Origin: Burkholderiales bacterium
GTDB lineage: Bacteria > Pseudomonadota > Gammaproteobacteria > Burkholderiales > Burkholderiaceae_E
Assembly (NCBI GenBank): GCA_026399835.1
Contig: JAPLQE010000082.1
Coordinates: 1 to 57,678, forward strand
Length of the DNA stretch: 57,678 nt
Direction of reading: 5' to 3'
This document shows positions 1-57,678 of this stretch, one piece after another; the first letter of the stretch is position 1, and each line of letters begins with the position of its first letter. A program made the position numbers and the translations under genes. Under the pieces are notes generated by a model. It was given only the letters and a program-made list of their open reading frames with translations, was not told the DNA's origin and searched no databases.

Positions 1-186
1 CCCCAGCAGCCCGTCCAGATCGCACGCCCTCAGCTCGACCTGGTCGCGCTGCGCACACATCACCCGCGACCGACCGGGCTGCGCCGTGCGCCCCCCATCG
101 GCGCGGGCCGACACCGCCAGTTCGCTGTCGTCGAACAACGACGCAGTCTGGCCGGCACTTTCTCGTTCAAGGGGCTCGGTGCTCAT
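1..186 (-). CDS. Transposase, N-terminal fragment (probably IS1182-like), cut by window edge
   Basis: Read on the minus strand from the ATG at 186, 62 codons stay open to base 1. The N-terminus is Ser/Glu-rich, followed by CAQRDQVELRACDLDGLLG, which resembles the DRxQ...DLxxLL start of IS1182-type DDE transposases (known-family resemblance, recalled rather than searched). The catalytic region would lie left of the window. The element's terminal inverted repeat should lie in the gene-free stretch 187-413, where I could not fix an end. The family name is uncertain; that it is a transposase is moderately supported. Confidence 0.5.
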   Translation of the reverse strand, partial: MSTEPLERESAGQTASLFDDSELAVSARADGGRTAQPGRSRVMCAQRDQVELRACDLDGLLG

Positions 187-413
187 GCGCCGATTATCCC
201 TTCAACGAGCCGATTGCTTCACACGTTCTGAGTCGAAGCGGTCGCGACATCCGCCCGAGGCCGGCGCGCGCGGGGCCGCTTGTCCTGGACAAGCGCCGCG
301 GCGAGCCGTCCGTTCGCGTGATCCCAGCGGCCGTCCGTGCGGCGCAGGTTTGCGGCTGAGCGCCCGTCGGAGGAAGGTCCGTTCATCCCATACGACCGAC
401 CGGATTGCCAGCC

Positions 414-1802
414 ATGAAGACCCGCACGCTCCTGCTCGCCACCGCCGGCATCGCCGTCACCACCGCCGGCGCCGCCGGTGCCGTCACCGCGATGCGGGCC
501 TCGGCCGTCGCCGAGCAGGTGAGCGCGCTCGGGCAGCAGTTGCGCGACGGTGAAGTGCGCGTCTCCGGCCTGCAGCACGAGAAGGGGCTGCTGAAGTCGA
601 AAGGCCGCTTCGAGGTCGCGGTGCAGCCCGGCTGCGACGCCGCCGAGGCGGACGCGACGCCCGTGAAGGCCGTGATCGAGTACGAGCTGTCGCACTTCGG
701 CCTGCCGAACGCGCCGGTCCGCTTCACGCTGTCGGCCCGTCCTGGCGGCGAGCTGGGCGCGCAGCTCAAGGAGAGCCTCGGTGACCGGCCGCTGGTGTCC
801 GCGCAGGGCTCGGCCGGCCGCGACGGGGCGGTCGAAGCGACGCTCGCGATGCCCGAACTCGCCATGCGCGACGGCACCGGCTCGCTGAAGATCGCCGCCT
901 CGAGTGGCCGCTTCGCGATGGCCGCCAGCACGCTCGCGTTCGACTGGTCGACCGATCGGGCGACGGTGCGTGACGGCGAGGGGGCCTACGAGGTCCGGGG
1001 CGTGCGCCTGGGCGTGAACCTGGCCGACACGAAGCTGGGCACCGGTACCTCCAAGCTGGAGATCCAGCACGTCGACACGCCGGCGCTCCAGATGGAGGGT
1101 CTGGCGCTGTCCTCGGACGCCGCGCTGCGCGGCGAGTTCCTCGACGCAGGCTTCTCCTCCACGGTGAAAAAGGTCACCGTCTCCGACGAGAGCCTCACCG
1201 ACCTCGCGCTCGACCTGTCGGCCAAGGGCCTGCATGCGAAGAGCTGGGAGACGCTGGTGCGGGTCGGGACCGAGAGCTGCGGCTTCCAGGGCATGACCCG
1301 GGCCGAGACCGCCGAGGCCCGCGACGCGGCGCGTACGCTGCTGGTGCGCGGCCTGTCGGTCGCGGTCTCGCGGCTGGCCGCGGCCGGCCCCGAGGGCGCC
1401 TTCAAGGGCGAACTCGAGCTCGGTCTCGAGGCCTCCGGCGAGCGCACCACGTCGTTGCCGCCGACGCTCGCCAAGCAGGCCTTCGCGCGCGGCCGGGTCG
1501 AGATGACCGGGCGCCTGCTCGACGAGGCGCAGCGCGAGCAGCTGGTCTCGGGCGGCTTCGCGGTCGAGCGCGGCAAGGCGCTGGTCGCGTCCTTCGACTT
1601 CGCCCGTGGCGCGCTGTCGCTCAACGGCGCTCCGGACCGCACGGGCATCGCCGACTCGCTGCAGGCGGCGCTCACCGGCGTCGACACGATGCTCGCCGAG
1701 ACGCTGGCCGGCTCGGTCGGCGACTCGCGTGCGCCGCGGGCGGCCGCTGCCGCGCCCGCTGCGCCCGCGCGGGCCCCGGTCAAGGTCGGTCTGCCGTTCT
1801 GA
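414..1802 (+). CDS. DUF945 (YdgA-like) envelope protein
   Basis: 462 residues. The N-terminus is a short hydrophobic, Ala/Gly/Thr-rich segment after MKTRT, consistent with a signal anchor or cleaved signal peptide and export to the periplasm. The rest is a long beta-rich region with repeated GELELGLE- and VEMTGRL-like strands, as in DUF945/YdgA proteins, whose function is not established. The ATG at 414 was chosen over the in-frame TTG at 405 because the charged residues then directly precede the hydrophobic segment. The C-terminus is Ala/Pro-rich. It stands alone, convergent with the SDR gene that follows. Confidence 0.7.
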   Translation: MKTRTLLLATAGIAVTTAGAAGAVTAMRASAVAEQVSALGQQLRDGEVRVSGLQHEKGLLKSKGRFEVAVQPGCDAAEADATPVKAVIEYELSHFGLPNAPVRFTLSARPGGELGAQLKESLGDRPLVSAQGSAGRDGAVEATLAMPELAMRDGTGSLKIAASSGRFAMAASTLAFDWSTDRATVRDGEGAYEVRGVRLGVNLADTKLGTGTSKLEIQHVDTPALQMEGLALSSDAALRGEFLDAGFSSTVKKVTVSDESLTDLALDLSAKGLHAKSWETLVRVGTESCGFQGMTRAETAEARDAARTLLVRGLSVAVSRLAAAGPEGAFKGELELGLEASGERTTSLPPTLAKQAFARGRVEMTGRLLDEAQREQLVSGGFAVERGKALVASFDFARGALSLNGAPDRTGIADSLQAALTGVDTMLAETLAGSVGDSRAPRAAAAAPAAPARAPVKVGLPF

Positions 1803-1838
1803 TCGGCGCGGCGGGCGCCGAGGCCGGCGCCCGCCGGC

Positions 1839-2588
1839 TCAGCGCCCGCCGCGTGCGTCGATGAAGCTGCCGGTCACGTAGGGCGAGGCGTCGCCGTCGG
1901 CGAGCCAGACGATGCTGCGCGCCACCTCGTCGGCGGTGCCGGCGCGGCCCATCGGCACCGAGCGCAGGATCTCCTCGAGCTGACCGCGCGGACGGGACGC
2001 GTGGATCTCGGTGTCGATCAGCCCGGGGCGCACGCAGTTCACGCGGATGCCTTCGGCGGCGACTTCCTTGGCGAGGCCGATGGTCATCGTGTCGAGCGCG
2101 CCCTTGGTCGCCGCGTAGTGCACCCACACGCCGGGCGTGCCGAGCTGCGACGCGCCGGAGCCGACGTTGACGATCGCGCCGCCGCGCCCGCCGTGGCGGG
2201 TCGACATCCTGCGGATCGCCTCGCGGGCGCAGAGGAAGGGCGCCCGCACGTTGGTGCGCAGCACCTCGTCGAGGCGAGCCGGATCGAGCTCGTCGACACG
2301 CGCCACGCCGCCGGTGACGCCGGCGTTGTTGACCAGCGCGGTGAGCGGGCCGAGCGCGTCCGCCGCCTCGAAGACGCGTGCGACCGCGGCCTCGTCGCCG
2401 ACGTCGGCGCGCAGCGCGATGGCGCGCCCGCCGGCCGCGGCGATGTCCGCGAGGACCGCTTCGGCGTCGGCCGACCGGTCGCGATAGACGAGCGCGACCG
2501 CCCACCCGGTACGCGCCGCCAGGCGAGCGGTGGCCGCGCCGATGCCTCGGCCTCCTCCGGTGACGATCATGGTGCCGCGCGGGCTCAT
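1839..2588 (-). CDS. Short-chain dehydrogenase/reductase (SDR) family oxidoreductase
   Basis: 249 residues, a normal classical SDR length. The nucleotide-binding motif TGGGRGIG lies at about residues 10-17, NNAG near 86-89, and the catalytic Ser-Tyr-Lys set appears as VGSGAS followed by YAATKGA. RVNCVRPGLIDTEI is the usual segment after the active site. An NAD(P)-dependent oxidoreductase is secure; the substrate cannot be read from sequence. It is transcribed in the same direction as the LON-domain, rapZ and hprK genes, with a gap of 70 bases from the LON-domain gene. Confidence 0.85.
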   Translation of the reverse strand: MSPRGTMIVTGGGRGIGAATARLAARTGWAVALVYRDRSADAEAVLADIAAAGGRAIALRADVGDEAAVARVFEAADALGPLTALVNNAGVTGGVARVDELDPARLDEVLRTNVRAPFLCAREAIRRMSTRHGGRGGAIVNVGSGASQLGTPGVWVHYAATKGALDTMTIGLAKEVAAEGIRVNCVRPGLIDTEIHASRPRGQLEEILRSVPMGRAGTADEVARSIVWLADGDASPYVTGSFIDARGGR

Positions 2589-2658
2589 CCCGGGTCTCCT
2601 CGGTGTGGTGTCGGGTACAGGGTCGGGTACGGCGCCCGCGGCCGGGCTCGGCGCGGGT

Positions 2659-3273
2659 TCAGATCACCTGGTGCTGCTGCAGCCAGCGGTGCACCAGCTG
2701 CAGCCGCGCCAGCGGCTCCTCCAGCGCCATCAGCTTGTGGCGCGCCGGGTTCGGGATCGGCAGGAACTCGGCCAGCCGGTTCGCGATCCAGGCGGCCGAC
2801 TCGAAGTCGCAGGGCTCGGCGATCATCCGCTTCTCGGCATCGGGCTCGCGGGTACGGAGTTCGTCGACGATCCGGTGCACGAGCATCGTGCATTCGGCCA
2901 TCTCGTCGGGCACCTCGAGCCGCGGATCCTCCGGCAGCTCGTCGACGCTCGCGCGGATCAGGCCGTTGCCGCCGACGCGCCGGTCGATGATGCGAAAGCG
3001 CGAGCCGCCGATCGTGCGCAGCTGCAGCACCCCGAGCTGCTCCATGTCCCAGCCGCGGATGTGCGCGAGCGTGCCGACGGGCTCGTGCTCGGCCGGCTCG
3101 CCGACCTCGCCGCCCTTCGTGATCAGGCACACACCGAACGGCTGTTCTCGGTGCATGCAGTCGCGCACCATGTCCATGTAGCGCGCCTCGAAGATCCGCA
3201 GCGGCAGCACGCCGCCCGGGAACAGGACGGTGCCCAGCGGGAACAGCGGCACGTCGGCGAGCATGTGCTGCAT
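2659..3273 (-). CDS. LON substrate-binding domain protein
   Basis: 204 residues forming only the N-terminal substrate-recognition domain of Lon proteases (COG2802 type): PLFPLGTVLFPGGVLPLRIF at the start and a beta-rich core with GTLAHIRGWD and GGSRFRIIDR. There is no ATPase and no Ser-Lys peptidase, so it is not a protease by itself. Such stand-alone proteins are thought to bind polypeptides, but their role is not established. It ends just upstream of the SDR gene and begins 6 bases after the rapZ stop, so it is probably co-transcribed with hprK and rapZ. Confidence 0.8.
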   Translation of the reverse strand: MQHMLADVPLFPLGTVLFPGGVLPLRIFEARYMDMVRDCMHREQPFGVCLITKGGEVGEPAEHEPVGTLAHIRGWDMEQLGVLQLRTIGGSRFRIIDRRVGGNGLIRASVDELPEDPRLEVPDEMAECTMLVHRIVDELRTREPDAEKRMIAEPCDFESAAWIANRLAEFLPIPNPARHKLMALEEPLARLQLVHRWLQQHQVI

Positions 3274-3279
3274 GGGGCC

Positions 3280-4152
3280 TCAGGCGGCGAGCTGGCGCGC
3301 GGCGAGCGCGCGATGACGCACGAGCACGCGCTCGGCCGGACGGAAGCGCTGGGCGAGTTGCTCGACCACGTACACCGATCGGTGCTGGCCGCCGGTGCAC
3401 CCGATCGCCACCGTCAGGTAGCTGCGGTTCTCCTGCACGTACGACGGCAGCCAGGTGGTGAGGAAGTGGCCGATGTGGTCGATCATCCGGCGCACCGACG
3501 GCACCTCGCGCAGGAACTGCGCGACCGGCTCGTCGAGCCCCGAGAGCGGCCGCAGCTGCGGCGTGTAGTACGGGTTGGGCAGGCAGCGCACGTCGAACAC
3601 CAGGTCGGCGTCGAGCGGCACGCCGTACTTGAACGCGAACGACTCGAAGAGCAGCACCATCGAGGCGCGCTCGAGTCCGACCACGTCGCGCACCCATTGG
3701 CGCAGCACGTTCGGATGCAGGTCGCTGGTGTCGATCGACACGCCCACGTCCTCGATCGCGCTCATCAGCTCGCGCTCGTTCTCGATCGACTCGAGCAGCG
3801 TCGGCGCCGGCTCGTCGGGTCGGACCTGCATCGTCATCGGATGGCGGCGCCGCGTCTCGGAATAGCGCTGCACCAGCGTGTCGGTGCGCGCGTTGAGGAA
3901 GAGCACCTTCACGTCGTGGCCATGGCTCGCGAGCCCGCCGATGATCTGCCTCAGGTCGCCGACCGACTCGCCGCCGCGCGCGTCGATCGACACCGCGACC
4001 CGGCCGTAGCCCTGCTCCTCGAGCGAGGCGATCACCTCGTGCAGGAACTTGGCCGGCAGGTTGTCGATGCAGAAGAACCCGTCGTCCTCGAGCACGTTGA
4101 TCGCGATCGACTTGCCCGAGCCCGAGATTCCCGTCACCAGCACGACCCGCAT
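3280..4152 (-). CDS. rapZ: RapZ, RNase adapter / GlcN6P-sensing P-loop protein
   Basis: 290 residues, the usual length. Walker A GISGSGKS is at residues 8-15, and the C-terminal domain carries CTGGQHRSVYVVEQLA, the conserved phosphosugar-binding region. In E. coli RapZ guides the small RNA GlmZ to RNase E to control glucosamine-6-phosphate synthase; whether that RNA circuit exists here cannot be told. The ATG at 4152 was preferred, though an adjacent GTG codon at 4155 would add one residue. It starts 4 bases after the hprK stop, the classical hprK-rapZ pairing of Proteobacteria. Confidence 0.93.
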   Translation of the reverse strand: MRVVLVTGISGSGKSIAINVLEDDGFFCIDNLPAKFLHEVIASLEEQGYGRVAVSIDARGGESVGDLRQIIGGLASHGHDVKVLFLNARTDTLVQRYSETRRRHPMTMQVRPDEPAPTLLESIENERELMSAIEDVGVSIDTSDLHPNVLRQWVRDVVGLERASMVLLFESFAFKYGVPLDADLVFDVRCLPNPYYTPQLRPLSGLDEPVAQFLREVPSVRRMIDHIGHFLTTWLPSYVQENRSYLTVAIGCTGGQHRSVYVVEQLAQRFRPAERVLVRHRALAARQLAA

Positions 4153-4156
4153 CACG

Positions 4157-5167
4157 TCACTCCGACGAAGCCTCGATGGCCCGCTGCTGGCGCGCGACGA
4201 ACTCGCGCATCGTATCGATCCCGCGCAGGCGCAGGATGGTGTTCCGAACGGCGGCCTCGGTCAGGACCGCGATGTTGCGGCCGGCCGCCACCGGGACGAC
4301 GACCTTGCGCACCTGCATGCCGAGCACCTCCTGGGAGAGGTCCTCCAGCGGCAGGCGCTCGTACTCGTCCTCGTGGGTGCTGCGCCGGACCAGGTGCACG
4401 ATCAGCTTCAGGCGCATCTTGCGGCGGACCGCGGTCTCGCCGAACACAGTCTTGATGTCGAGCAGCCCGAGGCCCCGGACCTCGAGCAGCCCGTGGAGCA
4501 TCGGCGGGCATCGGCCTTCGATGGTGCGCGGGCCGATGCGGTGCAGCTCGACCACGTCGTCGGCCACCAGGCCGTGGCCGCGGCTGACCAGCTCCAGGCC
4601 GAGCTCGCTCTTGCCCAGCCCGGACTCGCCGGTGATCATCACCCCGAGGCCGAGCACGTCCATCAGCACGCCGTGCATGTTGCACGACACCGCGAGCGAC
4701 TTGGCCAGCAGGCTGCGCAGCAGCTCGATCGCGCGGGCGCTCGGCAGCGCGCACTCGAGCAGCGGCAGCCCGTAGGCGTCGCAGGCGGCGACGAGGTCGG
4801 GCGGCGGCAGGATGCCCTCGGTCATCACCAGGGCGGGCGGCTCGCCGGCGACGATCTCGTCGATGATGTGCTGTCGCCGGGCGTCGCTCAGGCGATGGAA
4901 GTAGGCGACCTCGGCGATCCCGAGCACCTGGATGCGGTGCGGGTGGATCAGGTTCAGGTAACCGACCTGGTCGACGGTGTCGGGCGCCGGCATGGCCGCA
5001 GGGCGCTCGGCCCCCTTGAATCCGCCGACCCAGCGCAGCGACAGGGTCTCGGCGGCCCGCTCGACGAGCTCGCGGACGGTCAGCGTGGGCAGGGGCCGCA
5101 GCCCGTCGTCGATCGGGACGATGGGGTCGGTGTCGGAGCGGGCGGGACCGGGAGGCGCGGCAGACAT
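4157..5167 (-). CDS. hprK: HPr kinase/phosphorylase HprK
   Basis: 336 residues. The C-terminal kinase domain has Walker A GESGLGKS at about residues 180-187 followed by VADD, and the HprK signature LEVRGLGLLDIKTVFG. The enzyme phosphorylates and dephosphorylates a serine of HPr, linking carbon state to PTS output. In Proteobacteria lacking sugar PTS it works with the nitrogen-PTS proteins, and ptsN lies directly upstream. I chose the ATG at 5167; a GTG at 5176 would add three residues. No ptsH or ptsI is in the window. Confidence 0.93.
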   Translation of the reverse strand: MSAAPPGPARSDTDPIVPIDDGLRPLPTLTVRELVERAAETLSLRWVGGFKGAERPAAMPAPDTVDQVGYLNLIHPHRIQVLGIAEVAYFHRLSDARRQHIIDEIVAGEPPALVMTEGILPPPDLVAACDAYGLPLLECALPSARAIELLRSLLAKSLAVSCNMHGVLMDVLGLGVMITGESGLGKSELGLELVSRGHGLVADDVVELHRIGPRTIEGRCPPMLHGLLEVRGLGLLDIKTVFGETAVRRKMRLKLIVHLVRRSTHEDEYERLPLEDLSQEVLGMQVRKVVVPVAAGRNIAVLTEAAVRNTILRLRGIDTMREFVARQQRAIEASSE

Positions 5168-5215
5168 CCCAACCACTGTACACCGGTGCCCGGTGCGATG
5201 CAGCCTGGGGCGGAC

Positions 5216-5686
5216 TCAGGCTGCGGGGCGGTACGGCTCCCAGGTGGCGAGCACCCGGTGGATCGAGGCGGCGTCGTCGGAGGTCATCAGCGTCTCCCGG
5301 ATGCCGGTGTCCGAGAGCAGCTCGGCCAGCTCGGACAGGATCTCGAGGTGCTCCTCGGTCGCGTGCTCGGGGACCAGCAGGAAGACGAGCAGCTTGACCG
5401 GCTGGCCGTCGGGCGAATCGAAGGGGATCGGCTCGGCGACGCGCACGACCGCGGCGATCGCGTCGCGCAGGCCCTTGATGCGTCCGTGGGGAATCGCGAC
5501 CGACTGTCCGAGCCCGGTTGACCCGAGCCGTTCACGGGCGAAGAGCGAGTCGAACACCTTGCCGCGCTCGATGCCGTGCTCGTTCTCGAAGAGGAGCGCG
5601 GCCTGCTCGAACACCCGCTTCTTGCTCGAGACCTGGAGGTCGAGCAGGACATTGCGGGCCGGCAGCAACTTGGCGATTCGATTCAT
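5216..5686 (-). CDS. ptsN: PTS nitrogen-regulatory IIA protein PtsN
   Basis: 156 residues forming one EIIA fructose/mannitol-type domain. The phosphorylatable histidine sits in SVAIPHGR near residue 69, and VKLLVFLLVP and HLEILSELAELLSD are typical of the fold. PtsN relays phosphate from EINtr/NPr and regulates potassium transport and other targets rather than sugar uptake. The reading frame extends upstream to 5773, but the start at 5686 (MNRIAKLL) matches the usual N-terminus. It lies between hpf and hprK in the conserved rpoN-linked order. Confidence 0.92.
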   Translation of the reverse strand: MNRIAKLLPARNVLLDLQVSSKKRVFEQAALLFENEHGIERGKVFDSLFARERLGSTGLGQSVAIPHGRIKGLRDAIAAVVRVAEPIPFDSPDGQPVKLLVFLLVPEHATEEHLEILSELAELLSDTGIRETLMTSDDAASIHRVLATWEPYRPAA

Positions 5687-5884
5687 ATCGGTAGCCGCGA
5701 GCGGCCGGTTGTTGCGATGCAAAAGCGCGGCAAGACCCGCGCCCGACCCGATGTCGCGGCCGATTATAGCCACGATTCCCGGCGCTGGAATGCCAACTAT
5801 TTTGCGTTGCGGAAAACCGATTTCGGGTTCGCCCGGACGCCCCGCCGACCGCGGCAGGACTGTCCGGGCCCTGTCCGGGACAGG

Positions 5885-6205
5885 TCAGGTTTCGACGTGG
5901 TGCTTGATCGCTTCGTGGGGATGCGCGAAGCGCTTGTCCTTGTACTTGAGGACCTGGCGGTCCAGCTTGTCCACCAGCGAGTCGATGGCGGCATAGAGGT
6001 CGTCGTCGACCGACTCCGCGAAGATGTCCTTGCCCCGGACGTGCAGCGCGATCTCGGCCTTCTGTCTGAGTTTGTCCACCGATAGCAGCACGTTCACGTC
6101 GATCACCTGGTCGAAGTGACGCCGGATCTTGTCGAGCTTAACCGTGACGTATTCGCGCAACGCAGGGGTGACTTCGAGATGGTGCCCGCTGATGGAGAGA
6201 TTCAT
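5885..6205 (-). CDS. hpf: Ribosome hibernation promoting factor (HPF/RaiA family)
   Basis: 106 residues, short-form HPF size. It begins [16 protein letters not shown] and has the conserved alpha/beta core [17 protein letters not shown] and [16 protein letters not shown], ending with a basic helix containing [13 protein letters not shown]. It binds the 30S subunit and promotes inactive ribosome dimers in stationary phase. The start at 6205 is preferred over an upstream in-frame codon at 6226 because an AGGAG sequence precedes it at good spacing. It directly follows rpoN, as in most Proteobacteria. Confidence 0.92.
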
Positions 6206-6284
6206 GAATGCTCCTGAAAGGCTCACGACGTTGCGTTGGCGGCGCAGCGGGCACGCCGTCGTCGGGCGATCTCGGCGGAGGCTT

Positions 6285-7796
6285 CTACAGCGTCTTGCGC
6301 TGTGCGACCGGCGGGATCTGCAGCGCCTCGCGGTACTTCGCGACCGTGCGGCGTGCGACGACGATGCCCTGCTCGCCGAGGACTTCGGCGATTCGGCTGT
6401 CGGATAGGGGGGTCTTGGGATCCTCCGCGGTGACGAGCTGCTTGATCAGGGCCCTGATCGCGGTGCTGGAGGCGGCACCACCCGTGTCGGTCGCCACATG
6501 GCTCCCGAAGAAGTACTTCATCTCGAACGTGCCGAACGGCGTGTGCATGTACTTATGTGTGGTGACGCGAGATACCGTCGATTCGTGCAGGCCCAGTGCA
6601 TCCGCGATCTCGCGCAGCACCAGCGGCCTCATCGCGACCGCCCCGTGCGTGAAGAAGGCACGCTGCCGGTCGACGATCGCCTGCGCGACGCGCTGGATGG
6701 TGTCGAATCGCTGCTGGACATTCTTGACCAGCCAGCGCGCTTCCTGCAACTGGGACGAGAGGCTGCTGCCGGGCCCGCCGCGGCTGCGCTTGAGGATCTG
6801 CGCATACACGTCATTGATGCGCAGCTTGGGCATCACGTCCGGGTTGAGGACCGCCGACCAGCCGCCCTTGCCGCGCCGCACCATCACGTCGGGCACGACG
6901 TAGGCGGGCGGTTCGCCGGAGAAGCCGCTCGCAGGGCGGGGATTGAGACTCTGGATCAGCGTCTGCGCCGCCCGGAGCTCGTCGTCGTCGCAGCGCAGCA
7001 CCCGCTTGAGCCGCGCGAAATCGCGCGCGCCGAGCAGCTCGAGATGCTGATGCGCGATCGCGCCGGCGAGCTTGAGCGTCGTCTCCGCCGGTCGGTCGAC
7101 GGGCGGCAGGTTGGAGAGCTGCAGAAGCAGGCATTCCGGAATGGATCGGGCGCCGACGCCGGGCGGGTCGAAGCTCTGCAGCATGCGCAGCGCGCCGGAC
7201 AGCTCTTCGGGCTCGATCTCGAGCTCGACCGGGAGCGCCTCCATCAGCTCGTCGAGACTCGCGCGCAGGTATCCGTCGGCATCGAGCTCGTCGATCAGCA
7301 GCGTGACCAGGGCCTTGTCGCGGCGTGAGCCGCTGGTGCCGGCGAGCTGGCGCATCAGGTGCTCGCGCAGCGTGTCGCCGGTGGTGGCCACCTGCGGGAA
7401 CTCGCGCTCGTCGTCGTCCTGCTCGCTGCGGCTGCCGCGCCCGTCCGTGCCCCACTCGAGCCCGTGATCGGCATAGCCGTCGTCGGACGGGCCGGACTCG
7501 CCCCGGTCGGCGCCGTCGTCGGGCACCTCGGCGCGCTCGGCGGGGGGCGGAGGGGGGGCTGCGTCGCCTTCGTGGTCGATGCCGGGGCCGCTGTGGTCGA
7601 GCGAGCCGTTGGGCGAGATCCGGGCGCAGTCGGCGAGCGGGTCGTCGAGCCGCTCGAGCAGCGGGTTCTCGGCCAGGATCTGCTCGAGCTCCTGGTTCAG
7701 CTCGAGCGTCGACAGCTGCAGCAGCCGGATCGACTGCTGCAGCTGGGGCGTCAGCGCGAGCTGCTGGGAGAACCTGAGCTGTAGGGACGGTTTCAT
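6285..7796 (-). CDS. rpoN: RNA polymerase sigma-54 factor RpoN
   Basis: 503 residues. The N-terminal Gln/Leu-rich activator-contact region contains [18 protein letters not shown], followed by an acidic region II (about residues 60-140), the core-binding and helix-turn-helix domains, and the invariant RpoN box [12 protein letters not shown] near the C-terminus (about 481-492). It directs transcription from -24/-12 promoters and depends on enhancer-binding ATPases. The gene sits between lptB and hpf in the conserved order and is probably co-transcribed with lptB. Confidence 0.95.
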
Positions 7797-7827
7797 CGAC
7801 GAGGGCCTGGGCGGCCCGGCGATCCCG

Positions 7828-8631
7828 TCACATGCGGAACTCTTCGCCGAGATAGGCCTTGCGAACGCGATCGTCCTGGATCACTTCGTCGGGCCGCCCG
7901 AAAGCAAGAACGATACCATCATTGATGATGTAGGCGCGGTCGCAGATCCCGAGGGTTTCCCGAACGTTGTGGTCGGTGATCAGCACGCCGATCGAGCGCT
8001 CCTTGAGGAAGCGCACGATCCGCTGGATCTCGATCACCGCGATCGGGTCGACGCCGGCGAAGGGCTCGTCGAGCAGGATGAACCGGGGCGAGGTCGCGAG
8101 CGCCCGGGCGATCTCGACGCGGCGCCGCTCGCCGCCCGACAGCGACTGCGCCGGATTCGAGCGCAGGTGGGAGATCTGGAGCTCGTCGAGCAGCGCGTCG
8201 AGCCGGCGCTGCAGCTCCGGTTTCGCGAGCGGGCGGCCGTCGGCGTCGACCTGCAGTTCGAGCACCGCGAGCACGTTCTCCTCGACGCTCAGCTTGCGGA
8301 AGACAGACGCCTCCTGAGGCAGGTAGGACAGCCCGAGGCGGGCCCGCCTGTGGATCGGCAGCCGGCTGATGGAGTGGCCGTCGAGCTCGATGGCGCCGCC
8401 GTCGGTGGGGACGAGCCCGGCGATCATGTAGAAGCAGGTGGTCTTGCCGGCGCCGTTGCGCCCGAGCAGGCCGACGACCTCGCCGCTGCTCACGTCGACC
8501 GACACGTCCCTGACGACGGTCCGGCTGCCGTAGACCTTCATCAGGTTGCGGGCGACCAGCCGGCTCGCGGGGGGCGATGCGGCGGCGGCGGCGGCGGCCG
8601 CCGCCGCCGCGGGCGACTCGTCGGCGCCCAT
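7828..8631 (-). CDS. lptB: LPS export ABC transporter ATP-binding protein LptB
   Basis: 267 residues. Walker A is GRNGAGKTT, the signature motif [15 protein letters not shown], and Walker [14 protein letters not shown]; the C-terminus [10 protein letters not shown] is typical of LptB. It powers extraction of LPS from the inner membrane with LptF/G (not in the window) and LptC. The ATG at 8631 overlaps the lptA stop (ATGA), so translation is coupled. The first ~23 residues form an unusual extension with eleven consecutive alanines before the ABC domain begins at [12 protein letters not shown]. Confidence 0.94.
8578..8610. repeat. Trinucleotide (GCN)11 tract encoding polyalanine in LptB
   Basis: On the plus strand one TGC, six GGC and four CGC triplets in a row encode eleven alanines near the N-terminus of LptB. 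Length changes by whole triplets would keep the frame. No regulatory role is evident; it is a simple-sequence expansion in a non-conserved extension. Confidence 0.85.
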
Positions 8632-9272
8632 CAGCGCGGCTCTGCCGGTCGCGGCGCGACGGCCGGGCCCGCGCCGGGACGTGCCGCCCCGCCCGGCGAG
8701 GGGGCGGGCGCGGCGGCGGCGCCGTCGCCGAGCCGCGGCTGGATCACGACGCGCACGCGTCCGCCGGTCACCGCCGGGCCGGCGGCCGTGCCGCCCTCGA
8801 CCTCGTACTGCTCGGTCCGGCTGTCGTAGACGATGACCGCGCCCTCGATCTCGTCGACGACCCGGGTGCCCTCGAGGCGGCGGACCTTCGCCCGGCCGGT
8901 GAAGCGCAGCCGCTCGGTCTTGCCGTCGTAGTGGACCTCCTCGCCATAGCCCTCGACCCACTCGTCGATGCCGTCGCGCTTCTGGCGGAAGCTCGCGAGG
9001 CGGCCGTTGGCGGTGCCGTACTGGTAGCCCTCGGCGTCCTGCTGCAGCACGAGCCTGTCGCCCCGCATGGTGATCGTGCCGCGGGTCAGGACCACCGAGC
9101 CGGTGAACACGTTGACCTGCTTGAGGTCGTCGTAGTTCATCCGGTCGGACTCGACGTTGGTCGGCTTGTAGCGGTCGGCCCGCTCGGCGTGCGCGTCCGG
9201 CGCGCAGACGATGGCCAGGCTCGCGACACAGGCCGCGACGTGGCGTGACAGCGGACCGGGTTGTCGGGTCAT
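8631..9272 (-). CDS. lptA: LPS transport periplasmic protein LptA
   Basis: 213 residues. The N-terminal signal peptide is [15 protein letters not shown], followed by the OstA-like beta-jellyroll with [32 protein letters not shown] and [15 protein letters not shown]. LptA polymerises as the periplasmic bridge that carries LPS from LptC to LptD. The C-terminal ~35 residues are a low-complexity Ala/Pro/Gly tail. The stop overlaps the lptB start. lptC lies 31 bases upstream on the same strand. Confidence 0.92.
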
Positions 9273-9303
9273 CGGGGAGATCGGGAACTCCGTCTGCGAC
9301 GGC

Positions 9304-9948
9304 TCAGCGGGCGCCGCCGGCGGGCACAGGCTCCGTCTGGGCCGGCGCGCCGGCTGGCGGGGCGAAGGGGGGTACGACCACGCGGACCTGCGAGTCTACC
9401 CGCAATTGCCGGGTGCGATTGTTCAACTCCATGCCGACGCCGTTCAGCTGCTGGCCGCCCTGGATGAGCGCCACCGGCCAGCTGGTGCGGACGATGTCCT
9501 CGTCCGGCAGCACCACCGCGTACTCGGTCTCGACCTTCATCGGCGCGGCCCGGTCGGTCGCCGCGCGGGTGAGCACCACGTTGCCCGACAGCCGTGCCTC
9601 CTCGCCGCCCTGGATCAGGCGTCCGCGGTTGGCGGTGATGGTGATGCGGGGGCGCGCCGGATCGAGGCTGACCATCACGGGGTCCTCGAATTCGGCGACG
9701 TCGTCCTCGGGAAAGTGCTGGAGCTGGCTCGCCTCGAGGCGGTAGGAAGGCTCGCCCTGGTCGTTCATCGTCAGCAGGGCCATCCGCTCGACGAAGTAGT
9801 CGGGGCGGTCGGGCGGGACCTTCCGGGGCGCCCTCGAGCCGCCGTCGGCGTTCGACACCTGAGCCAGGTAGAAGGTGAAGAGCCCCAGGGCCCCGAGCAG
9901 CACGACCGACACCACGGCGGCGATCCGATCGAGGGAGCGGGCCTTCAT
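9304..9948 (-). CDS. lptC: LPS export system protein LptC
   Basis: 214 residues. A single N-terminal membrane helix (AAVVSVVLLGALGLFTFYLA) anchors a periplasmic OstA-like domain with YRLEASQLQHFPEDD, ITITANRGRLIQGG and LSGNVVLTR. LptC receives LPS from the LptB2FG transporter and hands it to LptA, encoded directly downstream. The ATG at 9948 immediately precedes the charged/hydrophobic anchor. A Pro/Ala-rich tail ends the protein. Confidence 0.9.
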   Translation of the reverse strand: MKARSLDRIAAVVSVVLLGALGLFTFYLAQVSNADGGSRAPRKVPPDRPDYFVERMALLTMNDQGEPSYRLEASQLQHFPEDDVAEFEDPVMVSLDPARPRITITANRGRLIQGGEEARLSGNVVLTRAATDRAAPMKVETEYAVVLPDEDIVRTSWPVALIQGGQQLNGVGMELNNRTRQLRVDSQVRVVVPPFAPPAGAPAQTEPVPAGGAR

Positions 9949-9985
9949 CGTGCGGGCGCGGTCGGCGAGGCGGGGGCGACGCGGT

Positions 9986-10522
9986 TCAGGCGATGCGGCC
10001 GTCGAAGCGGCCGAGCATCGCGTCCAGGCGGCCCTGCACGCGCAGCAGGTGCTCGGCGAGCTCGCGCACGGCGCCGCCGCCGGCGGGCACGGTCGCGGTC
10101 CAGTGCGCGACGCGCAGCACCTCGGGGGCGGCGTCGGGCACGGCGGCTGCGAAGCCGACCGCATGCATCGCCGGCAGGTCGGGCCAGTCGTCGCCCATGA
10201 AGCCGGCCTGCCCGGGCTCGAGGCCCGACTGCGCGCACAGCTCGCGCATCGCCGCCGCCTTGTCGCCGATGCCCTGGAGCACGGTGTCGATGCGCAGCTC
10301 GCGTGCGCGCTGTTCGACGATCGGGGAGCTGCGGCCTGTGACCAGCGCCACCCGGATGCCGGCCTCGCGCAGCAGCACCAGGCCCAGGCCGTCGCGCACC
10401 GAGAAGCGCTTGAACGCCTCGCCCGAGGGGGCGATGTGCAGGCCGCCGTCGGTCAGCGTGCCGTCGACGTCGAAGGCCATCAGCCGCACGGCGGCGGCCC
10501 GCTCGAGGGCGGTCGCGCTCAT
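9986..10522 (-). CDS. kdsC: 3-deoxy-D-manno-octulosonate-8-phosphate phosphatase KdsC
   Basis: 178 residues, a HAD-superfamily C0-type phosphatase. The nucleophile motif is DVDGTLTDG (Asp18 and Asp20), with VTGRSS as motif II and GFMGDDWPDLPAM as motif IV. It removes phosphate from Kdo-8-phosphate to give Kdo for lipid A core synthesis in the cytoplasm. Its ATG overlaps the kdsD stop (ATGA), so the two Kdo genes are coupled. Family assignment is secure. Confidence 0.93.
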   Translation of the reverse strand: MSATALERAAAVRLMAFDVDGTLTDGGLHIAPSGEAFKRFSVRDGLGLVLLREAGIRVALVTGRSSPIVEQRARELRIDTVLQGIGDKAAAMRELCAQSGLEPGQAGFMGDDWPDLPAMHAVGFAAAVPDAAPEVLRVAHWTATVPAGGGAVRELAEHLLRVQGRLDAMLGRFDGRIA

Positions 10523-11517
10523 ACGACGCGCGCCGTCAGCAGGTCGTGGATGTTCAGCGCGCCGACCATCCGCCGCCCTGCATCGAGCACCAGCAGCTGC
10601 CCGATGCGGCGCTCCTCCATCCGGCGCACCGCCTCGACCGCGAGCGCCTCGGCGTTGATCGATGCCGGGGTGCGCGTCATCACGTCGTCGACCCGCAGTC
10701 CGCCGATGTCGGTGGTGCGCTCGAGCAGCCGGCGCAGGTCGCCGTCGGTGAAGATGCCGGCGACCCGGCCCTCGCGATCGACGACCGCGGTCATGCCCAT
10801 GCGCTTGCGGGTGACCTCGAGGATCGCGGCCGGCAGCGGCGCGCCCAGGGGCACCGACGGCAGGGCGTCGCCGCTGCGCATCACGTCGGAGACGCGGGTC
10901 AGCAGCTTGCGCCCGAGCGAGCCGCCCGGATGCGAGCGCGCGAAGTCGTTGGCATCGAAGCCGCGCGCGTCGAGCAGGGCGACGGCGAGGGCATCGCCCA
11001 GGGCGAGGGCCGCCGTGGTGCTGGCCGTGGGCGCGAGGTTCAGCGGGCAGGCCTCCTTGTCGACGCGGGCATCGAGATGCGCGTCGGCCTCGCGCGCGAG
11101 CGGCGAGTCGGGGTCGCCGGTCATGGCGACCAGCTTGGCGCCCTGGCGCTTGACCGGCACGACGATCGCGAGCAGCTCCTCGGTGCGACCGGAGTTGGAC
11201 AGCGCGACGAACACGTCGTCGCGGGTGACCATGCCGAGGTCGCCGTGGCTGGCCTCGGCAGGATGCACGAAGAAGGCCGGCGTGCCGGTGGAGGCGAGCG
11301 TGGCGGCGAGCTTGCGCGCGACGTGCCCGGACTTGCCGATGCCGCTGACGACGACGCGTCCGCGGCAGCCGAGGATGAGCCTGCAGGCCTCGACGAACCC
11401 GGGTCCGATGCGTGCCCCGAGCGCCCCGACCGCATCGGCCTCGATGCGCAGCACCTCTCGCGCCTGCGCGACGAGGCGGTCCGCGTCGGCCGGCGTGGCT
11501 ACAATCGGGTCGGTCAT
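10519..11517 (-). CDS. kdsD: D-arabinose 5-phosphate isomerase KdsD
   Basis: 332 residues: an N-terminal SIS domain with SGIGKSGHVARK and SNSGRTEE, the conserved SHPGGSLGRKLL, and two C-terminal CBS domains (MTAVVDREGRVAGIFTDGDL and RRIGQLLVLDAGRRMVGALN). It converts ribulose-5-phosphate to arabinose-5-phosphate, the first committed step to Kdo. It heads the minus-strand kdsD-kdsC-lptC-lptA-lptB-rpoN run. The 83-base gap to the divergent kefB-like gene must hold the promoters for both. Confidence 0.94.
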   Translation of the reverse strand: MTDPIVATPADADRLVAQAREVLRIEADAVGALGARIGPGFVEACRLILGCRGRVVVSGIGKSGHVARKLAATLASTGTPAFFVHPAEASHGDLGMVTRDDVFVALSNSGRTEELLAIVVPVKRQGAKLVAMTGDPDSPLAREADAHLDARVDKEACPLNLAPTASTTAALALGDALAVALLDARGFDANDFARSHPGGSLGRKLLTRVSDVMRSGDALPSVPLGAPLPAAILEVTRKRMGMTAVVDREGRVAGIFTDGDLRRLLERTTDIGGLRVDDVMTRTPASINAEALAVEAVRRMEERRIGQLLVLDAGRRMVGALNIHDLLTARVV

Positions 11518-11600
11518 CGGTCGAGTATAGCGTGCTGCCGTGCACCGTTCCGACCGCCTCCTCCTCCGGAAAACCCAGCCATGCCCGCCTCGCGCCGCCG

Positions 11601-13616
11601 ATGCTGACGGCCCTCGAAGTCACCTTGCTGCTGCTCGCGGCGAGCATCGTCGCGGTGCTGATGCTGCGCGCGCTCGGCATGCCGGCGCTGGTCGCCTACC
11701 TGCTCGTGGGTGTCGTGCTCGGCCCGTACGCGGGCAACCTCGCGGCCAATACGGAGGCGGTCCACACGCTCGCCGAGCTCGGCGTCGTGTTCCTGATGTT
11801 CACGCTCGGCCTGGAGTTCAACCTCGCCAAGCTCACCGCGATGCGCCGCTTCGTGCTCGGGCTCGGCTCGGCGCAGGTCTTCGCCACCATCGGCGCGGTG
11901 GTGCTCGCGGCGGTCGCGCTGCCCGCGGCGTGGCTCGCCTGGGCGCTGCCCGGCGGGCTCGACTGGCGCGGCGCGCTGGCGCTGGGCGGGGCCGTCGCGA
12001 TGTCTTCGACCGCCCTGGTGAGCAAGCTGCTGGCCGAGCGCCGCGCACTCGAGACCGATCACGGCCGACGGGTCTTCGCGGTGCTGCTGTTCCAGGACCT
12101 CGCGCTGATCCCCCTGCTGATCGTCATCCCAGCGCTCGGCGGCGGGCAGGCCGACTGGTGGACGCCGGTCGGCTTCGCGCTCGCCAAGGCGGCGCTCCTG
12201 CTGGTCGTGCTGCTGCGCTTCGGCCCGCCCCTGATGCACCAGTGGTTCCTGCGCGTCGCGCGGCAGCGTTCGCACGAGCTGTTCACGCTCAACATCCTGC
12301 TGGCGGCGCTGTTCTTCGCCTGGCTGACCAAGCAGGCCGGCCTGTCGATGGAGCTGGGCGCCTTCGTCGCCGGCATGCTGATCTCGGAGACCGAGTACCG
12401 CCACCAGGTCGAGGAGGACATCAAACCCTTCCGCGACATCCTGCTCGGCCTGTTCTTCATCACCATCGGCATGAAGCTCGACCTGGCGGTGGTGCTCCAG
12501 TCGTGGCCGCTGGTGCTGTTCTGCACGACGCTGCCGATCCTGCTGAAGTTCGGGCTGGTGGTCGCGATCTCGCGGGCGATGGGCGACACCGCCCCGGTCG
12601 CCATCCGAACCGGGGTCTGGCTCGCCCAGGCCGGCGAGTTCGCGTTCGTGCTGCTGGCCCTGGCCGCCGACTCGAAGCTGCTCGAGCCGGACGCGCTGCA
12701 GCCGATGCTCGCGGCGATGCTGCTGTCGATGCTCGCGAGCCCCTGGCTGATCGCACGCGCCGACTGGCTCGCGCTCCGGGTCTCGCAGCAGGAATGGCTG
12801 CAGCGATCGCTGCAGCTGCAGACCATCGCCGCCCGCAGCCTGTCGCGCGACCGGCACATCCTGATCTGCGGCTACGGCCGGAGCGGCCAGAGCCTGGCCC
12901 ACGTGCTGGAGGCCGAGAAGGTGCCGTTCGTCGCGCTCGACCTCGACCCCGACCGGGTCCGCGAGGCGACCTCGGCGGGCGAATCGGTGGTCTACGGGGA
13001 CTCGACCCGCCGCGAGACGCTGCTGGCCGCCGGTGTGCACCGGGCTTCGGTGCTGGTGGTGACCTACGACGACACGGCGGCCGCGCTGCGGCTGCTGCGC
13101 GTGGTGCGCGAGCTCGCGCCGCAGCTGCCGGTGGTGGTGCGCACCGCGACCGACGCCGACCTCGAGCGGCTGCGCGAGGCCGGTGCCACCGAGGTCGTGC
13201 CCGAGGTGGTCGAGGGCAGCCTGATGCTCGCCTCGCACGCGCTGGCGCTCAACGGCGTGCCGCTGGCCCGCGTGCTCCGCCGGATCCGTTCCATCCGCGA
13301 AGGCCGCTACAGCCTGCTGCGCGGCTACTTCCACGGTGCCGACGACCAGGAGGCCGAGACCATCGAGGCCGACCACCTGCGGCTGCATGCGGTGACCCTG
13401 GCTGCCGGTGCGTCGGCCATCGGCCAGCCGCTGTCGGCGCTGCCGCTGGAAGGCTGCGCCATCACCGCACTGGTGCGGGGCGGCCGCCGCCGCCTGGAAT
13501 GGCCGGCCGACCTCGCCGCCGAGGCCGGCGACACCCTGGTGCTGTCCGGCACGGTCGAGCAGGTCGGCTCGGCCGAGGCCAGGCTGCTGCGCATGGGTGC
13601 CCCGGGGCGAACGTGA
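11601..13616 (+). CDS. kefB: Monovalent cation:proton antiporter, KefB/CPA2 type with RCK domain
   Basis: 671 residues. About 12 membrane segments of a Na/H-exchanger domain occupy residues 1-390 (ALGMPALVAYLLVGVVLGP; LGVVFLMFTLGLEFNLAKL). A cytoplasmic TrkA-N/RCK domain follows with GYGRSGQS at about 423, then a TrkA-C domain. Such proteins are K+ efflux or K+/H+ antiporters gated by nucleotide or glutathione ligands; the exact ligand is not readable. The stop overlaps the mlaF GTG, coupling it to the Mla genes. In E. coli a different antiporter-type gene (yrbG) lies near this position. Confidence 0.88.
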   Translation: MLTALEVTLLLLAASIVAVLMLRALGMPALVAYLLVGVVLGPYAGNLAANTEAVHTLAELGVVFLMFTLGLEFNLAKLTAMRRFVLGLGSAQVFATIGAVVLAAVALPAAWLAWALPGGLDWRGALALGGAVAMSSTALVSKLLAERRALETDHGRRVFAVLLFQDLALIPLLIVIPALGGGQADWWTPVGFALAKAALLLVVLLRFGPPLMHQWFLRVARQRSHELFTLNILLAALFFAWLTKQAGLSMELGAFVAGMLISETEYRHQVEEDIKPFRDILLGLFFITIGMKLDLAVVLQSWPLVLFCTTLPILLKFGLVVAISRAMGDTAPVAIRTGVWLAQAGEFAFVLLALAADSKLLEPDALQPMLAAMLLSMLASPWLIARADWLALRVSQQEWLQRSLQLQTIAARSLSRDRHILICGYGRSGQSLAHVLEAEKVPFVALDLDPDRVREATSAGESVVYGDSTRRETLLAAGVHRASVLVVTYDDTAAALRLLRVVRELAPQLPVVVRTATDADLERLREAGATEVVPEVVEGSLMLASHALALNGVPLARVLRRIRSIREGRYSLLRGYFHGADDQEAETIEADHLRLHAVTLAAGASAIGQPLSALPLEGCAITALVRGGRRRLEWPADLAAEAGDTLVLSGTVEQVGSAEARLLRMGAPGRT

Positions 13617-14488
13617 CCGCCTTGCTACACTGCGCGCTTACCGATGCCAGGGCTGCCGGGGATCCCCCTGCGGCCGCACCCTTGCCCGACTCCCCGCCCT
13701 TCGTCTCCTTCGAGGCCCTGCATTTCGGCTATGCGGGGCGCCCGCTGCTGCACGACGTCACGCTGCATGCGCGGCGCGGCGAGGTCGTCGCGCTGATGGG
13801 CGGCTCGGGGTCGGGCAAGACGACGCTGCTGCGGCTGCTCGGCGGGCAGCTCCGCGCGAACGCCGGGCGGGTCCGCTTCGACGGTCAGGACGTCGGCGCG
13901 CTCGGACGCGAGGCGCTCTACCGGCTGCGGCGGCGCATGGGCATGCTGTTCCAGTTCGGCGCGCTGTTCACCGACCTGTCGGTCTTCGAGAACGTGGCCT
14001 TTCCGCTGCGCGAGCACACCCGGCTGCCCGAGTCGATGATCCGCGACCTGGTGCTGATGAAGCTCGACGCGGTCGGCCTGCGCGGCGCGGCCGCACTCAT
14101 GCCTTCGCAGGTCTCGGGCGGCATGGCGCGCCGGGTGGCGCTCGCCCGTGCGATCGCACTCGACCCGCCGCTGCTGATGTACGACGAGCCCTTCGCCGGC
14201 CTCGATCCGATCTCGCTCGGCACCATCGCCCACCTGATCCGCGAGCTGAACGATGCGCTCGGCGCGACCTCGATCGTCGTCACCCACGACGTGCCCGAGA
14301 CCTTCGCCATCGCCGACCGGGTCTACCTGCTCGGCGACGGGCGCATCGTCGCGTCCGGCACGCCCGACGCGCTGCGCGCCTCGTCCGACCCGTACGTGCT
14401 CCAGTTCCTGCACGGCTCGCGCGACGGCCCGGTTCAGTTCCACCGCCCGGCGCCCCCGATCGCCGACGACCTGGGGCTGCCCCGGTGA
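13613..14488 (+). CDS. mlaF: Phospholipid ABC transporter ATP-binding protein MlaF
   Basis: 291 residues. Walker A is GGSGSGKTT, signature VSGGMARRVALARAI, and Walker B LLMYDEPFAGLDP; MGMLFQFGALFTDLSVFENV is characteristic of MlaF. It powers the MlaFEDB complex that moves phospholipids between inner-membrane MlaE and periplasmic MlaC to maintain outer-membrane asymmetry. The GTG at 13613 overlaps the kefB-like stop. The first ~25 residues before the ABC domain are longer than usual, so a later start is possible. Confidence 0.92.
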   Translation: MTALLHCALTDARAAGDPPAAAPLPDSPPFVSFEALHFGYAGRPLLHDVTLHARRGEVVALMGGSGSGKTTLLRLLGGQLRANAGRVRFDGQDVGALGREALYRLRRRMGMLFQFGALFTDLSVFENVAFPLREHTRLPESMIRDLVLMKLDAVGLRGAAALMPSQVSGGMARRVALARAIALDPPLLMYDEPFAGLDPISLGTIAHLIRELNDALGATSIVVTHDVPETFAIADRVYLLGDGRIVASGTPDALRASSDPYVLQFLHGSRDGPVQFHRPAPPIADDLGLPR

Positions 14489-15267
14489 GCGCGGTGGCGG
14501 CGCGGCTGGGTGCCTGGGTGCTCGACCGGCTGGCCGGCATCGGGCACGGCGCCCGCTTCTTCCTGAGGCTGCTGGCCCTGCTGCCCGGCGCGTTCATGCG
14601 GCCGCGGCTGGTCATCGACCAGCTCCACTTCATCGGCAACCGCTCGCTGTCGATCATCCTGGTATCGGGCCTGTTCGTCGGCTTCGTGCTCGGCTTCCAG
14701 GGCTACTACATCCTGCAGCGCTACGGCTCGGCCGAGGCGCTCGGCCTGATGGTGGCGCTGTCGCTGCTGCGCGAGCTCGGACCCGTGGTCGCGGCGCTGC
14801 TGTTCGCCGGCCGCGCCGGCACCTCGCTCACCGCCGAGATCGGCCTGATGAAGGCCGGCGAGCAGCTCTCGGCGATGGAGATGATGGCCGTCGACCCGAT
14901 GGCGCGCGTGCTCGCGCCGCGCTTCGCCGCTGCGGTGATCGCGATGCCGGTGCTGGCAACGCTGTTCTCGGCGGTCGGCGTGATCGGCGGCTGGGGCGTC
15001 GGCGTGCTGCTGATCGGCGTCGACGCGGGCGGCTTCTGGTCCCAGATGCAGGCCGGTGTCGACGTCTTCGGCGACCTCGGCAACGGCGTCATCAAGAGTG
15101 TGGTGTTCGGCTTCGTCTGCGCGTTCACCGCCCTGTACGTCGGGCACGAGGCGCAGCCGACCCCCGAGGGCGTGTCGCGGGCGACCACGACCACGGTCGT
15201 CGCCTCTTCGCTCGCCGTGCTCGGCTTCGACTTCATCCTCACCGCGCTGATGTTCGGCGCCGTCTGA
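14485..15267 (+). CDS. mlaE: Phospholipid ABC transporter permease MlaE
   Basis: 260 residues. An MlaE/YrbE permease with several membrane helices, the conserved VGFVLGFQGYY near residue 70, and the loop ELGPVVAALLFAGRAGTSLTAEIG followed by MEMMAVDP. It forms the membrane core to which hexameric MlaD attaches. The GTG start overlaps the mlaF stop (GTGA), showing translational coupling. Confidence 0.93.
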   Translation: MSAVAARLGAWVLDRLAGIGHGARFFLRLLALLPGAFMRPRLVIDQLHFIGNRSLSIILVSGLFVGFVLGFQGYYILQRYGSAEALGLMVALSLLRELGPVVAALLFAGRAGTSLTAEIGLMKAGEQLSAMEMMAVDPMARVLAPRFAAAVIAMPVLATLFSAVGVIGGWGVGVLLIGVDAGGFWSQMQAGVDVFGDLGNGVIKSVVFGFVCAFTALYVGHEAQPTPEGVSRATTTTVVASSLAVLGFDFILTALMFGAV

Positions 15268-15277
15268 AGGAACGATC

Positions 15278-15307
15278 ATGAATACAGACCACCGGGCCGC
15301 CCGATGA
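15278..15307 (+). CDS. Possible 9-codon leader ORF before mlaD
   Basis: ATG at 15278 preceded by AAGGAA at good ribosome-binding spacing opens a 9-codon frame (MNTDHRAAR) whose TGA overlaps the mlaD ATG as ATGA. mlaD itself lacks an obvious separate ribosome-binding site, so this small frame may load ribosomes for mlaD by termination-reinitiation. Seen directly in the sequence; whether the peptide is made is inference. Confidence 0.35.
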   Translation: MNTDHRAAR

Positions 15308-15777
15308 GCACGAACCGCCGGATCGACACCATGGTGGGCGGCTTCGTGCTGCTCGGGCTGGCGGCGCTGCTGTTCCTGGCGCTCAAGGCCGGCAATCTCG
15401 GCAGCTTCACCGGCGGCGGGACCTATGCGACGCAGGCCCGCTTCGACAACATCGGCGGGCTGAAGGTGCGCGCCCCGGTCAAGAGCGCGGGCGTCGTGGT
15501 CGGTCGTGTCGCTGCGATCGGCTTCGACGACAAGACCTACCAGGCGGTCGTGTCGCTGTCGATCGACGAGCGCTTCCGCTTCCCGAAGGACAGCTCGGCG
15601 AAGATCCTGACGTCAGGCTTGCTCGGCGAGCAGTACATAGGACTGGAGGCCGGCGGCGACGACAAGATGCTGGCGGCCGGCGACACCATCCGCATGACGC
15701 AGTCCGCGATCGTCCTGGAGAACCTCATCGGGCAGTTCCTGTTCAGCAAGGCGGCCGAGGGAGACAAGAAGCCGTGA
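15304..15777 (+). CDS. mlaD: Outer membrane lipid asymmetry MCE-domain protein MlaD
   Basis: 157 residues. One N-terminal membrane helix (MVGGFVLLGLAALLFLALKAG) is followed by a single MCE domain (ATQARFDNIGGLKVRAPVK; GVVVGRVAAIGFDDKTYQAV; ILTSGLLGEQYIGLEAGG). It forms a hexameric ring on MlaE that channels phospholipid to and from MlaC. The stop overlaps the GTG of the broken mlaA gene. Confidence 0.94.
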   Translation: MSTNRRIDTMVGGFVLLGLAALLFLALKAGNLGSFTGGGTYATQARFDNIGGLKVRAPVKSAGVVVGRVAAIGFDDKTYQAVVSLSIDERFRFPKDSSAKILTSGLLGEQYIGLEAGGDDKMLAAGDTIRMTQSAIVLENLIGQFLFSKAAEGDKKP

Positions 15778-16525
15778 CAGCCTCTGCGGACCCGCCGGCC
15801 CGCGCCCGCCCGTCAGGGCGGCTGCGGGCGCTCGGCGCCGCCGCCGTGCTGGCGGTGCTGCTCGCTGCCGAAGGCTGCGCCGGACTGGGTGAGGGGCGCG
15901 GACCCGCGGGCGCCGATGCTGCGGCCGCGGCCGCGATCGGCGCGGCCGGCGCGGTCAGCGCCGGCAGCGCGACCCGGGGCGACGCCGACTACGGCGACGC
16001 CGACTCCGACCGGGCACGCATCGCCGCCATCGACCCGTTCGAGCCGCTCAACCGCGGCATCGCTCGGTTCAACGACACCCTCGACCGCTGGGTGTTCCGC
16101 CCGGTGGCGGTCTTCTACGACCAGTACACCCCCGAGGTGTTCCAGATGATCGCCCGCAACGTGCTGTCGAACCTGCTCGACCCGTACATCGCGCTGAACA
16201 ACTTCCTGCAGGGCAAGCCGGGGGCGGGCTTCAACGACCTCGGCCGCTTCGCCTTCAACTCGACCTGCCCATCTTCGGTCCGTCCAACCTTCGCGACGGA
16301 TTCGGATTCGGCGTCGACGCCTATGCAGCCCTGATCAACCGCTTCGACAACGTGCGGTTCCGCAACAGCGCGGCCGGGGTGCAGTTCGTGGACGTCCGAG
16401 CGCAGCTGCTGCCCGCCGATCGTCTGCTGAACGACGCCCTCGACCGTTACACCCTGATGCGCGACACCTATCTCCAGAGGCGCCGCAATCTCGTGTTCGA
16501 CGGCAACCCGCCCGACGACGAGTGA
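15774..16525 (+). pseudogene. mlaA: mlaA (vacJ) lipoprotein gene, internally deleted and frameshifted
   Basis: The frame opens at GTG 15774 (overlapping the mlaD stop) with a lipoprotein signal ending LLAAEGC (Cys35), then the MlaA signature DPFEPLNRGIARFNDTLDRW and FNDLGRFAFNST. At about 16262 it shifts frame and stops at 16334. The expected C-terminal half resumes in another frame at 16262-16525: DLPIFGPSNLRDGFGFGVDA through ALDRYTLMRDTYLQRRR. Compared with E. coli MlaA, about 40-45 residues between these parts (the LG..GxxD to GxYLV segment) are missing. MlaA is the outer-membrane partner that removes mislocalised phospholipids, so this copy should be non-functional unless the break is an assembly error. 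Confidence 0.88.
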
Positions 16526-16542
16526 CTCCCGGACTCCCGATC

Positions 16543-17175
16543 ATGACCCGATTCCTGCTGGCGGCACTCGCCGCCTGGCTCCTCGCGCTGGCTCCCGCCG
16601 GCCCCGCCCTGGCGCAGGCCGCGGTGGCGCCCGACGAGCAGATCCGCGCGATGAGCACGCAGATCCTCGAGCGCATCAAGGCCGACCGCGACCTGCAGGC
16701 CGGCGACCTGCGCAAGATGTCGCAGTTCGTCGACGAGACGATCATGCCGAGCGTGAACTTCGAGCGGATGACCGCGCTCTCCGTCGGCCGCGGCTGGCGC
16801 CAGGCCACGCCCGAGCAGCAGAAGCAGCTGATGGTCGAGTTCCGCGCGCTGCTGCTGCGGACCTATGCCGGCGCGCTGTCGGCGGTGAAGGACCAGACGG
16901 TGCGGGTCAAGCCGCTGCGGGCCGGTGCCGACGACGCCGAGGTGATCGTGCGCAGCGAGATCGTGCAGAGCCGCGGCGACCCGATCCAGCTCGACTACCG
17001 GATGGAGAAGGCCGGCACCGCCTGGCGGATCTACGACCTGAACGTGCTCGGGGTCTGGCTGGTCGAGACCTACCGCAACCAGTTCACCCAGGAGATCAAC
17101 GCGCGCGGGATCGACGGGCTGATCAAGAGCCTGGGCGACCGCAACCGTGCGTTCGCCCAGGGCGGCAAGGGCTGA
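16543..17175 (+). CDS. mlaC: Phospholipid-binding periplasmic protein MlaC
   Basis: 210 residues from the ATG at 16543. A signal peptide (LLAALAAWLLALAPAGPALAQA) is followed by the Tol-Tol-Ttg2/MlaC domain with LRKMSQFVDETIMPSVNFERM, VIVRSEIVQSRGDPIQLDYR and WRIYDLNVLGVWLVETYRNQ. It ferries phospholipids between MlaA at the outer membrane and MlaFEDB. An in-frame GTG at 16522, overlapping the end of the mlaA remnant, would add seven residues. It appears intact although its partner mlaA is broken. Confidence 0.92.
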   Translation: MTRFLLAALAAWLLALAPAGPALAQAAVAPDEQIRAMSTQILERIKADRDLQAGDLRKMSQFVDETIMPSVNFERMTALSVGRGWRQATPEQQKQLMVEFRALLLRTYAGALSAVKDQTVRVKPLRAGADDAEVIVRSEIVQSRGDPIQLDYRMEKAGTAWRIYDLNVLGVWLVETYRNQFTQEINARGIDGLIKSLGDRNRAFAQGGKG

Positions 17176-17181
17176 GGCGAG

Positions 17182-17439
17182 GTGCCCGCCTTCCCGGCAG
17201 AGATCCTGATGGACGGGGCGCCCGCCGCGCTGCAGGCGGCGCGCGAGGCGCTCGCGGCGGCTGGCGGCCTCGACCTGGCGCCGCTGGCGCGCTTCGATTC
17301 CTCGGCGGTCGCCGTGCTGGTGGCGCTGCGGCGCGAGGCCGGTTCCGGCGTCGTCTTCCGCAACCCCCCGCCGAACTTGCGTAAACTCGCGTCCCTCTAT
17401 GGCGTCGAGGCCGCGCTGTTCGGCCCGTCGGCACGCTGA
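17182..17439 (+). CDS. mlaB: STAS-domain subunit MlaB
   Basis: 85 residues with STAS-like character: LDLAPLARFDSSAVAVLVALRREA carries the conserved Asp-Ser-Ser, followed by NPPPNLRKLASLYGVEAALF. MlaB binds and stabilises the MlaF ATPase in the cytoplasm. It starts at a GTG six bases after the mlaC stop. Small and divergent, but position and motif agree. Confidence 0.82.
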   Translation: MPAFPAEILMDGAPAALQAAREALAAAGGLDLAPLARFDSSAVAVLVALRREAGSGVVFRNPPPNLRKLASLYGVEAALFGPSAR

Positions 17440-17557
17440 CCGGGCCGGGCGCCGTCGCCGGAGCCGTCTCCGCACCCGGTGCCTCGGACCCGGCGCCGTG
17501 GTGCCCGCCAGGTCGTCTGCTCCCCGCACCGCCGAATTCGCCGATCCCGTCCCGCCC

Positions 17558-18496
17558 ATGCCCGCCGTCATCGACATCGCCTCGGTTCACAAGCGCTACG
17601 GCGCGTTCGAGGCGCTGCGCGGCGTGTCGCTGCAGGTCGAGGCGGGCGAGTTCTTCGGGCTGCTCGGCCCCAACGGCGCCGGCAAGACCTCGCTGATCTC
17701 GATCGTCGCCGGCCTGAACCGGCCGAGCTCGGGGACGGTCCGGGTGATGGGCCACGACGTCGTCGCCGACTACCGGGCGGCGCGCCGCGCGCTCGGCGTG
17801 GTGCCTCAGGAGCTGGTCTTCGACCCCTTCTTCACGGTGCGCGAGACGCTGCGCCTGACCTCGGGCTACTACGGCCTGAAGCGCAACGACGCCTGGATCG
17901 ACGAGATCCTGCACCACCTCGACCTGACGTCGAAGGCCGATGCGAACATGCGCGCCCTGTCGGGCGGCATGAAGCGCCGGGTGCTGGTCGCGCAGGCCCT
18001 GGTGCACCGGCCGCCGGTGATCGTGCTGGACGAGCCGACCGCGGGGGTCGACGTCGAGCTGCGCCAGACGCTGTGGAGGTTCGTGCGCGGGCTCAACCGG
18101 GACGGGCACACCATCGTGCTCACGACGCACTACCTGGAGGAGGCGCAGGAGCTGTGCGGGCGCATCGCGATGCTCAAGGCGGGCCGCGTGGTCGCGCTCG
18201 AGCGCACCGCCGACCTGCTCGGACGTTTCGGCGGCGGCACCGTGTCCTTGAGGCTCTCGGGCGCACCGCTGCCGCCGGCGCTGCGCCCGCTGCTGCAGGG
18301 CGAGCCGGCCGCGGACGGGCGGATCGCGCTGCGCCTGGAGGACTGGCAGCGGCTCGAGCCGATCCTCGCCGCGCTGCGCGAGGCCGGCTGCCGGATCGAG
18401 GAGATGGAGCTCGCCCACACCGATCTGGAGGACGTGTTCCTGAAGATCATGGCTCAGAACCCGGCCGTGCCGCCGAGCCCGGGAGTCCCGTCATGA
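17558..18496 (+). CDS. ABC-2 type exporter, ATP-binding protein (YadG-like)
   Basis: 312 residues. Walker A is GPNGAGKTS, signature LSGGMKRRVLVAQAL, and Walker B VIVLDEPTAGVDVE. The C-terminal ~80 residues after the ABC domain resemble the regulatory tail of YadG/DrrA-type exporter ATPases. It should energise the permease encoded next, whose ATG overlaps its stop. The ATG at 17558 was chosen because the ABC fold starts at once (IDIASVHKRYGAFEALRG). The 118-base gap from mlaB suggests it is an insertion in the mlaB-ibaG-murA order rather than an Mla component. Substrate unknown. Confidence 0.85.
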   Translation: MPAVIDIASVHKRYGAFEALRGVSLQVEAGEFFGLLGPNGAGKTSLISIVAGLNRPSSGTVRVMGHDVVADYRAARRALGVVPQELVFDPFFTVRETLRLTSGYYGLKRNDAWIDEILHHLDLTSKADANMRALSGGMKRRVLVAQALVHRPPVIVLDEPTAGVDVELRQTLWRFVRGLNRDGHTIVLTTHYLEEAQELCGRIAMLKAGRVVALERTADLLGRFGGGTVSLRLSGAPLPPALRPLLQGEPAADGRIALRLEDWQRLEPILAALREAGCRIEEMELAHTDLEDVFLKIMAQNPAVPPSPGVPS

Positions 18497-19248
18497 CCGG
18501 CTTCCAGACCCTGCTCCACAAGGAGATCCTGCGCTTCTGGAAGGTCGCGGTGCAGACCGTCGCCGCGCCGGTGCTGACCGCGATGCTCTACCTGCTCGTC
18601 TTCTCGCAGGCGCTCGCCGAGCACGTCCAGGTCTACCCGGGCGTGCCGTACGTGAACTTCCTCGTACCAGGCCTGGTCATGATGTCGGTGCTGCAGAACG
18701 CGTTCGCCAACGCGTCCTCGTCGCTGATCCAGTCGAAGGTCACCGGCAACCTGGTGTTCGTGCTGCTGCCGCCGCTGTCGCCGCTGGAGCTCTTCGGCGC
18801 CTATGTTCTGGCGGCTGTCGTGCGCGGCCTGATGGTGGGCACCGGGGTGTTCCTGGTGACCGCCTGGTTCGCCCCGCCGATGTTCGCCGCCCCCGGCTGG
18901 ATCCTGGTCTTCGCGGTCCTGGGCAGCGCGATTCTCGGTACAATGGGGCTGATCGGCGGGATCTGGGCCGAGAAGTTCGACCAGATCGCGATGTTCCAGA
19001 ACTTCCTGATCATGCCGGCGACCTTCCTCGCCGGCGTCTTCTATTCCGTGCATTCGCTGCCGGCGTTCTGGCAGACGGTGTCGCACCTGAACCCGTTCTT
19101 CTACATGGTCGACGGCTTCCGCTACGGCTTCTTCGGGCACTCCGACGTGCCGCCCGCCGTCAGCCTCGCGATCGTCCTCGCGACGCTGGCCGTCGTGGCC
19201 GGCGTGGCGCTGCGGATGCTGCACACCGGCTGGCGGATCCGCCACTGA
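18493..19248 (+). CDS. ABC-2 type transporter permease (YadH-like)
   Basis: 251 residues with about six hydrophobic helices. It begins with LHKEILRFWKVAVQTVAAPV and contains PLSPLELFGAYVLAAVVRG and a conserved C-terminal segment VSHLNPFFYMVDGFRYGF typical of YadH. With the preceding ATPase it forms a likely exporter in the inner membrane; the cargo is not known. The ATGA overlap with the ATPase gene shows coupling. Confidence 0.85.
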   Translation: MTGFQTLLHKEILRFWKVAVQTVAAPVLTAMLYLLVFSQALAEHVQVYPGVPYVNFLVPGLVMMSVLQNAFANASSSLIQSKVTGNLVFVLLPPLSPLELFGAYVLAAVVRGLMVGTGVFLVTAWFAPPMFAAPGWILVFAVLGSAILGTMGLIGGIWAEKFDQIAMFQNFLIMPATFLAGVFYSVHSLPAFWQTVSHLNPFFYMVDGFRYGFFGHSDVPPAVSLAIVLATLAVVAGVALRMLHTGWRIRH

Positions 19249-19303
19249 CGCCCCCCCCGGCGCGGGCCTCCCGCACGCGCCACCACGCCGTCCCCTACGC
19301 ATC

Positions 19304-19549
19304 ATGACCACCCCCGACGCCATCCACCGGTACATCACCGACGGCCTGCCGTGCGAGCACCTGCACGTCGACGGCGACGGCCGCCACTTCGAGGCGACGA
19401 TCGTCTCGGCGCAGTTCGCCGGCAAGCGCCCGATCCAACGGCATCAGATGGTCTACGCAGTGCTGGGCGACCGGATGCGCGAGGAGATCCACGCGCTGTC
19501 GATGACCACGCTGACGCCCGAGGAGTGGGCGGCACGGCGCACGAAGTAG
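19304..19549 (+). CDS. ibaG: BolA-family protein IbaG
   Basis: 81 residues, BolA fold. The conserved core [23 protein letters not shown] is followed by [16 protein letters not shown] with the histidine that in BolA proteins helps bind glutaredoxin-bridged [2Fe-2S] clusters. In E. coli ibaG sits between mlaB and murA; here it also directly precedes murA, 7 bases upstream. Confidence 0.88.
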
Positions 19550-19556
19550 GACCGAG

Positions 19557-20824
<1,268 letters not shown>

Positions 20825-20828
<4 letters not shown>

Positions 20829-21475
20829 TCACGCTCGCGCTGTCCAAGGGGCGGATCCTCGACGACACGCTGCCGCTGCTGAAGTCGATCGGCATCGAGG
20901 TCGACCCGGCCGTGCTCGATTCGCGCAAGCTGATCCTGCCGACCGCCGATCCGGGCCTGCGCCTCATCATCGTGCGCGCCTCCGACGTCCCGACCTACGT
21001 GCAGTACGGCGCGGCGGACCTCGGCGTCGCCGGCAAGGACGTGCTGCTCGAGCATGGCGGCGACGGCCTCTATCAGCCGATCGACCTCGGCATCGGGCGC
21101 TGCCGGATGTGCGTGGCCACGAAGCGCGGCTTCGACTACGCCGCCGCGGTGCGTCGCGGCGCCCGGCTGCGGGTGGCCACCAAGTACGTGACCGTCGCCC
21201 GCGAGCACTTCGCGGCCAAGGGCGTGCACGTCGACCCGATCAAGCTGTACGGCTCGATGGAGCTCGCGCCGCTGGTGGGGCTGGCCGACGCCATCGTCGA
21301 CCTGGTCTCCACCGGCAGCACGCTCAAGGCCAACGACCTCGTCGAGGTCGAGCAGATCATGACCATCTCGTCGCGGCTGATCGTCAACCAGGCTTCGCTC
21401 AAGACGCGGCACGCCGCACTCGCGCCGCTCCTCGATCGGCTGGCGCGCGCGGTCGGCGCGGAGTCCCCCGCATGA
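20825..21475 (+). CDS. hisG: ATP phosphoribosyltransferase, short form HisG
   Basis: 216 residues, the short form lacking the C-terminal regulatory domain. Conserved [29 protein letters not shown] and [20 protein letters not shown] are present. It condenses ATP and PRPP in the first step of histidine synthesis. Short HisG needs HisZ for activity and feedback control; hisZ is not in the window, which is normal for Betaproteobacteria where it lies elsewhere. It overlaps both murA and hisD. Confidence 0.95.
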
Positions 21476-22791
21476 ACGCGTCAGGGCCCGACATCCATCG
21501 CCTCGACAGCACCGAGCCCGGCTTCGATGCGCGCCTGTCGGCGCTGCTCGCCTGGGAGGCCGGCCAGGACGCCGAGATCGAGCGCGCGGCCGCCGACATC
21601 CTGCGCGACGTGCGGGCCCGGGGCGATGCGGCCGTGCTCGAGTACACCCGCCGCTTCGACCGCGTCGAGGCCGCCGACGCGAGCGTGCTCGAGCTGCCGC
21701 GCGCCGAGCTCGAGGCCGCGCTCGCCGGCCTCGCGCCCGCCCGGCGCGCAGCGCTCGAGGCAGCGGCCGCACGGGTGCGCGACTACCACCGCCACCAGCT
21801 CGCCCAGTCGTGGTCGTACGTCGATGCCGACGGCACGCGCCTCGGCCAGAAGGTCGGTCCGCTCGACCGCGCGGGCCTGTACGTGCCCGGCGGCAAGGCC
21901 GCCTACCCGTCGTCGGTGCTGATGAACGCGATTCCGGCCAAGGTCGCGGGCGTCCCCGAGCTGGTGATGGTCACGCCCACGCCCGGCGGCGTGCGCAACC
22001 CGCTGGTGCTGGCGGCTGCGGCGATCGCCGGCGTCGACCGGGTGTTCACCATCGGCGGCGCGCAGGCGGTCGGAGCGCTCGCCTACGGCACGGCCACCGT
22101 GCCTGCGGTCGACAAGATCGTCGGGCCCGGCAACGCCTACGTCGCCGAGGCCAAGCGCCGCGTCTTCGGCACCGTCGGCATCGACATGATCGCCGGCCCC
22201 TCCGAGATCCTCGTGATCTGCGACGGCGGCACCGATCCCGACTGGATCGCGATGGACCTGTTCTCGCAGGCCGAGCACGACGAGCTCGCGCAGGCGATCC
22301 TGCTGTGCCCCGACGCCGCCTACCTCGACGCGGTCCACGCCGCGATCCGCCGGCTGCTGCCGACCCTGCCGCGGCGCGACGTGATCGCGGCCTCGCTCGC
22401 CGGGCGCGGCGCGCTGGTCAAGGTCCGCAGCCTCGAGGAGGCCTGCGAGATCGCCAACCGGATCGCGCCCGAGCACCTCGAGATCTCGACCGCCGAGCCG
22501 CAGCGCTGGGCCGACCTGATCCGCCACGCCGGCGCGATGTTCCTGGGCCCCTGGACCAGCGAGTCGCTCGGCGACTACTGCGCGGGTCCGAACCACGTGC
22601 TGCCGACGATGCGCACCGCGCGCTTCTCGTCGCCGCTCGGGGTCTACGACTTCCAGAAGCGCTCGAGCCTCATCGAGGTGTCCGAGAAGGGCGCGCGCGC
22701 GCTCGGCGCGATCGCCTCCGAGTTCGCGCACGGCGAGGGGCTGCAGGCCCATGCGCGCAGCGCCGAGCTGCGGGCGGAGGCCTCCCGGTGA
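21472..22791 (+). CDS. hisD: Histidinol dehydrogenase HisD
   Basis: 439 residues. [35 protein letters not shown] and the catalytic Glu-His in [10 protein letters not shown] are present, as is [20 protein letters not shown]. It oxidises histidinol to histidine in two NAD-dependent steps using bound zinc. ATG overlaps the hisG stop and its own stop overlaps the hisC GTG. Confidence 0.96.
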
Positions 22792-23873
22792 GCGTCACGC
22801 CGCAGGGCCTGATCCGTCCCGACGTCCTCGCGATGGCGGGCTACCACGTGCCGCCGGCTGCCGGCCTCGTGAAGCTCGACGCGATGGAGAACCCGTACGT
22901 GCTGCCGCCCGAGCTGCGGCGCGCGCTGGCGGAGCGGCTCGCCGCGGTCGCCATCAACCGTTACCCGGCGCCGAGCTACGCGGGCCTCAAGCGCCTGGTG
23001 CGCGAGAAGCTGGGCGTGCCCGTGGGCGCCGAGGTGCTGCTGGGCAACGGGTCGGACGAACTGATCACGATGATGTCGGTGGCCACCGCGAAGCCGGGTG
23101 TCACGGTCGTCGCGCCCGCGCCGTCCTTCGTCATGTACGACCTGTCGACGCGCCTCGCCGGCAGCACCTACGTGCCCGTGCCGCTCGCCGCCGACCTCTC
23201 GCTCGACCTGCCGGCGATGCTCGCGGCGATCGCGCTGCATCGCCCCGCGATCGTCTGGCTCGCCTATCCGAACAACCCGACCGGCAACTGCTTCGAGCGT
23301 GCCGACGTCGAGGCCATCCTCGCCGCCGCCCCCGGGCTGGTGGTGCTCGACGAGGCCTACCAGCCGTTCGCGCTCGACACCTGGATGGACGCGCTGCCGC
23401 GCCACGACAACCTGATCGTGATGCGCACCGTCTCCAAGCTCGGCCTGGCCGGCATCCGGATCGGCTACATGGCCGCGGCGCCGCACTGGATCGCCGAATT
23501 CGACAAGGTCCGCCCGCCGTACAACGTCAGCGTGCTCGACGAGGCCGCCGCCGAGTTCGCGCTCGAGCACCTCGACGTGCTGCTGGCGCAGGCCGCGCGG
23601 CTGCGCGAGGACCGCGGCACGCTCGCCGCCGCGCTCGCCGCGATCCCCGGGGTGGCGGTGTTCCCGTCGCGTGCCAACTTCCTGCTGGTGCGGGTGGCCG
23701 ACTCGGGTGCCACCGCTGCGGGCATGCGCGAGCGCGGCGTGCTGATCAAGGACGTGGGTAGAATGCATCCGCTGCTCGCGGGTTGCCTGCGTCTGACCGT
23801 GGGCACGCCGGCCGAGAATGCGACGATGCTCGAGGCACTGCGCGGCGCGCTCGCCGCGCTGCCGGAGCGCTGA
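22788..23873 (+). CDS. hisC: Histidinol-phosphate aminotransferase HisC
   Basis: 361 residues, fold type I PLP enzyme. KLDAMENPY near the N-terminus, [21 protein letters not shown] and the PLP lysine in [15 protein letters not shown] are all present. It transaminates imidazole-acetol phosphate with glutamate. GTG start overlaps the hisD stop. Confidence 0.95.
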
Positions 23874-23973
23874 CCCGGCCGCGCTCGCCGGTGCCGCCCC
23901 GACCCCTCGTCCGACCCCGCTCCCGCTTCCAGACCTTCCCCGAACCGTCCGCCGCCGAACCGCCCCCACCGCC

Positions 23974-24567
23974 ATGCGCTCCGCCGAAGTCCGCCGCGAT
24001 ACCGCAGAGACCCAGATCCGGGTCCGCATCGACCTGGACGGCACCGGCCGCCAGACGCTCGCCTCGGGCGTGCCCTTCCTCGACCACATGCTCGACCAGA
24101 TCGCCCGCCACGGGCTGGTCGACCTCGAGGTCGAGGCGCACGGCGACCTGCACATCGACGGCCACCACACCGTCGAGGACATCGGCATCACGCTCGGCCA
24201 GGCCGTGGCGCGCGCCGTCGGCGACAAGAAGGGCATCCGCCGCTACGGCCATGCCTACGTGCCGCTCGACGAGGCGCTGTCGCGGGTGGTGGTCGACTTC
24301 TCCGGGCGCCCCGGCCTCGTCTGGAACGTGCCCTTCACGCGCGCGATGATCGGCACCTTCGACGTCGACCTCGCGCACGAGTTCTTCCAGGGCTTCGTGA
24401 ACCACGCGCAGATGACGGTCCACGTCGACACGCTGCGCGGCGACAACGCCCACCACCAGTGCGAGACGGTGTTCAAGGCCTTCGCGCGCGCCTTCCGGAT
24501 GGCGGTCGAGCCTGATCCGCGCGCCGCCGGCCAGATCCCCTCCACCAAGGGCAGCCTGCAGGGCTGA
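23974..24567 (+). CDS. hisB: Imidazoleglycerol-phosphate dehydratase HisB (monofunctional)
   Basis: 197 residues, dehydratase domain only, without the N-terminal histidinol-phosphatase domain of enterics. The two metal-binding motifs are present: [13 protein letters not shown] with [10 protein letters not shown], and [11 protein letters not shown] with [16 protein letters not shown]. The ATG at 23974 matches the usual N-terminus [14 protein letters not shown]; the frame is open upstream but that part is GC-rich spacer after hisC. A separate histidinol-phosphate phosphatase must be encoded elsewhere. Confidence 0.95.
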
Positions 24568-24601
24568 GGCCCGCCCTGCGGACCGAACCGGACCCGGTGC
24601 G

Positions 24602-25237
24602 ATGACGACGATCGTGGTGGTCGACTACGGCATGGGCAACCTGCGTTCGGTGGCCAAGGCGCTCGAGCACGTGGCGCCCAAGGCCCGCGTCGAGATCTCG
24701 GGCGACGCTGCGCGCATCCGGGCCGCCGACCGGGTGGTCTTCCCCGGGCAGGGTGCGATGCCCGACTGCATGCGCCACCTCGACGAGTCCGGGCTGCGCG
24801 AGGCCGTCCTCGAGGCCGCCCGCACCAAGCCCCTGTTCGGCGTGTGCATCGGCGAGCAGATGCTGTTCGACGCGAGCGAGGAGGGCGGCACGGCCGGCCT
24901 GGGTCTGCTGCCCGGCCAGGTGGTGCGCTTCCCGGCCGACATGCGCGGTGCCGACGGTGCGCGGCTGAAGGTGCCGCACATGGGCTGGAACCGGGTCGCC
25001 CAGGACCGGCCGCACGCGCTGTGGGAGGGGGTGCCCGACGGGGCCTACTTCTACTTCGTGCACAGCTACTACGCCCGCCCCGGCGACGCCGGCTTGAGCG
25101 TGGGCAGCACCGACTACGGGCGTCGCTTTACCTGTGTCGTCGCGCGGGATAACATTTTCGCCACTCAGTTCCACCCCGAGAAGAGTGCGGCCCACGGGCT
25201 GCGGCTCTACGCGAACTTCGTCGACTGGCGTCCCTGA
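24602..25237 (+). CDS. hisH: Imidazole glycerol phosphate synthase glutaminase subunit HisH
   Basis: 211 residues, class I glutamine amidotransferase. [13 protein letters not shown] opens the protein, the nucleophile cysteine lies in [10 protein letters not shown], and the catalytic His-Glu in QFHPEKS. It supplies ammonia to HisF, encoded two genes downstream. Confidence 0.95.
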
Positions 25238-25312
25238 TTCGTACCAGGCTTCCCCGAATCCCGACCGCCCCGCCCGACGCCCTCCACGTTCCTCGCCGAC
25301 CCAGGCCCCCCG

Positions 25313-26058
25313 ATGCTGCTGATCCCCGCCATCGATCTCAAGGATGGCCGCTGCGTGCGCCTTCGCCAGGGCGACATGGACGACGCGACCGTCTTCTCCG
25401 AGGACCCGGCCGCGATGGCCCGCAAGTGGCTGGAACTCGGCGCCCGCCGGCTCCATCTTGTCGACCTGAACGGCGCGTTCGCCGGCAAGCCGAAGAACGA
25501 GGCCGCCATCAAGGCCATCGTCAACGAGGTGGGTTCGCGCATCCCGGTGCAGATCGGCGGCGGCCTTCGCGACCTCGACACCATCGAGCGCTACCTCGAC
25601 GGCGGCATCTCGTACGTCATCATCGGCACGGCCGCGGTCAAGAACCCGGGCTTCCTGCACGATGCCTGCGGCGCCTTCCCGGGGCAGGTGATCGTCGGCC
25701 TCGATGCCCGTGACGGCAAGGTCGCCACCGACGGCTGGAGCAAGCTCACCGGACACGACGTGCTCGACCTGGCCAAGAAGTTCGAGGGCTATGGCGTCGA
25801 GTCGGTCATCTACACCGACATCGGCCGCGACGGCATGCTGAGCGGCGTGAACATCGAGGCCACCGTGCGGCTCGCCCGCGGGCTGTCGGTGCCGGTCATC
25901 GCCTCCGGCGGCGTGGCCACGCTCGGCGACATCGAAGCGCTGTGCGCGGTCGAGCACGAGGGCGTCGAGGCGGCGATCGTCGGCCGCGCGATCTACGACG
26001 GCACCCTCGACTTCGCCGCCGCGCAGGCCCGCGCCGACGAGCTCGGCGGCGAGTCCTG

Positions 26059-26059
<1 letters not shown>
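25313..26059 (+). CDS. hisA: ProFAR isomerase HisA
   Basis: 248 residues, TIM barrel. [20 protein letters not shown], the phosphate-binding GGGLRD and [14 protein letters not shown] are diagnostic. It carries out the Amadori rearrangement of ProFAR to PRFAR. Its stop overlaps the hisF ATG (TGATG). Confidence 0.96.
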
Positions 26060-26816
<757 letters not shown>

Positions 26817-26820
<4 letters not shown>

Positions 26821-27260
26821 GCGGCGGGGCGCCGGCGGGTGGGGCCACCGGCGGCGAGGCCGTCGCCGCGGGGACGCCCACGGACTGGCTCGAGGCGGTG
26901 CGCTGGGACGCCGCCGGCCTGGTCACCGCGATCGCCCAGGACGCCGAGTCAGGGCGCATCCTGATGGTCGCCTGGATGAACCGCGAGGCGCTCGCCGAGA
27001 CCGCCCGCAGCGGCCGCGCCGTCTACTTCTCGCGCTCCCGGCAGCGGCTCTGGCGCAAGGGCGAGGCGTCCGGCCATGCCCAGTCGGTGCGCGAGCTGCG
27101 CCTCGACTGCGACGGCGACGCGGTGCTGCTCGTCGTCGAGCAGGTCGGCGGCATCGCCTGCCACACCGGCCGCGCGTCCTGCTTCTTCAGCCGCTGGGAG
27201 GACGGCCGCTGGGTCGTCGTCGATCCGGTGCTGAAGGACCCCGAATCGATCTACAGGTAG
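26817..27260 (+). CDS. hisI: Phosphoribosyl-AMP cyclohydrolase HisI
   Basis: 147 residues. [36 protein letters not shown] and the metal-binding [20 protein letters not shown] with the following GRASCFF are diagnostic. The first ~22 residues are a Gly/Ala-rich extension. It opens the adenine ring of PR-AMP. Here HisI and HisE are separate proteins, unlike the fused enteric enzyme. ATG overlaps the hisF stop. Confidence 0.95.
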
Positions 27261-27270
27261 GACCTCCCGC

Positions 27271-27606
27271 ATGACCGAACGCAGCGACGACACCCTCGCG
27301 CGGCTGGCCGCGACCGTCGCCTCCCGGCGCGGCGCCGACCCCGACACCTCCTACGTGGCGCGGCTGTTCCACAAGGGCGAGGACGCGATCCTCAAGAAGA
27401 TCGGCGAGGAAGCGACCGAGACGGTGATGGCGGCCAAGGACGGCGACGCCGGCCGGATCGTCTCCGAGACCGCCGATCTGTGGTTCCACTGCCTCGTCAT
27501 GCTCGCCCAGTACAATCTGGGCCCCGGCGACGTGCTGGCCGAACTGGTGCGTCGCGAGGGAACGTCGGGCATCGACGAGAAAGCGCTCCGAAAGCAGCGC
27601 GACTGA
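27271..27606 (+). CDS. hisE: Phosphoribosyl-ATP pyrophosphatase HisE
   Basis: 111 residues, MazG-like all-alpha fold. [33 protein letters not shown] and the metal-binding [13 protein letters not shown] are typical (quoted in parts from residues ~27-75). It removes pyrophosphate from PR-ATP. It starts 10 bases after hisI with weak spacing and ends the his series. Confidence 0.94.
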
Positions 27607-27625
27607 GGTCTTCCAGGAAGCCGAG

Positions 27626-27979
27626 ATGAGCCAGGACTGCATCTTCTGCCGCATCGCCCGGGGCGAGATCCCGTCGCGCAAGGTCTACGAGGACGAGGAC
27701 GTGCTCGCCTTCCACGACATCAATCCCGCGGCGCCGGTGCATTTCCTGATCATCCCGAAGGTGCACGTCGTGAACCTCTACGACGCCGATATGGCACATC
27801 AGGCCGTACTCGGCAAGGTGCTCGGAATGGCCGGGCAACTTGCACGGGAACAGGGGCTGACGGACGGTTTTCGGACCATCATCAACAACGGAAGGGTGGG
27901 TCGGCAGGAGGTGTATCATCTCCACATGCACGTGTTGGGCGGTCCCGACCCCCTTCGCTCGGGCCTTAACACGCCCTGA
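27626..27979 (+). CDS. HIT-family nucleotide hydrolase (HinT-like)
   Basis: 117 residues. The zinc-region [12 protein letters not shown] lies at the N-terminus and the histidine triad HLHMHVLGG at residues 98-106. HIT proteins hydrolyse AMP-linked phosphoramidates; the cellular role is not established. The gene lies between hisE and tatA, a widespread arrangement in Proteobacteria. Confidence 0.93.
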
Positions 27980-27993
27980 CACAGGAGTACGCG

Positions 27994-28203
27994 ATGGGTT
28001 CGCTGAGCATTTGGCACTGGCTGATCGTCCTCGTGATCATCATGCTGGTCTTCGGCACGAAGAAGCTTCGCAACATCGGCTCTGACCTCGGCGGTGCGGT
28101 CAAGGGCTTCAAGGAAGGCGTGAAGGAAGGCTCGGAGTCGGCCGCCGCCGACTCGCAGCAGGCGTCCAAGACGATCGACGTCGACGCCAAGCCGAAGAGC
28201 TGA
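27994..28203 (+). CDS. tatA: Sec-independent translocase subunit TatA
   Basis: 69 residues. One N-terminal membrane helix ([15 protein letters not shown]) with the FGTKKL hinge is followed by an amphipathic helix and a charged tail. TatA oligomers form the passage for folded proteins. The ATG is preceded by ACAGGAG. It is the first of tatABC; at least one Tat-type signal peptide (the cyclase-family enzyme at 48395) occurs in the window. Confidence 0.95.
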
Positions 28204-28259
28204 CGGCACGGCGGTGGCCCGCCTCGCGGGGCGCCCCGTCCGATCGGCGGTTGCAGTGT

Positions 28260-28282
28260 GCGAGCGGCTGAATGCCGCTCGC
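28260..28282 (+). promoter_or_regulatory. Perfect 9-bp hairpin between tatA and tatB
   Basis: GCGAGCGGC (28260-28268) pairs with GCCGCTCGC (28274-28282) around a five-base loop TGAAT, 15 bases before the tatB ATG. Only TTTA follows, so it is a weak candidate for a terminator and better read as an mRNA processing or stability element. It could help keep tatA mRNA in excess over tatB (inference). Confidence 0.55.
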
Positions 28283-28297
28283 TGCATTTAGGTCCTC

Positions 28298-28726
28298 ATG
28301 TTCGACATCGGCTTTTCCGAGATGGTGGTTCTCGCGGTCGTGGCGCTCGTCGTCCTCGGCCCCGAGCGCCTTCCCAAGGTCGCCAAGCAGGCCGGCGCCT
28401 GGATGGGCAAGCTGCGCCGCTACGTCGACGACGTGAAGTCCGACATCAACCGCCAGATGGAGCTCACCGAGCTGCGCAACCTGAAGTCGCAGCTCACCGA
28501 TGCGGCCAAGGACATCGAGACCTCCATCAGCTCGACCGTCTCCGAGGTGCAGACCTCGTTCAACGACGTGCAGAAGTCGCTGGAAGGCTCGGCCGACACC
28601 GAGCCGCGCACCGACTGGGACAAGATCTACGCGACGCGGCGTGCGCGCGAGCGGATCAAGGACCGCCGGATCGAGCGCGAGAAGGAACTCGGCATCAAGC
28701 GGCCCAAGCGGCCGCTCCACCGCTGA
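28298..28726 (+). CDS. tatB: Sec-independent translocase subunit TatB
   Basis: 142 residues. MFDIGFSEMVVLAVVALVVL with GPERLPKVA is the TatB N-terminus (Glu8 in the helix is typical of TatB). A long charged amphipathic region follows. TatB with TatC forms the signal-peptide receptor. It lies 7 bases before the tatC GTG. Confidence 0.95.
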   Translation: MFDIGFSEMVVLAVVALVVLGPERLPKVAKQAGAWMGKLRRYVDDVKSDINRQMELTELRNLKSQLTDAAKDIETSISSTVSEVQTSFNDVQKSLEGSADTEPRTDWDKIYATRRARERIKDRRIEREKELGIKRPKRPLHR

Positions 28727-28733
28727 GGCCGCC

Positions 28734-29564
28734 GTGACGCTCAAGGACCTGCTGGGCCGCAAGAAGAAGCCCGACGTCGACCCGGCTCAGGACGAGAGCT
28801 TCGTCTCGCACCTGGTCGAGCTGCGCGACCGGATGATCCGCTCGCTGGTGGTCGTGCTGATCCTGTTCGGCGTGTGCTTCTACTTCAGCGGCGAGATCAT
28901 GAAGTTCCTGTCGCAGCCGCTCTACCAGGCGCTGCCGGCGGGTACCCGGCCGATCTTCACCGACCAGGCCGGCGCGTTCTTCACGCTGACCAAGGTCTCG
29001 TTCCTGACCGCGCTGCTGGCCGCGCTGCCCTGGGTGCTCTACCAGGCCTGGGCCTTCGTCGCGCCCGGACTGTACGACCACGAGAAGCGCTTCGCGCTGC
29101 CGCTGATCGTCTCCAGCGTCTTCTTCATGCTGGTCGGCATCTCGTTCGCGTACTACTTCGTGCTGCCGGCGGCGTACAAGTTCTTCATCTCGTTCTCCGC
29201 GCAGACCGGCGCCGAGACGCTGCAGGACCTGCAGAAATACTGGGACTTCACGCTCGCGATCTTCTTCGGCTTCGGGATCACCTTCGAGGTGCCGGTCGTC
29301 GAGATGCTGCTGGTCAAGCTCGGCATGGTCACCACGCAGCAGCTGCGCGAGGCGCGCCGCTACGTGGTGGTGGGCGCGTTCGTGGTCGCCGCGGTGCTCA
29401 CCCCGCCCGACGTGCTGTCGCAGTTCATGCTCGCGATCCCGCTGATCATCCTGTACGAGCTCGGCATCTGGATGTCCGGCTTCATCGCCGCCGTCAGCAA
29501 GGCGCCCGCGCCGGTCGACGAGACCGCGGCGGCGTCCGCCGGCACGCCGACCGACCCGCGCTGA
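28734..29564 (+). CDS. tatC: Sec-independent translocase subunit TatC
   Basis: 276 residues, six predicted membrane helices. The conserved SFVSHLVELRDRMIRSLV at the first helix and the segment FGFGITFEVPVVEMLL are TatC landmarks. It recognises the twin-arginine signal. GTG at 28734 is the start in frame just after tatB; the gene ends the operon. Confidence 0.95.
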   Translation: MTLKDLLGRKKKPDVDPAQDESFVSHLVELRDRMIRSLVVVLILFGVCFYFSGEIMKFLSQPLYQALPAGTRPIFTDQAGAFFTLTKVSFLTALLAALPWVLYQAWAFVAPGLYDHEKRFALPLIVSSVFFMLVGISFAYYFVLPAAYKFFISFSAQTGAETLQDLQKYWDFTLAIFFGFGITFEVPVVEMLLVKLGMVTTQQLREARRYVVVGAFVVAAVLTPPDVLSQFMLAIPLIILYELGIWMSGFIAAVSKAPAPVDETAAASAGTPTDPR

Positions 29565-29595
29565 GCGGGCGGCCCGCCCGGCGACAGACGCCCGT

Positions 29596-30423
29596 TCAGC
29601 GAGACCCGGGGTCGGGCAGCGAGCCCAGCTTCGCGGCGAAGCGGCGCATGCCGCCGAGCCAGCGGTCGTAGTCCTCGCCCTTGCGCCTGAAGTAGGTCTC
29701 GACCTGCGGATGCGGCAGGATCAGGAAGGTCTCGGCGGCCATGCCGTCCACCACGCAGTCGGCGAGCACCGAGGTGGGGATCACGCCGTCGTTCGCGGCG
29801 GCCGCCGCACCCGCGCGCGCCTGGATCATCGGCGTGTCCACGGCCTGCGGGCAGAGCACCGAGACGCGCACGCCGGCGGCGCCGTGCTGGATCGACAGCC
29901 ACTCGCCGAAGGCCACGGCCGCGTGCTTCGTGACCGCGTAGGTCGCAGAGGGCAGCGAGGTCAGCAGGCCGGCGGCCGATGCGGTGTTCAGCAGGTAGCC
30001 TTCGCCGCGCGCGCGCATGCCTGGCACGACCGCCCGCGCCGCGTAGACGTGGGCCATCACGTGCACCTGCCAGGACAGCGTCCAGTCGGCGTCGGGCGTG
30101 AACTCGCTGCCGTCGCGGATCAGGCCGGCGTTGGAGCAGAACACGTCGACGTGGCCGAAGCGGGCGTCGGCCGCGGCGACCAGGGCCTGCACCTCGGCCT
30201 CGACGCCGACGTCGCCCGCCACGGCGAGCGCGGGCACACCGGGGCGCCCGGCGCCGTCCCCGGCCATCAGGTCGGCGGCGAGCGCCTCGAGGGCCGCGTG
30301 CTGCGCGGGCAGGTCGGCCAGCACCAGCCCGCGCGGCCGCTCGCGGGCGAAGCGAAGCGCGAGCGCACGGCCGATGCCGCTGGCCGCGCCGGTGATGACG
30401 ATCGTGCGATCGGTGAGTCTCAT
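29596..30423 (-). CDS. SDR family oxidoreductase
   Basis: 275 residues. TGAASGIG at residues 11-18, SNAG near 95, Ser in NTASAAG and YAVTKHA with catalytic Tyr and Lys show a classical SDR. SVLCPQAVDTPM follows the active site. The longer C-terminus (FLILPHPQVETYFRRKGEDY) is common in uncharacterised SDRs of Burkholderiales. Substrate unknown. It is convergent with tatC and separated by 82 bases from the cytochrome gene on the same strand. Confidence 0.85.
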   Translation of the reverse strand: MRLTDRTIVITGAASGIGRALALRFARERPRGLVLADLPAQHAALEALAADLMAGDGAGRPGVPALAVAGDVGVEAEVQALVAAADARFGHVDVFCSNAGLIRDGSEFTPDADWTLSWQVHVMAHVYAARAVVPGMRARGEGYLLNTASAAGLLTSLPSATYAVTKHAAVAFGEWLSIQHGAAGVRVSVLCPQAVDTPMIQARAGAAAAANDGVIPTSVLADCVVDGMAAETFLILPHPQVETYFRRKGEDYDRWLGGMRRFAAKLGSLPDPGSR

Positions 30424-30505
30424 GGTCGGGTTGCCTCCTCGACGGGAAGGTACCCCGAGGGCGGTGCGGGGGGCCCGCCGGCGTTCCGCGGTCCGCCTGC
30501 GCGGC

Positions 30506-31039
30506 TCACGGACGCTGCAGCGACTGCAGGTACTCGGCGAGCGCGAGCGTGCGCCCGCGCACGCTCCATTCCGCGGGAAACGGCGTGCCGCGGGTCTGCG
30601 CCTCGGACTGCTCGCGGTAGACGCGGCCCCAGATCGGCATCTCGCGCGTGCCGTGCACGCCCGGCTCGGTCATGCCGCGGCCGTCGATCAGGTCGGCGAT
30701 CTCGGAGCGCGGGAAGCTGCCGCCCCGGCGGCGCGCGATCGTCGTGAGGTCGGCCGGCTCGCGGGCGAGGAAGGGGCGCATCGGTCCGTCGCCGCGGGCG
30801 CCCATGCCATGGCAGGTGGCGCAGTTCGATTCGAACTCGAGCCGGCCGCGTTCGAGCATCGTCGGGGGGGCGGTGGGCGCCGCGGCCGGTGTCGGCTGCG
30901 CGAGCGCGGGCAGTGCGGGCAGTGCGGACAGGGCGGCCACCGCAGCCACGGCGGCGAGGGCGGCCTTGGCGGCCTTGGCCGCCGTGGCCGCCGAGGTGGC
31001 GAGGACGGAAACGGACGGGGAGCGATGGCGGCTGGACAT
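30506..31039 (-). CDS. Periplasmic c-type cytochrome, single haem
   Basis: 177 residues from the ATG at 31039. A long Ala-rich signal peptide ending LPALAQP precedes a class I cytochrome c domain: haem site CATCHG at about residues 70-75, and MPIWG as the likely methionine ligand region near 130. It would carry electrons in the periplasm; its partner is not evident from neighbours. The frame is open to 31120, but the hydrophobic signal fits only the downstream start. Confidence 0.85.
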   Translation of the reverse strand: MSSRHRSPSVSVLATSAATAAKAAKAALAAVAAVAALSALPALPALAQPTPAAAPTAPPTMLERGRLEFESNCATCHGMGARGDGPMRPFLAREPADLTTIARRRGGSFPRSEIADLIDGRGMTEPGVHGTREMPIWGRVYREQSEAQTRGTPFPAEWSVRGRTLALAEYLQSLQRP

Positions 31040-31285
31040 GGTTCGACCTCGGACGCCCGGCGATGGGGCGCGTGCGATCAGTCTGCGACCGCCGACGCGG
31101 CGCCGATTGACCCAGGTCAAGGGCGGGTCACGCGGCGGCGCTGCGACGCGCCTCGGGCGGTCGCGGTACCTTGCTGCACCCGGGGTTTGTCCCTATGTTC
31201 CCTGTAGGACTTCCCGGCGTGCGCCTGCGAGCCGTGCGAACCTCGGCGCCACACGGCGTTCGAACGCCTCGCCATCGAGGGCCCT

Positions 31286-32479
31286 GTGACACCTCCCCCG
31301 CTTCACCGCTCCCGCTCCCGATCCCGACCGGTCCCGGTCGCAGTCCCCGGCGCCGATGCGTCGGCCGGGCTCGACGTGCTCGCGCCGGTGTTCGACACGC
31401 TGCCCAGCCTGATCGCGGTGCTCGACGCACAGGGCCGGATCGTCGCCGTCAACGCTGCCTGGCGGCGCTTCGGCACCGACAGCGGCGCCGGCGACCCGGT
31501 GGTCGGGCTCGGCACGAACTACCTGAGCGTCTGCGCGCGGGCGCGTGATGCCTGCGCCGAGGCCGGCGAGGTCGAGGACGGGCTGCGCCGCGTGCTGTCC
31601 GGCGAGACCGATGGCTTCGACCTGGAGTACCCCTGCGAGACGCCGGAGCGCCCGATGTGGTTCCAGCTGCAGGCCAGCCGCTGGGAGGGCGGCGGGCCGG
31701 TGCGCGTCGTCGTCTCGCACACCGACGTCACCGCCCGGGCGCTCGCCGAGCGCGCGCTGCGCGACGCGGATCGGCGCAAGGACGAGTTCCTGGTGATGCT
31801 CGCGCACGAGCTGCGCAGCCCGCTGGCGCCGCTGCTGAACGCGGCCCGGTTGGTCGAGCGCACCGAGACGCTGAGCGGGCGCGGCCGCGAGGCGATCGCG
31901 ATGGTGGCGCGGCAGGCCCGGCAGCTGTCGCGCCTGGTCGACGACCTGCTCGACGTCAGCCGCATCACGCGCGGCAAGATCGCGCTGCAGCGCAGGCCGG
32001 TGGACGTCGGCGCGGCCGTGCGCGGCGCGATCGAGGCGGCCGCAGCCGAAGTGCAGGCGCGCGGTCACCGCGTCGAGCTCGATCTCCCGGAGTCGGCGAT
32101 TCGCGTCGACGCCGACCCGGTCAGGCTCGCGCAGATGCTCGGCAACCTGCTCCAGAACGCCTGCAAGTACACCCCCGACGGCGGGCGCATCGGCGTTTCA
32201 GTCACCGCGGACGCCGAGACGGTCGAGATCGCGATCGCGGACGACGGGATCGGCATCGATCCTGCGAAGATCCCCCAGCTCTTCGAGCTGTTCCACCAGG
32301 CCGACGGCACGCTGGACCGCGCCTCGGGCGGGCTCGGCATCGGCCTGACCGTGGTGCGCCGGCTCGTCGAGCTGCACGGCGGGCGGGTGCATGCGACGAG
32401 CCCCGGTGCCGGGCAGGGCGCGACCTTCACGCTCGCCCTGCCGCGCCTGTGCGCGCTCGCGCCCGCCGCCGGCAGCTGA
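31286..32479 (+). CDS. PAS-domain sensor histidine kinase (orphan)
   Basis: 397 residues. A PAS domain (about 30-150) starts VFDTLPSLIAVLDAQGRIV. The dimerisation/phosphoacceptor H-box LAHELRSPLAPLLNAARL follows near residue 172, then a HATPase domain with N-box NLLQNACKYTP near 287 and the G-boxes ADDGIGID and GGLGIGLTVVRRL. There is no membrane segment and no receiver domain, and no response regulator lies nearby, so it is a cytoplasmic orphan kinase with an unknown signal. GTG start at 31286. Confidence 0.88.
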   Translation: MTPPPLHRSRSRSRPVPVAVPGADASAGLDVLAPVFDTLPSLIAVLDAQGRIVAVNAAWRRFGTDSGAGDPVVGLGTNYLSVCARARDACAEAGEVEDGLRRVLSGETDGFDLEYPCETPERPMWFQLQASRWEGGGPVRVVVSHTDVTARALAERALRDADRRKDEFLVMLAHELRSPLAPLLNAARLVERTETLSGRGREAIAMVARQARQLSRLVDDLLDVSRITRGKIALQRRPVDVGAAVRGAIEAAAAEVQARGHRVELDLPESAIRVDADPVRLAQMLGNLLQNACKYTPDGGRIGVSVTADAETVEIAIADDGIGIDPAKIPQLFELFHQADGTLDRASGGLGIGLTVVRRLVELHGGRVHATSPGAGQGATFTLALPRLCALAPAAGS

Positions 32480-32501
32480 CCCTTCGGCAGCGGAATCCCG
32501 C

Positions 32502-32511
32502 GGGGGGGGGG
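32502..32511. repeat. Poly-G tract (10 G) upstream of the indolepyruvate oxidoreductase gene
   Basis: Ten consecutive G in the 106-base gap between the histidine kinase stop and the next ATG. Such homopolymers slip during replication and, in leader or promoter regions, can vary expression. They are also prone to sequencing error. It is outside any coding frame. Confidence 0.6.
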
Positions 32512-32585
32512 CGCCCGCCGGGCGAGTACCATCCGATGCACAGACGACCGGGCCAAGCGGGGACCGGTCCAGGAGACTCCGTCAG

Positions 32586-35500
32586 ATGAACGCGCCGACA
32601 GAAGGCATGCGGCTGGTCACCAGCCTCAAGGAACGCTATACCGCCGAGGCGGGCTGGGTCTACATGACCGGCACCCAGGCGCTGGTCCGGCTGCCGATCC
32701 AGCAGCGCCTGCGCGATGCCGCAGCGGGGCTGAGCACCGGCGGCTACGTGTCCGGCTACCGCGGCTCGCCGCTCGGCCGCTACGACATGGAGCTCTCGGC
32801 CGCGCAGGACGTGCTCGACCGCCACAACGTGGTCTTCCGGGCCGGTGTCAACGAGGACCTCGCGGCCACCGCACTGTGGGGCGCGCAGTACGTGGGCGTG
32901 TTCCCCGGTGCCAAGGTCGATGGCGTCTTCGGCATCTGGTACGGCAAGGGGCCGGGCGTGGACCGCTCGGGCGACCCGTTCCGTCATGCCAACCTCGCCG
33001 GCACCTCGCCGCTCGGCGGCGTGCTCGCGCTGGCCGGCGACGACCATGGTGCCAAGTCGTCCACCGTCGCCAACTACTCGGACCTGAACTTCGTCGCCGC
33101 GACCATCCCGCTGCTGTATCCGAGCAACGCGCAGGAACTGCTCGACCTGGGCCTGCACGGCATCGCGATGAGCCGGTACTCCGGCTGCTGGACCGGCATG
33201 AAGGTCGTCACCGACGTGGTCGAGGGCGGCGGCTCGGTCTACGTCGCGCCCGACTCGCCGGTGATCGTCGTGCCGCCCGAAGGCACGCTGCCCGCGGGCG
33301 GCGTGCACACCCGCGGCTTCGACGCGGCGGTGCCGCAGGAGGAGCGGCTGCACCACCACAAGATCTATCGTGTGCTGGCCTACGCGCGCGCCAACGCGCT
33401 CAACCGCATCGGCGGCGCGACCGGCGAGGCCCGCATCGGCGTGGTCGCCGCCGGCAAGGCCTGGCAGGACCTGCAGCAGGCGATGGTCGCGCTCGGCCTG
33501 GACGAGGCCGGCCTGGCCGCGATCGGCGTGCGCACGCTGAAGGTCGGCCTGGTGTGGCCGCTCGACCCGACCATCGTGCGCGAGTTCGCGCAGGGGCTGT
33601 CGACGGTGCTGGTGATCGAGGAGAAGCGCCCGCTGCTCGAGGACCAGATGCGCAACGCGCTCTACGGCCTCGCCGGGGCGCCCGCGATCCGCGGCAAGTT
33701 CGCCACCGGCGCGATGTTCGCCGAGGACCGGGGCGCCGCGATCTTCCCGAACGCGGGCGAGATCTCGCCGGCCATGGTCGCGGGGGCGATCGTCGATGCG
33801 CTGCGCGCGATCGATCCCGGCTGCACGCTGTCGCTGCCCGCCGACATCGCGGGTCCGACGTCGGACGGTCCGTCGCCGGTGCGCGCACCGAGCTTCTGCT
33901 CGGGCTGCCCGCACGGGCGCTCCACCAAGCTGCCCGACGGCAGTCGTGCGCTCGCCGGAATCGGCTGCCACACGATGGCGATGTTCCTCGACCCGACCAA
34001 GACGACCACCGTGTCGCACATGGGCGGCGAGGGCGCGATGTGGCTCGGCCAGCAGCCGTTCACCACCGAGAAGCACGTGTTCGCCAACATGGGCGACGGC
34101 ACGTATTTCCACTCCGGCTTCCTGGCGCTGCGCCAGGCGGTGGCCGCGCACGTGCCGATCACCTACAAGATCCTGCACAACGGCTTCGTGTCGATGACCG
34201 GAGGCCAGAAGATCGATGGCGAGCTGACCATCGCCGGCACCATCGGCGAGCTCTCGGCCGAGGGCGTCAGGAAGATCGCGCTGGTGAGCGACGACCCGGC
34301 GAAGTGGCAGGGCGTGACGCTGCCCACCGGCGTGACCGTGCACCACCGCTCCGAGCTCGACGCCGTGCAGCGCGACTTCCGCGAGTACGGCGACGTCTCG
34401 GTGATCGTCTACGACCAGCCGTGCGCCACCGAGCGCCGGCGGCTGCGCAAGCGCGGCAAGTGGAACGACCCGGACAAGCGCGCGTTCATCAACAGCGCGG
34501 TCTGCGAGGGCTGCGGCGACTGCGGCAAGGTCACGAACTGCATGTCGATCGAGCCGCTCGAGACCGAGCTCGGTCGCAAGCGGCGCATCAACCAGTCGAC
34601 CTGCAACAAGGACTTTTCCTGTCAGGAGGGGTTCTGCCCGAGCTTCGTGACCGTCGAGGGCGGGCGCGTACGCAAGGCCGGCGCCTCCGGCGCCTCCGGC
34701 GCCGCCGGGGCCGACCCGCTGGCCGCGACGGCCGCGGCCGGCGACGCGGCGTTCCCGTCGCTGCCCGAACCCGCCATCGCACGGCCCGAGCGCTCGTACG
34801 CGATCATCATCGCGGGCATCGGCGGCACCGGCGTCGTGACCATCGGACAGACGCTCGCGGTGGCCGCCCACCTCGAGGGGCTGTTCAGCTCCAACCTCGA
34901 CGTCACCGGCCTCGCGCAGAAGTACGGCGCGGTGCTGTCGCACGTGAAGGTCGCCCCCGAGCCGGCGATGCTGCATGCCACGCGCGTGGCCACCGGCGAG
35001 GCCGACGCGCTGATCGGCTGCGACCTGATCGTGTCGGCCGGCGACGAGACCTTCTCGAAGCTGCGGGCCGGCAGCGGCGGCGTGGTCTGCACCGACATGG
35101 TCCCGACCTCGGAGTTCTCGCGCAATCCCGACTGGAACCCGGACGCCGACCGCCTGGCCGCCAAGCTCGCCGGCGTGTTCGGCGAGCGCGGACTCGCGAT
35201 GGAGGCGCTGCGCCTGTCGACCGCGCTGATGGGCGATGCGATCACCGCGAACATGTTCCTGCTCGGTGCCGCGTGGCAGCGCGGCCTGGTGCCGCTGACC
35301 TTCGAGGCGATCGATCGCGCGATCGAGCTCAACGGCGTCGCGATCGCGAGCAACCGCCGCGCCTTCCTGTGGGGCCGGCGCGCCGCGCACGACCTGAACG
35401 CGGTCGAGAAGATCGCGACCGGCTCAGGGCCGGCGAGCGCGCAGGTGGTCCGCTTCGACCCGAAGAAGCCGGCGACCCTCGCCGAGCTGATGGCGGTCCG

Positions 35501-36149
35501 CATCGGCTACCTGACCGACTACCAGGACGCGGCCTACGCGAACCGCTTCGCCGCGATGGTCGAGCGCGTGAAGCAGGCCGAGGCCGCGCTCGGCCGCGGC
35601 GACGCGCTCGCGCGCGCGGTCGCGAAGTACCTCTTCAAGCTGATGGCCCACAAGGACGAGTGGGAGGTCGCACGCCTCTATGCGCGGCCCGAGTTCCGCA
35701 AGGAGCTGGAGGCCGCGTTCGAGGGCGACTTCAAGCTGAAGTTCCACGTCGCCGGCGGGCCGTTCGGCCGGCGCGATCCGGTCTCGGGCAAGCTGGTCAA
35801 GCGCGAGGTCGGCCCGTGGCTGATGACCGCGTTCCGGCTGATGGCGCCGCTGCGAGGGTTGCGGGGCGGCGCGCTCGACGTGTTCCGCAACTCGTCCGAG
35901 CGGCTGCTGGCGCGCGACCTGCTGGCGACCTACGAGGCCGATCTCGAGCGCGTGCTCGCCGGCCTCTCGGCGGCCAATCATGCGGTCGCGGTGAAGCTGG
36001 CGTCGCTGCCCGAGAAGGTCCGCGGCTACGGCCATGTGCGCGAGCAGCACGCCGAGGCGATGAAGACCGAGCGCGAGGCGCTGCTGGCCCAGTGGCAGCA
36101 GGGCGGCGAGGTGGTGGTCGAGGTGAAGCGCCGGATGCAGGCGGCCTGA
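32586..36149 (+). CDS. Indolepyruvate ferredoxin oxidoreductase, fused alpha-beta type
   Basis: 1187 residues. The N-terminal thiamine-pyrophosphate enzyme parts include GYRGSPLGRYDMEL near residue 56 and the TPP-binding segment GDGTYFHSG near 503. A cysteine cluster CEGCGDCGKVTNC near 640 with further cysteines should bind iron-sulfur clusters. The gamma domain begins IAGIGGTGVVTIGQ near 742. The protein should oxidatively decarboxylate aryl- or branched-chain 2-oxo acids to acyl-CoA, with ferredoxin as acceptor, in amino acid catabolism. The ATG at 32586 follows an AGGAG-like site. Confidence 0.92.
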   Translation: MNAPTEGMRLVTSLKERYTAEAGWVYMTGTQALVRLPIQQRLRDAAAGLSTGGYVSGYRGSPLGRYDMELSAAQDVLDRHNVVFRAGVNEDLAATALWGAQYVGVFPGAKVDGVFGIWYGKGPGVDRSGDPFRHANLAGTSPLGGVLALAGDDHGAKSSTVANYSDLNFVAATIPLLYPSNAQELLDLGLHGIAMSRYSGCWTGMKVVTDVVEGGGSVYVAPDSPVIVVPPEGTLPAGGVHTRGFDAAVPQEERLHHHKIYRVLAYARANALNRIGGATGEARIGVVAAGKAWQDLQQAMVALGLDEAGLAAIGVRTLKVGLVWPLDPTIVREFAQGLSTVLVIEEKRPLLEDQMRNALYGLAGAPAIRGKFATGAMFAEDRGAAIFPNAGEISPAMVAGAIVDALRAIDPGCTLSLPADIAGPTSDGPSPVRAPSFCSGCPHGRSTKLPDGSRALAGIGCHTMAMFLDPTKTTTVSHMGGEGAMWLGQQPFTTEKHVFANMGDGTYFHSGFLALRQAVAAHVPITYKILHNGFVSMTGGQKIDGELTIAGTIGELSAEGVRKIALVSDDPAKWQGVTLPTGVTVHHRSELDAVQRDFREYGDVSVIVYDQPCATERRRLRKRGKWNDPDKRAFINSAVCEGCGDCGKVTNCMSIEPLETELGRKRRINQSTCNKDFSCQEGFCPSFVTVEGGRVRKAGASGASGAAGADPLAATAAAGDAAFPSLPEPAIARPERSYAIIIAGIGGTGVVTIGQTLAVAAHLEGLFSSNLDVTGLAQKYGAVLSHVKVAPEPAMLHATRVATGEADALIGCDLIVSAGDETFSKLRAGSGGVVCTDMVPTSEFSRNPDWNPDADRLAAKLAGVFGERGLAMEALRLSTALMGDAITANMFLLGAAWQRGLVPLTFEAIDRAIELNGVAIASNRRAFLWGRRAAHDLNAVEKIATGSGPASAQVVRFDPKKPATLAELMAVRIGYLTDYQDAAYANRFAAMVERVKQAEAALGRGDALARAVAKYLFKLMAHKDEWEVARLYARPEFRKELEAAFEGDFKLKFHVAGGPFGRRDPVSGKLVKREVGPWLMTAFRLMAPLRGLRGGALDVFRNSSERLLARDLLATYEADLERVLAGLSAANHAVAVKLASLPEKVRGYGHVREQHAEAMKTEREALLAQWQQGGEVVVEVKRRMQAA

Positions 36150-36177
36150 CGCCGCGGCCCTGAGCCGAGGCTTACTC

Positions 36178-36369
36178 TTGGCCGAACAGGCCGCCTTGAT
36201 GTGCGAGTCTCTTTCGTGGGCGGCTCGGGGTGGCGGCGAGTGCGCCAGCGGTGAGCAATTGCTAATCGGCGGTGACAAGACGCGCGACGATCGATGGTAC
36301 GAGGCATACGTACCGATCGCCGATGGGCTTTATGACGAGCACCTCAAGGTGTTACGCAAGCAGGGTTGA
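36178..36369 (+). pseudogene. RelE/Gp49-like toxin, C-terminal remnant
   Basis: The last ~37 codons read LLIGGDKTRDDRWYEAYVPI and then LYDEHLKVLRKQG. This matches the C-terminus of Gp49-like (DUF891) RelE/ParE-superfamily toxins, which end in a GGDK...WY...ADxLYDEHL pattern (recalled family resemblance). The residues before it do not fit the family's beta-sheet core, and the N-terminal half is absent, so it is a broken gene. No antitoxin gene follows; the sequence runs straight into a transposase remnant on the other strand. Confidence 0.45.
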
Positions 36370-36384
36370 TCCACTGCGGTCTGG

Positions 36385-36735
36385 TTAACCATCGAAGAGA
36401 TTAAACTGGTTGGCGATATCTGGCAGATCAATCTGGGAGGCATCGGCTTGCAATGCGCGTGCAACCTCGCTTTTCTCGAAGGCCGCGACCGACAAGCTCT
36501 GTAGCCGGGTCTAGAGCGATGCATCGAGTTCAAGCGCCTTCCTGGCGATGTCGATGAGAACGTAGGTGACCACGGCGCAGCACACCTGGGTCTTCACGGC
36601 GAAGTCCACACAGTCGCGATCCATCACGTAGAACGTGCCGGCCTCGAAGGCCGGCAGATCTGGCACGTTCACGTCGTGCAGCTTGCCGTCGTTGTGCGGA
36701 TGAAGGCCGGGATGGCGTTGGCCAACAGACTGGCT
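36385..36735 (-). pseudogene. IS4-family transposase remnant
   Basis: On the minus strand the sequence from ~36690 down reads DGKLHDVNVPDL and AGTFYVMDRD, the region around a catalytic Asp of IS4-family (DUF4372-containing) transposases. It then jumps directly to AVKTQVCCAVVTYVLI and ARKALELDASL, their C-terminal helix region, so the intervening ~150 residues (with the other catalytic residues) are deleted. A TAG at 36511-36513 interrupts the frame in place of an expected tyrosine; LQSLSVAAFEK through NQFNLFDG follows to the TAA at 36385. A further frameshift near 36695 separates NAIPAFIR. Inactive. Confidence 0.75.
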
Positions 36736-36783
36736 TCAATGTCCCGCAAGCTCCCCGAAAAGTACAGAATACGGAACGACTGA

Positions 36784-38979
36784 ATGAACACCGAAACCCA
36801 CCGCCAGCTTGCCAATGACATCTGGAGCATCTGCAACCTGCTACGCGGGCCGTACAAGCGCAATGAGTACCGCAAGGTCATCCTGCCGCTGACGGTGCTG
36901 CGCAGGTTCGATTACTTGTTAGCGCCCACCAAGGCCAAGGCGCTGGAGACCTTTAACCAGTACAAGGGTAAGCCCGAAAGCATCATCCGCAGCGTGATGC
37001 AGGCGGCCACCGGCTACCCGTTCTACAACCTGTCCAAGCTGGAACTGCGTCCGTCTCAGAAAGGCATCAACTCGCTGCTGGACGACCCCAGCAACCTCGC
37101 CCCCAACCTCAACAGCTACATCAACGGTTTCTCGCCCAACGTGCGGGCCATCATGGAGCGCTTTGCCTTCGATCAGCAGATCGCCAAGATGGCCGAGAAG
37201 AACCTGCTGTTCAAGGTCGTCCAGAAGTTTGCCTCCTTCGATCTGAGCTTCTCGCACCTCAAGCCCGACCAGGCTGCGATGCAAATGGGCTACGTGTTCG
37301 AGGAACTGATCCGGATCGGCGCCGAGCAGTCGAACGAAGAGGCTGGCGAGCATTTCACCCCGCGCGAGGTAATCAAGCTGATGGTGAACCTGCTGCTGTC
37401 GCCCGAACAGGATCTGCGCCGCAGCCACGTCGTCAAGACCATCTACGACCCGGCCTGTGGTACCGGCGGCATGCTGTCGGTGGCTGAGAAGTACATCCGC
37501 GACTTGAACAACGAAGCCAACCCCCTGCTGTACGGGCAGGACTGGAACGACGAGGCCTGGGCAGTCTGCCGCTCGGACATGCTCATCAAGGGCGAGGACG
37601 CAGACAACATAGCGCTGGGCGACACCTTCACCAAGGATGCTCACGCTCGCGACGAACAAGACCAGAAGCGCCGCTTCGACTACATGCTGGCCAACCCCCC
37701 ATTCGGTGTGGAGTGGAAGCAGCAGCAGCGCTACATCGAGCTCGAACGCGGCACCCAGGGCTACAACGGTCGATTCGGCGCTGGCACGCCGCGCATCAAC
37801 GATGGGGCCTTGCTGTTCCTGCAGCACATGCTTGACAAGATGCGTTCGGCCTCAGACGGCGGGAGCCGCATCGGCATCGTCTTCAATGGCTCGCCGCTGT
37901 TCACCGGGGATGCTGGCGGCGGCGAATCGGAGATCCGCCGCTGGATCATCGAGAACGATTGGCTCGAGGCCATCGTCGCGCTCCCCGAGCAACTTTTCTA
38001 CAACACCGGCATCAGCACCTACATCTGGGTGCTGACCAACCGCAAGGAGCCGCATCGCAAAGGCAAGGTGCAACTCATCGACGCCCGTAATCACTGGGTG
38101 CCGATGGAAAAGAGCCTGGGCAACAAGCGCCGCCGCATCGGCGATCCGTCCGACAGGCCCAAAGACCCGGACCATATCGGCGACATCACTGGCCTGCACG
38201 GCCAGCAGGCCGATGGCGCTACGCGGTGGGTGCTGTTCGACAAGGATGGCAAGGTGGCTGACCTGCGCACCACGGCCCCCGCCTCACCCGCGTCAGAGGG
38301 CCAGACTTGGAAGGAACTGATTGTCAGCAAGGAGTTCGACAACGAAGACTTCGGCTACCACAAGATCACCGTCGAGCGCCCTCTTCGCCTGAGCTTCCAC
38401 GCCAAGGCGGAGCGGCTCGCTCGCCTGGAGGACGAGACCGCGTTCAAGAACTTGGCCACCAGCGCGAAAAAGGACGAAGCCGCTCGATTGAAGGACATCG
38501 AGGCCGGCGAGGCTCGACAACAGCAGATCCGCGATCTGCTGGCTCAGTTCGGCGAGCGGCACCCCGATCAGATCAACGACCGCAAGTTCTTCCTGGAGCG
38601 ACTCAAGCCCATCGACCGAGAGCTGGGAGTCCGTCTCGCTGCGCCGGAACTGAAGGCCGTGGTCAATGCCCTTGGCGAACGTGACGAGAACGCCGAGATC
38701 TGCCGCAGCCGCGACGGCGAGGCCGAGCCCGACACCGATCTGCGTGACACCGAGAATGTGCCGCTCAAGGAGAGCATCCAGGCGTACTTCGAGCGCGAGG
38801 TGCTGCCGCACGTGCCCGATGCCTGGATCGACCACAGCAAGACCAGAGTGGGCTACGAGATCCCGCTCAACCGCCACTTCTACCGCTACGAACCGCCGCG
38901 CGAGCTGGCGGTGATCGAGGGCGAGATCAAGGCGCTCGAGGCCGTCATCGTGCGCCTGCTGGGCGAGGTGACGGCATGA
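36784..38979 (+). CDS. hsdM: Type I restriction-modification DNA methyltransferase subunit HsdM
   Basis: 731 residues. An N-terminal helical HsdM domain (residues ~1-140) precedes the N6-adenine methyltransferase core: SAM-binding DPACGTGGML near 222 and catalytic NPPFG near 303. The C-terminus is longer than in EcoKI-type HsdM and includes a charged, possibly coiled-coil stretch (~540-640). It methylates the host recognition site together with HsdS. It is separated from hsdS by the abi gene and two unknown genes, an unusual spread. Confidence 0.93.
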   Translation: MNTETHRQLANDIWSICNLLRGPYKRNEYRKVILPLTVLRRFDYLLAPTKAKALETFNQYKGKPESIIRSVMQAATGYPFYNLSKLELRPSQKGINSLLDDPSNLAPNLNSYINGFSPNVRAIMERFAFDQQIAKMAEKNLLFKVVQKFASFDLSFSHLKPDQAAMQMGYVFEELIRIGAEQSNEEAGEHFTPREVIKLMVNLLLSPEQDLRRSHVVKTIYDPACGTGGMLSVAEKYIRDLNNEANPLLYGQDWNDEAWAVCRSDMLIKGEDADNIALGDTFTKDAHARDEQDQKRRFDYMLANPPFGVEWKQQQRYIELERGTQGYNGRFGAGTPRINDGALLFLQHMLDKMRSASDGGSRIGIVFNGSPLFTGDAGGGESEIRRWIIENDWLEAIVALPEQLFYNTGISTYIWVLTNRKEPHRKGKVQLIDARNHWVPMEKSLGNKRRRIGDPSDRPKDPDHIGDITGLHGQQADGATRWVLFDKDGKVADLRTTAPASPASEGQTWKELIVSKEFDNEDFGYHKITVERPLRLSFHAKAERLARLEDETAFKNLATSAKKDEAARLKDIEAGEARQQQIRDLLAQFGERHPDQINDRKFFLERLKPIDRELGVRLAAPELKAVVNALGERDENAEICRSRDGEAEPDTDLRDTENVPLKESIQAYFEREVLPHVPDAWIDHSKTRVGYEIPLNRHFYRYEPPRELAVIEGEIKALEAVIVRLLGEVTA

Positions 38980-39031
38980 ACTCGTGCACGCACAGCATCA
39001 ACGGGGCTGGCACGGGCGCCGGGCTCGGCGC

Positions 39032-39061
39032 TTGGCACCGAACTGGCTTTGTGCGTATACT
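39032..39061 (+). promoter_or_regulatory. Strong sigma-70-type promoter for the structured RNA
   Basis: -35 TTGGCA (39032-39037) and -10 TATACT (39056-39061) with an 18-base spacer. Both boxes differ from consensus by one base each, which stands out in this GC-rich genome. Transcription would start at about 39067-39070, at the 5' edge of the RNA candidate. Confidence 0.7.
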
Positions 39062-39067
39062 TCGCCA

Positions 39068-39130
39068 TAACAAAACCCGCCAAGGCTATGCGCGCAAGCG
39101 TATCCTCAAACCGGCGGGTTACTTTTTTGT
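39068..39130 (+). ncRNA. Structured small RNA candidate upstream of Abi_2 gene (abiF-RNA-like)
   Basis: An outer stem AACCCGCC (39074-39081) pairs with GGCGGGTT (39113-39120). Inside is a second hairpin: AGG (39083-39085), a CT bulge, ATGCGC (39088-39093), GNRA tetraloop GCAA, GCGTAT (39098-39103), CCT (39104-39106). A run of six T (39123-39128) follows, as in an intrinsic terminator, and its UUUUGU could also pair with the 5' ACAAAA. A strong promoter lies directly upstream and an Abi_2/AbiF-type gene directly downstream. From memory, a conserved 'abiF' RNA motif is known upstream of Abi_2 genes; a covariance-model match would settle it. A further hairpin (39131-39136 with 39145-39150) precedes the abi start. 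Confidence 0.65.
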
Positions 39131-39172
39131 GCGCCGGGTTTTTGCGGCGCAGGGACTGGCCGGGAGCGCGTC

Positions 39173-40084
39173 GTGGCAACGATGAAGCGCCCCTTCGGCA
39201 AGCCCGCCACCACCCACGCCCAGCAGGTGGCGCTGCTCCAGCAGCGCGGCATGGTTGTCGATGATCCGGCAGCGGCCGAGTTCTACCTGCAACACCTCAA
39301 CTACTACCGGCTCGGCGCCTACTGGCTGCCGTTCGAGGCCGACCACGCCACCCACACCTTCCGCCCCGCCACCCGCTTTGCGGATGTGTTGAACCTCTAC
39401 GTGTTCGACCGGGAACTGCGCCTGCTGGTGCTGGATGCCATCGAGCGCGTGGAAGTCTCGGTGCGCAGCCAGTGGGCCTACCAGATGGCGCACCGGCACG
39501 GGCCGCATGCCCATCTGGATGCCGCCTTGGCCTTCAATAGCTACCACTGGCAGACCAACCTCAACAAGCTTACCGACGAAGTCGATCGGTCCGACGAGGT
39601 TTTCATCAAGCATCTCAAGGCCAGCTACAGCGAGGCGCTGCCGCCAATCTGGGCCGTGTGCGAGGTGATGTCGCTGGGCCTGCTCTCTCGCTGGTATAGC
39701 AACCTCAAGCCCATGCATACCCGCAGCGCCATCGCCGCGGCCTACGGGGTGGACCAGAGGGTTCTCGAATCCTGGCTTCATCACCTCTCACTGGTGCGTA
39801 ACACCTGTGCCCACCACAGCCGGCTGTGGAACCGTGACTTCACCGTCACCCCGAAACTGCCACACAGCAAGCCAGCCGGGCTGGCAGCGCAATGCCAAGC
39901 CGGTTCGCGCAAGCTCTACAACGCGCTGGTCATCCTGCTGCATTGCATGGACGTGATCGCGCCGCAGCACCACTGGCGTGCTCGCCTGAAGGACCTGATC
40001 ACCCGGCATGCGGTTCCAGTGGCGGCGATGGATTTCCCGGTTGGCTGGGAGCAACTCGCGATCTGGCAGGAGAACACACCATGA
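39173..40084 (+). CDS. Abi_2 (AbiD/AbiF) family HEPN protein
   Basis: 303 residues. The N-terminal part [20 protein letters not shown] and [13 protein letters not shown] matches Abi_2 proteins. The helical C-terminal part holds the HEPN RNase motif R-x4-H as RNTCAHH (Arg209, Asn210, His214) followed by RLWNR. HEPN proteins of this family are abortive-infection RNases in which host or phage RNA is cut, and relatives are discussed as ancestors of Cas13. A GTG at 39173 fits the GGGAG at ~39161-39165 better than the ATG at 39182. It follows a structured-RNA candidate and overlaps the next gene by ATGA. Confidence 0.88.
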
Positions 40085-41193
40085 ATCAGGAGTTCCTGCG
40101 TCCACGTCTCGTCGGCCGCCGTTTCGACGAGCACTCCTTGCCGGTGGACATCCTCAAGGACTTCGCCGCGCTGGAGGAGATGCTGGTCGAGGTGGCCAAG
40201 CGCCAGTACCTCGCCGTCAACCCGGACCGGGTGCACTCGCCCAAAGGCTTCACCAAGGGACTGGAGCTGCATCTGACCACGGTCGAGCCAGGCAGCGCCA
40301 TCCCGGTGATCGCGTTGGTGTTCTCGACGCTCTTTCCCTCGGCCGACGCCGACTACTTCGAGCAGGCCAAGGAGCAGATCGTCGAAGCCATCGCCGCCGC
40401 CGACCAGGGTCAACCGCCGGTGCTGCCGCCCGAGCTGCTGCGTTACTTCGATCGCTTCGGGCGCGGCCTGCGCGAAGGCGAGGCCATGGAGTTCATGCGC
40501 CGCACTGGCCAGACTGCGTCGCTCACACCGGCTACCCGCGAGCACCTGCTGCGTGCCTCGCAGGCCGAGCAATGGACCGAGGAAGTCACCCTCAAGGGCC
40601 GTATCCCCGAGATCGACCAGGCCGATCACAGTTTCGAACTCGAGCTGCGCGACGGCACCAAGCTCAAGGCCCCCTTGCTGGAGCTGCACCTCAAGACCGT
40701 GCTTGATGCCGCCGTCAGGTACCGCGACGGCACGTTGGTTGCGATCAAGGGCGTGATCCAGCGCGACCGTGCCGACCGCCGCAAGGGATTCGAATCGGTC
40801 GAGCACATCACTCCGCTGGACCCGCTGGACATCGAATCCCGCCTCGAAGAACTCGCCCAGCTGCTCGAAGGATGGCTGGACGGCAAGGGTCGGGCGCCCG
40901 AACGCGCCGCTTTGTTGCGCTTGGCGCAGGCCTTTGACGAGCACTACGCACCCGATCTGCAGTTGCCCTATCTCTATCCCACCGCCGAGGGTGGCGTGCA
41001 GGCCGAATGGACGCTGGGCGCGTGGGAGGTATCCCTGGAAATCGCGCTGCCAGCGATGGCAGCGCAATACCAAGCGCTGCACCTGAAGACCCGCGAGAGC
41101 TGTGAACTCGACTTGATCCTGACCGCCGATGACGGCAAGGGCTGGACGGCGCTAAACGCCGCGCTCAAGGCAGTGCAAGAGGGCCAGGTGTGA
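40081..41193 (+). CDS. Uncharacterised protein of a restriction-modification-linked gene pair (370 aa)
   Basis: 370 residues, no recognised domain. The N-terminus ([20 protein letters not shown], then [11 protein letters not shown]) looks conserved, a middle beta-rich part reads [19 protein letters not shown], and the C-terminus has [20 protein letters not shown], a pattern seen in regulators or immunity-type proteins but not diagnostic. There is no signal peptide or membrane segment. ATG overlaps the abi stop; its own stop overlaps the next GTG. The frame is open further upstream, but that part lies inside abi. Function unknown; defence-associated by context. Confidence 0.8.
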
Positions 41194-41567
41194 CGCCCGA
41201 CACGCTGCTGCTGCGGCAGATTCACCCGGGCTTTGTACAGAACGGCCGCGTCACTTCCCAGGCCTTTCGCCACACGCCCAAGGACGAGTTCCAACTCTCG
41301 GTGGACAACGGCGCACGCGTGACCGCGGAAGCCGCATGGCGTCGTTTCACGGCCGACCCGGCTTGCACGTCAGCAGGCGTCCAGGCCATCTCGCGATCTG
41401 ACTGCGCTGCGCAGGTGCTGCCGGTGATCGAGGACGGTAGCTCGCACCCGGAGCACTGCTCAATCGACTTTTCCGCCTTCGAGAAGAAGGCGATTGATAA
41501 GAAGGCCAAGCTGTTGCGGGCTGCAGCGGCAACGCGCGGCTGGTTGTTCACGGAGGCAGCTGCGTGA
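41190..41567 (+). CDS. Uncharacterised small protein of the same pair (125 aa)
   Basis: 125 residues. A conserved-looking opening LRQIHPGFVQNGRVTSQAF with HTPKDEFQLSVDNG is followed by a short hydrophobic middle and a Lys-rich helix FEKKAIDKKAKLLRAAA. No domain recognised. It starts at a GTG overlapping the previous stop, and its stop overlaps the hsdS GTG, so it is coupled on both sides. The constant pairing with the 370-residue protein suggests they act together, but nothing in the sequence gives a mechanism. Confidence 0.78.
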   Translation: MTPDTLLLRQIHPGFVQNGRVTSQAFRHTPKDEFQLSVDNGARVTAEAAWRRFTADPACTSAGVQAISRSDCAAQVLPVIEDGSSHPEHCSIDFSAFEKKAIDKKAKLLRAAAATRGWLFTEAAA

Positions 41568-42910
41568 AGCACCCAACCTATGACGCGTATCGGCCAAGTC
41601 CCTTCTCTTGGATGGATCGCGTTCCAAAGCACTGGGATTCGGCGGCGCTGCGCTGGGTTTCCAAGCGCTACGCGGGCGGGACACCCGACAAGGGCAATGA
41701 CGCGTATTGGGAAGACGGCACGATCCCGTGGCTGAACTCGGGCGCCGTTAACGACGGCTACATCACGGCGCCTTCTGAACTGATCACACCAGAAGGCCTT
41801 GCCAACAGCAGCGCCAAGTGGATTCCCAAGGGCGCACTGGTTATGGCCCTGGCCGGCCAGGGAAAGACCAAGGGCATGGTCGCGCAACTTGGGATTGCGA
41901 CAACTTGCAATCAGTCGATGGCTGCGATCATTCCAGCGCGGCGACTCGATTCACGCTATCTGTACTGGTGGTTGACGGCGAACTACCAGAACATCCGGAA
42001 CCTTGCGGGGGGCGAAGCTCGCGATGGGCTGAACCTGGACCTGCTGGGCTCGATCCCTTGCCCAATACCGCCACTTGCGGAGCAGCAAGCCATTGTCCGC
42101 TTCGTCGATGCGAAGAGCGCGCAGATCGACGTTCTGGTGGCGCAAAAGCGGCTACTCATCGACAAGCTGAAGGAGAAGCGGCAGGCGCTGATCGCCCGCA
42201 CTGTGACCCGCGGTCTGCCGCCGGAGGAGGCACGCCGTAGTGGACTCGACCCGCATCCGAGGCTGCGGCCGTTAGCGGAGGCCTGGGTCGATGCCATCCC
42301 GACCCACTGGGACGTTTGGAAGATTACACACGGCTTCGAGACTATCGGCAGCGGGACCACTCCACCGAGCGACAACGAAGACTGGTATGACGGTGATGTT
42401 CCCTGGGTGACGACGGGCGAGCTGAGAGAGTCGAGAATCACCAGCACGGCCAAAAGGGTCAGTGACGCCGCGATTCGAGAGTTCAGCGCGCTCAAGGTGT
42501 TTCCTCAAGACTCGATTCTGATAGCGATGTACGGCGCGACGATTGGGAGACTTGGCATACTGGGGATCTCAGCAACAACCAATCAGGCGTGCTGCGCTCT
42601 GGCGAACGGTATCGCGTTCGACGTGGGCTTCCTCTTCTTCTGGTTTCAAGCCTTCCGTGAGCAACTCGTAATGTTGGCAACGGGTGGGGGACAAACAAAC
42701 ATTAGCCAAGAGAAGATCCGATCGCTTCGGATTCCCTGTCCGGATCTGCCGGAGCAAGAGCTAATCTGCGGATACTTGAGCCGCGAGACGGGCCGACTGG
42801 ATCACCTTGTTGAAGTTGCTGAGGACGCAATCGATCGTCTGCAAAAGTTGCGCCTTTCCATTACAAATTCGGCAGTTATCGGCAAGATCGATGTGCGAGA
42901 CTTCAGGTGA
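41564..42910 (+). CDS. hsdS: Type I restriction specificity subunit HsdS
   Basis: 448 residues with two target-recognition domains. TRD1 (~15-170) starts PKHWDSAALRWVSKRYAGGT; a conserved helical spacer IPPLAEQQAIVRFVDAKSAQ follows; TRD2 (~245-400) starts IPTHWDVWKITHGFETIGSGT; a second helix PEQELICGYLSRETGRLDHL closes it. Each TRD reads one half of a bipartite site; the sequence cannot be predicted by eye. GTG start overlaps the preceding stop and its stop overlaps the FRG gene. Confidence 0.92.
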   Translation: MKHPTYDAYRPSPFSWMDRVPKHWDSAALRWVSKRYAGGTPDKGNDAYWEDGTIPWLNSGAVNDGYITAPSELITPEGLANSSAKWIPKGALVMALAGQGKTKGMVAQLGIATTCNQSMAAIIPARRLDSRYLYWWLTANYQNIRNLAGGEARDGLNLDLLGSIPCPIPPLAEQQAIVRFVDAKSAQIDVLVAQKRLLIDKLKEKRQALIARTVTRGLPPEEARRSGLDPHPRLRPLAEAWVDAIPTHWDVWKITHGFETIGSGTTPPSDNEDWYDGDVPWVTTGELRESRITSTAKRVSDAAIREFSALKVFPQDSILIAMYGATIGRLGILGISATTNQACCALANGIAFDVGFLFFWFQAFREQLVMLATGGGQTNISQEKIRSLRIPCPDLPEQELICGYLSRETGRLDHLVEVAEDAIDRLQKLRLSITNSAVIGKIDVRDFR

Positions 42911-43812
42911 GCACGCCGTTCGAGATCGAGAGCTTCGACGAGTACCTCAACACCATCCACAAGGAGTTGGGCAACCACGTCGGGAGTAGACGGCGCCTTT
43001 ACTTTCGCGGGCAGAGCAAGCGCGCCAGCGAGGGCTACCCGCTGACGCCGTCCGTGGCACGCTACAAGCATCTGGGCAGCCTCTCCCTGGTCGAGCGAGA
43101 GCAGAAGGAATGCGAGGTGCTGGAGACCTTCAGCAACCATCTGCTCACCTACGTGCAACACCGGCCGCAGACGGCCTGGGAAGAACTGGCCATCGCGCAG
43201 CACCACGGTTTGCCGACGCGGTTCATGGACTGGACGACCAACCCGCTGGTCGCGCTGTACTTCGCGGTGCGCAACACCAGCGCAGGCACGAATGACAGCG
43301 CGGTTTACGTGCTGATCTCCAACCCCAAGCGCTATGCCGACCTTCGGCGCGGCCAGACGGCGCAAATCAAGCCCGTGGGCGACGCTGCGACGGAAGCGGC
43401 CCAGACGGACTCTCCCGACGCCTACGCCGAGTTCGGCGTCGACGAAGGCGCACCCGAATCGACGGCGGATTTGACTGCTCCGGCCGACGCGGACGGCCGC
43501 GAGTTGAGTGCCGATGTGGGCCCGCTGGAGTTGCCCACGCCGTTCAAAATCAGCGAAAACATCATCTACGACCCACCGCATGTATCGCCGCGCATTCGCG
43601 CGCAGGACGGCGTGCTCCTGGCCTGCTGGCAGCCGATGCAACCGCTGGACGAGAAGGACTACCTCGAAATCGTCATCAAGCAGGCCGCGCATGAAGAGAT
43701 CCGTCGCCGGCTGGACCAGTACGGCGTCTTTGACAAGCAGCTGTTTCCTGACCTCGACGGCATCGCCAAGTGGCTGAAGTACCGCGCCTACGAGATCAAC
43801 GGCACGATCTGA
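42907..43812 (+). CDS. FRG-domain protein
   Basis: 301 residues. RLYFRGQSKRASEGYPLTPS near residue 33 is the FRG (Phe-Arg-Gly) motif, and AQHHGLPTRFMDWTTNPLVA near 102 is the second conserved block. FRG proteins are frequent in defence loci and type I restriction-modification operons, but their activity is not established. The central stretch (~150-205) is acidic and low-complexity. GTG overlaps the hsdS stop, and hsdR follows after 13 bases. Confidence 0.85.
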   Translation: MSTPFEIESFDEYLNTIHKELGNHVGSRRRLYFRGQSKRASEGYPLTPSVARYKHLGSLSLVEREQKECEVLETFSNHLLTYVQHRPQTAWEELAIAQHHGLPTRFMDWTTNPLVALYFAVRNTSAGTNDSAVYVLISNPKRYADLRRGQTAQIKPVGDAATEAAQTDSPDAYAEFGVDEGAPESTADLTAPADADGRELSADVGPLELPTPFKISENIIYDPPHVSPRIRAQDGVLLACWQPMQPLDEKDYLEIVIKQAAHEEIRRRLDQYGVFDKQLFPDLDGIAKWLKYRAYEINGTI

Positions 43813-43825
43813 GGAACCCAAGCCC

Positions 43826-46800
43826 ATGCCAGGCCAAACCACCGAACGCGCCTTCGAGTTCCACGTCGAGGACTTGCTGCTGCAGCAAGGCGGCTGGTTG
43901 CCCGGCACCAATGCCGAGTGGGACAAGGCGCGGGCGCTGTTCCCGGCACGGGTGTCCGCCTTCATCGAGGCGACGCAGCCCAGACTGTGGGCCGAGATGG
44001 CGGCGCTTCACGGCAGCAACCTTCAGCCGATGTTGCTGGATGCTCTGGTCAAGGAGCTGGAGATCAAGGGCAGCCTGAACGTGCTGCGCCACGGCTTCAA
44101 GTTCTACGGCAAGCTGTTCAGGCTGGCGTATTTCAAGCCGGCGCACGCCCTGTCGCCCGATGTGCTGACCCTGTACGGGCAGAACCAACTGACGCTGATT
44201 CGGCAGGTGTCTTGCCACCCCGGCGACCACAGCACGGTGGACATGGTGCTGGCCGTGAACGGGCTGCCGGTGGCCACCATCGAGTTGAAGAATCCCGGCA
44301 CGCATCAGACCTGGCGGCACGCGGTGAAGCAGTACCAGGGCGACCGCGATCCGCGTGCGCCGCTGTTCGACTTCAAGAAGCGTGCGCTGGTGCACTTCGC
44401 CGCCGACCCGGACGAAGTCTGGATGACCACGCGGCTGGCGAAGGAGAAAACCTTCTTCCTGCCTTTCAACCGCGGCAGCCACCCTGGGCAGATTCAATGC
44501 GGGGCCGGCAACCCGCAGCACGGCAGTGGCTACCGCACCGGCTACTTCTGGCAGGAGACGCTGCAGCGCGACAGCTTCCTCGACATCCTGGGCCACTTTC
44601 TGTTCATCGAGAAGGATGAGCAGAAGGTCGACGATGGCCGGGGCAGCAAGAAGCTCGTCACCACCGAGAAGATGGTGTTCCCTCGCTACCACCAGCTGCA
44701 TTCGGTGCGGGCATTGATCGAGGCGGCGCGTGGCGAGGGTGCAGGGCACAACTACCTGATCCAGCACTCGGCGGGCAGCGGCAAGACCAACAGCATCTCG
44801 TGGCTGTCGCACCGGCTGGCCAGCCTGCACAACGCGCAGGACCAGAAAGTGTTCGACTGCGTGATCGTCATCACCGACCGCAAGGTGCTCGACAAGCAGC
44901 TGCAGGACGCGATCTACCAGATCGAGCACGCACAAGGCGTGGTCAAGGCCATCGACCATGACGCCAAGCAGCTGGCCGACGCGCTGATCGACGGCACCAA
45001 GATCGTCATCACCACGCTCCAGAAGTTCCCCTTCGTGCTGCGCGGGCTGTTGCATGCGGCCGGCGCGGAGAACCAGGACAAGGCCAGTGACGAGGAGAAG
45101 GCTCAGGCCAAAGCCTGGCAGGCGGCCATTGCGGCACGCCGCTACGCGGTGATCGTGGACGAGGCTCACTCCAGCCAGACTGGCGAAACGGCCCGCGAGC
45201 TCAAGAGCATCCTGGGTGCCGATGCGCAAAACGGCAACGGCGCGATGGGCGATGAGGCCGAAGCGGACTGGGAAGACCGCTTGAACCAGATCATGGCCTC
45301 GCGGGGTCAGCAGAAGAACCTGAGCTTCTTTGCCTTCACTGCCACGCCCAAGGGCAAGACGCTGGAACTGTTCGGCCGGCCTAGCGCCAGTGGCAAACCA
45401 GAGGCCTTCCACACCTATTCGATGCGCCAGGCCATCGAGGAAGGTTTCATCCTCGACGTGCTGCGCAGCTACACCACCTACAGCACCTGGTTCAAGTTCG
45501 TGAAGACGGTGGAGGACGACCCCACCATCCCGAAGAAGAAGGGAGCCAAGGCGCTCGCGAAGTTCAAGGAGCTGCACCCGCACAACATCGAACAGAAGAC
45601 GGAAGTGATGGTCGAGCACTTCCGCGAGCATGTCCGGCACCAACTGGGTGGCCGCGGCAAGGCGATGGTGGTGACGGCCAGCCGTATCCAGGCGGTGCGC
45701 TACAAGCTGGCGTTCGAACGCTACATCCAGGAGCAGGGATACACCGACATTCGCTCCCTGGTGGCCTTCAGCGGCACGGTCAAGGACCCGGACACCGGCG
45801 TCGAGTACACGGAGCCCGGCATGAATCCGGATGCCGTGACAGGCAAGCCCATTCCCGAAAGCCAGCTGCCCGAGCGGTTCGGCTCCAGTGACTATCAGGT
45901 GCTGCTCGTGGCGAACAAGTACCAGACGGGCTTCGACCAGCCGCTGCTTTGCGCGATGTACGTGGACAAGCGGCTGGACGGCGTTCAAGCGGTGCAGACC
46001 CTGTCGCGCCTGAACCGCAAGATCGCCGGCAAGGACGAACCCTTCGTGCTGGACTTCGTCAACAAGCCCGAGGAGGTCTACGCAGCGTTCAAGCCGTACT
46101 TCGACTCCACCAGCCTGCAGGAGTCAGCGAAGCCGGAGATGCTGCCCGCGATTAAGCACGAGCTGGATCAATTGCAGGTTTACCACTGGAGCGAAGTCGA
46201 AGCATTCGCCCGCATCTTCTATCGCCAGCCGGAGAGGCAGAACCCTGCCGATCACGCCCACATGCAGCGTCACCTGCAGCCGGCCGTGGATCGCTTCAAG
46301 GCCATCGAGGACGAATCGGTGCGGTCGGCCTTCCGCGACAAGCTGGGCGGGTACGTTCGGATGTACTCGTTTCTGAGCCAGATCCTGCCGTATGCCGATC
46401 CCGACCTGGAAATGCTCTACAGCTATGGGCGCTTCCTGCTGCCACATCTGCCGCTGGATCGTGACAACACGGTGGTCAAGATCGGCAACGAAGTGGAGCT
46501 GCAGTATTACCGCTTGCAGCGAGTGACCAGTGGATCGATTGAACTGAAGGTCGGTGAGCCCGAGGGCGTCTACAGCCCGACGGACGTCGGTACCGGGAAG
46601 CCCAAGGAAGAAAAGGCGCCGCTGTCCGAAATCATCCAGGTGCTGAACGAGCGCTTCGGCACCACGTTCACGGAGGAGGACCGGCTGTTCTTTGATCAGA
46701 TCAAGGCAAGAGCAGCGGCCAACAGCCAGGTAATCCAGACCGCCATGGCCAACCCGCTGGACAAGTTCCAGCTCGGGGTGCGCAAGCTGATCGAGGACTT

Positions 46801-46951
46801 GATGATTCAGCGGATGGCAGAGAACGACAAGATCGTGACCCGCTACATGGAAGACAGTGACTTCCAACGTACTGCGTTCCCCATACTTGCGAAGGAGATC
46901 TTCGACGCGGTTCACGCCCAGCAGTGCCCCGCAGGTGGCAGCATGCCCTGA
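43826..46951 (+). CDS. hsdR: Type I restriction endonuclease subunit HsdR
   Basis: 1041 residues. The N-terminal PD-(D/E)xK nuclease has VATIELKNPGT near 151-161 with the catalytic Glu-x-Lys. The SF2 translocase shows Walker A SAGSGKTNS near 315, VDEAHSSQ near 445 and FFAFTATPKG as motif III. The later part contains LVANKYQTGFDQP and LSRLNRKIAGK, motifs V-VI of type I HsdR. It translocates DNA and cuts when unmethylated sites are met. The gene is complete and appears functional. Confidence 0.94.
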   Translation: MPGQTTERAFEFHVEDLLLQQGGWLPGTNAEWDKARALFPARVSAFIEATQPRLWAEMAALHGSNLQPMLLDALVKELEIKGSLNVLRHGFKFYGKLFRLAYFKPAHALSPDVLTLYGQNQLTLIRQVSCHPGDHSTVDMVLAVNGLPVATIELKNPGTHQTWRHAVKQYQGDRDPRAPLFDFKKRALVHFAADPDEVWMTTRLAKEKTFFLPFNRGSHPGQIQCGAGNPQHGSGYRTGYFWQETLQRDSFLDILGHFLFIEKDEQKVDDGRGSKKLVTTEKMVFPRYHQLHSVRALIEAARGEGAGHNYLIQHSAGSGKTNSISWLSHRLASLHNAQDQKVFDCVIVITDRKVLDKQLQDAIYQIEHAQGVVKAIDHDAKQLADALIDGTKIVITTLQKFPFVLRGLLHAAGAENQDKASDEEKAQAKAWQAAIAARRYAVIVDEAHSSQTGETARELKSILGADAQNGNGAMGDEAEADWEDRLNQIMASRGQQKNLSFFAFTATPKGKTLELFGRPSASGKPEAFHTYSMRQAIEEGFILDVLRSYTTYSTWFKFVKTVEDDPTIPKKKGAKALAKFKELHPHNIEQKTEVMVEHFREHVRHQLGGRGKAMVVTASRIQAVRYKLAFERYIQEQGYTDIRSLVAFSGTVKDPDTGVEYTEPGMNPDAVTGKPIPESQLPERFGSSDYQVLLVANKYQTGFDQPLLCAMYVDKRLDGVQAVQTLSRLNRKIAGKDEPFVLDFVNKPEEVYAAFKPYFDSTSLQESAKPEMLPAIKHELDQLQVYHWSEVEAFARIFYRQPERQNPADHAHMQRHLQPAVDRFKAIEDESVRSAFRDKLGGYVRMYSFLSQILPYADPDLEMLYSYGRFLLPHLPLDRDNTVVKIGNEVELQYYRLQRVTSGSIELKVGEPEGVYSPTDVGTGKPKEEKAPLSEIIQVLNERFGTTFTEEDRLFFDQIKARAAANSQVIQTAMANPLDKFQLGVRKLIEDLMIQRMAENDKIVTRYMEDSDFQRTAFPILAKEIFDAVHAQQCPAGGSMP

Positions 46952-47173
46952 ACGGACCAGCTGGAGCCCAGGCGAGTGTTCGTAAGCCTGGGAGGCCAGT
47001 TAGCACAGGGTCAACCGTCCGCCACCACGTCAGGCTCCGAGAGGGGCATGTAAGACCCACACAGGCGCTAAGCTTCAATGATTTGGCGAATTATTGTGTC
47101 TGGGTGAAGCCGGGCCGCGGTCGAAGACGAACATGGGCAACAGTCGGCAACCCTCCGGCCTCTGCGAGTCCGG

Positions 47174-48244
<1,071 letters not shown>

Positions 48245-48394
48245 GCGGGTCTCCTCGTCGCGGCGTCTTGACCGCGATCACGAGTGAGCATAGCTTGAAC
48301 ATCCGGCGACCCTGGTCGCCGTCGTCCGGAGAACCGCTCCCGCTGCGCGTTTCCGGCAACCCGGTTGCAACAGAAACAATACAGAGGAGACCCG

Positions 48395-49510
48395 ATGAGC
48401 GACGACGCACAAGGCGGTCCTGCGCCCGAGCAGGACCCGTCCCAGCAGACTCCGCAGGCCGAGGGCGACAGCCCCCGCCGTGACTTCTTTCGCAGCGCGG
48501 TCGCGGCCGTCGGCGTGATCGGCGTGGCCGGCGCGCTGCACGGCAAGTACGGCAGCGCGCCGCTGATCGCGAGCGCGCAGGCGCAGACACCCGCCGGCGG
48601 TGTGCAGCGGCAGTGGTGGCCGTCGCGATGGGGCCCGAACGACGAGGCCGGCGCGTCGAACTGGATCACGCCCGAGAAGGTGCTCGATGCCTCGAAGTGG
48701 ATCCGCGACGGGAGGATCTTTCGGATCGGTCGCGTCTACGAGCAGGGGATGCCGATGTTCGGCGCCCGCGCGTACTCGCTGCGCATCCCCGGCGGCCCGA
48801 CCGGCGGCCCGTTCGGCGACAACAAGCTGATCTACAACGACGAGTTCCTCGCCGCCGAGGTCGGCCAGAGCGGCACGCAGTTCGACGGGCTGGGGCACAT
48901 CGGGCTCCAGATGGGGCCCGACGGCGACAAGAACCAGATGCGCTACTACAACGGCTTCACCGAGCAGCAGGTGGGCGGCGCCTACGGGCTGCAGAAGCTC
49001 GGCATCGAGAAGGTCAAGCCGTTCTTCACGCGCGGCCACCTGATCGACGTGGAGGGTGCGCGTGGCGCGATGTGGGAAGCGGGTCAGGAGATCAAGCTCG
49101 ACTGGATCCGCAACGCGCTGCAGAAGCAGGGCATGAACGAGGCCGACATCAAGCCGGGCGACGCGGTGTTCTTCAATACCGGCTGGGGCAAGCTCTGGAT
49201 GAAGAACAACGACCGGTTCGTCGCGGGCGAGCCCGGCATCGGCATGGAGGTCGCGCGCTGGTGCATCGAGAAGGGCGTCAGCCTGACGGGCGCCGACTCC
49301 TGGGCGACCGAGGTCGTGCCGAACCCCGACCCGAAGCTGGCGTTCCCGGTGCACGCCGAGCTGATCACCAAGCACGGCATCTTCAACCACGAGAACCTGC
49401 AGTTCGACGAGCTGATCGCCGCGAAGAAGTACCAGTTCGTGTACATCTTCTCGCCGGCGCCGATGAAGGGGGCCACCGGGTCGAACGGCGGGCCGATCGC
49501 GGTGACCTGA
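48395..49510 (+). CDS. Tat-exported cyclase family protein (PF04199-type metalloenzyme)
   Basis: 371 residues. The twin-arginine signal is SPRRDFFRSAVAAVGVIGVA at about 26-45, cleaved near SAQAQ. The mature domain resembles the putative cyclase/kynurenine formamidase-like family, with SGTQFDGLGHIGLQ near 159 replacing the usual HxGTHxD motif, and PGDAVFFNTGWG and GADSWATEV later. These are metal-dependent hydrolases; the substrate is unknown. The ATG at 48395 follows GAGGAGA. Twin-arginine export matches tatABC in the same window. Confidence 0.82.
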   Translation: MSDDAQGGPAPEQDPSQQTPQAEGDSPRRDFFRSAVAAVGVIGVAGALHGKYGSAPLIASAQAQTPAGGVQRQWWPSRWGPNDEAGASNWITPEKVLDASKWIRDGRIFRIGRVYEQGMPMFGARAYSLRIPGGPTGGPFGDNKLIYNDEFLAAEVGQSGTQFDGLGHIGLQMGPDGDKNQMRYYNGFTEQQVGGAYGLQKLGIEKVKPFFTRGHLIDVEGARGAMWEAGQEIKLDWIRNALQKQGMNEADIKPGDAVFFNTGWGKLWMKNNDRFVAGEPGIGMEVARWCIEKGVSLTGADSWATEVVPNPDPKLAFPVHAELITKHGIFNHENLQFDELIAAKKYQFVYIFSPAPMKGATGSNGGPIAVT

Positions 49511-49635
49511 GCGGGTCCGGCCGGGCAGCGGGCCCGGCCTGCTGCGTGCCTCGGGCGGTGTTCGCGCACCGTCCCGAGGACCGTCGCGCGGACCGTCTCT
49601 CGGACCGTCCGGGCGCTCGACCTCGGTGCTTCGCC

Positions 49636-50241
49636 TCAGCGCACGACAGGCAGCGCGCAGCCCACCGGCCGCAGCTCGATCTGGGCCGCCGCGTAGCGGG
49701 TCAGCGGCCGGTCGCCGTCGAGCACGAGGCGAGCGCGCTGCTGGGGCGTGGTGCGCACCAGCAGCTTGGGCACCTGGCGGTACAGCAGCTGGCGCGTGCC
49801 GCGCCGCTCGTTGTCGCCCGCGGCGCCGTCCTCGCGCATCGTCCCCTCGCTCTCGCGCGGGCCCTCGGTCCGCTCGGCCACCAGCACCAGCGCGTCGCCG
49901 TCGACGCGGTACTCGTCGTGCACCGGCGTGCCGAGCAGCGGGTGTGCGAACGAGACCTCGAAGGTCCGGTCCAGGCCGTTGAAGGGCACGCGGGCGAGCA
50001 CGCGCCCGTCGTCGGCATCGAGCAGCGCGAGCACGCAGCCGGTCGCGGCGCGGCCGGCCGGAGCGGCCGGCCGGGCGACCGAGGGCGGTGCGGTCTGCGC
50101 TGCGGGCGGCGCTCCGGTCGCGGGTGCCTGAGCGCCGGCCGGACCGGCCAGCGATGCGGCGGCCGACAGCAGGGCCGCCGCGCAGACCGGCCCCAGCCGG
50201 CGCGACGGTGTGTTCTCGGGAGTCCGATCCGTGCGTCTCAT
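49636..50241 (-). CDS. DUF1850 protein
   Basis: 201 residues from the ATG at 50241. A signal peptide (AAALLSAAASLAGPAGA) is followed by a Pro/Ala-rich linker and the DUF1850 pattern FEVSFAHPLLGTPVHDEYRV with LVLVAERTEG. DUF1850 proteins usually accompany TRAP-TAXI transporters. Here the gene follows the ATPase of an ABC importer on the same strand after 91 bases, so it may serve this importer (inference). Function unknown. Confidence 0.7.
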   Translation of the reverse strand: MRRTDRTPENTPSRRLGPVCAAALLSAAASLAGPAGAQAPATGAPPAAQTAPPSVARPAAPAGRAATGCVLALLDADDGRVLARVPFNGLDRTFEVSFAHPLLGTPVHDEYRVDGDALVLVAERTEGPRESEGTMREDGAAGDNERRGTRQLLYRQVPKLLVRTTPQQRARLVLDGDRPLTRYAAAQIELRPVGCALPVVR

Positions 50242-50332
50242 CAGGCCGATCGTATCCTGCGTGCGGCATGGCGGCTGTCGGGCGCCGCCCGGGCCCCTGT
50301 CGCGCCGTCTCCGACGCACAACGCGGGCGCGC

Positions 50333-51118
<786 letters not shown>

Positions 51119-51131
51119 GGTCAGCGCGCCC

Positions 51132-51908
51132 TCATCGCAGCGCCGCCCACGGGAACAGCCGCCGGTTCGCGGCCTTGAACGCGAAGTCGGTGACCAGCCC
51201 GATCAGTCCGATGATGATGATCCCGAAGATCATCTGCCCGGTCGCGAGCAGCGCCTGGCTGTCGATGATCATGTGGCCGATGCCCGAGGACGAGCCGATC
51301 AGCTCGGCGACGATGACGTAGGTCCACGCCCAGCCGAGCACGAGGCGCAGGATCTCGGCGATCTCGGGTGCGGCGTTCGGCAGCACCACACGGGTGACCA
51401 GGGTGCGGTCCGAGGCGCCGAGCGTGTAGGCCGCCTCGACCAGGTCGCGCCGCGTGTTGCCGACGACCACCGCGACCATCAGCACCAGCTGGAAGAACGA
51501 GCCGATGAAGATCACCAGCAGCTTCTGCAGCTCGCCGATGCCGGCCCACAGGATCAGCAGCGGGATGAAGGCGGAGGCGGGCAGGTAGCGGGCGAACGAC
51601 ACGAAGGGCTCGAGCAGCGCCTCGATCGCCTTGTAGGCGCCCATCGCGAGGCCGAGCGGCACCGCGAGCGCCGCGGCGAGCAGGAAGCCGCCCACGACAC
51701 GCCAGATGGTCATGCCGATGTCGTGCGCGAAGCCGTGCTCGACGAGCAGCGTGGTGCCGTCGCGCAGCATCGTCAGCGGGTCGGCGAGGAAGGTCTTCGA
51801 GACGAATCCGCCGAGCGTGGCGACGGCCCACGCGGCGAAGAACAGCACGAAGAACGCGATGCCCAAGCCGACGCGCGCGCCCACCGAGACGGGCTGCAGG
51901 GGCTTCAC
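51132..51908 (-). CDS. NitT/TauT-type ABC importer, permease
   Basis: 258 residues with about six membrane helices. The EAA-type loop EAAYTLGASDRTLVTRVVLP contacts the ATPase. WVGRAVFA-like termini are absent; the C-terminus is IGLVTDFAFKAANRRLFPWA, as in SsuC/TauC permeases. It lies between the substrate-binding protein and ATPase genes. Confidence 0.92.
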   Translation of the reverse strand: MKPLQPVSVGARVGLGIAFFVLFFAAWAVATLGGFVSKTFLADPLTMLRDGTTLLVEHGFAHDIGMTIWRVVGGFLLAAALAVPLGLAMGAYKAIEALLEPFVSFARYLPASAFIPLLILWAGIGELQKLLVIFIGSFFQLVLMVAVVVGNTRRDLVEAAYTLGASDRTLVTRVVLPNAAPEIAEILRLVLGWAWTYVIVAELIGSSSGIGHMIIDSQALLATGQMIFGIIIIGLIGLVTDFAFKAANRRLFPWAALR

Positions 51909-51951
51909 GCGCGGCCCCCTGCGGGGCCGCGCGCGCGCGGCATGCGCCGGC

Positions 51952-52950
51952 TCACTTGATGAAGCGCGTGTCGATGATCGTGTTCAGGTCGGGGACCTGC
52001 TTGATGATCCCCAGCTCGAGCAGCAGGTCGGCCGCCTCCTTGGTGAACTGCTGCCATTCGCCCGTGAAGAAGCGCTGGTTGGCCGCACGGTCCTGCCAGC
52101 GCAGGTACGACGAGGACTTCGCGAAGGCCTCGGCGCTCTGCTTGACATCGGCGCCCATGATCGCGTTCGCCTTGGCCGGGTCGGCCTTGATCATCTCGAG
52201 CGCCTCGAAGTAGCTGTCGGCGAGTGCCTTGACGGCGCGCTCGTTGCCCGCGATGAACTGCGGGGTGCAGCCGAAGGTGTCCATCACCATCGGGTAGTCG
52301 AGGGTCGTCGCGATGATGCGGCCGGCCTCGGGCTTGTCGCGGACCGTGGACAGGAAGGGCTCGTAGGTCATCGCGGCGTCGAGGCCGCTCTGGCCGGCGA
52401 CGAAGGCCTGCGCGGCCGGGCCGGGCTCCATGTTGACGACCTTCACGTCCTTCAGCGACAGGCCGTTCTTCTTCAGCATCCACGCCATCGTGAAGTACGG
52501 CGCGGTGCCGGGCGCCGACGCGGCGATGGTCTTGCCCTTCAGGTCGGCGAAGCTCTTGATGTCGCCGCGCACGGCCATGCCGTCGGCGCCGAAGCTCTTG
52601 TCGAGCTGGAACAGCTGCTTCGTCGCGACGCCGTTGGCGTTCCACACGACCCAGGTCTCGACGGTGGTGGCCGCGCACTGGATGTCGCCCGAGGCGATCG
52701 CGAGGTGGCGCGACGCCTGCGGGATCTTCTTGATGGTCACGTCCAGGCCGTTCTTCTTGAAGATGCCGGCCTCCTTCGCGAGGGTCAGCGGCGCGAAGCC
52801 GGTCCAGCCGGACATGCCGATGGCGACCTTGATCTCCTGTTGCGCGTGCGCCGGTGTCGCGGCGAGGGCGGCGGCGACCAGGGCGGCCGAGGCGGCGGCG
52901 AGCGCGCCGGAGCGGCGCAGTGACGGGCGGCGGAACGGTTTCAAGGGCAT
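51952..52950 (-). CDS. NitT/TauT-type ABC importer, periplasmic substrate-binding protein
   Basis: 332 residues. A signal peptide (AAASAALVAAALAATPAHA) precedes an NMT1/SsuA-like domain: GWTGFAPLTLAKEAGIFKKN, IASGDIQCAATTVETWVV and LKGKTIAASAPGTAPYF. The ligand is not known. The ATG at 52950 follows AGGAG. It is the second gene after hutC in a likely hutC-SBP-permease-ATPase-DUF1850 operon, so the ligand may be urocanate, histidine or a relative (inference). Confidence 0.9.
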   Translation of the reverse strand: MPLKPFRRPSLRRSGALAAASAALVAAALAATPAHAQQEIKVAIGMSGWTGFAPLTLAKEAGIFKKNGLDVTIKKIPQASRHLAIASGDIQCAATTVETWVVWNANGVATKQLFQLDKSFGADGMAVRGDIKSFADLKGKTIAASAPGTAPYFTMAWMLKKNGLSLKDVKVVNMEPGPAAQAFVAGQSGLDAAMTYEPFLSTVRDKPEAGRIIATTLDYPMVMDTFGCTPQFIAGNERAVKALADSYFEALEMIKADPAKANAIMGADVKQSAEAFAKSSSYLRWQDRAANQRFFTGEWQQFTKEAADLLLELGIIKQVPDLNTIIDTRFIK

Positions 52951-53018
52951 CTCCTCGATGAAGGGCGGGCAGCGCGGCGGCTGCGGAAAACGAGCCGGAT
53001 GATAGCGTCGCGACGCGC

Positions 53019-53726
53019 TCATCCGGGACGGAAGCGGTTGAACAGGCGAAAGCGCGTGCCGGGATGGATCAGTCGCGCACAGGTGGCCACGCGGCCGTTC
53101 GACCAGGTCCGGCGCAGGATCGTCAGGCACGCGCTGCCGAGCGGCACGTCGAGCAGCGCCGCGATGGCCGCGTCCGCGGACTCGGCGACGATCACATGCT
53201 CGACCTCGCGCAGCGGGTAGTGCTCCTGCAAGTACTGTGCCGGCGTGGTCGTCGCGAAGTCGATCGACAGGTAATCGGGGACCACGCGCGGGTTGACGTG
53301 GCGTTCCTCGAGCTGGATGGGCACGCCGTCCTCGAGGTGCACGAGGCGCGAGCGGAAGACGCGCGTGCCGGCGCGCAGCTCGAGCCGCTCGGCGAGCGGC
53401 GCGTCGGCCTTCAGCGCCCCGAGCTCGATCAGGCGCGCACCGTGCCGGTGCCCGCGCAGCGCGACCTGGCGCTCGATCGGCTCGACGGTGATCGCCGACG
53501 ACTGCGGCGCGAGCGGCGCGACGAAGGTGCCGCGCCGGCGAAAGCGCAGCAGCACGCCCTCGGCGGTGAGCTCGCGCAGCGCCCGGTGCACCGTCAGCCG
53601 CGAGAAGCCGAGCGTCTCGGCGAGGGCCGCCTCGGAGGGCAGCGGGTCGCCCTCGGCGAGCTCGCCGGCGGCGATCCGCTCGCGGACGAGATCCTTGACC
53701 TGCTGGTAGCGCGGGCGGACGGGCAT
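53019..53726 (-). CDS. hutC: Histidine-utilisation repressor HutC (GntR family)
   Basis: 235 residues. An N-terminal GntR winged helix ([40 protein letters not shown]) is followed by a UTRA ligand domain ([40 protein letters not shown]). HutC represses hut genes and is released by urocanate. The start at 53726 lies 6 bases from a palindrome that is its likely operator. It is divergent from hutU and co-directional with the ABC importer. Confidence 0.93.
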
Positions 53727-53731
53727 CCCAA

Positions 53732-53743
53732 TTGTATAGACAA
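53732..53743. promoter_or_regulatory. HutC-like operator palindrome
   Basis: TTGTATAGACAA, with half sites TTGT/ACAA, lies between the divergent hutC and hutU genes, just upstream of the hutC ATG. It resembles known HutC sites, which carry a TGTATA core. The surrounding AT-rich patch (ATTGTATAGACAATAAAAC) also holds likely -10 elements, so binding would repress hutC and possibly hutU. Confidence 0.7.
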
Positions 53744-53840
53744 TAAAACTGACCCGTGCAACCATCTCGGCGCGCCCGCCGCGGCGCATGGCAGGCCGCG
53801 CGGCGGCCGATCGCCCCGCGGGCCCGCCGAGGAGATCGTG

Positions 53841-55604
53841 ATGAACGCACCCGTCCCCGGAGCCGCGCTCGGCGCGGCCGATCCCGCAGTGCCCGCGCCG
53901 GGCTCGGCCGCCTCGCGCTCGCAGGGCGCGCGTCCCGTCCGTGCCCCGCGCGGCAGCACGCTCACCGCGCGCAGCTGGCTCACCGAAGCCCCGCTGCGCA
54001 TGCTGATGAACAACCTCGACCCCGAGGTCGCCGAGAACCCCGACGAATTGGTGGTGTACGGCGGCATCGGCCGTGCTGCGCGCGACTGGGCCTCGTTCGA
54101 TGCGATCGTCGCCACGTTGAGGCGCCTGGGCGACGACGAGAGCCTGCTGATTCAGTCGGGCAAGCCGGTCGGCGTGTTCCGCACCCATCCCGATGCGCCG
54201 CGCGTGCTGCTCGCGAACTCCAACCTCGTCGGCAAGTGGGCCGACTGGGCGCACTTCGACGAGCTCGACCGCAAGGGGCTGATGATGTACGGCCAGATGA
54301 CGGCCGGCTCGTGGATCTACATCGGTTCGCAGGGCATCGTGCAGGGCACCTACGAGACCTTCGTCGAGCTCGGGCGCCAGCGCTACGGCGGCGACTGGCG
54401 CGGCCGCTGGATCCTCACCGCGGGCCTGGGCGGCATGGGCGGCGCGCAGCCGCTCGCCGCAGTGCTGGCCGGCGCCTCGTGCGTGGTCGTCGAGTGCCAG
54501 CAGTCGCGCATCGACATGCGGCTGCGCACGCGCTATCTCGACGCGCAGGCGCGCGACATCGACGAGGCGCTCGAGATGATCGTCGACGCGCACGCCGCGG
54601 GCCGCGCGATCTCGGTCGGGCTGCTCGGCAACGCCGCCGAGCTGCTGCCCGCGTGGGTCGCGCGCGGCATCCGTCCCGACGCGGTCACCGACCAGACCTC
54701 GGCGCACGACCTGGTCAACGGCTACCTGCCGGCGGGCTGGAGCGAGGCCCGCTGGTGGCAGGTGCGCCGCGAGGGCTCCGAGGCCGAACGCCGCGAGCTG
54801 ACCGAGGCCGCCCGCGCCTCCTGCGCCGTGCACGTGCAGGCGATGCTCGACTGGCATGACGCCGGCGTGCCGGTGATCGACTACGGCAACAATATCCGTC
54901 AGGTCGCCAAGGACGCGGGCGTGACGCGCGCCTTCGACTATCCGGGGTTCGTGCCCGCCTGCATCCGGCCGCTGTTCTGCCGCGGCAAGGGGCCGTTCCG
55001 CTGGGTCGCGCTGTCGGGCGACCCCGAGGACATCTGGAAGACCGACGCGAAGGTCAAGGCGCTGTTCCCCGAGGACCGGCACCTGCACGCCTGGCTCGAT
55101 GCCGCGCGCGATCGTATCGCCTTCCAGGGCCTTCCGTCGCGGATCTGCTGGCTGGGGCTGGGCGAGCGGCACCGCGCGGGCCTCGCGTTCAACGAGATGG
55201 TCCGCAGCGGCGAGCTCAAGGCGCCGATCGTCATCGGCCGCGACCACCTCGACACCGGCTCGGTCGCGAGCCCGAACCGCGAGACCGAAGCGATGCGCGA
55301 CGGCTCGGATGCGGTCGCCGACTGGCCGCTGCTCAATGCGATGCTCAACGTCGCGGGCGGTGCGACCTGGGTGTCGATCCATCACGGCGGCGGCGTCGGC
55401 ATCGGCTACTCGCAGCACTCGGGCGTGGTGATCGTGTGCGACGGCACCGAGGCGGCCGATGCGCGGCTCTCGCGCGTGCTGTGGAACGACCCGGCCACCG
55501 GCGTGATGCGCCATGCCGACGCGGGCTACGAGGACGCGATCGAATGTGCGCAGCGGCAGGGCCTGGACCTGCCGATGATCGTGCACGGAGGCGCGGGCCG
55601 ATGA
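53841..55604 (+). CDS. hutU: Urocanate hydratase HutU
   Basis: 587 residues, about 30 longer at the N-terminus than usual because of an Ala/Pro-rich extension before the conserved [23 protein letters not shown]-binding [30 protein letters not shown] (catalytic cysteine region) and [20 protein letters not shown] are present. It converts urocanate to imidazolonepropionate. The ATG follows GAGGAGA. First gene of the divergent hutUDG unit. Confidence 0.95.
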
Positions 55605-55658
55605 GCGCATCGACGGGCGACGGCCGCGGCCGGGCCTGCGCGCGCGGCTGAGGCGACG

Positions 55659-56390
55659 GTGCGAGTCGTCGTCGCGGCCGACTGCGCGCCGCAGCCCTGG
55701 GCCAACGGCGGCGGCACCACGCGCGATCTCGCCCTCGAGCCGCAGTCCCCGGGCACGACGGCCGACGGCCCGGCGTTCGACTGGCGGCTGAGCCTCGCCG
55801 ACATCGATCGCGACGGCGCGTTCTCGCGGCTGCCCGGCCTCGATCGGGTGTTCGCGCCGGTCGAGGGCGCGGTAGCGCTGGCGTTCGATGTGCGGGTCCG
55901 CGACGCCGATGCCGACGCAAGCGGTGATGCCGATCCCTTCGATGATGCCGCTGCCGCCTGCGATGCCGAGGGGCCGCCGCTGGCCTTCGCCGGCGAGGCC
56001 GCACCCCGTGCGCAGCGCGTCGGCGCCGTGCGCTGCCGCGCACTGAACCTGATGCTCGCGCGCGGCCGGCGCGCCGGCGCGATGCGCCGCGTCGCGCTCG
56101 CCGACGGCGCGGTGCTCGATCCGCACTGGTCGCAGCGTGCCTCGGCCGACGGCGCGGCCGTGCGGGCCTGCTGGCTGCAGCGCGGCCGCCTCGCCGTCGG
56201 CGGGCAGGTGCTCGAGGCGGGCGTGCTGCTCGTGCTGGAGACGGAGGACGCGGCCCCCCGGGCGCTCGGCGCCGCGCTGCTGCTCGAGGTGGCGATCGGC
56301 CCGGCGGGCGCCGCCCCGCCCGAGACCCCCGAGACCCCCGAGACCCCCGAGACCCGTCACCACGCGCCGACCCCGAGGACCCCACGATGA
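55659..56390 (+). CDS. hutD: HutD family protein
   Basis: 243 residues, bicupin. PQPWANGGGTTRDLAL near the N-terminus and SLADIDRDGAFSRLPGLDRV are diagnostic. HutD is thought to bind pathway intermediates and tune hut expression. An Asp-rich insert (~87-105) and a PETPETPET tail from a 9-bp repeat are unusual. GTG start at 55659 follows hutU by 54 bases; the stop overlaps the hutG ATG. Confidence 0.9.
   Translation: MRVVVAADCAPQPWANGGGTTRDLALEPQSPGTTADGPAFDWRLSLADIDRDGAFSRLPGLDRVFAPVEGAVALAFDVRVRDADADASGDADPFDDAAAACDAEGPPLAFAGEAAPRAQRVGAVRCRALNLMLARGRRAGAMRRVALADGAVLDPHWSQRASADGAAVRACWLQRGRLAVGGQVLEAGVLLVLETEDAAPRALGAALLLEVAIGPAGAAPPETPETPETPETRHHAPTPRTPR
56322..56355 (+). repeat. 9-bp tandem repeat in the end of hutD
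   Basis: Three full copies of GAGACCCCC (56322-56348) plus a seven-base partial copy encode Pro-Glu-Thr repeats at the HutD C-terminus. Copy-number change would be in frame. It may affect only the tail. Confidence 0.8.
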
Positions 56391-57205
56391 TCGCCTTCGA
56401 ACGCGACACGTCCGACCCCGCCTTCGAGCGGATCCGCGGCGATGCGCCGCTGCTGGTGTCGATGCCGCACGTCGGCACCGGCCTGCCCGCGGACATCGCC
56501 GCCCGCCTCACCCTGCAGGCCGCGACGCTCGCCGACACCGACTGGCACCTGCCGATCGTCTACGACTTCGTCGCGGCGCTCGGCGCCACGGTCGTGGTCG
56601 CGACGCAGTCGCGCTACGTGATCGACCTGAATCGCCCGCCCGACGGCTCGAGCCTCTACCCGGGCATGGCGACGACCGGGCTGGTGCCTGCCGAGACCTT
56701 CCGTGGCGAGCCGGTGTGGCGGGATGCGCCGCCCTCTGGAGAGGAGATCGCCGCCCGCCGCGAGCGCTGGTGGCGTCCCTATCACGACGCGCTGTCGGGC
56801 GAGCTCGCGCGGCTGCGCGCCGTGCATCCACGTGTCGTGCTCTGGGACGCGCACTCGATCGCCTCGGTGCTGCCGCGCTTCTTCGAGGGCCGACTGCCCG
56901 ACCTGAACTTCGGCACGGCCGATGGCGCCTCCTGCGAGGCCTCGCTGATCGACGCGGTGCTCGCGCCGGTGCGTGCGCAGACGGACTACTCGTGGGTGCT
57001 GAACGGGCGCTACAAGGGTGGCCATATCACGCGTCATCACGGCCGGCCGCGCGACGGCGTGCATGCGATCCAGCTCGAGATGACGCAGGCGATCTACATG
57101 GACGAGTCGTCGCCCTTCGCGTTCGACGAGGCGCGCAGCGCGCAGCTGCGCCCGCTGTTGCGCGCCTGCCTGGGCCGCGCGCTCGACTGGGCGGTCACCG
57201 GCTGA
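56387..57205 (+). CDS. hutG: N-formylglutamate deformylase HutG
   Basis: 272 residues. LLVSMPHVGTGLP, DTDWHLPIVYDF, VIDLNRPPDG, WDAHSIASVLPRFFEG and KGGHITRHHGRP are typical of the zinc-dependent N-formylglutamate amidohydrolase. It performs the last step of the five-step histidine pathway, giving glutamate and formate; presence of HutG implies an iminohydrolase HutF elsewhere. ATG overlaps the hutD stop. Confidence 0.93.
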   Translation: MIAFERDTSDPAFERIRGDAPLLVSMPHVGTGLPADIAARLTLQAATLADTDWHLPIVYDFVAALGATVVVATQSRYVIDLNRPPDGSSLYPGMATTGLVPAETFRGEPVWRDAPPSGEEIAARRERWWRPYHDALSGELARLRAVHPRVVLWDAHSIASVLPRFFEGRLPDLNFGTADGASCEASLIDAVLAPVRAQTDYSWVLNGRYKGGHITRHHGRPRDGVHAIQLEMTQAIYMDESSPFAFDEARSAQLRPLLRACLGRALDWAVTG

Positions 57206-57387
57206 GGTCCGGCGTGGCCGGGCCCCGGTCGCTGACCAGGCGCAGCAGTGCCCGCATGCGGCCTGCCGCGGGCGCCGACCGGAGCGCCGCGACCGGCGCA
57301 GCCGGCCGCTCCGGGACCTGCGACAGGCCGACCCACAGGTCCGCGGCCTGGTCGCAGGTCGCGGCCAGCAGCGTCTCGGGCTGGCCA

Positions 57388-57678
57388 TCACCCCATCGGC
57401 AGGCGGACCCCGAAGGTACTGCCCCGCCCGGGGCCACCGCTCTCGCCCCAGGCACTGCCGCCATGCAGCTCGGCCAGCCGGCGCACCAGCGACAGTCCGA
57501 TGCCGAGCCCGCCCTGCGCGAGGTCGACACCCGGTTCGACCTGCGTGAACGGCTCGAACACCCGCCCGAGGGCGTCGGCGTCTAGGCCGATGCCGGTGTC
57601 GGCGACCCGCAGCGCCACGAACGCCCCCTCGCTGCGGGCCGACACGGTGATCGTGCCGCCGGGCGGCGTGTACTTGCA
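57388..57678 (-). CDS. Sensor histidine kinase, C-terminal ATPase part (runs off window)
   Basis: 96 codons visible, open to the window edge. CKYTPPGGTI at the edge is the N-box end, ADTGIGLD and GGLGIGLSLVRRLAELHGG are the G-boxes, and GRGSTFGVRLPMG is the end. It resembles the kinase at 31286 in this region. The sensor and H-box lie beyond the window. Nothing recognisable lies between this stop and hutG (57206-57387). Confidence 0.85.
   Translation of the reverse strand, partial: CKYTPPGGTITVSARSEGAFVALRVADTGIGLDADALGRVFEPFTQVEPGVDLAQGGLGIGLSLVRRLAELHGGSAWGESGGPGRGSTFGVRLPMG

Follow-up and report, generated by a model that had tools for sequence, protein, structure and literature searches.

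A predicted RNA antitoxin of the abiF type before an AbiF toxin gene in a type I restriction operon, and RNAs of the same type in phages

Introduction

An Abi_2 gene lies among type I restriction-modification genes in the window (the whole 57,678-nucleotide stretch of Burkholderiales DNA analysed here), and the gap between it and hsdM, which ends at 38979, holds a compact structured RNA, just where the original prediction had placed it. We examined what this RNA is and whether it belongs to the toxin gene behind it or to the restriction operon around it. As a whole, the evidence is best explained by a toxin-antitoxin cassette in which AbiF (Abi_2, a HEPN ribonuclease) is the toxin and the RNA at 39069–39128 the antitoxin, a reading that we consider very probable. 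The proposal of AbiF-RNA pairs as toxin-antitoxins and their link to Cas13, both named in the original prediction, are in print in the published passages concerned.

Results

Promoter and predicted fold

The features of the locus are collected in Table 1. The RNA had been predicted to have its own promoter, TTGGCA-18-TATACT, and a scan of 38900–39300 found this (TTGGCA at 39032–39037 and TATACT at 39056–39061, with 18 nt between them) to be the sole sigma-70-like site, shuffled sequences giving a mean of 0.0 (sd 0.2). At the corresponding place, 52 of 71 loci (the 70 relatives described below, and the window counted) agree with the −10 box in five or more of its six bases, versus 1.8% of 1,399 upstream control positions; the scan and this conservation confirm the observed promoter sequence. 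The −10 box ends 7 nt ahead of 39069, which agrees with the earlier predicted start near 39068.

Folded alone, 39069–39128 gave a minimum free energy of −22.7 kcal/mol (z = −3.47), with 1 of 200 shuffles equally good; the longer stretch 39032–39180 gave no significance (z = −0.28), and the fold signal is therefore local. The 8-bp outer stem, the GCAA-capped inner stem and the T-run that had been read from the sequence are all present. The predicted fold consists of the outer stem, a 3-bp AGG/CCU stem (39083–39085/39104–39106) and a 6-bp hairpin with the GCAA loop at 39094–39097, the loop being swapped for UUCG-like loops in some relatives. No terminator was called at the locus by a terminator scan whose rule requires a loop of 3–8 nt; the outer stem of the window encloses 31 nt.

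Table 1. Coordinates of the features at the locus, numbered from the first letter of the window.
Feature	Position	Strand	Evidence
Sigma-70-like promoter TTGGCA-18-TATACT	39032..39061	+	promoter scan; −10 position kept among relatives
abiF-type RNA, predicted antitoxin, long-apical-hairpin form	39069..39128	+	RF03085 29.2 bits, fold z, 70/70 relatives, covariation
Outer stem, 5' arm	39074..39081	+	pairs with 39113–39120
Inner stem AGG/CCU and 6-bp hairpin, GCAA loop	39083..39106	+	fold; two-sided changes in 5/9 pairs
Unpaired 3' bulge CAAACC	39107..39112	+	39107–39110 invariant in 36/36 long-form RNAs
Outer stem, 3' arm	39113..39120	+	pairs with 39074–39081; covariation analysis
T-run, probable 3' end or attenuator of short RNA	39123..39128	+	sequence
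Exchangeable cassette: promoter, RNA and abiF	39023..40086	+	91% over 1,064 bp match to L002
abiF/Abi_2 HEPN ribonuclease toxin gene	39182..40084	+	PF07751 E 3.6e-59; PADLOC AbiD 1.7e-73
HEPN catalytic motif RNTCAHH (R-x4-6-H type)	39797..39817	+	sequence
hsdM	36784..38979	+	N6_Mtase, HsdM_N
PADLOC candidate PDC-M32A	40081..41193	+	E 6e-142; ATG overlaps abiF stop
PADLOC candidate PDC-M32B	41190..41567	+	E 1.8e-46
hsdS	41564..42910	+	Methylase_S
FRG-domain protein (PADLOC PDC-S15)	42907..43812	+	domain and PADLOC matches
hsdR	43826..46951	+	HSDR_N, SWI2_SNF2

Identity of the RNA

The Rfam scan at gathering level gave no match in the window. A permissive scan gave RF03085 (abiF) as the best match, aligned end to end (1–37) at 29.2 bits (E 0.0014, for a 231-base stretch); this lies under the gathering score of 37, and so the default scan was empty. 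The Rfam check proposed with the original prediction thus returned the expected family over its full length at a score short of the family's gathering level. The low score is explained by the inner insert, which in the alignment shown measures 20 nt in the window RNA instead of 13 nt in RF03085 (a longer apical hairpin); the outer stem, the AGG/CCU-type inner stem and the conserved unpaired bases, including the CUCAAA bulge, are common to both and all in register. Among seven relatives examined, the RNA at the same position scored above gathering in three (L044, 51.7 bits; L063, 43.6; L047, 41.0) and about 29 bits in two of long form, and two were without a match; five close relatives gave no Rfam match at gathering level. 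By sequence, what precedes the AbiF (Abi_2) HEPN-toxin gene is an RNA of the abiF type. The suggestion that it may be an undescribed member holds for its form, in that the window RNA and the scored long-hairpin relatives fall below the Rfam threshold, but not for the system, which is known. A search of the genome that contains the window, at E <= 10, gave no second copy of the RNA.

Relatives and covariation

Seventy relative loci were obtained by a protein search of genome contigs that made no use of the RNA, and the RNA motif was present at all 70; the count is for that reason not circular. At 67 loci the motif was located by one regular expression (68 single hits including the window), and L009, L064 and L065 were placed individually, the motif of L009 lying between two pieces of the protein match. 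The loci are related: the 70 RNAs compared, from 69 loci and the window, comprise 59 different sequences.

Covariation in homologues, on which the prediction had been staked beforehand, was found in both alignments made. Alignment A1 (36 distinct long-form RNAs) had 94.3% of its cells paired, six pairs with two-sided changes and a covariation score of 0.161 versus 0.067 when shuffled, with 0 of 500 shuffles as high. Alignment A2 (34 mixed-form RNAs) scored 0.297 versus 0.084, again with 0 of 500 as high; its four pairs with two-sided changes were reached by 55 of the 500 shuffles, the other measures being above all 500. The outermost pair, 39074–39120, was kept in 24 and failed in 12 of the 36 long-form RNAs, and pair 39088–39103 failed in 15 of the 36; given these failures, the dependable outer stem is 7 bp.

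These results bear upon whether an ordinary terminator or leader hairpin could resemble an abiF RNA by chance, as the sub-threshold Rfam score might suggest; moreover, the RNA model R2 (see below) also matches what look like plain terminators (L235 and L236). Such a chance likeness would have to be squared with the motif's presence in every relative, with the covariation and with the fixed distance to the promoter, and also with the order-reversed controls for two of the four patterns scanned against IMG/VR, which gave 0 viral hits each versus 39 and 29 for the real patterns. We regard it as exceedingly improbable; the covariation rejects it.

A second alternative is that the RNA acts only in cis, as an attenuator or leader of abiF that binds no protein. 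It would suit a stem and T-run standing close upstream of the gene, and in the published passages on the Clostridioides difficile relative (described below) most transcripts are of the short form. The four bulge bases invariant in all 36 long-form RNAs argue against it, as do the retention of the RNA form at loci with an interrupted T-run (such as TTCCTCATTT in L007), the reported activity of the C. difficile RNA in trans and the phage records that hold such RNAs without Abi_2. We consider this alternative very unlikely, and reject a cis-only leader as the sole function upon the published trans activity of the relative and the phage orphans.

The toxin gene and its known counterparts

The partner of the predicted antitoxin, the abiF frame downstream of the RNA, opens at GTG 39173, with ATG 39182 (53 nt after the end of the T-run) giving MKRPFGKP. 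It scored 200.6 bits with the Abi_2 profile versus a curated cut-off of 25.6. The HEPN catalytic motif is intact; of the 65 relatives whose frame was usable, 61 had a motif of this kind (five short frames were set aside). Against the PDB, window AbiF had one match, 8vz6, “Abi family protein” (phmmer E 7.9e-59, residues 5–299), described in a passage of PMC12737573 as an AbiF structure together with its RNA. This is PbAbiF, from a Prevotellaceae bacterium, cited as a homodimer with two RNA copies (Zilberzwige-Tal et al. 2025, via passages of PMC12737573 and PMC12373285). PbAbiF-AbiFr and the window pair are alike in having an AbiF protein with an associated RNA, the likeness being drawn by protein.

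The C. difficile pair AbiF_Cd-RCd22, in the parts of PMC12373285 consulted, resembles the window in its Abi_2 toxin, its upstream abiF-motif RNA with its own promoter, and an RNA 3' end before the gene. There the RNA mostly ends before the gene, the short form making up most transcripts; it binds AbiF, which it neutralises when supplied either in cis or in trans. The authors describe the anti-phage activity of the system as challenging to demonstrate. RCd22 lies in a prophage lysis module and carries two abiF motifs as well as a separate terminator hairpin, whereas the window RNA has a single motif with a longer apical hairpin and is enclosed by a type I R-M operon. In plasmid pAQ3 of Picosynechococcus PCC 7002 (L088, 2001–2242) two apparently tandem abiF-like hairpins, the second recognised by eye, precede the Abi gene; they adjoin type I hsdR and recall the two-motif C. 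difficile RNA.

By analogy with these systems, we infer the transcript ends, RNA binding, neutralisation and ribonuclease activity of the window pair. Transcription from the RNA's own promoter would stop mostly at the T-run and give a short, stable RNA, abiF mRNA would come from occasional read-through, and the folded RNA would bind the AbiF dimer and block its ribonuclease site. That infection is the trigger is our conjecture: host transcription or RNA stability would collapse upon phage infection, the antitoxin would be lost, and AbiF would then cut RNA and the cell would be halted.

Cassette and restriction operon

We compared the window with relatives in which the cassette and the operon are separated, for which the locus offers a natural experiment: the operon is kept and the cassette exchanged in L038, and the cassette is kept and the operon absent in L002. 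L002 (Hydrogenophaga, 20.9 kb) encodes an AbiF 95% identical to that of the window, and its only long match to the window runs from promoter to stop codon (39023–40086), four other matches of 54–100 bp falling elsewhere in the window; no hsd gene was found by tblastn in its 20.9 kb. L038 has kept the operon (HsdM 88%, HsdR 93%) but has an AbiF only 57–58% identical and the short RNA form. Among loci with an upstream hsdM (n = 24 including the window), RNA distance correlated with AbiF distance at r 0.79, still 0.76 after HsdM was partialled out, and its partial correlation with HsdM once AbiF was removed was −0.02. From these cassette swaps and partial correlations the RNA travels with the toxin and not with the restriction operon, indicating, as far as sequence comparison goes, that RNA and toxin are inherited as one unit independently of the restriction genes. 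PDC-M32A/M32B (40081–41567) and PDC-S15 (42907–43812) were shared only with L038 among the 70 relatives (tblastn).

This instance lies inside a type I restriction-modification locus, as originally described; the cassette stands between hsdM and hsdS. The link itself is not new, since a table in Anantharaman et al. 2013 has Abi2/AbiF/AbiD as ‘Embedded in R-M operons’, and it recurs here: with the window's own Hsd proteins as tblastn queries, a type I gene was directly beside the cassette in 32 of 70 relatives, 19 of the 70 having hsdM before it and hsdS after it, and 38 had no adjacent type I gene. The figure of 32 is a lower bound, because L003, counted as unlinked, has hsdR beside its cassette. 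Housekeeping-type neighbours were seen in five of six unlinked loci scanned (L002, L006, L021, L032 and L057).

A PrrC-like role has been proposed for R-M-linked HEPN proteins in a passage of Anantharaman et al. 2013. Applied here, the restriction enzyme would restrain AbiF, phage anti-restriction would release it as a second line, and the RNA would be a secondary lock; such a coupling to the surrounding type I enzyme is conjecture, and is compatible with the RNA antitoxin. PrrC, of the PrrI type I operon, and the window both have a HEPN ribonuclease gene inside hsd genes; PrrC, as described in part of PMC3710099, is restrained by the R-M enzyme and contains an ABC-ATPase domain, whereas the predicted lock in the window is the RNA. 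The linked relatives, above all those directly between hsdM and hsdS, favour a PrrC-like role, and the 38 without an adjacent type I gene (linkage being undercounted), the housekeeping-type neighbours, the cassette found without the operon in L002 and an RNA variation independent of HsdM oppose it. We judge it unlikely, and its obligate form is rejected by the solo cassettes.

RNA and toxin apart in bacteria

The antitoxin reading ties the RNA to its toxin, and we examined how often each occurs without the other by applying RNA model R2 to an order-level control of 250 genomes drawn from a larger group. R2 matched 30 places in 25 of the genomes, some of the 30 being chance matches; six adjoin Abi_2 and 24 do not, so that orphan RNAs are not confined to viruses. 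The 12 regions opened comprise 13 of the 24 non-Abi_2 places, the other 11 all having E 9e-5 or worse. Besides the two apparent terminators noted above, they included a place beside a truncated abiF (L226), matches near type I genes (L228 and L229, two places), three with integrase/transposase, HNH or phage-family genes nearby (L231, L232 and L234), and four in which no explanatory context was found (L225, L227, L230 and L233). L231, L232 and L234 are all in one genome (G286), two of them having a long G+C-rich apical hairpin.

The same genomes held 16 Abi_2 places with E < 1e-20, six of which had an adjacent R2 match. A closer search gave an RNA at two of the other ten, weakly at one (18.4 bits), and at eight of the 16 no abiF RNA was detectable even then; the RNA is thus constant in the window's branch and not in all Abi_2. 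At G384:C96:3378–4145 the Abi_2 frame behind an abiF RNA contains internal stops, i.e., the RNA stands beside a decaying toxin gene. AbiF with its RNA was found near some phage-host groups, namely Acinetobacter (L048), Rhodococcus and Picosynechococcus, the comparison being at the level of the group.

RNA copies in phages

Four pattern scans of IMG/VR gave 137 distinct records with the RNA, which are not independent, several being near-copies and many fragments. Abi_2 was above the Pfam cut-off in 3 of the 137 (0/43, 0/25, 1/35 and 2/34 in the four batches of records searched for it), two further records had weak partial matches (12.6 bits), and 134 had no Abi_2 above cut-off. The profile search was able to see Abi_2, as 3 of 3 plasmid records given to it (of 9 matched) were positive, and tblastn with the relatives' AbiF proteins on 149 viral loci returned the same three positives. 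Downstream of the RNA, the 134 orphans have at least 500 bases in 126 and at least 1,200 bases in 109, so that in most of them the gene has not merely been cut off.

Among 140 pattern-matched viral loci, the RNA was outside any chosen open frame of at least 100 aa in 112 and overlapped one in 28; a tRNA lay within 300 nt in 22, many of these being near-copies. Portal, terminase or major head genes were recognised among the flanking proteins in five of nine sampled loci, and a sixth had a weak tail/virion match. The constancy of unpaired bases in the phage RNAs proves nothing, because the patterns fix them. At stem positions left free by the pattern, each RNA's own arms paired at 3.8 of 4 positions versus 2.8 when swapped (12 distinct pairs); for the other RNA form tested the values were 3.3 and 2.5, with 5 of 14 pairing at only 2 of 4.

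We examined twelve named phages: Caudoviricetes ctgwJ031; mycobacteriophages Faith1, DyoEdafos and Bromden; Aeromonas phages PZL-Ah8 and PT2; Rhizobium phage Pasto; Salicola phage CGphi29; Synechococcus phages S-SZBM1 and S-CREM1; Roseobacter phage CRP-143; and Acinetobacter phage Acj61. These took in 3 of the 28 Mycobacterium matches listed and 6 of 14 and 2 of 3 in other match lists, some of the rest being second records of opened phages; matches H30 and H31 (43% and 32% query coverage) were left out. All 12 match R2 and none of the 12 has Abi_2. Nine have a copy that reaches the RF03085 gathering score (ctgwJ031, Faith1 and Pasto do not), in DyoEdafos and Bromden by means of a second RNA copy. 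This second copy is between tRNA-Gly and tRNA-Lys, and the same gap in Faith1 holds other sequence. In five of the phages, the three that infect mycobacteria and the two cyanophages, the RNA is beside tRNA genes; the mycobacteriophage outer stem is rewritten (CATTGCC/GGCAATG) with its pairing kept. In the three mycobacteriophages (L085, L086 and L087, respectively) the abiF-type RNA core stands nine nt before tRNA-Pro.

Discussion

The window element is a known AbiF system in a form that Rfam undercalls, and abiF RNA in phages is already on record. We propose, as a new reading, that free-standing phage abiF RNAs may be decoy antitoxins that bind and silence host AbiF in unrelated phage groups; we hold this to be evenly balanced. 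Orphan RNAs were found in Autographiviridae, Straboviridae, cyanophage Kyanoviridae and Lclasvirinae mycobacteriophages, among others; some lie within tRNA arrays, others between virion genes. Against a decoy stands the bacterial control, in which matches were also mostly without adjacent Abi_2 (24 of 30) and half of the strong Abi_2 places were without a detectable RNA. The model for this reading is pseudo-ToxI of phage PhiTE (PMC3475682, in part), likewise a phage RNA imitating an RNA antitoxin; it belongs with ToxIN, another toxin and RNA, and its mimicry is demonstrated, whereas that of the abiF orphans is proposed.

The S-CREM1 paper reports abiF RNA in that phage and gives the number of bacteriophage genomes with it in Rfam as three; the passages concerned draw no link to AbiF neutralisation, although protein antitoxins are treated there as counter-defence. 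A 2025 review, in the part consulted, has the role of abiF RNA in phages as unconfirmed; the literature consulted includes passages of PMC9964418, PMC12197685 and PMC12165695. Within the open-licence literature searched, no paper was found that proposes phage abiF RNAs as anti-AbiF decoys. If the decoy reading is true, the AbiF barrier would be common enough to have selected an RNA counter-defence several times, and the window cassette would be the kind of target that the phage RNAs imitate. Neutralisation of AbiF by these RNAs would amount to a widespread RNA counter-defence, and would explain a phage RNA of unconfirmed role.

Two further observations concern the surroundings of the viral RNAs. 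In Synechococcus phage S-CREM1 (L222, 419–1317) a tRNA array holds the abiF RNA together with wcaG and manA RNAs. In a subset of viral contigs (among L074, L076, L078 and L092–L119) the long-form RNA stands in a recurring GAGAGACTG-like context, some of the copies being inside open frames.
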